Source of the DNA: Argopecten irradians
Taxonomy: Eukaryota > Mollusca > Bivalvia > Pectinida > Pectinidae
NCBI RefSeq assembly: GCF_041381155.1
Contig: NC_091137.1
Location: 19,203,655 to 19,267,654 of the forward strand
Direction of reading: 5' to 3'
Length of the DNA: 64,000 nt
Below, in pieces: positions 1-64,000 of the stretch. The translations under genes and the position numbers were made by a program. Every line of letters begins with the position of its first letter. Positions within the stretch are counted from its first letter, which is position 1. Below the pieces are notes generated by a model, which was not told the origin of the DNA, searched no databases, and saw only the letters and a program-made list of their open reading frames with translations.

Positions 1-238
1 TTTGAGCTTCTAATTTTACTTTAAATTAAAAGTATAAAAAATAATCAATTGCGTCCCGAAAAAAATCCGTGGCTCTATCTCCTATATGGAATGATGTACT
101 GATTGTGCATGAACTAAAGGCAAAATAAATTATTTTATATTATTTTCTGTGTTAATTAGACATATAAATACATGATTGAACACCAATTCTTGTTCAAATG
201 ATGAATATCATTTATGCGCTGTCGGCGGTGGAGCACCT
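1..238. mobile_element. TTAA-type MITE, family A, copy 1 (right part)
   Basis: Right-hand part of a short inverted-repeat element cut by the window start. It matches the copies at 3492-3843 and 56986-57341 along its length and ends in the same terminal sequence, GTCGGCGGTGGAGCA. The flank after its end reads TTAT instead of the TTAA seen at the other copies, so the target site has drifted. Confidence 0.75.
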
Positions 239-2984
239 TTATGATAATTTCACAAATCCCCAGAAAAATGCATCAACTTAAAATGCTTAAAGTAGTATCT
301 ATAATGTATAACATTCCAAATTGAATTCAAAATTACATTTTGAGATTAAAACATCTAAAGAATAAACTACAATACATACAGCAGAATTGGAAGATTACTT
401 GGAGTTGAAGTCTAAATTCAAGAAAAAAAGGCAAGGAAATCTAAGAGAAGACATAAAGTAGGCAGAAAATTCGAACCAAAAACAATCAGAATTCTAGATC
501 AACAAATCCACAACTAAACGTTAATCACAAGTTGATCAACATTTCAAAAGTTGATTTTTCAAAAAGTCTACTCATTCCAAGCTGAATATGGACTGTTCTT
601 GTTCATTTGTGTATGATTTTTTTAACTCATCTAACCCTGAAGGCACATACAAACTATTCTGATTAGAGTTTGACCACTTAATTATGAATTTTCAAGGTTG
701 AATGGGTTGATGCCTGAGTGTTAAAGTCTATGGGCTCCCTCATCCCTGTTCAGAACTTACACTTGCAATAAATCTTATCAAGAAAGCCTCCTGTCATTGA
801 ATGTGTTACCTGCTTTTCCCCAGTCAACTGCCTGATTGTATTATGTCACATGATCTGTGATCTTAGTTCTTTCGAACTGTTCATACTTGCTTTATCACGT
901 ACACTGACTCACCACTTTAGTATAAGTAAATTATTTAATGCTGGACTTACTGGTCATTTATAAGTTACAGGTCTGGTGTAGATAACAGTACAATAACAGC
1001 AGGTATAAAATTACTTTATTGGTTTTATAAGATAACCATTTCTAAATCTATTCTGTCCACTTTAAAGAACATTTTCCAGAATGTAATGTATATAATTTAA
1101 ACTTATAATAATGCCCCGTCTGATTAAAATTAAAATTTGAGGTCAGGGAGTGCTTAAAGTTGTATGGTCTGTGACTTGTTGTATTTTTGATATAGAAAAA
1201 GTATTTAAAGTGTTCTACATATTTTTCTCTGCCTCTCTAAGTTTTTAACTTTCGATATTTACCGACATTTGTAAAGTGCGTATTCACAAAGTTATTTAAC
1301 AATTAATCAAAATATTTATTTTTAACGTGTACACATTTAAAATACCTGGTAAGTATCCAAACTGTTCTGATCTATTCCGATCTGTAAGGGTATTGCCGAT
1401 ATTGACCATGTGATACGGCTCAGGCTATATATACTATATGTCGGTCACATGATGCAACTTGGTTTTCCGATACTACCCGAAAGTTTGAAACATGACGTTG
1501 ACTGTGGTGGTTCTTTCAAAACGTGTGATATTTCATGACATTTACTGCTATGTCAATAGCATATTGGTGCTTTCATGGATCTGAACCATCATATATAAGC
1601 ATCAATATTCACACACTGTTTGTTTTATGAGAGTTTGTGATGAAGAAAATTACAAGAAATACAACTTAAAGTTAGACTATATATATATAATAACGTTTCA
1701 CAAAATAATTTTCAAATTTGCTGAAGAAATAATGAAACTATAGGCCTTACAGTGCTGATATTTTCAGTCTACAGTCAATAATGATTTAGTGAAATGGGGA
1801 GGGGGGCATTTATTGGGTGGAATATGGTTCCTGTAATAAGCACTAGACATTGTGTAATATCAATATCGAGACAACTCTATTAAGTTTTATACTTGTATAT
1901 CCTTTAATAAACCAGTATCCTGTTACAAACCTACTGAATATTGCTTTGTGTAATAAAAAAAAATCAGATTGTTTTATTTTCACGTTCAATGTCCTCACAC
2001 CACAGAGGACAGGCTCATGATCGAGGAATAGTGACTCAGTTTTATATGAACACTATCAGATTCGATTTTTGATTACCGGTAAATCTCTTTGTTGTCATAA
2101 ATAAATTGTGAATGTTTTCTACCAATCATAAAACTCCAATACAACAAGCTATGACATCAGAAACCAAGTTTATCTTTATTGAATTTCATGACCGGAAATT
2201 AATTGAATGTTTATCCACATACATGTATGAGGAAGCATGTAAAACAATCTGTGATATTTGTCACTATTTTATGTTAATTTAATCTAAATCTTATTCAATA
2301 CTTTTATCCTTCCTCTTTTAAATACAGAGGTCGGTGTACTTGTAAATGTTTTACAAATGAGAAACTTTAGTGCTAGGCCTAAAGTATAGAAATATAAGCT
2401 GTGCTCATTTCTATCTGAGAATCACTTGACATAAAAAGCTTATATCAAACCAAAGTAATTTAGTTTCTTATACACATCAGATGTTTTAAATAAAATTTCT
2501 TAAAATTTTGAATAGAAGTGGCATAGTTTAAGTGTACATGAGGTTAGTTTTCAATGTTATTTGTAGATAATGCTTTATTTCTTTGAAATATGTATGAATT
2601 ATTATCTAAATCTGAGATTTAATGTAAAATATGGAAGATTACATCAAAATTATAGGATTGAATTGCCTCTGGCCCTTATATATATATATATATACATGTA
2701 CACGTATAATCTATTGCTAGACTCAAGTTCAAGTGATAGGCTTTCAAACGACAACTATCGTCCGAATGTCGAAGTCTGGTGCTAAGGTCAAAGGAAATTC
2801 TAGTAAGATGGCCCCCACGTGTAGATTAGGAGACCACGTTACATAGTGACACGGAGTTCTCAGATCTCGTGCCAACTAGCATCGTTATTATTATATTTTA
2901 TTGTCTACATCTCATAAAACAATCAGAAAAAAACAATAGCCCAGAGGTAACGGTTCATCACACACACACTAGCCTCACACTTAC
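239..2984. other. gene-poor stretch, no supported gene
   Basis: AT-rich DNA with short open frames that show no family resemblance. It holds a (TA)n microsatellite near 2681-2695. It could contain introns or downstream exons of the candidate gene starting at 3054 on the minus strand, but I found no exon there I could defend. Confidence 0.4.
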
Positions 2985-3054
2985 CGTATTTCTTCCCGTC
3001 CGATGTCTCGATGTGGCCTTTCTCATCCTCCACCTTGCCGTTATGTTTCCCCAT
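2985..3054 (-). CDS. candidate first coding exon, unknown protein
   Basis: On the minus strand an ATG at 3054 opens 23 codons plus one base, reading MGKHNGKVEDEKGHIETSDG then KKY, and ends at a strong donor GTAAGTGTG. The exon is less AT-rich than its surroundings and highly charged, as expected for a hydrophilic N-terminus. The Met-Gly start could allow N-myristoylation, but position 6 is not the preferred Ser/Thr, so that is weak. Upstream (3060-3370) is plausible promoter and 5' UTR sequence. No partner exon was identified between 1 and 2980, so the product is unknown and the call rests on the start, reading frame and donor only. Confidence 0.4.
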
Positions 3055-3491
3055 TTTTAATAAAAACAAAGGACTAAAAAGTTAAGTTACTGTCTGTCCA
3101 CCATTGCGTTGTCTCCTGACTGATAATACACACCTACAAAATTTACCTGTAATTTATATCACAGGTAACTACCTAGCACACTGTTTATGAGCTGTTTGAA
3201 GTGGACTGATAGCACGTTAGGTTACTGATATCGGCGGCTCTCCATAAACCATCAGCAGACGACATCTGTCAATGCGATAAACACAGACATTCTTTTCCCG
3301 CCAAAATATATAAACCACGTGTTCCGTGACAACGCCTTCCATTTCCCCACAGGGATTTGGCATTAATTCAAACAATGTCAAAGATAGTTAATTTCCAGTG
3401 CCAATTTGAATACAGATGGAAAATATTATTTAGAACAAATGTAGAGATGACATGTTAAAGTTATATTGCTGCTAATTTCACTGTAACTTAA

Positions 3492-3843
3492 ATATGCTCC
3501 ACCGCTGACAAAAAGTATTTTTTCACTATTAAAAACAGGAGCAGACGATTTAGTATTTTTCTTCAGTTACAAAAGTTACTTAGTTTACACCATTACCATC
3601 ATTGAAAAGTTTGAGCTTCTAGGTTTACTTCAAATTAAAAATATAAAAAATAACTAATTGCATCCCGAAAAAAATCCATGGTACTATATCCTTCTATGAG
3701 AAAAATACCAATTGCACATGACCAAAGGCAAAATAAATCATTTTATATATTTTTGTGTTAATTAGACATATATATACACGATTAAAGACCAATTATTGTT
3801 TAATGGTGAATATCATTTATGCTCTGTCGGCGGTGGAGCATCT
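3492..3843. mobile_element. TTAA-type MITE, family A, copy 2 (complete)
   Basis: A 352-bp element flanked on both sides by TTAA (3488-3491 and 3844-3847). The ends are inverted repeats: ATATGCTCCACCGCTGACA at the left and TGTCGGCGGTGGAGCATCT at the right. It has no coding capacity. TTAA target duplication is the hallmark of the piggyBac and Kolobok superfamilies; the termini starting with A rather than CCC favour a Kolobok-like helper, which is inference. Confidence 0.85.
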
Positions 3844-3862
3844 TTAAACATTTGATATTTAA

Positions 3863-3895
3863 AGGGACAATTCAGTTTAAGAGAACATTAAAATA
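3863..3895. mobile_element. terminus of a TTAA-type element, family B
   Basis: TTAA at 3859-3862 is followed by AGGGACAATTCAGT, identical to the left terminus of the complete family B element at 9125-9675. No matching right end (ACTGTCCCT followed by TTAA) was found in the next kilobase, so the copy looks truncated and only the terminus is annotated. Confidence 0.5.
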
Positions 3896-5076
3896 CTTCC
3901 AGTCTTGTTATGCGTTAAACATTGACATGTAACTTGATGATTTAGCTCCCCAAATGATTTAGCCCCAAAGCATATGTCGGCCTATAAGAGAGCCGAAATC
4001 TTGGGATCATATATTCCTGGTTTTGAATAAAGCGCCTTCAATCGCCGCCATGTTCAGTGACGTCGTGTTTTGTCGGATTCCGAATCGTATCACGAAGCTG
4101 ACGTTCGACACACCTGCACGTGGCGAGCCAGGTAACTAGCGTAAGCGCACATGTGTTTGTTTACGTTTTCTTTCTGGCTAATATGAGCAAATCATGCTGG
4201 TATATGTCCACAGATTGAGTATTTGAAACATCCAATTTACACATTGCCGCAAAATATAGTAATGTGCGAGCATTATTTCCTTTGTAGATAGAGTCTGCTG
4301 AGATCGACCACATGTTTTGTTTATGAAAAATTGTTGACATTACTTCGAGATTGTCGCGACGATGTTCGGAAGAGTTCGGAATGATTCGGCATCTTTCGAG
4401 TCTATTTTTCAAGCGTACACGTTAAAAAGATTTTTCACTTTTATAATTAAAAATACTTCCAGTGCTGCAACTTTATAAAAAGTGGTAAAATTAGAAAGTT
4501 TAAAACTCAGACAGACGGAGAAAAATATGTATAACACTTAAACAGTTTTCACTATGACAAAAGAGCGAAAGTTATAGACCATACAACTTTAAAAGTCATA
4601 CAGCCAACATTATATTCTTACCACAGGGATCTGAGAATTAGTTACAGATTAGTTAAAGATTACGTAACCATGGATCCACAAGAGTGCCATAAGACCATTT
4701 TTAGAAGTTTTAGAGGTCTAGATCTACATGTAGGCCCTACTATATACGAGAAGGGTGAAAGCTCCCAGACTCAAAATTTCTAAACCGCCTAGCTTTAGCG
4801 GCTATAAAAACACATTTCTAGCACATCTTCATAAAATGGTTATAAACGTTGGAAAGAGCAATAATTTTCCTTTCAAAATCATCCTACACATCTATACGAA
4901 GTGCCGTCACTAAGAAATACCAGCGCTATTTGCACAAACATTACTCTAAATTCTTCGCGGTCGTCGAATTAAATTTCATGATGTCTTTTTTCGATATAAT
5001 ATGCCTGAGCGAGGCCTCCGTAATCTCATTGATGGTTATGAAAAGTCTCTCTTCTCGGAACGTAAAAGGGGGTCCC
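3896..5076. other. no supported gene
   Basis: Unannotated sequence. It contains a locally GC-richer stretch near 4030-4140 with a GTGACGTC half-CRE, and scattered short open frames with no recognisable protein. Confidence 0.35.
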
Positions 5077-5470
5077 GTGCGTTCCATTTGTGGATTCGTA
5101 CCAGTTGTACTAAAGTGATACCGCACCGCCTAATGGGACGCGTTTGGATTTGTCCATGATGGCGGCACCCATATTAAAGGCCAAGTATCTTCGATGTTAA
5201 AAATAAAATGGATATAAAAGTAAAACCTAAAGAGTTTTGGCATACATTGAAATAAGTAATCCATGTAATTTCATAGGGTATATATACTCTCTGTTTTGTT
5301 TCAAACAAAGAAAACATTCCGGTGAAAAATGAAAAATCTTGGGTCCGCCATCTTGGATGCAAGTGGTACGCTTCTGAAAACGAACCACTTGCACCGATAC
5401 AGTTCTGCTGGTACGGCGCGCTCCATTTGAGATACAGCACAACTGGTACGAATCTGCAAATGGAACGCAC
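5077..5470. repeat. inverted repeat with 32-bp arms
   Basis: Arms at 5077-5108 and 5439-5470 are reverse complements at 30 of 32 positions (GTGCGTTCCATTTG, two or three differing bases, then ATTCGTACCAGTTGT). A third partial copy of the CTCCATTTGAGATAC type lies just inside the right arm. No clear target-site duplication is visible. It could be a small inverted-repeat element or a local inverted duplication. Confidence 0.6.
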
Positions 5471-5999
5471 GGATTGCGGCGAATTCAGATGGCTTCCTTA
5501 TTACATGGTTTTTCTGTGTGACATGGTTTGGAACGGTCGATTTGTTAATCTGGGACTCCGGCTGTCTTCTTTCATATCATGTGAATCAGGTAGCAATATC
5601 ATTTCATAAGCTATCTCCATCACCTTGTGCATGAAGCTTTCATGTACATTTGCCAAGTCTAGCCAAACCATTTTCAAACAAGTCTCTTCTATCAACCTTG
5701 GTCTGACGAATTATCTTACTTAGGACAGTTCTACATTCTAGTGAAGCTTGAAAATTTCCCCATTTGTGCTGACGTGTCTATGCAGCGTTTACTTAGTATG
5801 TAGTCTGATAGCCGCCTACTAAGTAGTCACCACAGAGAAAAAAGATCTTGCATTCAACTCTAAGCAGGGAAATTGCTCTGTGGATCGTTCGTAGAATCCT
5901 TCTCTGATTCTCTTTTGGTACATAGTAGCATTCAGACTTCTCCTACTGCCGAGAATTGTTCCTTTCTTCTGTAGTTTTCTCTATGTACAGCAACTACAG

Positions 6000-6240
6000 C
6001 TGTAGCAATACTTCTTATGCACAAATATGGTAAACCACTTAGGTCAGGTTCTCTCCCATATTTAAATAGGGTACTAGGTGTTTCCATTTGAAGAACTCCT
6101 GGACAGTTTCCAAGAGGCCTCGCCATGTCAGGATCACAATGCGAAGCAGCAAAATGAATGGTCACACCGGGGTTTGAACGCACTACCCAACGTATTAGCA
6201 ATGTTGTTCTCCTGGTCGCTCGCCTCCAAGTAAGTAAATA
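6000..6240 (-). mobile_element. tRNA-like SINE candidate
   Basis: On the minus strand the sequence has a box B-like GTTCAAACC (6171-6179) followed by CCGG. About 40 bases upstream is a degenerate box A, AGGCGAGCGACCAGG (about 6212-6227). This is the internal pol III promoter layout of tRNA-derived SINEs. The body continues towards 6000 without a clear A-tail. An open frame across it is probably chance. Confidence 0.4.
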
Positions 6241-6987
6241 ATATGACATAACTTTCAGAGGATTATACTTATGCAATCCCGAATTAAGATGCTAATTCTC
6301 ATTCTAAAATTTGTGCATGTTGTTATTAAAAAGTATTGTAGGACGCATTGATATTATTTTGTTATACTATATCATCGACTTGTGAAATGTAAGGATACAA
6401 AAACAACATACGCATCATGTATAGTATGTAAAGTATTTATTAACTGCAGTACAACATTCATGATTACGTTGACTAAAGACACAAAATAAACCAACAAAGC
6501 TACACCACATCATGACAAAATAAACATAGTGATTACACTATGATAAAATGTACATTAAATCTGACGAAAAACTTATATACAAGTGAGATATACAATTATT
6601 GTACAAATCAACGATAAAATTATCATATTGAATATACATGTATATGGGTTTTATTTTCTCCAATCAAAAATGTTTTTTATTTCCTCATTATTTTAACACA
6701 ATCCATGTATTTTAAATATTGCTGAAGATATGTGAAATTCACCTTCCTAGAACAGATCATCTCAAATAAAATTCACATCACGAACATTATGTACATGTAC
6801 TACCACAATCTTGTAAGAGACATCACAGAAGTTTGTTCTTTCAAATAGCCGTAATGACACACCACACATTTGCACACATCAGATCAAAAATAAACCCAAG
6901 GAAAACTCCCATGTATCACAGACGATTTATATGTAAGGAGGTCAGTTTGCCACTTCCTTATTTTGCGTATCTATTTCACTTTCCAGC

Positions 6988-7116
6988 CAGCCTTTTTTCC
7001 GTATCACACATCATCCACTTTTCCTGGCACTGCAAACGAAAAAATAACAAAACAACTTTTTTCCGTATCACACATCATCCACTTTCCTGGCACTGCAAAC
7101 GAAAAAAATAACAAAA
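6988..7116 (+). repeat. 60-bp tandem duplication
   Basis: Two adjacent copies of a unit running from TTTTTTCCGTATCACACATC through CTGGCACTGCAAACG to AAATAACAAAAC. They differ only by one or two bases in the A and T runs, so the duplication is recent. It lies downstream of the DDX39-like gene, possibly in its 3' UTR or last intron. Confidence 0.8.
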
Positions 7117-7756
7117 CATTACTGACATAATCATTCTTTGTTTACAGTCTGTATTTATTGGACACAACATAAAATGGAACTAAATAACGAAATGCCTTAA
7201 GTAACATTTTATCTACCGACTAAGGTGGACAGATTTGCCATAGATATACAATAAACATGACATATTGACACTATCATATCTTAGGATGACATATAATGTG
7301 TAAATATAGACGTAGCGTTGTGTATTCATTTATATTTTATATCAATTTATTCCAGTCATCATTACGTCTGTCATTGGGTAGAGTGTTTTTACCCACAATA
7401 TGGCCTTAACGGGCCTTAACGTGCATAACAGGTGCAATCGTTGAAGCAGAAGACGCTCACTTTTACGGGACACCTGGCTCCAGGATCATGAAAGAATCTT
7501 AGCCAATCATAAATTATGTAACTTTTTGTTACATCATCTTGGATTGGCTAAGTCTAAAATTACGACAGTTTTGGACTTAAATCTGTTGCATATTTTTCCT
7601 GAGGCCTGATATTTTCTTTTAAAAGTTCAAATTTAATAGTTTCATGTATACATATGTATTCTATTTGTATAACATACGCCATTTTATAAGAAACGCTTAT
7701 ATATAGTAAATGTATATTGAGATAAAAAAAATATGTTATCAGATTGGTGTACTTAC

Positions 7757-15779
<8,023 letters not shown>

Positions 15780-18700
15780 TTCTGCTGTTTTAATGTGTTC
15801 AACTGCAAAAAAATACGTGTTGCAGTCATCATTTTAGATAATTCAAAAACAACTACGTTTTCGACGCAAAAATCAAAATTATGAATAACGTCATACTTTA
15901 AATTTTCTTTAAATTAAGGTTGAAACACCAAACAAATATATTATTATGTTAATAACGAAGATTTGCGGCGCAGTGATAATCAGCTACTGTATGTTATGAA
16001 CTTAATTTAGCATTCGATTCAGTTTCTTGAATTTATGCAAGTAAGGAAGATACGTGTGGTATTAACGGTAAGCTATTATTTTTCCGACTCTACACAAGCG
16101 TCCAAACTCTTTTAACATTCATATTTTAAACTTAATAATACGGTATAGCTATACTTCTAAGAACGTTCACTGTTGGACATGAATTGAAGGGTGGGCCTAA
16201 ATACCGATACCAATGAATTTTCGCGTGCCCCGAAACGTTATATATAGCGTGACGGCACGTAAAACTCTACTTCAAACATTTTGTGATCTCACGACGTTCG
16301 AAATATCATTAAACCTCAACCGCTTTCGTTTCAATAGTTATTCCATTTGTCGGAATACAGTTGCACACTGTAACGGTTAATTATCATTGGTCCAAAATAT
16401 CAATGGGGATCTAATGTTTTAAAACAAATACTTGGCATTATTGTGTTTGGTAGAAAAACAACCTCCGGCTATCGTGTCTCTTGTCGACGCGGTTTATGAT
16501 GAGAATACACTCAGATTTTTGTATTATATCCCCATAACATAAAAAATCTATTCAAATTAATCCTTATAATTCAATTTACTAAAGATAATCTCTTCAATAT
16601 TCAAAATTCATTTTGGGACTAAACATTACGCCGTCATCTCAGCCAATCAGAAGCAACGTTACAAACGGCGACGTCATTTTTTCCTTTAATGACTGATAAA
16701 GTCAATTTTTAAGCCAATGAAAATGCTCGTAACAAGCAAAATTGAATTTTTTTTGTAGTAAAAGATGGCACTAGTTTTAGACGTGTGCGGTTTTAATAAT
16801 TCCATACATTCTAATATAATGTTGCATAGTGTAATGAGTTAGTGACCACATCCAGTTAAATAGTGCATGTATAACTTTCTGATTACTTTAGAACTGTATT
16901 TCGCGACTCTACGAACATTCATGATGTATATACAATGTATGAATATGATTATAATATGACAATTTCATATGACTTCAAAATATACAAATACTTCCTAAAT
17001 ATAAAGATAAAATAGATGAGATACATACTTAGTGTCCTTTAAACTTGCGCTATCGTAACCCGTCTAAATGTATTGCATCAAAAAATGTGTATTTATGGAG
17101 CAATTTCGGAAAAACCATTACGCACTTATTAATATGGAATCTGAATTTCACATTGTGTATGCAATAAGCAAGAATCTGAATTGTCTCCCTTGAACATTGG
17201 AAACACTACACGAGCCTATCAGGTGTACGAGTTGTCTCCCTTGATACCGGGTATTGCACAACTGCTGTGTAACTCCAGAAGATAGTACTATTTATATCTC
17301 TGATGTAGTCGTATATTGGTAATAGTATACATGATACTTAATTCACAGCGGAATTGCCATCTTTGTTACGTCCTGGCAATGGTATACTTTCGCATTCAAA
17401 ATAAGCATTGCTTGCATATCAACAAAAACATCTATTAGATGTACCAGTATATATTTCTGATATGGCTTTAGACCTGCATGCCCAGTTACAAGAACACATA
17501 TTATTCTTCATGGGGAAGTATAACATAGAGTTTGGAAAAAGAAACAAGTTGTGGAATCTTATTTAATTATATCATTTATGTAATGTTTTCATGTGGAATT
17601 TCCTATAGTGTTTAATATGTCACAATAAAATGATTTTTTAAATTCCAGATGTTAATATGAGAAAATCTGAATGTGGTTATTGAATGCATAACCTATTCTA
17701 TCTATAGAATGCTGATGAAGAACTGTTTTATAAGTAAAGGTCTGTGGTCATCTTCTTGTGATACTAACTAACATTCAATGTCATAATCGTACATCGTTTC
17801 AACCTCCAGATTATATTTATTTAGCAATTTAGATTTGGAGATACCTAACAGAACATTCATGATTATCGTAATATGTGTCCAATCAAGAACACACATCTTC
17901 AATGCATTAAAGGTAGACACTTCAAGAAATGTTACAATTTCAAATTGAAGATACAAGTATGTAATCCTAACCCTATTCTGTCATGACAATATTTACAATA
18001 TGTTATATATTGCACAATAGGACCTGTTGGTCAGTGTTTCTGGCAAAACATATAACATATCTTATATGTTTCTGGTTCCCTCTCATCTTCTTGTTTTCCA
18101 AACAGGCAATGACGTACAACTTCAGAACATAAAAACAAATTTGAACCCATGTGTAAGTGGATATATAATTGGACATCCTTTTATTTTATTTCATTTCATT
18201 TAAATAAAGCATCACAATAGTGTAGCCATCAAATTCATAATAAAGCAGCATCATAATAGATGGTGACTACATTTATAATTAACATCTTTAGGTTGGATAG
18301 ATTTGTGGTAAATTAACCTATAAAAGTTAATTACACTACAAAGACATTTGAGGAGCATCCATGGCACTAAAGTTGAAAATTTTAAAAATACATGATCACA
18401 AAATTATCATCCATATTTTGTGCAGCAAAATTCATGAAAAACAGAAGTGTATGTTGTACATGTAAAGAAAACCACAATTGTATATAATATAAAAATGATA
18501 ATGCAGACAGCCTATTGATTTGCTAACGAAACAAAAACAGTATACATGTAAATAGACATGTAAACAGGCATGTAAATAAAACCTACAAAGCTTAATATAT
18601 AATAAAATTAACATAGATAACATTCAAATACATACACTGTACAAACTTTTCACACAGATTATCTAAATAAGGAGCTTGATCCTATTTTTGATCCCATCAA

Positions 18701-19073
18701 TGTATACACTTTAATCTCTCTTTGTTCCCATAAGTATAACTTACACAAAATCTATAAACATCAGCTACAATAATTGTTCAGACCTATTAAAAGGACACAT
18801 ACAATATCACTGGGATATCAAACTTGCAGCAGTGAAATCCAACAAACATCTCTGTGATAATGCATTACTGTTTATAATGTTTCTGTTGCCTGAATAGGTA
18901 AACTTAAGTCTTTCTCTGTATTTGTATTGCACAATTTATCTTTGTTTAATCTCATCTCTCTGAATTTGAACATTTTCTTTCCTTGGCTTGGCCTTAGACT
19001 GCAAAACTAAGTTTGATTGACATAGTCTAGATTTCAGCCAATGATGTTATAATGCCTGTTCAGTCAGATGATG
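15780..19073. other. intergenic region between DDX39-like gene and C10 gene
   Basis: Contains the presumed DDX39 promoter and 5' UTR just right of 15779 and the C10 3' UTR just left of 19074. A dispersed repeat lies at 16625-16745. Two GTTGTCTCCCTTG-like motifs (near 17180 and 17230) look like short repeat remnants. No further gene is supported. Confidence 0.4.
16625..16745. repeat. dispersed repeat C, copy 1
   Basis: About 120 bp with clear similarity to 34750-34875: shared blocks ACGCCGT, CCAATCAGAAG, GACGTTAC-like, GCGACGTCATT / GACGACGCCATT, CCTTTA, GATAAAGT, AAGCCAATGA, ATGCTCGTAAC and AGCAAAA. No ends or target duplication are clear. Confidence 0.6.
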
Positions 19074-20656
19074 TTAGGATGTGCCAGAAGTGTCGGTTCC
19101 ATCTGATGATGAGAGGGATACTGGGGGAATGAGCCATGACTTCAGCTCCTGGTTCAGCTGAGCGATCTCTGGGTCCTGTTTCTCAAAGGCTTTCACAGTC
19201 TGGGTGAACCTGATCACACCTTAAGGGGAAATATTAAAATAAAGAATAAAAGAACATGAACTATATTGACAGTTGTTACACATTATGAATTAAAACTGGG
19301 CTCCAAGATTTTTTTCTTGAAATAAGTGCAAGGTGATTTATGATAATTTTCAATTTACATTTCTTTTTGACCAAAATATTATTATTTTTGTCAGGCAAAA
19401 AAGCCATACCCTGTTTCTAAGATACAATGAACTCTTCTGGGAAAGAGATAGAACAGAGGCACAGACAACAAATGTCCAAGAAAAGATACTTGTTAAAAAT
19501 ACTTGCCTGATAATGGAACAAAAATAAACTGTTACATTTTGTATTTCTTAATTTTACCTTGTAATTATAGAAAACAACTACTATTTCATTTTTCATGCAA
19601 ACTACAATGTTTTTTTAATTAAAGTTAATTTTTCAATCATAATATGTAATATTCCATCAGTGTACACTGTAGAGTCATTGATTTTGTAGCCATTTTGAAA
19701 GTCACATGGTGATGAAAGTCACATGACTAAACAGATTTCAAAGTTATGAAGGAATCTATCTGCAAAGAATAAAACTGAGAAATTATAAGTAATTAACTTT
19801 TTAAAACAATTAATATATACCATCGCCATCTGCAGTAAAGCCATATCTCTCTATCACATCCATCTGGATCTGTGTAACAGCTGGGAACACAATCTGCATG
19901 GCTCGAAGCATATCATTACCAGCACTCTCCTTCGCTTCCTTTATCCTTGAAGCATTTTCAGGAAGCAGGAATGCTTCAAGGACATCATTTAACGCAGCTG
20001 TAACAATTAAAAGGGTTCATTTTCATGTTAAAGTAACGATATACAGTATATATATAGATGAATCTTGTTGGATAACTTAAGACCCATTTTAATTTTGAAG
20101 TATTTGGTTTGTCTGTCACTGACCCTGCCAATTATTTTTTACTAGGCCTAGACCTACAATACATCTTCAACTATATCATGACATAGGTTACTCCAACAAT
20201 GTAGCTTAGAGGTATAGCACGACGAGACACTTTTGATCATTACGCCGTGTCAATCAGAAGTTTCTCAATACCGACGTCTAATATTATTGGATTAGACATA
20301 GGTAACACTTGCTCGATGCCTGCTACGAGGTGAAACTACTTGTTATGATCACACGATGATATCTTTTGATTAAAATGAATTTTTTTGGTTATTTAAATCA
20401 TTTGTAAAGATTGCACTTGAAGTCCACGTTTCAAATTTGAATAAAAATATCCTTCAACTTCTGAAGAAAAAGAGATTTTTTTTGGCGTTGCACCCGAAAT
20501 AAGGTTTCACAGACAAAATGTTTGATGTTTACAAGAAATAATCTGTTATTTCATTGAAATAGATAGAATTCATTTTAAGAAAACTTCAAAAACTATCAGT
20601 AAAACAAAAATACCTTTACAATCTTGAACAGAAAAATTGTGTATGGGCGCAGCCAT
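19074..20656 (-). CDS. C12orf57: Protein C10 homologue
   Basis: Three exons: 20656-20614, 19997-19821 and 19219-19074, all GT/AG, giving 121 residues against 126 in human. The protein runs from MAAPIHNFSVQD to TDTSGTS. It carries the family landmarks EAFLLPENASRIKEAKE, GNDMLRAMQ, VFPAVTQIQMDVIERYGF, DGDGVIRFTQTVK, EKQDPEIAQLN and a PPVSL tail. C10 is a small conserved animal protein linked in humans to brain development; its biochemical role is not settled. The start ATG lies in an AAGATGGCTGC context resembling a YY1 motif placed over a start codon, common in short housekeeping promoters. It is divergent from the eIF3g gene with 249 bp between start codons. Nothing suggests damage. Confidence 0.93.
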
Positions 20657-20905
20657 CTTGTCTTTAATTTGATAGGTAAATATAGTCGATAAATTTAAAA
20701 ACACTACATAAAGGTAAACATTTTTTTCATAATAATATCAGTAGTTCGATTAGTAAAGCATTAATAAGCAAACAGTTTTGATAATCAACTAATACCATTG
20801 ACATTAATATTTAACATTTATAGCGTTTTGTCACTTATCGACTATATTTCCTAAAATTTTCTCATTGCGCATTTGCGGAAAGCGCAGCGGAAGTGAATTG
20901 CAGTC
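20657..20905. promoter_or_regulatory. putative bidirectional promoter of C10 and eIF3g
   Basis: The 249 bp between the two divergent start codons must hold both promoters and 5' UTRs. GCGGAAGTG at 20887-20895 matches the ETS/GABP core, a factor enriched at bidirectional housekeeping promoters, and the C10 start sits in a YY1-like AAGATGGC context. No TATA box is obvious at a fitting distance. Joint control is inferred from spacing. Confidence 0.65.
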
Positions 20906-23900
20906 ATGCCGTCGATCGAAGAGTGAGTATCATTTCCCGACATATTTTAAGGAATTATGTATGTTTTTGACACATTTATGCAATCAGACCAGTTTTAAAT
21001 AACTAATTTGATATTTTTTCACTTTTAGACCTAAAAGTTTTAGCTGGGCCGAGCAGGTGGAACAGGGCGAGGATGGTAAGCAACAACCGGCAATAATGCA
21101 CAATCTTAAATTCACATATAATAAACTTTATTTTTATCTTTGAATGAATGGATTATTGTGTTCAGATAGACGCAGTCGCAAATATTACATTTCTAGAATA
21201 GAACCAAGAATACAGTAGTGATCTGAATCTAATCAGACTGTACAGCATTTGTCGATGTGAGATTGTATATCAAAACGTGGAATAAGCCGACACCGTTTGG
21301 TATCGGGCCAGGTCATATCCGAAACAGAAGGTGTACATGGAAATTAACGTCTTACATAGGATAATGTTTGTCTGTTTAATATATTAGTACATATACTGTA
21401 ATATGACTGAAGGCAATGCCTTAAAGGGCACAGTAACCAGATGTTTCAGTAACTATTAATTATGCAGTGCAATGTTAAAAACTGCAATTTATGATATAAA
21501 GGAGCCGAATTTTCTGCTTATTTTGTATTTATATATTCACACTCTATCCTTGTCCCAAAACCCCCATTTGAGAAGGAAAACCACAATCCACATATATTAT
21601 GAGAAAGCATCACATTCACGCTGATGGATTTTTTACAGTGGGTCAATGGCGGCCGCAAGCTGAAGCTGTCAGTGTGTAGGATTGAATTTTGAAGATTGAG
21701 TTTTTTCTTATATTTTCATGTACATGTTACCTTAGAAGTGCTTTGCACTTCGTCGAAGGGGTGCGCCTTTAATAAAAAAAATTATTGAAGGATTAAATAA
21801 ATAATATAACTCAGTAGTTTAAACTTTTATATGAGTGTCTTGTTTGTGTGTTATGTATAATACTATGGTATTGTTTACTCTGTAAATATTTGCACCACTG
21901 ATGAACCAAATGGTTCAAAGTAATAAAGAACTGAAGTATACTATCGGTTTACTAGATAAAATAAATAAACATTAATAATGAAGTTACTTATTTGAGTTTG
22001 AAAAAAAAACATTTGTTAAATGTTTTCAGGTGCCCTTCCACCCTCTTCTGAAGACATTGATGAAGCTAAGGGTATTAAAATCATCACAGATTTTAAATAC
22101 AATGATGAAGGAAAGATGGTCAAGGTAGGTATACTAGACACTAGGCACTCATGTTTTCATCACAGAAGGCATACACATGTACCCATGTTATGCTGAACTT
22201 ATGCACAGCAAAATGACCACAGTTTGGATCAATATAGGCACTGCCTGTTATCCAATCATTTTGTTGATCAATAAAATATTTTGAATTGAATTGAAATGAC
22301 CACAGTAGCAGTTTGATAGTCCAATTTTTGAAAGGTCATTAAAATAGATCCTCATATGGAATGTTTTCGGATCCTATATGAGACAGAATGAGAATAATGA
22401 TCTTGATTTTAATCAGACTGGTGCTCAATGGAATGATTGGATCTATCTCAAACTTTCAATGGATCTATCTCAAACTGGCACCCTAGAATAAGATGTGCAT
22501 ATTGCATTTTGTGACCATTAAGACAACAAAGTTTATGTGAGGTTTGCCTCTGAATATTAAATATTTCATAAGAAGATGTATAGAAGGGAGAACCAGTGAA
22601 AAGATCTTTTTAATAACAAATCAATTTATGGTGGGCACTAAGATCCCTGTGGGAAGTCTTGATTGAAATCATATTAAATTCTTATATTACTACACCAATA
22701 AATCAATGTCAAGTGAAAAAATGCAATGTTTAAACTTGTCATTTTTGAATTTACATTATTAGCTCACCTGGCCCGAAGCATCCATCCATCCGTCTGTCCG
22801 TCAACATTTCCTTTAAATCGCTACAAGTCATAGAGTTCTGCATGGATTGTGACCAAATTTGGCCACAAACATCCTTGGGGGAAGGGGAACAGAACTTGTA
22901 CAAATTTTGGCTCTGACTCCTCGGCGGTAGGAGGGGCGGGGCCCAATAGGGGAATTTGAGGTAAATCCTATAAATCGCTACTTGTCCTAGAGTTCTGCAT
23001 GGATTGTGACCAAATTCGGCCACAAACATCCTTGGGGGAAGGGGAACAGAACTTGTACAAATTTTGGCTCTGACCCCTCAGGGGCAGGAGGGGCGGGGCC
23101 CCCAATAGGGGAAATAGAGGTAAATCCTATAAATCGTTACTTGTCCTAGAGTTCTGCATGGATTGTGACCAAATTTGGCCACAAACATCCTTGGGGGAAG
23201 GGGAATAGAACTTGTATGAATTTTGGCTCTGAGCCCCCGGGGGCAGGAGGACCGGGGCCCATTAGGGTAAATAGAGGTAAATCCTATAAATCGCTACTTG
23301 TCCAAGAGTTCTGCATGGATTGTAACCTAATTTGGCTGCAAACATCCTTGGGGGAAGGGGAATAGAACTTGTATAAATTTTGGCTCTGAGCCCCCCGGGG
23401 GCAGGAGGGATGGGGCCCAATAGGGAAAATAGAGTTTAATCCTATAAATCGCTACTTGTCCTAGAGTTCTGCATGGATTGTTACCAAATTTGGCCGCAAA
23501 CCTCCTTGGGAGAAGGGGAACAGAACTTGTATAAATTTTGGCTCTGACCCCGCGGGGTCAAATAGGGGAATTTGAGATAAATCCTATAAATCTCTACTTG
23601 TCCTAGAGTTCTGCATAGATTGTGACCAAATTTGGCCACAAACATCCTTGGGAGAAGGGGAACAGAACTTTTGGCTCTGACTCCCTGTGGGCAGGAGGGG
23701 TGGGGCCCAATAAGGGAATTAGAGGTAAATATTCAAATTCCTTCTCAAAAAAAAAAACAATGGACCTGTATCCGGAACATAACTTAGCATTACAAACCAG
23801 GTGAGCGATACAGGCCCTCTGGGCCTCTTGTTATTGAATACTGCCAATTGATATGCTAAATGCAAACAAAAGAATGGCACTAACCTGTAAATTATACTTG

Positions 23901-24275
23901 ATTAATGAATAAATTGTTTTCTTTTCTTTCAGATGGTGAAAACCTTCAAAATTGAACACAGAAGAGTTCCAAAAACAGTTGCCAAGAGGAAAGTGAGTAA
24001 TGAATGAAGTAATAAATACATAGTTAAAATAAAATTCAACTGTTGACATTGTTCATTGAATAGCTAAAATGCCTTTATCAATATTATAATTAATGTGCTT
24101 AATTCCTTTATGCTTCTCCTTTCCTAACTTTGATTGTATTAATTCATCAGTAATTACTATTTATTAGAACTGGCGTAAGTTTGGAGCAGCAGAGAATGAC
24201 CCGCCAGGTCCTAATTCAGCCAACACTATAGTTCAGGTGGAAGAAATCCCAATGCAGTTTGTCCATAACGAGGAG
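20906..24275 (+). CDS. EIF3G: eukaryotic translation initiation factor 3 subunit G, N-terminal half
   Basis: Exons 20906-20922, 21029-21075, 22030-22124, 23933-23992 and 24168-24275 join in frame to 109 codons. The order is [54 protein letters not shown]-like (TVAKRKNWRKFG), [25 protein letters not shown]. This matches the eIF3g N-terminal domain of human (SWADQVEE, KTVTEYKIDEDGKKFKIVRTFRIE in two stretches, ARRKNWKKFG, DPPGPN). That region contacts eIF3i and the 40S-bound eIF3 complex. The family next has a CCHC zinc knuckle and a C-terminal RRM (about 320 residues in all); neither was found downstream. Either the gene continues in exons I missed or beyond a misjoin, or this copy is truncated. 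The start was chosen for its fit to the family N-terminus and the divergent promoter. Confidence 0.9.
21425..21768. mobile_element. possible TTAA-flanked MITE
   Basis: TTAA at 21421-21424 and 21769-21772 flank a 344-bp segment with similar but imperfect inward termini, AGGGCACAG and AGGCGCACC. It lies in the second intron of eIF3g. The short, mismatched terminal repeat makes this a weaker call than the other TTAA elements. Confidence 0.4.
22573..22668 (+). repeat. terminal fragment of the AGCCCATC-type dispersed repeat
   Basis: Ends in GGTGGGCACTAAGATCCC then TGTGGGAAGTCTTG, matching the conserved right end GGTGGGCGCCAAGATCCCTC of the copy at 34003-34433. Only the end is present. Confidence 0.6.
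22761..23833 (+). repeat. AGCTCACCTGG-type element with six or seven tandem units
   Basis: Lies in the third intron of eIF3g. Starts AGCTCACCTGGCCCGAAG and ends CCAGGTGAGCGATACAGG, CCCTCTGGGCCTCTTGTTA. AGCTCACCTGG (22761-22771) and CCAGGTGAGC (23797-23806) are an inverted pair. Between them are units of about 155-160 bp sharing ATAAATCGCTACTTGTCC, AGAGTTCTGCATGG, GACCAAATTTGGCC, ACATCCTTGGGGGAAGGGG, TTTTGGCTCTGA and a GGGGCAGGAGGG segment. No protein is encoded. From memory this family is common in bivalve genomes; class unknown. Confidence 0.75.
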
Positions 24276-24961
24276 GTAGGTCAGAAGATACAAGGGCGTA
24301 AACATACAATTTACTGTATATTGTTTATCTTTTATTGCGCAGAACATCAAATTGACCCTTGACTTAAATGCACAAGTCATTCAAGATTGAACACATCAGG
24401 TCCTATTACATTTACCAGATGGAAAAATTGCTACAACTTTAGTGCTATGGGGTTCTAAATTCAAATATTTTGCTTTCATTCAATGAAATTAACTAAGCTA
24501 TTGGCTATTGGCCCGGTTAAGATTTTAATTGGTTTCTATATTGACGCATTCAAATCTTAAATGGAAAATGACAAAAGGGTAAATATTTTGATACTCATTT
24601 ATGTAATTGCAATGCCTAGCTATAATATGAACTTTGAAATGATAATTGTATTCATCCGTCAAACTTCAATTAATGAATATCTCTACTTGCAGCAATGTTA
24701 CAGGACAGCAAAATATGGAATCATTTTGAAAATAAATGTTTTTGTATCCGATTACAGTGCAATTTTATACGACTTCACACGACAACATTTCCACTGTGAT
24801 ATATTTAAGTGAATGCTAAATTGATTATGGGTTCCAAGTTTGATAAATCCTTTAGAAACTATTCAATATAGTCAGTGGAATGTTTAAAACAAATTTTCAC
24901 TCAAAATTTTCAATTTTATGAATGTTTCAACTTCAAAGTGATTGTATTCAAGCAACTACAG

Positions 24962-25044
24962 GGAAAACGGAAGAATTGTCGATTTAAGAGGAGACATGGG
25001 ATGGTGTTCTACGAAGACAATACAAAGAACAGATATGTTATTAG
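24962..25044 (+). CDS. candidate exon downstream of eIF3g exon 5, unknown
   Basis: Bounded by a good acceptor (CAACTACAG) and donor (GTAAAA). It is 83 bases, entered in phase 0, which is the phase eIF3g exon 5 leaves. It reads GKRKNCRFKRRHGMVFYEDN then TKNRYVI. This basic sequence is not the eIF3g zinc knuckle expected here and I do not recognise it. It joins in phase to the candidate at 29770-29845. It could be an alternative 3' exon, part of another gene, or chance. Confidence 0.3.
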
Positions 25045-28000
25045 GTAAAAATAAAGTCAAATCCTAGAAATAGGCTTATTAATACTATTCAAAATTGGTC
25101 TTTAAGCTATGGCCGGTCTTTAGACACAAGAATTTGTTTAATGAAATAACCAATAATGTCGATGTTCGTAACTCTTTTAAGTGTATTAGAGATATTCTTA
25201 ATTGAACATGATGCATTTGAATTGTATAGGTATGTGTGGAGTGATAGAAGGAGAGATAGTCAGAATAAACTTCGTACTTAAAAATTATACAAGTCTCATC
25301 TATATTTATTTCGAGGCCCTATAGAAGGATCATCAGTTCATTTAGATGTAGTAACCTGTCTTTAGCAGTAGAAACCGGGTGATATAATAATTCCAAAGTC
25401 CCTTTGGATCAAAGAATTTGTACATATTGTTCATCAAATGTATTAGAAAATGAAAATCATTTTTAATTGTATGTGAGTTTTATTCCGACATAAGACATCA
25501 ATTGTTTTTACATATGATAAATCTTTTCGAAGGTTTTTATAGAATGAGAACTGAAAAGTTAATTTTTATTATGAATTTTGCCGATAGTAAAATTTCATCA
25601 TCAATTTTGTATAATATATTTCATAGGTGAAAAAGAACACAGATCTTAAAACATTAGGGGTGATAATGTATATTTGAATAAGAAAGTGCAGGCATCTGAA
25701 TTTTTTTATTAACAATCCAATTTTATTTTTATATGGAAAAATTGAATACATACTTGCAAATATAGGGCTGATTTATGTACATTCGTTTTAAATAAGCTTT
25801 GTCACAACCAGTATATGTTTTTTGTTTGTTTCACAAGCCGGTTCGGACATTTTTAATTGTCATATAGGTATGGAATGTTGCAACATATGTAAGAAAACGT
25901 GACATTGATCGATTGATTGACTACACATTGAAGTTTTTTTCCGAAACGAAATCTTTTGGAAATCGGATCGAACTTGTCTAAGAAATAAAGTAATAAAAGA
26001 AATGAATAACGTCATTATAGCCTCCAGGTTCACAACAAATAAAAGGGTGTTTTCTAGAGATTTATTTTCGATCTTTAAGCAAGCTCCCCTAACAAAATTA
26101 TGTTTACTTAATTGATAAGATAGATTTAAAATGAAGTTACTGATATTATCGAATCACAATTTATACATTTAAAAAAAGTTGATTTCGTAAAATTGTCATG
26201 TTAACTCAACAGGCAAACATATTTTTTGATGAATCAGAATTACACATAAAAAGAGCAAGCGTCATTGTTTCAGTGAATCATTGTTTTCTCTTTAAAGGAT
26301 GTTACCATCTTCCAATATTAGTTTGTTTTCGAATTTTACAATTGAATATTATTAATTTCTTTGCATAAATAAAAGTAGGGTTAGACAAAATTTCATGATC
26401 CGTTCTATCTCGTTATAATAGATAATAAAAGCTAGTTGTTAATAGCCATATTACGGGTGTTTTTAAAGAACTAATTCATATTTACAAATTGTGTAGCTGG
26501 TTTTATTTTATAATCATATTCTAAAGTCTATTCATTAATTATATTCTATAGTTAAGTCATTTTATAATCATATTCTAAAGTCTATTTGTTAATTTATTCT
26601 AGAGTTTTTTTAAACACGCAATTATATTTTAGAGTCTCGCTTTTCTAAAATTATATTTAAAAACTATATAACTGTCATATTATTTTATCATTATAATAGT
26701 TGCGATATCAAAGCTTTAATCATGTTTTGATTACGGTATTCTGACTTAAGTAAGTGTATGAATATTGTATTATATACTTTTTGATTATGATGTTTGCATT
26801 GAAATATTTTTTGTGAATTTATGTAAGCATTTGTTTGTATTACATACTAGTAGTATGGTCGTAAATATCTTGATTTTTTAAGCGTGTATTTGTTAAAAGA
26901 AGACTATTACAAAATGCGTTGTTCATATTCTACATTTAAGGTTATGAAATTATATGTAACATCATACCGTGACGGAGAACAGTCCGAGTTTCCTCAGACC
27001 CTGTCACCAGACAGACATCCCGACATGTTACCTAAATTTAAAATATGTGATATTCCGCGGGCTACAGACACAACAAGGAAGTATATGTGGTCGTCACCAC
27101 AGGGAGGTTTATAACGTTTTCTATGATGTTATGTCAAAATGCTTTAGTTTGAGTTACACAAGACCAGTCGGGTTAATTAATTTAAGTTATACGTGACATA
27201 TTTTTCATACACACGAATCAAGATGAACTTTTAATATTTTGTTTATCACCAAAAGTTACCAACATTTTGAGAATTAAGTACTTTCAATGTATAGGTTTTA
27301 ATTTTACATGAACAAATAAGAGCTGAAAGTGATTTTGACAGTACTGCCAAAAATCATTATATTTACATCTTTAATGAAGTGAAATGAGTACATACGGTCA
27401 AACCATGAAGCCAAATGGTGGTCTACAATTTCAGTTAACATTTTAACCGTTCTTTTACCTATGTGAAAGTGATTTCTGCAGATATATTTCCTACTTAGCA
27501 TACATAAGGCATAAAAACCAACGATCTTTCAATACATAATTTTTGTTTTGTAATTAACGTTTATAAGGTATCTGAAGCCATTTAAATGATTTTTACAGCT
27601 TAATTCATCAAATCTTATGGTTTTCAATAGATTACTGTAGAAAAAATAGTATGTCAAATTTTGCCCAGTTACGGCACATATAATTTTAAATGTTAACGGT
27701 ACCAGTACTACAGTAGTCTGAACAGTGACCTACTGCTTATGTACCTAGTACAGCACATTCGAATTGTAATGCAATGCATATTTGAGCAGGTTAGCACAAT
27801 GGAAAATACACATATTTGTAATGATTGCTTTATTGATGACAATTCAAAAGGAATCAGCGCAACCTTAACAAAAACGGGCACGTTAAATAGATAAATCATC
27901 TGGTTACTAGAATATTTAACAGTATACAAATATATTGAGCTTTAAGAACATGACTGTGATGGGTAGCTATCTTTAAATATGACCCTAAACTAATCAGAAT

Positions 28001-29769
28001 TCTAGAGTGCAATGCGATCGAGGTAAAAATAATCTGTGACAACACTAGAACTAAAAATATTGTCGTTGGATTTATCTCTAATAGGGTCATTAAATGCCCA
28101 CAACTTTCCTTAGCAAAATTTGAAAGGGTTTCTTAAAACCATCGTGTAACATAAAGAAAATAACTTATTCGATGTCCTTTAGATGATTTCGATGTTATGT
28201 CGTTATGTATGAGCAGCAAGTGATTTTCAAATAATGCTGCTAGTTATTCAATGGTCTACGACGGGTTACATTAGACGGACGCCGGAGTTATAACGAATAA
28301 TAAACATAACATGTGAATTATTAATTTAATATTTCAGAAGATGAGATATTTCTAGGAAAAGCAGTGGGGCATATAAACAGTGATTGTACATAAAATTTAT
28401 GATATCATGACTTTTATAAACCTTAATCATTATTGGAATTAGCAACTCAGTCTGTTTTATGAAGGGAAAAAGTCTTTGGATTATGTGTTGATTAAAATAT
28501 TTACCTTCCAATAAAATTTCCTTTTGTATTCATTTTGTTTTAGTTTCAAATTTAAATTATTGTATTTTTGTAAATTTAAATAATTTATTCGTAACTTCAT
28601 TGGGATTCAGAAGAGAGGTCGTGATAAACACTTTGTGGCAGCAATCTGCCAATATGGCATTCAAATTGTGTTACAACATTAACTTTGTCAGACGGAGTGG
28701 CGATATCGAACAGCTTTCATAGTCCCGTCTCACCTTTCTTTAAAAATATTGAGACCTTAAATGAGTGAATTTTTCTTATGAATAATCTTTGAAGCCAAGT
28801 CTTAGTAGTTTTTTTGTTAGAAAGCCTTGCCGTGCAAAAATTTTAAACTTCTAGACCGGCGTTTCATAATATTTCATTACATAAACATACCTGCCTTATA
28901 TTATTACACCTCTAATTTCCATCACAAAACTAGTTATACAATGTATAAAATTGTGCTGTATTTGGAATACAATTTTGTCACTATCCTCGAAAATCTTGAC
29001 GTCATGTAATTTTTATCTTTCATGTCCGAGCAATGAAATATACGCTCTCAAGGGTATTTTACACTAGTCTTATTCTGGTATATCATTGAGTAATTCTATA
29101 GTTATAGAATTGTACTATGTTTTTTGTGGATTCGCTAAATGAATAACGTATCTAAACTACAACCGAAAAAAATACAAAGTGATCTGGTACAATATGGCAA
29201 TCCACGGATATTTTCAATCCCCCGAAATGATTTTCAAGTTTTCAAGTTTTTCATGTTTCCAAACAACGGAATTAATTGTTCTCAGAATTTGATTTAATGG
29301 TATTAATAGTTATGCAACTTATATTTCATGGCACTGATAGTCAATGATAATCTGGCGTGATTATGTATATAACTTATATTACATTCCACTAATCATTATG
29401 TGCATTCACTGTAATTCAAGTTGTTGCTCTACTTTTAGCGAGGCTGAGATCATATCTGAGTATTAAAACAATTTTACTAAGTATCAATCTCCCAATATAG
29501 TTTATAGAATGCCTTCAACGTATTTGTTCTAAGAGTCAGCAAAATGATTATTCAAATTGAATAATTGATGATCCCTAATATTGAAAATTAAATTTTTAAG
29601 ATATTATATTTCATAAAATTGAATTTGCAGTATATGGAGATGTAAATTTGAATTTATATATTATTTTACTTTTAATGAGTTAATTAACAAAAATCTGAAG
29701 TTGTACACTCTTTTCATTGTATTTATCTTCATAAATATAGATAATCCTATTCAAGTTTTGATCCTTTAG
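25045..29769. other. AT-rich stretch, one coding-like island
   Basis: Strongly AT-rich DNA with no recognised protein except a less AT-rich island at about 26941-27114. I see no zinc-knuckle or RRM exons of eIF3g on either strand. Confidence 0.4.
26941..27114 (+). CDS. coding-like island, unknown
   Basis: After an AG at the end of CTACATTTAAG an open frame runs VMKLYVTSYRDGEQSEFPQT, LSPDRHPDMLPKFKICDIPR, ATDTTRKYMWSSPQGGL and stops. Its base composition and codon use stand out from the AT-rich surroundings, suggesting an exon or decayed gene piece. It does not join in phase to the exon candidate at 24962-25044. No family recognised. Confidence 0.3.
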   Translation, partial: VMKLYVTSYRDGEQSEFPQTLSPDRHPDMLPKFKICDIPRATDTTRKYMWSSPQGGL

Positions 29770-29845
29770 ATACTCGGAACGTTTGAAGTGCGACTATCGG
29801 TCGCATGGACATGTCATACTGTACTTCATTTCCTGTAACTGTGAA
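29770..29845 (+). CDS. candidate exon, unknown Cys/His-rich segment
   Basis: Good acceptor (CCTTTAG) and strong donor (GTAAGT). Read in the phase left by 24962-25044 it gives RYSERLKCDYRSHGHVILYF then ISCNCE, with three cysteines and two histidines. No stop and phase compatible, but no recognised domain and a 4.7-kb intervening gap. Low-confidence exon. Confidence 0.28.
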
Positions 29846-30369
29846 GTAAGTCCCTTTACAATACGGTTGTAACCACATTATTCCTCTTTACAAGTTGAGT
29901 GAAAAGGTCGTTCCGATTGAACGACACTCATACAGAAACTATAAAGTAAATTTATGGCGTTTTCAAAAAAATTTTATGAAAGAAAAGTAGTTGGATGATA
30001 TCGTCCTGAAAGTCCACCATGTCCTTTGGTTTTGTGGATATTGACAGGTCAGTATACTAATATGGGTGAGGGTATCTTTTCAAGCATTAAGTACATCTTT
30101 TTTGGTTTAACAATCCGTACTGGTCGTTGGGTTTTTCAGTGCTCATTTGATCATCTAGATTTTTCACTTTATCTGATATCATTTCATTTCCAAATTTCTG
30201 CTTTTGCAAAGTTATTGCAAGAATTTTGTTTTCTTTATTTTGTTAATTTTTTTTGTAGTTTTATTGTACAAATTAGCCGTCGTTGTATTGTGTGGATTAT
30301 GCACATGTGTGGCGGTGAATAATTTTCATCTGATTACTGCTTTTTAAATGATATTTGTATGCATGCCTC

Positions 30370-30521
30370 ATTTTTTTTTCTATTGGAGTTTGGGGTTTTT
30401 TTTTTATATTTTTTTTATTTTTTTTTTTGTTTTTTTTTTTTTTTTTTTTTGTTTGTGTTTTTTGTTTGTTTTTTATTTTTTTTTTTTTTTTTTTTTTTTA
30501 TTTTTTTTTTTTGTTGTTTTT

Positions 30522-30573
<52 letters not shown>

Positions 30574-31280
30574 TTTGGTGGGGTAGGAGGGAGGGGGGCG
30601 GTCGGTGGGTTTGGGAGTGGGGGGGGGAGGGGGGGGTGTAGTGGACGGGGGAAGGGGGGGGGGGGGAGGGGGTGGGGGGTGGTGGGGGGGGGGTGGGGAG
30701 GGTGGAGGTGGGGTTGGGTCGGGGAGGGGGGGGGGGTGGGGTGTTTGGTCGGGTGTTTGAGATTGTGGTGGTTATTTTTTTGTTTTTTTTTTTTTTTGTA
30801 GATTTGTACATTATTTGTTTTTTTTTTTGTTTTTATTTTTATATATAGTTTTTTATAGTCTTCATGTTTGTTTTTTTTTTTTTTTTTTTTTTGTGTTTTT
30901 TTTGTTTTTTTTTGTTTGGTTTTCGTTTGTCATTGTGCCTCTTATTTTTTTTTGTTGTGTGTTTGGGTAGGGTGGTTCTTTTTTTTTTCTTTTGTTTTTT
31001 TCTTTTTTTATTTTTTATCTTTTTTTGTTTTATTTTTTTTTATATTTTTCTATTTTTTATAATTTTTTATTTTATTAAGATTTGTTATTTTTTTCTTTTT
31101 ATATTTTGTGTTTTAGCTTGTGTGTTGTCATTTTACTTAATTATTTTTTTTAGTGTTTTTATCTTTAATTATTTTTTTAAGGTATATTTATTGTTGTTTT
31201 TTTTATTTTTATCTCTGTATTTTTGTTTTTTGTTTTTGTATTGTTATAATGCTTCAGTTTCATTTTTTAATTTATTTTTT
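30370..31280. repeat. T/G-only low-complexity block
   Basis: About 900 bp in which the plus strand is almost entirely T and G. Long T runs occupy 30370-30572 and 30775-31280, and a G-rich core (30573-30765) has many runs of five or more G. Long open frames here (poly-Phe, poly-Pro on the other strand) are artefacts of composition. The core would favour G-quadruplexes if real; base-calling or assembly error is a serious alternative. Confidence 0.85.
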
Positions 31281-31289
31281 TAACACAAT

Positions 31290-34002
31290 AACCTTCAAAT
31301 GATTCTTTTTGTACAATTATTATTAATTATTTTATTGAATAAGCTAATTGAATTCAAAGGATTTTCGGAACAGGTAATAGATCTTCAATATGCTATGGGT
31401 CATAATAAACACATTAAAGCATGTCCGATTCCAACATAAATAATACCATCAAGATTTGACATGGACATTGACGTTAATACAGTCGCCTACCTTGAGTTCT
31501 GAAGTTAATGAGTGTGACACCTAATGGTATGAACATATTTTAATTAAGATGTTTCACTAATAATTTTGATAATATGATACATAATAAAGTTGTAATCTGT
31601 CCCTTCTAAAAGGATTTAACATTAATTTTAATTTCTATTTCATTAAGTTTTTTATTTATATTATAATGTGGAGCTCGTATAATAAGGGTTGATTTGTATT
31701 TCTGTATTCCTGAATTTTGACCTTGTCTTAAATACACTGCGTGTAACTTGTCATTCAATCCTGTTTTAAAAAATAAACCATGGTTCGCATTGTATTTTTG
31801 ATAACAGCGATTTTTTAATTAATCAACGAGAGAAAAATAACAAATGATACCCTGGAATGAACTGGGTTCTATTGAAGGTTTAGGGAACGTCCATACCTGA
31901 AAATCGGCAAATGGTAAAATACATAGAAATAACTATATAGAGTATTAAAGCTACCAAAAGAAAAAAGAAAAATTCTTGATTAATTATTTAAAACTACTTT
32001 TCTTATTCGACAAAGTAAGAGTTCAAGATTTAAAAATGTCAAAAGATAAATATGCATCCTTGAACGGATTTCAAGAATAAAAAGTACCGTTTTGAACTAC
32101 ATTCATGTGTATTGAAATAAACATTATAGTAATTGGTTAACGAACATGATTTGTTTTTCGTCTGTATCGGTTTAAATTTGTTTATTACTATACTTGTGTG
32201 CTTAAACTTAATTGTGTCCATTAAGCAGTCAGTGTTGTAGTTACGAGATGTGTTAGTAATTCCCACCACATCCAGCAGTCACTTACACAAAGACTAAATA
32301 TGGTACTTTAATTATTGGAAAACAATAAAGTTGTAACTAGGGGTTAATTATGTTGAGTGGGGAAAGTTGTTTGTGTTTTTTATGATAAAATTACATAACA
32401 GTTTTTCTGTACATATTACATTATTCTATCATGATAGCTGCATTGAGGTTTTTCGGATATTTCGACCACAAAAGAAAATAAATTTTATTGATTTGTTTAT
32501 TTGAATAAGTACTAGGTATTTTTGAAGTTCATAACGAGACGCAGAATCGGGACGGCCTACTTCGAAGGCGAAATATTGTTAGAAGAAGGACTTACGATTG
32601 CAAAATATATGCTTTATATTTTATAGAATAAAATGTGACAATGCCATTTTTGACTTTATGAATCTTCTCCAACATCACAAAGCTTGATTTTTGAATATAC
32701 ATTAGAAACGTTTTCTCTATATCTTATGATAATTTTTCATAAAATAATTACAAAAAATGTTGAGAATGAAACAATTTTCCGTATTTTACTTTCAATTGTG
32801 TTCCGTCGACACAAAAATATGGTGTCATCCTCGGGTTAAACTGGGGATGGAGGTAAGGAGAAGCAGGGTTTTTTCAGATGATCTGTTGTTTCTTCAATCG
32901 GATTTTTTCAATAACCGGAATACCTGCAATAACATGGGTATGAGGTGTAGGCCTTAGTATATCTTACCCAAGTACTGTACTGGTTCACGTGACCTTTCTG
33001 TAAGTTGGCAAGGATAAGTCCGCTGCCATAGTTACCATACGCCTCAGGCTCTGGCCGAACACAACCACAACAGGCCACAAGGCCACGGCAAATTATTACT
33101 CCCTCTCATCTAAAAAAGACCAACTTGTATTTCAATTTCTTATCCACAGACAATCATTCATGTGTTGACATATTTTGACTCAAAACTTTTGTGCCTCTTT
33201 TTCGACAAAATTATTTAATTGCTTTGACGAACTCAATGTAAACTCCATGTAAACTCAATGTAAACTAAATATATACCTTCATTTCAAAGCAATATTCATA
33301 TTTTAGCTCCTTTATAATTTTATTTCTGTTGTGTCAGTGTAATTTGTCGAAATGACCACTGTGCTTACTTGCTCAATGTAAAGTAAAAGGTTTGATTGCA
33401 TTAAAATAAGTAGAATATATTGGACCTCATGAATAATTTCTTTAACACCAGTTTATGTTAGTCTAAGTTTGCTTTGTAAGTCGAATTTATACAACAGGTA
33501 AACAAAAATGACATATAAAGTATAATATCTTAGGTTTGACACCATAACAATACGTACGTCTTTCCTTATACATGCAGATAAACAAATTTTGGAATCTTAC
33601 CTTTTCTTACAAGTTCCTGAAAACTATTCACGGACAAAAAGGTTGATTATATTTATGTGTGAAAACCCGGATGTTAGGCAAATCCTCTAACGAGTCTCTC
33701 TATTGGCTGGTATTTCACACCATTACTGATGAAATTACGCCACTGTGAGCGGAAGTTACTAGAAGCGTAAAATGGCCAGAGGAAATAATACCGTTAACAA
33801 GCCATCACGCGAGTGTTTCTAGTTACCTGTTGGCGCAATGTAGCAGGTCATGATAAATGGTCTATAATAACGGTCATTATCAGGTGTTTGCAAGTCTTTG
33901 AATATCTTTCTACATGTGCAAAGGCGACTAATTGAAAATATTTTTCTCTATAACACCATTTGAAATTATTGATTTATTTAAGACAATAAAACATTGACTT
34001 TT
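31290..34002. other. no supported gene
   Basis: AT-rich sequence without recognisable coding exons. A short less AT-rich segment near 32800-32960 and another near 33660-33830 could be regulatory or exon pieces, but nothing supports a specific call. Confidence 0.35.
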
Positions 34003-34433
34003 AAGCCCATCATCTGATAATGGGCTATTCAAATAATTTTTTGGTCCGTCCTTCCGTCCGGTAACAATATCGCTTTTTCAGAAAGTACTGAAGGGTTCAT
34101 TCTAAAATTTATATGTAGGTTCCCTTAGGGCCCTAGCTGTGCATATTTTGGGACCGATCGGTCAACAAGATGGCCGCCAGGTAGCCATCTCGGATTTTGA
34201 TATTTAAAGTTTGTTATCGCTATTTCTCAAAAAGGAATGAAGACATCATTCTCAAATTTCATATGTAGGTTCCACTAAGGCCCTAGTTGCGCATATTGTG
34301 TTTTAAGACCGATCCATCCATCATCTTGAGTTTTGATAGTTGAAATTTGAAAAAAGAGAAAAGATCCATCTGACATTTATCAGATATAGATCAATCTTTG
34401 GTGGGCGCCAAGATCCCTCTGGGATCTCTTGTT
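34003..34433 (+). repeat. AGCCCATC-type dispersed repeat, complete copy
   Basis: Begins AGCCCATCATCTGATAATGG, itself a hairpin (AGCCCAT...ATGGGCT), and ends GGTGGGCGCCAAGATCCCTC, TGGGATCTCTTGTTA. Between are about two units with CAGAAAGTACTGAAGGG, TATGTAGGTTCCCTTAGGGC, GACCGATCGGTCAACAAGAT and GGCCGCCAGG. The same family occurs inverted and amplified at 39785-40815, and as fragments at 13430 and 22573. No protein encoded. Confidence 0.75.
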
Positions 34434-36667
34434 ATTTATTGCTTTATCTGTTCTTAATACGTGACTGTGCACAATTCTGACAGACAACAGATGCAGAAAT
34501 CACCGGAATTTGCCGTTGTTTCCTGACCAGAATATATATTAGATGTGAAACCCCTTATGTGTCTTCTATGCTTCTTGGATTTTTATTCTTACACATTAAC
34601 AGTTCCAAGTAGGAGCATAACATTGATATGTAATTAACGTTCAATAGTCTTCCGGTTTTGAATATGCTTTTAGGTCTTTATAAAATTGTGGCAAACCCTA
34701 TTAAAGCATTGTAATAAGAAGATTGGTAATTTATCAAGCTATATATAAATAATTACGCCGTTAACTCAACCAATCAGAAGTGACGTTACCAACGACGACG
34801 CCATTGCTTTCCTTTAGGGACCGATAAAGTAAATGTTAAAGCCAATGAGCATGCTCGTTACTAGCAAAACTGAATTATATTCTAATAAGGTTCTCTAACA
34901 TTATCCCTATTTAGGGAAAGGACTTCATATAAGTTGGAAAACTTGTGTCCAATCCCATTGTACATAAAATATAGCAATAAAGATATGTTTAAATCTATAT
35001 AATACTATGTTCGAAGTTTGGTTTAGATTGGACTGATATTATAGAGATGCTGGTCTACATAATGTAAACACAAACTTTAATGTATACGTGGTTCTGCCAC
35101 GTAGAATTCCCTAAGTAGCGCCATTACTGTGTTGACTACTATTAAGTGATGTGGCAGGTTTGAGGCTTTAAACCGGATTTAAAGCAAAATTAGCAAATGT
35201 GAATATGAGGACAATAAATCATCATCCCTGTGTTAACGGTTTAATGTCTTAGTGACCTAGCCTATACAGACTCTGTTTGGATTGTAACCTTCCAAACAAT
35301 GGCTTAGTTCATATATAATTAGGAATTTTTAGTGATTTTTAAAGGTATATGTATCATAACAGGCGATTTTTTACGATGTTTTTTTTTACATTAATCTATT
35401 GAAAACTCGTAAGTGGTGATGCATTAAGAGGTAAATCATTTCAATCGCATGGGTATGAGTAATTTACAATTACAACGACAAATTCTATGCAGTCATAGTT
35501 CTTGTTTTTATTCTTTGTGTAAGATGATACTAACACATCTACAGAAGTCACTTTATTATTACTAATATCACTGTATAAAGGAGGAAAATCAAGTTTGTAA
35601 TTGATCTATGATTCAAATGTAAAAACAACATAAAGAAATGTCAACATTGACAAAATATCGATATATTGTGTACAGTTTCCATTAGTGAACCCATGTGAAT
35701 AACGCATGACTATCATACTGATCGTATTTGGAATAGACACGTTTAAATTAACTATTACTAAGCTTTTAAAAAGACAAAATGACAATGGATTCAAATCAAA
35801 CCACAAGATTTGTTGTTTTATTGTTTTATTAGTAGCTAAATCTACAATCATGCATAACGTCCAACTGTATAAATATGAACGCTTAAAGATATTAACCAAG
35901 AAAGCCTTTTGATATCAACACATGAATAAAAATGTAATTGTATATCAAAATAAAGTTACTATTCGATTAAGGCGACAATAAAAAGAACCATTCACTTCAG
36001 AATACATACATAATACATGTGTATAGTAAATACACACTGATATATAACTAACACGCGGGTAGCTCAATAGTATAAAAATATAACCCTTTCACATGTGTGA
36101 AGTATAAAAATATTGCAAAATATCTCAATGTTTGATAAAATGTATACAAAACTAAAATCTGATAAGTATTGATGAGGTAACATGTGAAATAGCTCTACAT
36201 CCTGTCTGGCTCTGATAACCTATCCTAATTACCTAGCCATTCAATTATATTAATGTAGTGTCTTCCTATTTATGCCAAATCAGTCCTTTAAAAGAAAATT
36301 AGTTGACAATTCTCCCGTAAAGTAAAAAGCTCTTATTATGACATGGCATACAGCGCATCTTATTCAGCTCATTGTATACTTACTCCCTTATAGAATCAAT
36401 TGGCCTACAGCGTCAAATAAAATCTTCTAATCATCAATTACTTCACAGAGTATAACACTTCAAAATATATGTTTATGTTTAGAGACAAAAACTTATTGCT
36501 CATTTTTTTGTACAATGCTAATTTTCTAATTGTGCTTCACAGTCATTAGTCATTATGTTATATCGATACCACACATTAAAACAAATCAAAAAGCTGTATT
36601 GCTGCCAAATTAAAAATGCCAGTAGTTGCTGCCATCATTATGTGCTCCTTTTGCCAGTATATCTACT
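34434..36667. other. no supported gene; presumed 3' flank of the membrane-protein gene
   Basis: Contains dispersed repeat C copy 2 (34750-34875), a small hairpin TACGTGG/CCACGTA near 35082-35100, and otherwise AT-rich DNA. The part just left of 36668 should be the 3' UTR of the minus-strand membrane-protein gene. Confidence 0.4.
34750..34875. repeat. dispersed repeat C, copy 2
   Basis: Partner of 16625-16745, sharing AATCAGAAG, GACGTTACCAACG, CCTTTAGGG-like, GATAAAGTAAA, AAGCCAATGAGCATGCTCGT and AGCAAAACTGAATT blocks. Function and class unknown. Confidence 0.6.
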
Positions 36668-39600
36668 TCAGTCCTGTTTTACTGGTACTAGTTTGCTCAG
36701 CTGCTGTCTGGCACATCTAACAAGTTGTTTTGGGTCTGATCCGAGAACATCAATCATGAGCGTGATAAATACTGTGGCCATTCCAAAGGCGATGTGCCAC
36801 ACGGTGAAGGTGGAGGTTAAGATCTGGTTCAGGCCCATGGTGATCAGCAGCAGGAGGCAACCCTACAAATTCAACAAATAGGATACAGGTTTAGAAATTT
36901 AACAAGGAAGGTACATGTCTGTAAATTCAACATACAAGATACAGTCCTGTAACATCAACAAATACTAAAGGATACAGGCTTGTAAAATCAATAACAGATT
37001 ACAGGTCTGTAAAATCAATAACAGATTAATTTACAGGTCTGTAAAATGAACAAACAGGGTTTAGGTTTTTATTTCTTTAGATCAACAAACAAGGCCATTC
37101 CAATTTGATTTCTTGTTCTTCGGATTTTGGGATTTTAAAATAGGAGCGAGCGAGCGAAATTTTTTTAATTCTAAAAATATTTTGAAAGCGGAAAAAATTG
37201 GAGCGAGCGAATATTTTCACAATATTTTTTATTAGACTTTTATGTTTATTTCTTGAAATAACAATTACTAGTAATAACCGAGTTTTTATGTTAAAATTTG
37301 AGTTTTGCTGTTTTCTTCAGTGTTTTCAACATTCATAACTGTATCAAAGATGTAAAAACAAGGAAGTCTAATGTTAAGGTATTTGTGCAGCTATTGAACA
37401 TATGCTATTACACAAAATGCTTTCAATGCATGATATACATGAATTTCAATTTTAAAACAAATCTTGACAATTTTAACATTAAATAGCAATGTTTAATAAC
37501 AGTCGGGCAAGGATGGCTAAAGTTGGTAAAAATGGTATGAATGTATCCAGTATTATTTCTTATGAAATAGAAAAATAAAATCTCTCGTCAAAATCTGTCT
37601 GCGTACGAAGAAATTAATTTAAAGTATGGGAATTCTAAAACGTCCTCCCGGCTCACTATGTCTGTGGTTACATTTCCACGCAGCCTCGCTTTCAATGCTT
37701 TCAACTTTTCTTTACTTTAATGGTCAGAACTGGGAAACTAAGCAGAACTTGACCGTCCTATTAATATGTGAGAACTTTTGGAAGGCCAATGAACGCATTT
37801 AGACTGGTTTTCTTTGCCCGACTATTCACTTGAACTTCTTGTCAATAATTTCAATAATTAATTTGCTGTTGACAGAGATATCAGCAAAAACCAACAAACT
37901 AATAGAAACAATCAGGGATTAGCATTAATGGAAAATATTTAAACCAATATAACCTCACCTGACATGTACATTCTTTCTTAGTTGTCACATAATATTGTAC
38001 GGAACTGACTATTTTTGTTTAGCAAGTTTCTAACTAAGCTGCTCATACTTTGAATGAGATAATGCATATGTTTATAAATGTATAACTACAACAGTGTAAA
38101 CAACAACATAATTCATTTTAATCACATGAATTCATTGTCTCTAAAAAGTATATTTTTAAAAAAATATATGGACAGTACGGCTCAAAAGTTTCACATGTAT
38201 ATCAGCATTCATATCAAAAAGAAATATTCTAAATTTATTATTTATGATTTTCTCATGAAACGCTTTGAGTTAATCAAACGCAAACATTCATATAACCTAT
38301 CAACACAAAAATGAAGGCAAATGTATGTTATATTGTCGTAGAAAGTAACACTAAAGTAACACTAAATTTGGATCTCAGTAAAATGTGTAATTTACTACCG
38401 ATGTTAATTTGACCGAATAGCAGACGAATCGTCACCTAGCTAGCTGTTACTAAGTCATGCAGTCAAAACATGTTTGCAAATGCAAACTATGTTGGCAGCA
38501 CGTGTCAAAATTCACATTGACCAGGTCTTAAGATATAAGGCAACTAAGGTGTTAATTAATTAGCGATTGCCTTCAAATAATGGACATGCTTGATTACCGT
38601 TATTCGTTCGTACGTCGGCCAGTCAAATCACCTGTCATGGTCGCCATTTTTAAAGTGAGATCGAACGCAAAGTCTTTTAAAAGAGTTGCAGACATCGGCA
38701 AAAACAGACTGAAATTGCAATTTTGGGACACGTCCTATTAAAAAGTATACGTCCCTCAGTCTCTACCTCAAAGTACCACTCTGTCTGCACGTGGTGGCGG
38801 AAAAACTTGACATTTCTGTTGTTGTAAAGGTTTGCAAGACGCTTGCGGGTTTGAAGACACAATGTACGAATAATTCAAACATCTGAGTGACCAGGAAATG
38901 GTGACTAGTAAAAATGAACCCTATGAAAATTTGCCCGGGTTCGTCAGATTCCTGGACAAAAAAATGAGGAGCGGTTAAAAAATTATTTTATTTTTATTTC
39001 GTTTTCGGAAAATAGGAGCGGGAAATCCGACGAACGAGAAATCAAATTGGAATGGCCCAAGGTACAAAAATATGTACATGTCTGTATAATCAACAAACAG
39101 GATATAGTTTTGTAAAATGAACAGATCTGTAATAGGACACTTCTGTTAGGAAGGCCCCCACTCATGCCTAGATGATATACATGTCTCTAAAAGACTGGAT
39201 GGAATAGCATTGTCTACAGTAACATTGATGCATACAACAAAATGGAAGCGGATGAGTCTATGAACACTTACCAAACCATGGCTAAGAAGAACTGCTTTCT
39301 TGTCATCTTCCATTAAGAAATTTGAAGCTCTGCCTGACATAATTGCTAGTGTGATGAAACCTATTCCCATCAGTCTGGCAAAGTGAGCATGAGCAGAGTC
39401 CAGCGTCACAGAGGAAGCCTACAATATCATATACAATGTGTCACAGAGGAAGCCTACAATATCATATACAATGTGTCACAGAGGAAGCCTACAATATCAT
39501 ATACAATGTACATGTGTCACAGAGGAAACCTACAGTAACATATACAAAGTGTCACGGAGAAAGCCTACAATATCACATGCAATGTGTCACAGAGGAAACC

Positions 39601-42600
39601 TACAATATCATATACAAAGTGTCACAGAAGAAGCCTACAATATCATACATTATAAAGTGTCACGGAGGAAGCCTATATATATAGCTACAATATCATATAT
39701 AAAGGGTTACGGGGGAAGCCTACAATATCATATACAAAGTGTCACAGTGGAAAGCAAAAATATCATATACAAATTATAGTGTGTCACAGAGGGATCTTGG
39801 CGCCCACCAAAGAATGATCTATATCTGACAATGGAAAGAGGGATCTTTTCTCTACTTTTCAAATTATTACTACATATTGCTACATATGAAATTTGAGAAA
39901 TATCCCTTCAGCACTTTCTAAGACATATAACAGTTACAAACTTCAACTATCAAAATCCAAGATAGCTACCGGTCGGCCATCTTGTTGACCGATTGGTCCA
40001 AAAAAAGCAATATGCACAACTAAGGTCCTAGGGGAACCTACATATAAAATTTGAGACAGATCACTTCAGTACTTTCTGAGAAATAGCAGTAATAAACTTC
40101 AATTATCAAAATCAAAGATTGTGGCATGGCCTGTCTGCAGTCTTGTTGACTGATCAGTCCCAAAATGTAATATGCACAACTAGGGCCCTAGGGCAACCCT
40201 TATATAAAATAAAATTTGAGACAGATTGCTTCAGTTCTTTCTGAAAAATAGTGGTTACAAACTTTAATTATCAAAATCGAAGATGGCGGCCTGTCGACCA
40301 TCTTATTGACCAATATCTTGTTGACCGATCGGTTCCAAAATGCAATATGCACAACTAGATCCCTAGGAGAACCTGCACATGAAATTTGAGACAGATTGCT
40401 TCGGTACTTTCTGCGAAATAGCTAATAAACTTCAATTGTCAAAATCCAAGATGGTGGCCTGTCAGCCATCGTGTTGAATTATCAGTCCCAAAATGCAATA
40501 TGCACCAATAGGGCCCTAGGGGAACCTACATATAAAATCTGAGAAGGATCCCTTTGGTACTTTCTGAGAAATAGCTAAAAATTCAACTATCAAAATCCAA
40601 ATGGCGGCCTGTCGGCCATCGTGTTGACCGATTCCCAAAATGCAATATCACAACTAATAGGGAACCTAATGGTTAATTTGAGAGAGATCCCTTTAGTTCT
40701 TTCTGAGAAGTAGCGGTGATGCTTTAACTATCAAAATCCAAGATGGCTGCCTGGTGGCCATCTTGTTGACCGATCAGTCCCAAAATGCAATATGCACAAC
40801 TATGTTATAGTGCTATCTTATTGAAGCATTTTGCAACAGCACATCCCATCTAGTCACATTATACTGACAACTGATAAACTAGTGAATTAAACTAATGATT
40901 CTGACAGAGCCGCATAGAAATACTGTACATTTTGGTGTTATAATACTTACCACTTGACAAGTATAGATTTTTGATGGGAAGACAATTGCTACAATGCCAA
41001 AGATAAACCAGATGACAAAGTCCAGTCGAAGGTGAGTGTTGCGACAAGATGTTGACACCTCAACATAACCACCCCAGTCTTTTTGTCTGAGAGAGTGGAA
41101 CACCAACAGACCAAACCAAACCAGGAAAACATGAACGGCCAAGTTCTGCATCTGTAAAACACCACAGTTACAAGTTTTACCACGTGTATAACCTAGTTCT
41201 GCATTTTTTTTCTAAGTTGTTAAGTATTTCCATCATGAGTCTATATTTTAAAGTTTTTTTATGGAATCCATGAAAAAACCCATTTTGTTTCAGTTTTGAG
41301 ATAAAACTCAAAGACATGATGGGGTTGCAAAATTTGTCTGTGAATACTTAATAAAAATGATTTTATCATAGAAAAAACATTGCCTTATCTAGCTACAGTA
41401 AAACATGTGTATAACAAACTATAACAAAGTAATTCTGTTGATTTCCCAGAGCTTTATTACTGTGTTTACCATGTTTTACTGTAATATGCAGGTAATCATT
41501 TAAGCATTGATGTTACTATTTTTAACTTCATAGGCCTAGGGGTGTGAAAGAAATTTTGTTTGCAAACTGTGTGAATCCGTATAGCGGATTCTCAAAAAAG
41601 TTTGCAAACATAATTTCTTTCATAACCCGATGAAGTTAAAAAATAGTTACATCAATGCTTATAATTAATTTTTAGACTACTTGATAACATAAAATACGTT
41701 TAAACGTATGAATCCATTGATTTTCCAATGGATTATCTTTTCTAAATCAATACGCAATGTTGACATCGCTATTGTAACGTCATAGTTACAGAGGATTCCG
41801 CTTATTTGAATAAGTCATTTTCCAGAAGAAAATATGCAAATAACCTGAGTATTCGAATAGGCAGAGATGGCATTTTGCATTTCCGTTTGACCCCACACAT
41901 ATGTACATTATATGTGAACAGGCAAATAGATATTGTTTCGTTTACTTGATAAATACGTAAATTATTTACACTTAAAACGAACAACAAGTAAGTATTTTCG
42001 AAGTTGTAAATTGATTTTAATTGTTTAATAACAAAAAATATTCCAATATTAGATTCTTGTTTACGTTAAATTGACATGTGAATCTTTGAGAAAAAGCCAA
42101 ACAATCAATATCAAAGCAATAACTAAACAGGATTGAATTTGTGTCTGCAATTCGAACCTAAATAATAAACAAATTTACGTACATTTGTCTGGCAAAATGA
42201 ACTTAGGATCGTGATTAAACTTTAAAGTGCCGATCAACTTGGCCTAGCAGTGTACATGTTGTTTTGACACATGTGTATGAATTCAATAAATGGCGGCAGG
42301 TGATGAAGCCATGCGTTCACTTGACCTAAAGGTGTTTTGAGAATTCTTCCTGTATTGTTGATCGATACGGCGAATAGCTTGATAACATTTCAGAAATTAA
42401 TTCATATTCAAGTAGCAATGAAACAATGTAGCAAGTATCTTTTGTATCCTACATACGAAACTTGCGGTAGTCATTGCACGCCGACTTTGCATGCTTTTAT
42501 GTCTCGCTCAACGAGATGCTTGATACGCATATGTCTGTCGTAGTCAACAAGACTCTGGTTGAACGAGACTACTCATTAATGTCGATTGTTGTAAGGAAGC

Positions 42601-44309
42601 ATGGTATCTCCAACTGATCGCGAAATAAGGTACGTTACGTTAATAAATAAACATATTTGAAAGTGCAAATGCTTTAATTAGATGTTTGAGTCAGTGATTA
42701 TAATAAAGTAATGATCTACCGCTGATGATGTAAATCGTAACAGCGTTGAATACCTTTGCAGGTTCATGCATAAAATAACAAGTCATAGGCCTACGGTAAC
42801 ATTAATCTGTCACCATGATTTCTAGTAAAATCGAAGTATCTTGAAACATATATCGGCGAATTTCGCTAAAAATATATTGCAAAATTGAAAAATATTCGAT
42901 TTTATTTTTAGAATTTCACAAATATTTTATTCAAATAACCGGAGGTCACGTAAAAGTCTATTCAAATACATGGAGTTGAAAAACAATGATAAAGAAGGAA
43001 ACAATCGGGACTGCAGAATTCTATGCAAATAACCGAAATAGTCAAATAACCGTTATTCGATTATGTGGAGTCCTCTGTAGGTCAGATTTTCCAAAAATAA
43101 TCTGCCAATCAGAGAGTTGGATTTAGTATGAAAACAAATAAAAATTAATTATACACATATATTTTACATCTGATAGTACTTACATTTGGATTCACCATAG
43201 CATTTCCCTTCATCATCGAAGCAACATAGACCATCAATGTACATCCCATACACTGCAATGAAGGATTGATAACAGTTTATTTAGGATCTTGAATGAGAGT
43301 TCATTTCATACTAGATTTTAAGAAATACGTTTCATAAGGCCACACCAAATAAATCACTTGTTTTTCGAGAACTAGGGACAAAAAGTGAGAGCGACTTGGG
43401 TGAGCGAAATTAAAAAAAAAAATTAATAAAAGATCCATTTTCAGATTTTCAGACGCGAAGAGATCCATTATTGTCGTGCGGGCGGTATTTTTCGGCATTT
43501 TTTGAAAACATTTCAGAATAATATTGAATCAGTTATAGTATATTACATATTAATTTTTCAGCCTGTCATTGATAATAATAAAGATAAATAGCAATATTAT
43601 CTAAAACAAATCAAAATTTAATGATTCAACTGAGCCCTTCTCATTCATATCAAATTTTAATCAAAATGAAACAAAACGGGGCTAGTTCTGGGTCAAAACT
43701 TTTACTTGCAGGTCCTATGACGTTCTGATTCGTAGGGAAAGATCTAAATTTCACTGATATTTAGTGAAAAATGCCAATTGTATCAGTATTTCAATCCAAT
43801 TATACCCTTTTTTGTGACAGAAAACAATTATCTTCAGATATTTAACTTGTCTTCTTTTCTTAATTTATTTCTCGTGCAGTAATTTTTTTTACCTTTATGA
43901 TATATCATCAAATTCCCTTATTGATCCATTAAAATGTGAATGTGACAGTTTTGTCTTTGACTTGTTAATCATTATACAATGCTTTTCTTATTTACTGACG
44001 CTGGATTGGGTCAACTGCAGATCAAGACAACCAGCACAATCAGTATATCTCGCATATATCACTATGTTTGGAGGTCCTGAAATCCCACAGGTGTGGCTGC
44101 ATGAGTGCATGTGCATTGTTTTCCACTCCTACTACAATTAGCATATAAATATCAAGCACTTACGAGTGTCATTGACCAGAGGTGGCTGCTATGGACGGTG
44201 GTATCTGAACTTTTCATAGTCAATAAGAAAGTTGCACCAATAGCAATATCATTTATTCCAATGCTGCGGATTTCTTGAAGATGGAGAGAACATCTGGCTC
44301 CACATTTTC
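36668..44309 (-). CDS. multi-pass membrane protein, C-terminal five exons, family unknown
   Basis: Exons in coding order: 44309-44164, 43252-43184, 41151-40951, 39418-39272 and 36862-36668 (stop TGA). Four joins are phase 0 with good GT/AG sites; the first visible exon is entered after one base of a codon, so at least one exon lies upstream and was not found. The 251 visible residues hold about six or seven hydrophobic segments, e.g. IGINDIAIGATFLLT, CMGCTLMVYVASMMKG, NLAVHVFLVWFGLLVFHSL, DFVIWFIFGIVAIVFP, MGIGFITLAIMSG, VWHIAFGMATVFITLMIDVL. A conserved-looking AHAHFARLMG precedes the fifth segment, and the tail is basic (KQLVRCARQQLSKLV). It is an integral membrane protein, but I do not recognise the family. 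Introns carry four mobile or fold-back elements and a minisatellite covering the 39418 acceptor. Confidence 0.85.
37091..39059. mobile_element. long-TIR DNA element, about 2 kb
   Basis: Left end GGCCATTCCAATTTGATTTC; the right end read inward is the same 20 bases, and similarity continues for about 90 bases with indels (GTTC, CGGATTT, CTCC-type blocks, GAGCG). CAA flanks both ends, a possible 3-bp target duplication. No transposase is visible. It sits in the last intron of the membrane-protein gene. Superfamily undecided. Confidence 0.7.
39403..39784 (-). repeat. 35-bp minisatellite spanning a splice acceptor
   Basis: About ten tandem copies of a 35-bp unit, some with insertions. The copy at the left end includes the first 16 bases of the coding exon 39272-39418 and its acceptor. 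Read on the minus strand each unit is GATATTGTAG followed by GCTTCCTCTGTGACAC, so the acceptor AG and exon start are repeated into the intron. The array ends at an AGCCCATC-type repeat, overlapping at CAGAG. Confidence 0.9.
39785..40815 (-). repeat. AGCCCATC-type dispersed repeat, inverted, about six units
   Basis: Begins with the reverse complement of the family's right end (GGGATCTTGGCGCCCACC) and continues as about six units of 155-175 bp sharing CGGCCATCTTGTTGACCGAT, CCAAAATGCAATATGCACAA, CTAGGGCCCTAGGGGAACC, TTTGAGACAGAT, TACTTTCTGAGAAATAGC and TATCAAAATCCAAGATGG. It fills part of the intron between exons 41151-40951 and 39418-39272. Confidence 0.8.
41502..41660. repeat. 159-bp fold-back palindrome
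   Basis: Outer arms AAGCATTGATGTTACTATTT and the complementary end AAATAGTTACATCAATGCTT. The pairing continues inward through TTAACTTCAT, GAAAGAAATT and GTTTGCAAACT to a loop stem GAATCCGTATAGCGGATTC. The arms pair almost throughout (about 70 bases). No target duplication seen. It is probably a fold-back MITE in an intron. Confidence 0.75.
41789..43077. mobile_element. TA-flanked Tc1/mariner (pogo-like) non-autonomous element
   Basis: A 1289-bp segment flanked by TA (41787-41788 and 43078-43079). Inward termini are CAGAGGATTCCGCTTATTTG and CAGAGGACTCCACATAATCG, both continuing with AATAA. TA target duplication plus CAGNGGA-type ends with ATAATCGAATAA fits pogo/Tigger-like Tc1/mariner elements. 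No transposase open frame remains or was ever present. It lies in an intron of the membrane-protein gene. Confidence 0.7.
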
Positions 44310-45600
44310 CTGCAAAAAAAAAAAAAAAAAAATACGACTTTAAATCATCATTAGAAAATATATTTATTTGTTCACTACTGTATAGGAAAAAAATAACCTC
44401 CCTTGAGAAGCTGAAAACCAAGATATTTCGACCAATCTTCAATCATTTATATCGAGTCGTCAATTTTACCATGAATTATAAAATTGTCGCATTTTCGATT
44501 GGTTTACGTTGTATTTCGTCTTAATATGTCGTTAAAGCCAAACATTGAAGTAAGAATACAATAAGAATTTGTCATTTGTGGATTATGGAAAGCAGTATTC
44601 CAGTTTGGGTTCGAAAGAGTGCTTTTCATATCGTGTGCTTTTATAGTAGATGTTACTTATGAATTAATTTTTAATTATAATAATTGATAAATACGCTATT
44701 AAAAAAACCCTAGTGATCTGATTTGCGATATTATTTTTGTGCAAGTCCCATTTTTAGTGAAAACGATTTGTAGTTTAGGTCCTAACTATTTGCCTTGCGG
44801 CGAATAATTGTGGTGTATTTTGTTGCCTAATTTTGGTTAAGAGGATTATGAAAGTTTTTTTTTTCAGGGTGAAATTTCATATTTAGCCAGTCTTTTCCAA
44901 AAATGCTCCAGATCTTTTTGTAGTTTTAATTTTCGTCTTTGTTGTTTATGTTTTTCACATATTCCCCTACTCCATTAAAATGTGCGAATACATCTTAGTG
45001 TCTTACTGCCGATGGAAATCGTTTTTATATGACACGCAGAATTGGGTCAAACATTTCCTTGACCAGGACAATCAGTACTATCTCACTATGTTTGAGTTTT
45101 AAGTACTACTGTTTGGGTGCATGTGATAAGAAAGTTCTACTATCCAATTGTGTGTGTTGCATGCCGTACGTAGTTTCATTTGTATTGTAGGCTGTTTGTG
45201 TGGACTTGCAAAGGCTTTGGCACCATCCATGATAATAATGTCTGTCTGTTTTAGTTTCATAAATTATTTTTGCGAGGATTTCTTAAGATGTGAAACACAA
45301 ATGGCAACATTACAAAAAATCTGGATGATCTGATAGCCTATATCATCAAGTTGTAAATATGTTCTTGTTTTACCAGACATTGTGGCGCTTGTAATGATAT
45401 AGTTCCATGAGTACCTCCCATGATAAGCTGAAAACCAAGATATTTCGACCATTCTTCAAATACTTTATTATCGTGTTTCTGTCAATTTTACATTTCTATG
45501 AATTATTTACAAAAGTCTCGCATTTATCGATTGGTTTACGTTTTAATTTCGTCTTAATATGTCGTTATAAAGGCCAAACATTGAAGTAAGCTATTACCAA
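43870..45600. repeat. diverged tandem duplication of about 1 kb
   Basis: Sequence around exon 44309-44164 recurs about 1015 bp to the right. 44400-44575 matches 45418-45600 strongly (GCTGAAAACCAAGATATTTC, GATTGGTTTACGTT, TTCGTCTTAATATGTCGTTA, CCAAACATTGAAGTAAG). 43935-44120 matches 44965-45125 more weakly (CCATTAAAATGTG, ATTGGGTCAA, CACTATGTTTG). The part of the second copy that should hold the exon is decayed. Confidence 0.7.
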
Positions 45601-46534
45601 TAAGTGGATATTTTAGATCATTTGTGGTCTTGGCACACTGGGCCAATGACCTGAATATTAGGCCGCTAATGCCCAATTACTAATGGATAGATTTTTTATG
45701 TTCCGTAATACGTCAAGTATCGTGGACCCGCGACATGTTCTCGTCAAGTTAAGAACATCTGCAAAGACAGAGCATGCACTATATTAAAGATAAAGAGTTA
45801 GTGTATATGTAATTGTCCATTGATGCGCCTTTTGTTGTCTAAGACTTTACCACGGACGCGGCGAATATATGTTGAGATATACTTATATTATGGGAAAGAG
45901 GAGGTAGAAAAGTCCTTCCCAAATCTCTCATCAAAAGCACTCGACGTCTAGTCCCCGTTCTACAAACAATCCACCTTTGGCTCCCGATGATGGCACCGTG
46001 TAAACTGAAACAACAGCTCACATAAAGAACAGATGGCTACCGTCATCCGTTTTTATATCGCGCAGGCTAAAGAATCTTATCTTCATGGTTCCCTTGTACA
46101 ATGCCAACAACCCGAGTCTGCTTTGCTGCCGACTCCATGACTCGCGAATATATCTAATCTTACGACGATCTAGCCAATTTCATAAGATTCGAAATCCTCT
46201 CTCCTTTTTCTTTTGGTCAATACAAACTACAGCGATCAGCGGTTTGTGGCGACCTCTCTCGATGCGATTTGAAAGATATTTTGAGCTAGTGTATCGTCGT
46301 TTCCCCCCGTGGGTTATATATGGATTAAAACCTTCTTCACTGGATTGGATGTTTATGCAGACCTTTGCATGAGAATGCAAACATTATAATTCTGGATTAG
46401 GTGATTTACATAATGTTTAAATCAATTTACAGAATTACATTTAAAATATTTTCCAAATGAGACCATTAATTTGAGTGCATTTTTTTGCAAGTTAGCCAGT
46501 ATTACTTACAGATATCTGATTATTAATTGTAATA

Positions 46535-46630
46535 GGAGCGGGTTTTGTCCAAAAGGACCCCGAGGGGCCATCCGACTGTAAGCTCTCGCGTTATATGTTT
46601 TAAGTCCCAAATCGTGATCGTTCATAGTAA
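46535..46630 (+). repeat. direct repeat D, copy 1
   Basis: Shares TTTTGTCCAAAAGGACCC-like, CGTTATATGTTTTAAGTC and AAATCGTGAT blocks with 49140-49235, roughly 80 percent identical over 90 bases. Origin unknown. Confidence 0.6.
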
Positions 46631-49139
46631 TTTTAGTATTTATGTTACAGACGATGGTCCACAGTCGTCACGCAAATCCTCTATCCCGCCGATCCACGTT
46701 TCCTCCAAAGGTTTGTCCACAGTTGCCTGTAGTGGTATCCACAGACAGGTTCGATTTCTATGAGTGATTAGCGGAAAGCAACTGACACTTAACTCAATAA
46801 CTCACAACAGTTTAGTGTTTAGATTACCAGTTACTCAGAAGAATCAAAGCTATTTTTTATTTTATATAATGACTATAGAATCAGTGTGGTTATGTGACTA
46901 ATGTTGATTGAGATTTTAGAAGAATAGTATAGAGGTTTCATAGAGTGACATTATCTATATACCGAGTGATGTAGACAATTAGCTCGCAGTAACAGTAGAA
47001 CAAATTGTATACAATTAAATTTCACTTATCTATACCAACAGTGTTCCAAAACGCTACGGAGGTCCCACCGTGACATCCTAACGGGAGATAACCGATGTCT
47101 ACCAAGATCGTTTCCAACTATAAATGACATAACCAACCGTGTTATTATATAGGTTTTCCTATGGATGATCTAAGCCCTATGCCCCGGACGAGATCCGCCC
47201 TACTACAACTTGTGCGAACTATGTTACCTCCTAAGGATGTCTATGCCCTATGGCCCCTGACAATTCCCATAGATAGACACAAAACCCTTGTTTGCCATGT
47301 TGAGATCCTTAAGTATTTGTAAGACCCGCAAATGGGTATGTTACTCTCGAGAGAACGCAAGTGATGTGCACTGTCGACGGACAGTGCACTCCGTGTTCGT
47401 AGTCCCTTACCCATGATCTCCCTAGTCACTAGACCTCAAAGACTTCCTTATAGGCAACCCATTTTTATAAACAGACGCATCATTTCCACCTGTAACCACC
47501 CCATGTGTGTACCGATCTGATGTTGTCAAAGTAGTCCGGACAGTTGGTAGGCTTATCTCTACGGATATTTAGTTGAGAAACCGGTTGCTATACAATCATC
47601 CGCCACATACCACAACTAAATATAAGGTAGATGATCTTCCGTCTCTAATGATTCAGAGCAAGGCTCAACTTGACTGATAAACTACCTCCCCACAGCGTGT
47701 TCACAACGATTTGTGTACTCTCGTCGGCAATGCAGCGTTCAGAATTTGGGTGGATGATTTTGGCGTGAATTCATGAGGTAGCAACAATGCGGATTGAAGA
47801 ATTGTGGATGCTATAAACAGCATATCAACCCACCCGCCTGCATGGCATAAGAGACCTGTTACTCTTACGGTTCTGACAGCTTCCCCTGAATATTGGCGTT
47901 CAAAGATAACAGTATACAGATCAACCGGAACGTTGATGACTTAGAAGAGAGTGCGTATATATAAAATATTTAATATGTCTGTATCAAATTACATAAGCTC
48001 ACACAATGATGTGAGAATAAACCCGTTAATGAACACACTTCTCCGCTCACTCCTCCAATGAGATTCAAAGGTACAATTGTGACATTTGATATATTTGCTT
48101 TCGTCTAAATATAACCGCTTAAATGTTCATACATTAACCTTGATAGGTATATATGTATGTGCAGAGTCTACGCCATGCATTGTGTACTCGATCTCTTTCT
48201 CGCACTCGCATTGTTCAAGTTATTCAGGGCCGTTATAACGGTTCAACTGTACATTCCACCGGTACTCATTCCCAGGTAAGTTGGTTTGGGATGTTTAGCG
48301 AGGGCTTGGCGATAGGACGGGCCATTGTCATTCTTAATTCATAACCGTCATGTAGAATATACAGACGCTCAGTTTCGTTTCGCTTATTCCCTGTTGTGGT
48401 TTCCGCTTCCCTAAAAATGTAAAATCTATGAGCCCACACTCCCTTTCTTTAGGATTGAAACCTTTGGTGTAGACATTGTTTATAAGTATCTGACTGAATT
48501 ATCTGACAGCTGCCCTACATGTATGAGTTACTCTTTACTTCAATATATTTCTGTAATGTTCCCTTTGAAACTTATGCTTATAATGTTGTGCCTTATCTAA
48601 GTCCATATCCACACCGTTCCAGGCAGCATACCTGTTTCTAAGGTAATGTACGATGTACATCCCTGCCCAATCACACGCTCTGACCTTCGTGAAGTGTCAG
48701 GGATGTTCTCTCTTCATTTCGTACTAAACCTTATAGGTGGGTACAAGAGGTACATATGAAATGGTTTTCCAGTTCCCGACGCCTCATTTATAACTACCCC
48801 TGAATATGCAAGAAACCATTCTCCATTGAGGATTATAAACTATATAGTTCCCTAAAACCATTATGTTCACACCAACTTTATCCCCAATAAATCTAATAAC
48901 AGCCAGTACTTATAATCATTAAACACTAGTATACAGTCTATCACTAGAAGTTTAAGCACCTACTAAAATACAACGTCACAAATAAAGTTTACAATCATTC
49001 TATATAATACGCTTGGTATAATAAATGTTACAAATACAACTAAGTTATTTAGTCTATACAACAAAGTATTTGAGAAATTGGTTAATGTAAATCTGTACTC
49101 TTCACAACTACATCCTGTGCACAGCAACCATATCTGTAA

Positions 49140-49235
49140 CTAGGGTGAGTTTTCCAAAAGGACCCGGAGGGCACGATCGAACTGTAGCTCCCGTTATATG
49201 TTTTAAGTCACTAAATCGTGATAGTTATAACATGT
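49140..49235 (+). repeat. direct repeat D, copy 2
   Basis: Same orientation as 46535-46630 and 2.6 kb away. The intervening DNA shows no coding capacity, so no element class is claimed. Confidence 0.6.
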
Positions 49236-50460
49236 ATCTTCGATAAAACAAGAACGATTGGGATACGATATAAAGAGAATTTCTATAGTTTAGCAAACAG
49301 TGTCAGGCAGGGATTTTAAAGAGGGACTTATAATATATATAAAAATCCATGTTAATAATAGGATAAAAAGTAATGATTGAAATAAAATAATATTTGTTAA
49401 TGTTGTTGTTATTAGTACGTTAATAACATAAGTTTAAAAGTAGGTATACCCATTTTGTTCAAGATGGAGAAAAAACAGAAAATAATTAGGAATAAACTTT
49501 TTATTTTGTTTGAGGTTATCGATGGCTTTATTTATATTGGAGCACGTGTACTAACGGGCTCCCATTGATCTCTATTATAAGCTCATAACCCCAACATAAT
49601 AGAAATCTATTTCCTTATATTCTATTAACAGGGATTTTCACGTATAATGAATATTATTGTATTTTCTCGTGTCATTTGAATTTTTTTTCATTTCCAAAAA
49701 TACTCCATTATTTTTGTTCATCTCTCCCCGTCCAAACGTCTAACAAATTCGATTGAACTGGTTTTTATTCGGTTTATGTTCCCGCCAGTGGGGTCATGAC
49801 CCCATCCGTGCTTATGCCAGCGACTATTATCCGTAACAATAGAATCGCCGCCCACGAGGTTTGTACTAATCATTTTGCACAGGATTAATGAGTTAATACT
49901 CAGAAAGCATGTGTTCTTGAGGGTCCATGTCAGAGTAATACAACTGTAATTATATAGAAACGACCCTTGTCACTATTTCACATTATGATTCTTTAGGCGC
50001 GATGTAAAAATAATACCTATTTGCATGCCGCGAGGCTGGAACAATGTTGCAAAAACATCCGATCGCTGGAAATCTCATCTGTCCCTAATGACATAGCTTG
50101 CACTCGCCTGAAAACGTGGCAATTACAAATCGACTACAAGTGAGTGCCTGATTACTGTGTTAAATCTAATATGCAGAATTTTAATGAAAATTATCAAAGG
50201 TGTTAATACCTTTTATTTATGTACAATGTTTTTTGCAGCTATAAATGAGATGTTTTCTTTATATTAATTTGGTTTTTATACTCCCTTCTACCTTTATTTT
50301 TATTTTCATTTGTCATGAGATTAGGTACTATAAATATAGTCCACTTAACCTGCCCTAGATTCTATAATTATTAGGCTTTTTCCCCTAATATATACGACTA
50401 GACAAGATAATATTAGGAAATAATAATGAAATGTCTAATAAAATATAGCCAGGTTTAAGC

Positions 50461-51320
50461 TGGACTTAATTAGGGTCCATGTATTTCTTTTATCTATTTA
50501 TATCAATATGTGAATATTCCCAGATATATCCCTAGTTATAATGTCAATATCCGTCTAATGGACTCATTCCCCTATATATCCCTTGTCTATAATTGTCTAT
50601 TCCGTCTAATGGACCATTTCCATTATCATATCCCTAGTAATAATGTCCTATCCATCTAAATGGGACCAATCCCTATATTATTCCTTGTTTATAATCGGCC
50701 CTATCCGCTGTAATTGACATTCCCTACACACCTCCTAGTTATAATGTCTATCCGTCTAATGGACATTCCCTACATAATCCCTAGTTAATAAATGTCTATA
50801 CCTTCAAATTGGACCTTCCACTATATATCCCTAGTTATAATGTCTATCCGTGTAATGGACATTCCCTACATATCCCTAGTTTTCATGTCTATCCTTTCTC
50901 AGAGGAGACCTTCCCTAATATATCCCTAGTTATGATATGTCTAACCGTATAAATGGACATTCCCTACATATCCCTAGTTATAAATGTCTAATCCTTTCTA
51001 AATGACGCTTCCCTTATATATCCCTTAGTTATGATGGTCTATCCGTCTAATGGACATTCCCTACACTAACCATAGTTATAATTTCTATCCATTCTAATGG
51101 ACGCCTTCCCTATCTTTTCCCTTGTTATGATGGTCTAATATCGTCCAAATTGGACCATTACCTACATTATCCCTAGGTATAATGTCTATCCGTCTAATGG
51201 ACCTCCCTATATATGCCCTAGTTTTTAATGGGGGATATCCGTGTAATGGAACATTCCCTTTATCATATCCGCTAGTATGTTATATGTTCTATCCGTCTAA
51301 TGGGACCTTCCCTTCTATAT
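50461..51320 (+). repeat. imperfect 45-bp tandem array
   Basis: About 19 copies of a unit of about 45 bp built from TCCCTAGTTATAATGTCTAT, CCGTCTAATGGACATTCCCT and ACATA. Copies vary in length by one to several bases. Two further diverged copies lie at 52325-52445, beyond about 1 kb of unrelated sequence. Confidence 0.85.
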
Positions 51321-52449
51321 CTGTTCACGAAGGCTGTGGTTGCGCTTCGTTTGCTATATTTTCCGAATTTATATTAACCGGAACTTAGGGCGGGGGAATA
51401 ATGCTGGGCACGAGATCTCGGGGACAACTGCGCCGAGGCTTTCAGTTTATCTTACCGGGACTTGAAGAGGTGAGGGTTTTGGTTTTTAGAATCCTATGTA
51501 ATTTTGTAATATAATGGTCGCCCACATCCTTTCCCCTTATTTTGCTTGTTATTGTATAGTATGGAAAAAGCATTATCAATTACTGTGTGTGTATTTTATT
51601 CGCGTGCCAGGGTCCGATATTTTGGCCATATTTTTGAGTTGTGAAATACTGGTTGAGAAATTGTGCAAACTGTTTAGAATCTGGGCAAGTTTCGCTTTTA
51701 GAAGGGTTTCGATTAGTATATTAATAAAATCTTCACTCTTAAGGCATGTGTTGGAGAGCCGTCGTTAGGCTGGAAAAGAGTGTGGAGCATCCTGTGGTCT
51801 GATGTTTCGGGGTTACCCGTTAAGGAGATATTTAGATGAAACTGAATCGCTCGTGAAGAACGGTTGTTTGTGCGTGTCGTCAACAGATTCCACTATCAAA
51901 CGGTTCACCAAACGGTGTTTGTGAAATTGGGAGGTTAATCTATCGATAATCGTTCCAGGTGTTGTAGCGCCACTTGTCTCGGTCCCTTTCAAAAATGGGG
52001 GGGTAGATGGGTTAGAATTAATTCTGGTAGCGAAAACGTTGAGAATATTAGCAGCAAAAATTGTGCATTTTCACAAGGTACTTCCCACTGAGCCACGCGG
52101 GTATTTTCTTGTTGTCACCTTTACAAACATTGTTATAGATATTATATGGGAATTTTGATGTCCGTCCATCTGTCCATACTCCACTTAGTACCTTTGAATA
52201 TATTGTAGCGAGTACAATAGGAATCTTCAAGCTAAAGCGGAGAGTCACAGAACCCCCAGAGCTCAAAAACAAATTAATTGTATCATTTTCTTACTCTACG
52301 CTAATGAACTGCGGTCGTAAGGGAATCAAGTCGTTACATTAATTCCTAGTTATAATGTTAGAACCCATCTAATGGACCCCTTCCCTACTTATCACCTAGT
52401 TATATATGTCTATCCGGTAACATGGACCCTCCCATACATATCCCCTTGT
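51321..52449. other. sequence interrupting the 45-bp array
   Basis: Contains no recognised gene. Near 52040-52270 (minus strand) there is a perfect pol III box A, TGGCTCAGTGGG, and a stretch like the GTCCGTCCATCTGTCC part of bivalve dispersed repeats. No clear box B is present, so a tRNA or SINE call is not made. Confidence 0.35.
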
Positions 52450-53815
52450 TAAAAATCAGGCTAACCAACTGGGGACTATGGCACGAACATTTTTAACCCA
52501 TACAGTGAACATATATAATATTATAGTATAAGTGGTATGAAATCCGTGAGGTCGAGAATAACGGACATAATTTTTTTTAATATAAAAACAGTTGATTATT
52601 TTAATTAAATGGACTAGATACATCATTGACACATACCTTACCTTAAAGAAAAATAATTTATCTTTCCAAGTGAGTGCGTTGATGAAGCAAAATTGGCTCA
52701 AGTATTGAACGAAGTTTATGGCTGTGACGAATCGGGGGAAATTTACAGAAAAATATATGCTAAGTTAGACATTTCTCTGTCAGGTCGAAATGTCGTCTCT
52801 GCCTCTAATGGGTTTACCTCAAAACCAAGCCAAAATCACAAAATCTGATGCTTGGTGGCGGTAAACAGTGTATCCATAAACTTGCCAGAAGTTCCCTGTG
52901 TTCATCCACAATCTCCCTTTTGGAGCTGTTCATGACTCGAAACTTTGCTAGAAACTCCATTTAAACATCGAGTAGCTCACCTAGCTTTTAACCATCCATC
53001 CGCTTGCCATTTTCATTTTGTATTTCGGAACGCCTCATCGATTTTACCGACAAGTACAACCCACTACATTAATTGTGCATAATGCAGTCACAATATATGT
53101 AAATTCGAGATATAGCATTCCGAGAAAAAAAAAAATGAACATGGCGGAAGATGGTAAAAAGTAGAGTGAGCCTACACGATGTTTTAAATGGAGTTTCGAC
53201 AAAGTACGGGTCATGACACCTCCAAAGGAGATTGATTGTGATGAACACAGTATAATTGGATACATGTTATACCGCCAACAAGCGTAGATTTTGTGATTTT
53301 GGGTTGCGTATTTGAGAGGTACCCTTTAGAGGCGAGACGACATTTCGACCGACAGAGACATGTTCTACCCTAGCATATTCGTTACGTAAATTTCCCGATT
53401 ACGTCAAGCCATAACATCGTCAATACTTGGCCAACATTTTGTTCAACAAGACACTAATGGAAGCTAAATTATGTTTCTTTAAGGTATAGGTATGGGTCAA
53501 TGATGTATATAGGAATTTATGTTAAATATTCAACGGTTTTTTAAATTAAATAATAGGTCTCGTTTTCTCGGTCCACACACCGAGTTCATACCCCTTGATA
53601 CTCATAATATAATTTATGGATATGTGGTTTTTTAAGGTAAGGTAATGTGTCCAAAGATGTATATAGTCCAATTATTTAAATAATCACGGTTTTTTTTTAA
53701 AAAAAATAAGTCCGATTTTCTCGACCACCGAGTACATACCCTTGATACTATAATATATATATGTATACTGTTGGGTTAAAACTTTCGTGCCAGGTTCCTG
53801 TAGACCTAACATGTA
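52450..53815. repeat. long fold-back palindrome, arms over 550 bp
   Basis: 52450-53000 and 53140-53815 are reverse complements over most of their length, with many small indels. Examples in complementary form: TTCTTTAAGGTA, TGTCAATGATGTAT, AAATGGAGTTTC, CATTTCGACC and TTTTGTGATTTTGG. The right arm carries an extra tandem copy of the segment at 53480-53610 (again at 53630-53760). The centre is near 53070. Confidence 0.8.
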
Positions 53816-55139
53816 TATACTCAATTTTATGCTATATTCAAACAGCAAAAACTGACCTTACATATACATTGTAGGCCTATGTATATGTTTGCTGATATTA
53901 ATGTACATGGAAAACAGTCAGGTATTTACATGTTGAATGTATAACATAATTAACGAGTGAATAATACACTCTCACTTCTTGTCATATTTTCCATCAAATA
54001 CTCTAAGCTTCATAGAACTATGCTTGTTTTTACCTTGCCAATGTATAATAAAAAAAAAAAGAATCGGCTATTAACACTGAATCAGGCTATTATAATCGAT
54101 AAACTATGAGTGGGCCTCTTAAGATATATATCCATTAGCGGATGAGATTTTCAGCAATCCCGATTTCGGAGTCAAAGATGCACTCGGCTATTTCCGTTGT
54201 AAACAGCCAATCCCGACGGATACAGTTTCGGGTTGCGTTTTTGCGATATTTTAACGTTGATAAACATTAGCCAATATTTCAAATAACTTGTTGTATTTTG
54301 AAAACTTTCTAATTCAGGTATAAGAACGTTTGTAGGAAGTCAAAAACCCTAATAAACCTATGGATTTAGTCCCTTTAATAATAATATGGACCGAGCCAGG
54401 TTGTCCTTCTGTGGTCTGTTACCTTATAATGGCGTCCTACTTTATAATATAATGTGCTGCGCATGTCACCAACGACGGAAGTCGAAAAAAAAACGAAAAA
54501 GCGAAAATCCAATGTTTGCTTTTTCGCATTTTTCGCGTTTTTCCAAACACGAAAAAGCGAAAAAGCCCAAAAAAATTCCACGAAAAAGCGACGGAATGGA
54601 TTTTCGCTTTTTCGCTTTTTTTTCGAAAATCCGATGTTTTTTTTCGCTTTTTTCGCTTTTCGCTTTTTCGCTTTGCGTTTTTTTGGCTTTTTTTTTCGCT
54701 TTGCATTTTTTCGCTTTTTCGCTTTTTCGCGTTGGAAAAAGTGCGAAAAAGCGAAAAAGTAACATAGAATTTTCGCTTTTTCGCGTTTATCCAACGCGAA
54801 AAGAGACAATGGCAACAAATCATCCACCATAGTCTGATACTATTCCTATTGTTTCTGTTTAGCTTTGATGATGTACACCCTGGCTATATCTTGTAATCGG
54901 TCGGTTGGTTGTTAAGAAGGAACAGTCTATTTTGCACGATAATCAAATGTTCTATAACTGACATTATGGCTAATAGGTGTTCCATCTACAGCCATTTGTA
55001 GTGTGAATTCCATGTTTGTCCTCTCGCGCATAGAGTTTAATGACATTTAATGACAGATTTTTGGTACAGGATAATACATGTATATCCTCTACACCAAACT
55101 CAAATTCTGTACATACTTTATGAATACAGTTATTGATTT
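53816..55139. other. no supported gene; octamer repeat inside
   Basis: AT-rich sequence with the GCGAAAAA/TTTTTCGC block at 54480-54800, described separately. Open frames there on both strands are products of the repeat. Confidence 0.4.
54480..54800. repeat. GCGAAAAA / TTTTTCGC octamer block
   Basis: The octamer GCGAAAAA predominates at 54480-54600 and its complement TTTTTCGC at 54600-54730, then both again to 54800. The block therefore has strong self-pairing capacity and is open in most frames. The ORFs of 80-150 codons across it (Lys/Ala/Arg-rich or Phe/Ala-rich) are not genes. Confidence 0.85.
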
Positions 55140-56470
55140 CAATATCACCTCATGTTGTCAATGTAGCCTTGAAATCATAAAATAGATAGATACTTTTCCA
55201 ATTGAACTATCCAGTTCATTTTTAATACAATTTAAGTTCTTAGCACAAACAACACACCCTCTGGTAAGTTGTTCCGCACCGCTGCAGTTTACAATGTTAC
55301 ATTGTTGAGGATATACCTTCCGTTGGTTATTTTTTTGTAAGTCGCTGTCATATCTCTTGCTGTCTCCTGAAACGCTAATGTTGGTAACTGTAGATTATTT
55401 TAGTCTGTCTATGTATGAAAGGTTTTTAATTTCAGCGACCATTACTCCTAAGTCTTTTCCACTTGTGATTTCTTTAGGGTTGTATCAGCAAGGTCATACG
55501 TGCAATCATTAACACTTGTCCTTCCCAAATGCAGGTGTACACATTTCCCAGGATGCAATTTCAAGGGGCCATGTATTACACCATGCTACCATATTATGGA
55601 GATCTTCTTGTAGAATGGTTTGATCATTTTCTTCAATGATAACTCTGAATACTTTTGTGTCATCTGCGAACAGGTATGTCTCAGACAACTCGCTGATTCC
55701 TATCGTTTAAGAAGTCCTCGATCCATTTAACGACAGTGTGATGTATTCCATATGCTTTTAGTTTTTTAAGTAATCTTTCGTGTGGTACGGTATCAAACGC
55801 CTTCTGAAAATTGGTATAGATAGTCAATAGATTTTCCATTATCTAGTGCTCTGGTCCATTGGTCAAGAACTGTAAGGAGTTGAAGAGTTGGAGTTGTTGA
55901 TCTTCCCGATATAAAACCATATTGTTTGTTACTGAACAGGGAGTTGGCTTTCATATGATTTACCATGTTTTGCCGAACAAACGTTTCTATTATTTTGCAC
56001 ACAACTGATGTAAGACTGACGGGCCTGTAATTTCCAGCGAGTGATTTGTTCCTTTTTTTTGTAGATTGTACATGTGCCTCTGTCCATCCTGTTGGTACCA
56101 TTCCCGTTTCTATAGACTGATTGTATGATAGTGTTAATGGCGATGCAATTGTATTTGCCAGTTCCTTGAGAAGTCGTGGGTAAACTCCGTCTGGCCCCGG
56201 GGATTTATTAACATTAAGATTTAATAATGATTTCTGTGTTTCTTCATTTGTAAATACAAAATTTCCCATCTCTGTTATTTTTTGTGTGTCGAATATCAGT
56301 AATATCACCATTGGGCTCTGACACAAATACACTACAGAAAAACTGTGAAAGAGTTTCAGCTTTGTCACAATCTCTGTCAGTTTTCGCCAATGTTTCGTTG
56401 CTGTAATCCGTGTGGAGATCATCTATAGCTGATTTAGTTTTTGGCTTTCTATTTATATATTTCCAGGTTT
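55140..56470 (-). mobile_element. CR1-like LINE fragment, reverse transcriptase
   Basis: On the minus strand an open frame at 56422-55793 includes NLNVNKSPGPDGVYPRLLKE, AGNYRPVSLTSVVCKIIE and QYGFISGRSTTPTLQLLTV, the first half of a non-LTR reverse transcriptase. After a frame change it continues FQKAFDTVPHERLLKKLKAY then GIHHTVVKWIEDFLNDRNQR, and after another change ETYLFADDTKVFR, the F/YADD catalytic motif. Between the last two about 50-60 residues with the GIPQGSVLGP-type motif are deleted. NKSPGPDG plus LFADDTK favours the CR1/L2 side of Jockey-type LINEs. Endonuclease is absent; the copy is dead and 5'-truncated. Confidence 0.85.
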
Positions 56471-56589
56471 AATTTCGGGTCTTCCTTCGACCTATTGGCT
56501 AATTAATTCACACTCAAATTTTCTTACGTAAAAATCGCGTTCGTTTTCTTACGGCATTTGAAGCTCGTCTGTAAACTCATTGTATATTT

Positions 56590-56981
56590 GTATAAGGTGG
56601 GTGTTTCCGATTTGATCAATATTTGTATATTGTGGGCGTCTCCGATTTAACCTTTATTTGAATATTGTAGGTGTCTCCCATTTGACCTAGATTTGTATAT
56701 TGTGAGCGTCTCCGATTTGACCTTGATTTGTTTATTGCGGGGATCTCCGATTTAACCTATATTTGTATATTGTGGATGTCTCCGATTTGACCTAGATTTG
56801 TATATTGTGGGTGTCTCCGATTTTACCTAAATTTGTATATTGTGGGCGTCTCCGATTTGACCTATATTTGTATATTGTGAGTGCCTCCGATTTGACCTAT
56901 ATTTGTATAATGTGGGTGTCTCCGATTTAACCTATATTTGTATATATATTGTAGGTGTCTCCGATTTGACATCGATTTGTA
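56590..56981 (+). repeat. 35-bp minisatellite, about 11 copies
   Basis: Unit ATTTGTATATTGTGGGTGTC then TCCGATTTGACCTAG, strict 35-bp period (e.g. 56761 to 56796). It abuts the TTAA MITE at 56986. Confidence 0.9.
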
Positions 56982-56985
56982 TTAA

Positions 56986-57341
56986 AGATGCTCCACCGCC
57001 GACAAATGGTATTTTTTCACTATCAAAAACAGGAGCAGACGATTTAGTATTTTTCTTCAGTTACAAAAGTTACTTACTTTACACTATTACCACCATTGAA
57101 AAGTTTGAGCTTCTAATTTTACTTAAAGTTAAATATACGAAAAATAATTAATTGCATCCCGAAAAAATTCCGTGGCACTATATCTTATATGGAATGAAGT
57201 AATGATTGCGCATGCACCAAAGGCGAAATAAATTATTTTATGTTATTTTTTGTGTTAATTAGGCATATATATACACGATTAAACACCAATTATTGTTCAA
57301 ATAATGAATATCATCTATGCTCTGTCGGCGATGGAGCATCT
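56986..57341. mobile_element. TTAA-type MITE, family A, copy 3 (complete)
   Basis: A 356-bp element flanked by TTAA at 56982-56985 and 57342-57345. Inward termini are AGATGCTCCACCGCCGACA and AGATGCTCCATCGCCGACA. It is nearly colinear with 3492-3843, differing by scattered substitutions. No coding capacity. Confidence 0.88.
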
Positions 57342-57345
57342 TTAA

Positions 57346-58027
57346 GGATGTATGGCGGTTTACGACAAAATCTAGAACGCCAACTATATACATGTATATA
57401 TTCCTATGCTATTTTTTATATTTTACTCATGTGAGAATCATTACCGTAATACGGACTGTTGGGGCCATAGTTGTGTTATTGCTGGTTTTGCGTCCATTGT
57501 TGGTTCAGTTTAAGTCCTCCGAATGAAAAAAACACACGCAAGTACTGTTTTATGAACCGAGCGATGAAAGATAGGTACACCACGCAAAATACTCATACTA
57601 CCTAAAATATGTAAAATCAATAAAAGTAAAATCTGATTTTGATCACTTGCAATGAACCAAATTATTTTTGTAAAAACATATGCAATATGCATAATCTACA
57701 ACAGTTTGAACTCCTCAACTTAAATAACAGGATTTTTTTGTGTATATGAATGTGTTTGTTTTTCTGCTTAGGTTTCAGAAAATAATAAAAAAAAAAGACG
57801 CAACACAGAAAACACAAATATGGCCTTATAGGATGAAAAAAATAACAATGGAATAATGCCAAGACATAGTGATAACTGTACACATATCTTTGATTTGTAG
57901 TTGTATGTCAAATGAAATATGTTTGACCTATCTGACACAACCTTGGAGAATCACACGAAAATGTTAACATTAATTCGATTGAAACTCATTATGTGCAGAG
58001 TTGGGCGATCATGTTCTATGGATTTTT
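57346..58027. other. no gene seen; protease 3' flank
   Basis: The right part should be the 3' UTR of the minus-strand serine protease ending at 58028. The rest is AT-rich without recognisable features. Confidence 0.4.
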
Positions 58028-61000
58028 CTAATTGGATTTTGATATCTTCTCCATGGTCCATAAGATCCAGTCTCTGAAGTAGGATGTCCTCGCATAGACG
58101 GTAAGGCCATTACAGCTAGGATTGCCCCAGGATACAGTTCCCACGTGTACCCACTTCTGGTTAATAAGGCACTGGAGAGGACCACCACTGTCACTCTTAA
58201 TCATAAAACAGTCGAAACATTTTAAAATATTGCATTTGCTGACGGATTCATATAGACTGTGCGATCTATATCTTTATGAATTAAAATAAATAAATTAGAT
58301 TCAGGATGAGCTAATTAACAACTGAAGTACTTAGTAAGCAACATGAGGGTTCAATAAGCAACAGTAGGGTTCAGTTAGCAACAGGGGGATTCAGTAAGCA
58401 ACAGTAGGGTTCAGTAAGCAACAGGAGGGTTCAGTAAGCAACAGGATGATTCAATAAGCAACATAGTAACACAATGGTTCTATAAGCAACATGAGGGTTC
58501 AATAAGCAACAGGAGGGTTCAGTAAGCATCAGGAGGGTTCAGTAAGCAACAGGAGGGATCAGATACAGAAAGCTGTGGCCAATGAACAACAGAAAGCGAG
58601 ACGGGGCCAGTTAGCAACCGGATGTACTAGTTAAAGTGTACACGGAACGAAAATAATATTTTAGATATGTTATTTTCTTTGATCTCCTGACAAGAATGTT
58701 GAAAACCGCATCAAAATCGGCCAATTCAGTACCGAGATACCGCCCTCCGAAGTGCCCGATTTTTACCTGTATATCGACTGCTAATCAGGGAATCGGCCCC
58801 GCTCACGCTGATTTGGGGAATAACCGGATGTGACGTCACGGGGACAACGGCAGTCAGGTGTTTGGTAGTGGGGTTTATAGCACAAAGGTGGACATATATG
58901 TATTCCTGAAATGGGGTTACGAGAATTTTACAATTATATATGTAGTATACAGTTAAGACGACGTTTTAATTATATATAAAATAGGAAATATTGCAACTGA
59001 AATCAGGCTAAATACATAAGTAGATTAGAGGATTCATGTATAAGTTATATGTTTCTGGTATAAGCCCTTAATTGTGTACAAATTTTTAACTAGAAATCTT
59101 ATGTCTGTTTTAACAGCTTACTAAATTAACAGACCTCGAGAATATTCAATTTTCATTATGTGATCTAAAAACAGACAAAATTCGAAAAATGATGGCCATA
59201 TAATTATCCATTTGAATATGTTTCTGTATAAATAAAAATTCACTAGGCCTATGGATTTCAAGAATCAGCATGACGAATAGAAAAATGTGTGAAATGTATT
59301 TCATAGTTCAATACACGTAAATATCCTAGACATAAATTGGGGGGGGGGGGGGGGGGGGGGGGGGGTGGTGGTTAAAAAAATTTAAAAAAAAAAGAAACCA
59401 CTTGAGAGATTGAATTTATGATATTTCATTAATCTATAGCTGTAACAAGTCTCTCTTCCTTTTAAAGCTACATGTACCTGTATACCGACATGTGTTATTT
59501 TAACAATCTTCAACGGTACATTTTTTAGTCATATAGATTATCATTATTGGTATTCAATAATGATCGATATTGACCAAAATTCACTAAGAATTGCATATCC
59601 GAAATCTTGCAACTATCAGAAATATCAAAATTCTGACATTGTGCATTATATTTGTATTGTTCTTTCTCGACATGCCATTTGTAAATAATTTTGTAGTTTC
59701 TGTTATTAAAATGCATTACATGTAACCAGAAAAATATTTACGAGACAAATGTATATGCATAAGTCTTTCTGAAATATATACATCTAGTGATTGATACACT
59801 TGTTACATGTTATGTACGGACGGTATATTTTACTGTAAACCAAGGATTTATAAGTGTAAACAAATATGACATTATACAACAATTCCATGATGGTCCATCG
59901 CTAACTTACCTGTGATCTTACTTTTGACACCTGACGAGAGCTAATCAACAACGCGTGACAGGTCACTAAACACCTTTCTTACATGTACGTAATCTGGTCA
60001 GCCCCTCATTAGTCTCGATTGACCCACGCGTTTTAGTTACTGCAGTATATACAGGTATAGAAATTTACGCAGCACGACATTGGCAATTCGGAAGTATTTT
60101 GATTTGGATACTAGATATTTGGATTAGACATAGACATCTTCAGTCTCATTTTTTTCGTCTGACCCGTGCATGATTTATTTTTCAATTAAAGACACTAATG
60201 ATTTAACTTGAGCAAAATATCAACAAGTCGTCGGATGTGCTGTATTATATGAAAGCTGAATGTATTTCGTCAAAAAACAAATGGATCGATTTCAGTTATA
60301 ACGCAGTTAAAAGATGCATTTACATATATGCAAAAAAATCTGTTTAGAATCATACCTTAATTTGTATTGACAGGCCTAGGTTATATGAAAAAGTCAGGAA
60401 ATTTATAAAGCGAGTTTGACAAGTAGACATTCAACGACACGAGACGGGTTTTGGATAATCCTTGGTATAATAATGATGTATACGTGGTTTCTACAACGTA
60501 CGTGGATTATTATGTACATTTTATTGTGTATAATTATGCAGTAATCGCGCAGAGATGTTTTATTATCTACGAGTGGTTCATCAATTTATGCATGGTATAA
60601 ATCCCTATTTTCAAAGCGTCAATTCTAAACTCGATCATATCTGTGATTGAGGATAATATTAATTAGGTATCGGACATGTAAACTGGTATTTGTGTATTTA
60701 AAATCGATATTTACCAACAGATAGTTTTTATAAGATGGCAGACACCGAAAATCGCCACTCTATCTTATACGAGTAGAGTAGGGCCCGTTGTCCTCGTGAC
60801 GTCACAGGTCAGGGGTCCCGAATCGGGGTCAATGGCTTGGGGCTTCAGGTGTGTTCTAGAGATTAGTCGCATTATCTCCAATACCGTAACCGCTATGAAG
60901 CTCGCACTTTCTCCATTCTAAATTTTATCCAATAACGCATTTATCAAGCCATATATGTCAAACCATTCCGTGTACACTTTAACATCAGGTTCGGTTCAAA

Positions 61001-63725
61001 TAACAACAGAAATCGCCAGTTAACAACAGTTTGGAGAAATTTGCTTTGCCAAAAGTGATGAAATGTATATTACCACCATTCAATTGAAATGGGAATTCAG
61101 ATATTTAGCTTTACATCAATTTTACACATGCTTTAAAAAGGAAGTTAAACTGTAGGATTCTAAATTATTTGATATATTTCACAGAAAATACCCCTGATTT
61201 ACTCCTCTTCACTGACTTTTGATTCTTTGAAATTTTATTTTTTATATTCAAAACTATCTCTTTTCACAGCAATGTTTTTTTTCCATTTCAGAACGTTTTA
61301 TTGTATGATTAGAATGGGGATTGAGCAACAGGCAATGCCTGTATTAGCCCTCTCCTGGTAAGTACATGAATAACAGTACAATACATAATATCAACAAATA
61401 GAAAATACATGAATAACAGTACAATACATAATATCAACAAATAGAAAATATAAGGAGCATATCGTTGACGAAAATCACAAAAAAATCAGGAGAGTTTCAT
61501 AAGTTGAAAATAAAGCATATTTTATCCATAGAAGATTTTTTATATGAGGATTGTTTTAGAAATGGCCCGATTGGCGCCCATTTTGAGAATGTCTTTGTTC
61601 GCTTTGACTTAGCCAAAATTTTACCATTCTTTTTAAACTGAAATGGTTTTTTCTTTCATCATCACTGCATCAGCATTTTTAGCTGTATCGAACTAATTTG
61701 GCTGTAACTCTTTATTGGTTCGTGGTAATTGAAATATTGATCATGATTGTGTGAAAACTTTTGATACTTTATTTTTACATTAAATGGTAATATTAACACT
61801 TTTAGTTTTACTCTTAAATATTGAAAAAAAAACAACTAATATTTAAGATGGACAAAAAGTAAATATACAATAAAAAGTAATATTGACAAAAGTTTAATAC
61901 CAGAACTTTTTCTGTAAAGCGTTAGATCTGGCAAAAATGACTGAAAATAGTGCATTTTGTATCTCAAAATTAAGGGGTATGGGTAGCATATGTTTTTATT
62001 CTGAGAAAAAAAATGAGTCTTATTAATCATAACTAGTATATTTTTAAAGAAGACCACTAGAAAATAAATTCTGCAAACATCCATACATATCAAACACCTC
62101 ATTAGGAAATTATGGATTTTGCATCTGTAATGTATAAATCTTTCGTTATCGTCAAGGATGGAACAGCCATTTTTTGTGATCGCTGGTACGACAATTGTGA
62201 CGTCACAATGATAATGAAGTCATAGTAAGCGGCTGTGGTTCATAGACTATATGAATGCAAACTGCGTTTTGTAAGGTTACATTCAGTGAAAATGTAAATA
62301 TTAGGAAATTATGGCTTTACAATATCTCGTGTATGTGGTAAAAACGGCATCTATGATATTAACTTAATTTTCCAAAAATCTATATGAGAAATTAGTTTAG
62401 TACAAGAAAATGTTGACCTCTCATTAAGGGCGAGGTTATAATTTTGCCAACTCTACACAATGATGAAACTCGTTTTATATCGCCAATTTAAAGTAAAAAG
62501 CCGTTTCGGAAAGGAAATGGGCCTAAATAAAATAGTATTAAATGAAATAAGTGACAAGAGGTTTTGTCGGATCGTAACTTGTTCGTCCGTCGTATCACAA
62601 TTCTACTTTTGCATGTTATAAACGGGAGCAGCCGTGATAAAACATATCTGATGAGATGAAATGAAATTTTTCACTAAAAAATGAGTTTACTTACAAAACA
62701 TCCTCCCCTTATGTTATCTTCAGTACAAATCATATCTTCTGTAATGGTAATGTTTTTTAAAATGCCAGGCTGGCACTGTGCGTTTGTAATCACGGGTACT
62801 TGTGCTTCTTGTAGAATGTCTGCTAGTCTAAACACATCTGAGAATGAAGAAAACAAACGTTTTTATATATTTTTTGGTTGGACAAATTAACTACGACTCG
62901 TAAACATACACCTCATTGATAAACATGCATGTATGTATTCTCGACAGATCAGATTATTAAGAAATGGAGAATGTTTGATTTTATAGATTATGCTCTTCGG
63001 GTATATTCCGTCTATGAAAAAAAATGTCTCTCCGTTTTTGACTTCATACACCCAGTCGATATTGAGGACAATACTTATAATTTAACTTGAATATCTCAAA
63101 TAGATACTAATTTAATCATCCATGTCATTGCTTTTACTAACTTTTACAATAAAAAAATTGAGTTGTAGCGCATTAATATCTTAGCCAATAGTTCAGTTCG
63201 GCTAATGACTGTGTCGCTTTTAAAATTTCCCACTAAAATGTTCTTCGTGTATGACGTAATTTTTTAATACTCGACGTACAATTCTTCCAGTCTATGCGAA
63301 AATTTCTAACCGAAAAAATGAGTGTGACATATGAAATTAATTTACACAGAGTGCACTCTATTCATAAAAGAGCACGTTATGGTTTTAGTGTTATTTTAAA
63401 CGTTATCTAGGTTAAAACAGAATTGAAAATAAGGCAGATTTAAAGAGGAAACAAATAAACATGGTAAATACAAAACCTAAATTGTGTCAGTGGAGGATAA
63501 AGTTACTAATACTAGTACATATTAAAAAAAATCTGTTATATCAATTGTGGCCTTACTTCGGTCGTACACTCCCCAGCCAGTGACGTAGCAGGGTTTGTTG
63601 ATGAAGTCCATACCGTCGTCTGCCAGCTGTGGTATCGTTGTGATGTATTTATTGAACTTGACACATCTATCTAGCTTTATGATTGACAGGTCGTTTGGGT
63701 ATTTAACATCGTCATAGTCAGGATG
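58028..63725 (-). CDS. trypsin/chymotrypsin-family serine protease, C-terminal three exons
   Basis: Exons in coding order: 63725-63557, 62837-62695 and 58195-58028 (stop TAG), joining in phase to 159 residues of the S1A peptidase domain. Visible landmarks: NDLSIIKL with the catalytic Asp102, CYVTGWG, DILQEAQVPVITNAQC, DMICTE, CFSDSGGPLQC with catalytic Ser195, and VSWGNPSCNGLTVYART. The His57 exon, propeptide and signal peptide lie beyond the window end. By position the residue at 189 is Gly, as in elastase- or chymotrypsin-like rather than trypsin-like pockets. Residue 193, the oxyanion-hole Gly in nearly all members, is Ser here. Such enzymes are normally secreted, digestive or immune. The 4.5-kb last intron holds a 2.3-kb TTAA element. 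The gene is incomplete only because of the window edge. Confidence 0.9.
58335..58560 (+). repeat. 20-bp minisatellite, about 11 copies
   Basis: Unit GGGTTCAGTAAGCAACAGGA with variants (CAATAAGC, ACATGAGG), in the last intron of the serine protease. Confidence 0.85.
58635..60978. mobile_element. 2.3-kb TTAA-type element, family C, with CRE palindromes near both ends
   Basis: Flanked by TTAA at 58631-58634 and 60979-60982. The inward termini share AGTGTACACGGAA. Subterminal regions also match in inverted orientation, including TGTGACGTCACGGGGACAAC (about 58829) against TGTGACGTCACGAGGACAAC (about 60806, minus). GTGACGTCAC contains the cAMP response element TGACGTCA. A poly-G run lies at 59339-59365. 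No transposase seen. Lies in an intron of the serine protease. Confidence 0.78.
61373..61451 (+). repeat. tandem duplication of about 43 bp
   Basis: Two copies of ACATGAATAACAGTACAATA continuing CATAATATCAACAAATAGAA, identical or nearly so. Confidence 0.8.
62194..62209. promoter_or_regulatory. 16-bp perfect palindrome containing a CRE
   Basis: ATTGTGACGTCACAAT is a perfect palindrome centred on TGACGTCA, the CREB/ATF site. It lies in an intron of the protease gene about 500 bp downstream of exon 62837-62695. Binding is a prediction from motif only. Confidence 0.4.
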
Positions 63726-63847
63726 CTGAAATATGATATGAAAATGGTAATTTAATCGAACGGATAAACTTCTAAAGTACAGGTTCTGAATAAAGCAGAG
63801 TTGCTTACTAGAATACTGTCAGTATTACATAAGCTATTATTTTTACA

Positions 63848-64000
63848 TAGTATATTCGTAGATATTTGTGAGTACTTTAATTCACATTATTCCGTTGTTA
63901 GATATCTTCGTAGATATTTGTGGGTACTTTCATTCACATGATTCCGTTGATAGATATATTCGTAGATATTTGTGAGTACTTTCATTCACGTTATTCCCCA
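63848..64000 (+). repeat. 52-bp tandem repeat, three copies to window end
   Basis: CGTAGATATTTGTGAGTACT starts at 63857, 63909 and 63961 (52-bp period), continuing with TCATTCACATTATTCCGTTG. The array continues past the window. Confidence 0.9.

Follow-up and report, generated by a model that had tools for sequence, protein, structure and literature searches.

How is a coding exon spliced when a tandem repeat has copied its acceptor many times into the intron ahead of it, and does such an array do anything for its gene? The question is raised by a minisatellite in the window (the whole stretch of 64,000 nucleotides that was analysed), which a preliminary description had proposed as a possible set of decoy acceptors. 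Our analysis points to a different answer: the array is probably a passenger, seeded by the exon boundary itself, in which the last acceptor dominates and those next to it leak to some extent.

A minisatellite spans the inferred acceptor boundary of a coding exon

A coding gene is legible on the minus strand of the window as four exons, the last three of which we call A, B and C. Exons upstream of position 43252 are possible as a further part of the gene.

43184..43252, minus strand: upstream coding exon of 23 codons, preceded by GCAG and followed by GTAAGT; the paralog described below has a counterpart
40951..41151, minus strand: coding exon A, 67 codons, donor GTAAGT, phase 0
39272..39418, minus strand: coding exon B, 49 codons (147 nt), donor GTAAGT
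36671..36862, minus strand: last coding exon C, 64 codons, then TGA

Both the A-B and the B-C junctions are in phase 0, and the introns flanking exon B measure 1532 and 2409 nt, which is long by the usual cut-off. A Pfam search at E ≤ 10 gave no match for the conceptual 180-aa product of exons A-C, and its PDB matches are at chance level (E = 0.15 and 0.37). The window's other mapped gene encodes a DDX39-like helicase, and by eye no minisatellite listed by TRF lies over its matched exons. An Rfam scan of the window gave no match at gathering scores.

The array lies at the start of exon B and consists of the following parts.

39405..39773, minus strand: 35-bp minisatellite with consensus unit GCTTCCTCTGTGACACATTGTATATGATATTGTAG (minus strand), comprising 8 upstream unit acceptors and the true one
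39419..39439, minus strand: inferred true 3' splice site, made of the last unit's 21 intron bases ending in TAG and fitting both frame and donor
39405..39418, minus strand: first 14 coding bases of exon B, within the last unit of the array
39774..39801, minus strand: decayed distal unit or units, recognised by eye, with the lowest-matching AG

TRF reports a 35-bp row at 39405-39675 with a score of 363, and a 111-bp row that extends to 39773; among 200 dinucleotide shuffles of positions 38401-40800, only 3 gave a row scoring at least 50, and the maximum was 54. Each unit is formed by 21 intron bases ending in TAG and 14 exon bases. Our unit caller, which requires an AG in every unit that it calls, found 8 acceptors upstream of the true one, at spacings of 35, 50, 35, 35, 35, 41, 35 and 35. 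TRF and the unit caller thus bear out the preliminary description in its main point, the multiplication of a 35-bp unit containing the 3' splice site upstream of exon 39418-39272. It had counted about ten copies, a fair figure given that units more distal than the 8 called are decayed, out to about 39800. It had also placed the first 16 coding bases of the exon within the unit: in the last unit the match to exon B after the true acceptor is exact over 14 bases (GCTTCCTCTGTGAC), and base 15 is a mismatch.

The acceptors are near-identical, as had been noted, and the three nearest the exon (including the true one) are identical from -21 to +14. The exon-derived part of the consensus unit carries the motif TGAC, with its A 22 nt before the AG end, and this or a like motif is retained in 7 of the 8 window units and 34 of the 43 units of the paralog. 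We take TGAC to be branch-site-like, so most of the units could serve as near-complete acceptors.

Upstream acceptors lead to early stop codons

The consequence of choosing an upstream acceptor can be read from the frame. When the upstream AGs within 380 nt are joined to exon A, all ten lead to an in-frame stop after 3-15 codons, and the same is true of 50 of 50 upstream AGs in the paralog. Both the general expectation of early stops and the specific prediction that the next acceptor upstream leads to an in-frame TGA (after 8 codons) were therefore correct. The stop reached from that nearest acceptor ends 155 nt before the B-C junction, a distance at which nonsense-mediated decay is expected. 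RNA spliced at the nearest upstream acceptor would thus be an expected target of this pathway.

An inverted paralog carries a longer array

A DNA search of the whole genome located another array on this contig, at a distance of 144 kb and inside an inverted duplication. Window positions 26.6-44.6 kb align with C4:19092-19110 kb in blocks that are 72-90% identical (the paralog stretch that we fetched stops at the block limit, so the duplication may extend further). The paralog array is at the equivalent exon boundary, and it has 43 upstream acceptors as against 8 in the window. Its acceptor spacings are all 35 or 41, which means that the AG is intact in every unit from first to last. The coding sequences differ little: the paralog has amino-acid differences from the window gene in 3 of the 49 codons of exon B, 3 of the 64 codons of exon C, and 5 of the first 59 codons of exon A, and the 14 bases at the start of exon B are identical between the two. 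Near its end, the paralog's exon A' has a TAA and a change of frame, which could be either the mark of a pseudogene or a sequencing error.

Because the array occupies the equivalent boundary in both paralogs, it is older than the duplication, and because the numbers of upstream acceptors are so different, its length was altered afterwards. Copy number appears unstable over evolutionary time, with about a five-fold difference between the paralogs. The units themselves have also changed: the window has 7 distinct units and the paralog 18, and the sole unit that is common to both, letter for letter, is the one nearest the exon. Contig C216, which might represent a second allele, stops within the intron repeats and does not reach the array.

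We considered whether the universal retention of AG in the paralog indicates selection on the acceptor, and rejected this, since in any case the 39 paralog units of exactly 35 bases do not vary at 20 of their 35 positions. In these units, no constraint on the acceptor AG is demonstrable beyond that on other positions.

Similarity to the true boundary declines with distance from the exon

Units farther from the exon match the true boundary less well in both arrays (rho -0.75, n = 8, with 85 of 5000 shuffles as low in the window; rho -0.57, n = 43, with 0 of 5000 as low in the paralog), although these shuffles ignore relatedness among units. Taken by parts, the gradient in the window is weak for the intron bases (489 of 5000) and stronger for the exon bases (17 of 5000), and in the paralog the corresponding counts are 0 and 38 of 5000. 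The gradient fits copies that were seeded at, or homogenised with, a constant boundary, though it does not prove the direction of copying.

Other repeats near the gene and in the genome

Two other sets of repeats lie in the introns of this gene.

39880..40802, minus strand: unrelated, diverged tandem repeats of about 140-150 bp that take up much of the length of the A-B intron
36863..37060, minus strand: degenerate 27-34-bp acceptor-like repeats directly upstream of exon C, with the exon not clearly in the unit

The second set is present in both paralogs, where the intron end before exon C has degenerate acceptor-like repeats and copying of exon sequence is not clear in either. A C5 match was considered as a relative and rejected by eye; it sits in a different, 46-bp array.

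The genome assembly is 845.8 Mb in 1508 contigs, and a COX1 search of it gave no hit. In a 200-kb sample (20 evenly spaced 10-kb stretches from contigs C1-C3), the GC content is 35.2% and tandem arrays with units of 10-200 bp and at least 4 copies make up 8.6% of the sequence, so some arrays will fall on splice sites by chance alone. To assess whether arrays tend to abut exons, we screened 106 edges of 53 arrays (303 kb) for an exon-like open stretch running from an acceptor inside the array to a donor. Five edges had one, two of them being those of the window gene and its paralog, and the rate at 4000 random positions was 1.7%. Among these 106 edges there is no sign of a general tendency, in what is a weak screen.

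A passenger array as the probable explanation

We propose that the array is of the type called 'mirages' in amphioxus, probably outside cephalochordates, given a genome size and GC content that speak against amphioxus. Tandem duplication of 21 intron and 14 exon bases would have placed extra near-complete acceptors in the intron, and the last copy would always adjoin an intact exon B and its donor. It is because the last copy stays beside this intact exon and donor that we infer duplications on the acceptor side to be tolerated. The last acceptor is likely to be dominant, as it alone yields the normal 147-nt exon, lies beside all of its exonic sequence, and has introns of 1532 and 2409 nt on its two sides. 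The neighbouring acceptors would probably be used to a small extent; the resulting 35-nt insertions contain a stop, and nonsense-mediated decay would clear such RNA. Constraint on coding and splicing would keep the real boundary fixed as the distal units drifted and turned over, which would leave the array most like its source at the exon end.

Published data on acceptor choice bear on last-copy dominance in two ways. In a transcriptome-wide study, acceptor pairs at least 20 nt apart prefer the upstream site overall, so that the last copy need not be dominant, but this preference is reduced where the flanking introns are both long, as under exon definition (PMC9225289), which supports it. Selection against early AGs has been described in the polypyrimidine tract (PMC10946897), which makes tolerance of as many AGs as are present here notable.

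The first alternative is the one originally proposed, that the upstream copies trap the spliceosome and yield stop-containing RNA, so that expression is tuned by a copy number that varies between alleles. It has the early stops from every upstream AG in both paralogs on its side, and the five-fold difference in copy number. There is also precedent for its two components: a human VNTR in ABCA7, with a donor in its unit, has single-unit retention and a length-linked change in splicing (PMC5954066), and a 27-bp intronic minisatellite of abalone varies between individuals, so such arrays do vary within a mollusc species (PMC6905558). Against this, the in-frame stop is inherent in the sequence of the unit and needs no selection, the acceptor AG shows no more constraint than the rest of the unit, and mirages are reported to leave splicing undisturbed (PMC3087553, PMC3902484). 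A decoy function is possible, though none of the observations needs it, and we regard it as unlikely. In its stepwise form, a rheostat in which each 35-bp copy adds a competent, stop-giving acceptor and gene output drops accordingly, it is quite doubtful. If the rheostat were real, the paralog pair with its 8 and 43 decoys would amount to a dose series provided by nature, and the gene with the longer array would have been silenced by it. The TAA and frame change in exon A' of the longer-array paralog could reflect harm, and are a counterpoint to a passenger array.

The direction of copying could also have been the reverse, with an intronic minisatellite reaching the exon and its last unit replacing an older acceptor and the first codons (ASSV). 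This would account for a unit that continues 14 bases into the exon with its pattern unchanged, in an intron of which the rest is mostly repeat. We consider it rather improbable, since similarity to the boundary peaks beside the exon and decays outward, as expected if the boundary was the source; the identity of the first 14 exon bases in the two paralogs also weighs against it, while leaving the direction unproven.

Finally, it is very improbable that the copies are false or miscounted through misassembly. The assembly is partly error-rich (the alignment of C216 to this region, 3050 columns long, contains 28 mismatches and 44 gap openings), the exact copy number could be wrong, and one amphioxus mirage is reported to have been aberrantly assembled in a genome draft (PMC3087553), but the array is present, with private variants in each case, in two diverged paralogs that lie on a single 53-Mb contig.

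Comparison with known systems

The closest known counterparts of the passenger array that we propose are the amphioxus mirages, minisatellite-like duplications of intron/exon boundaries in Adh3, the globins BflGb6 and BflGb9, and TnC (PMC3087553, PMC3902484). The globin units carry splice signals, and two haplotypes have 6 and 3 units (PMC3087553). The Adh3 data and RT-PCR in the globin study are reported to suggest that regular splicing is unimpeded by mirages (PMC3087553), and the Adh and TnC mirages are reported to give rise to no aberrant mRNA, with similar repeats noted in PGBD5 (PMC3902484). The array described here resembles them in being built of tandem boundary-spanning units with an intron end and an exon start, many of them with AG/GT; its number of units differs between the paralogs. 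Its last unit crosses the boundary, as inferred from frame and donor, with 21 intron and 14 exon bases in both paralogs, and splice signals are repeated in 8 (window) and 43 (paralog) upstream acceptors. It is not an array of NAGNAG or short tandem acceptors, in which competing AGs lie 3-9 nt apart and the choice falls at the second step, the unit spacing being 35, 41 or 50 nt. Unlike the mirages, this array is common to an inverted pair of paralogs with very different copy numbers. The same build, together with the normal splicing reported for mirages, supports the interpretation of the array as a passenger.

The other close case is intron 18 of human ABCA7, where a 25-bp VNTR has units beginning with the exon 18 donor, one unit can be retained, and array length affects splicing (PMC5954066). 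It is similar in that a splice site lies inside the unit and moving the splice site by one unit breaks the frame and leads to a stop; it differs in being on the donor side, starting at the donor GT, with a unit that has no exon bases (PMC5954066). The closest known cases are thus split, mirages being reported as silent and ABCA7 as active. In C. elegans, too, an intronic minisatellite is linked to genes with multiple alternative splicing (PMC4039745), and by analogy these boundary and intronic minisatellites associated with splicing change would count against a passenger role.

Among human segmental duplicates, minisatellites of about 30 bp likewise occur at exon-intron boundaries and are different between recent paralogs, and these repeats either remain in the transcripts or are removed as new introns (PMC2812944). 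In that study the outcome is supported by RNA, and in ABCA7 the effect of length was measured (PMC5954066). Intron 1 of earthworm metallothionein offers an invertebrate parallel, with intronic minisatellites that are unequal between tandem paralogs, but these are described inside the intron, and a splice boundary within the unit is not reported in the excerpt (PMC12783039). A boundary-spanning array was not found in the excerpts of PMC4732748, PMC12783039 (the earthworm study) or PMC6905558 (the abalone study), and none is described for molluscs or other invertebrates in the titles and excerpts covered among the matches listed.

Against this background, the paralog pair lends itself to testing, in a natural setting, how the spliceosome selects one of several identical acceptors, because three adjacent sites that are identical over 35 bases differ only by position, exon context and copy number. 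The array also suggests how minisatellite turnover can begin at a functional splice site and stay like it, which is a proposed route to new introns. If its host is outside the cephalochordates, as is likely, the known range of mirages is widened.

Repeats at the duplicated locus

The gene contains a second, decayed acceptor-like array, which precedes its last coding exon, exon C, in both paralogs:
window 36863-37060 and L009:9407-9516 (L009 is the stretch with the inverted paralog locus): degenerate 27-34-bp repeats, immediately 5' of the exon C acceptor.
Several of these repeats end in TTACAG, and exon C itself apparently lies outside their unit. The paralogs belong to an inverted segmental duplication in which window 26560-44556 matches contig C4 at 19092-19110 kb, in blocks of 72-90% identity, with 144 kb between its two arrays.

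The paralog locus carries two other arrays:
L009:5417-7307: 43-bp unit, ~44 copies, in the paralog intron and adjoining the donor of exon A' (the paralog copy of exon A).
L009:3716-4757: 15-bp unit, ~72 copies, reverse complement GTAAGTATTGTCATT.
By eye, the window has a similar, apparently single-copy stretch corresponding to the 43-bp unit. GTAAGTATTGTCATT resembles a 5' splice site, one oriented antisense to the gene.

An extra contig also matches this region:
G000:C216:64001-67865 (extracted as L033): matches window 43761-40013.
The first 3050 aligned columns contain 44 gap openings and 28 mismatches, gaps break exon A, and the contig end falls within the intron repeats. C216 looks like an error-rich contig, either allelic or duplicate.

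Other features of the window

Elsewhere we found:
window 22809-23730; also L025:4119-4816 (sampled from a different contig): 157-bp tandem repeat.
window 56583-56982: array with 11 copies of a further 35-bp unit, TATATTTGTATATTGTGGGTGTCTCCGATTTGACC.
window 7746-15785 (-): gene for a DDX39/UAP56-like helicase.
The 157-bp repeat occurs on both contigs with identical first 30 bases: it represents a dispersed tandem-repeat family. The TATATTTGTATATTGTGGGTGTCTCCGATTTGACC unit is unrelated in sequence to the exon-B acceptor array; its array lies next to an ORF (55793-56422) that, by eye, is reverse-transcriptase-like. Matched pieces of the helicase gene have 57-89% identity to human DDX39B.
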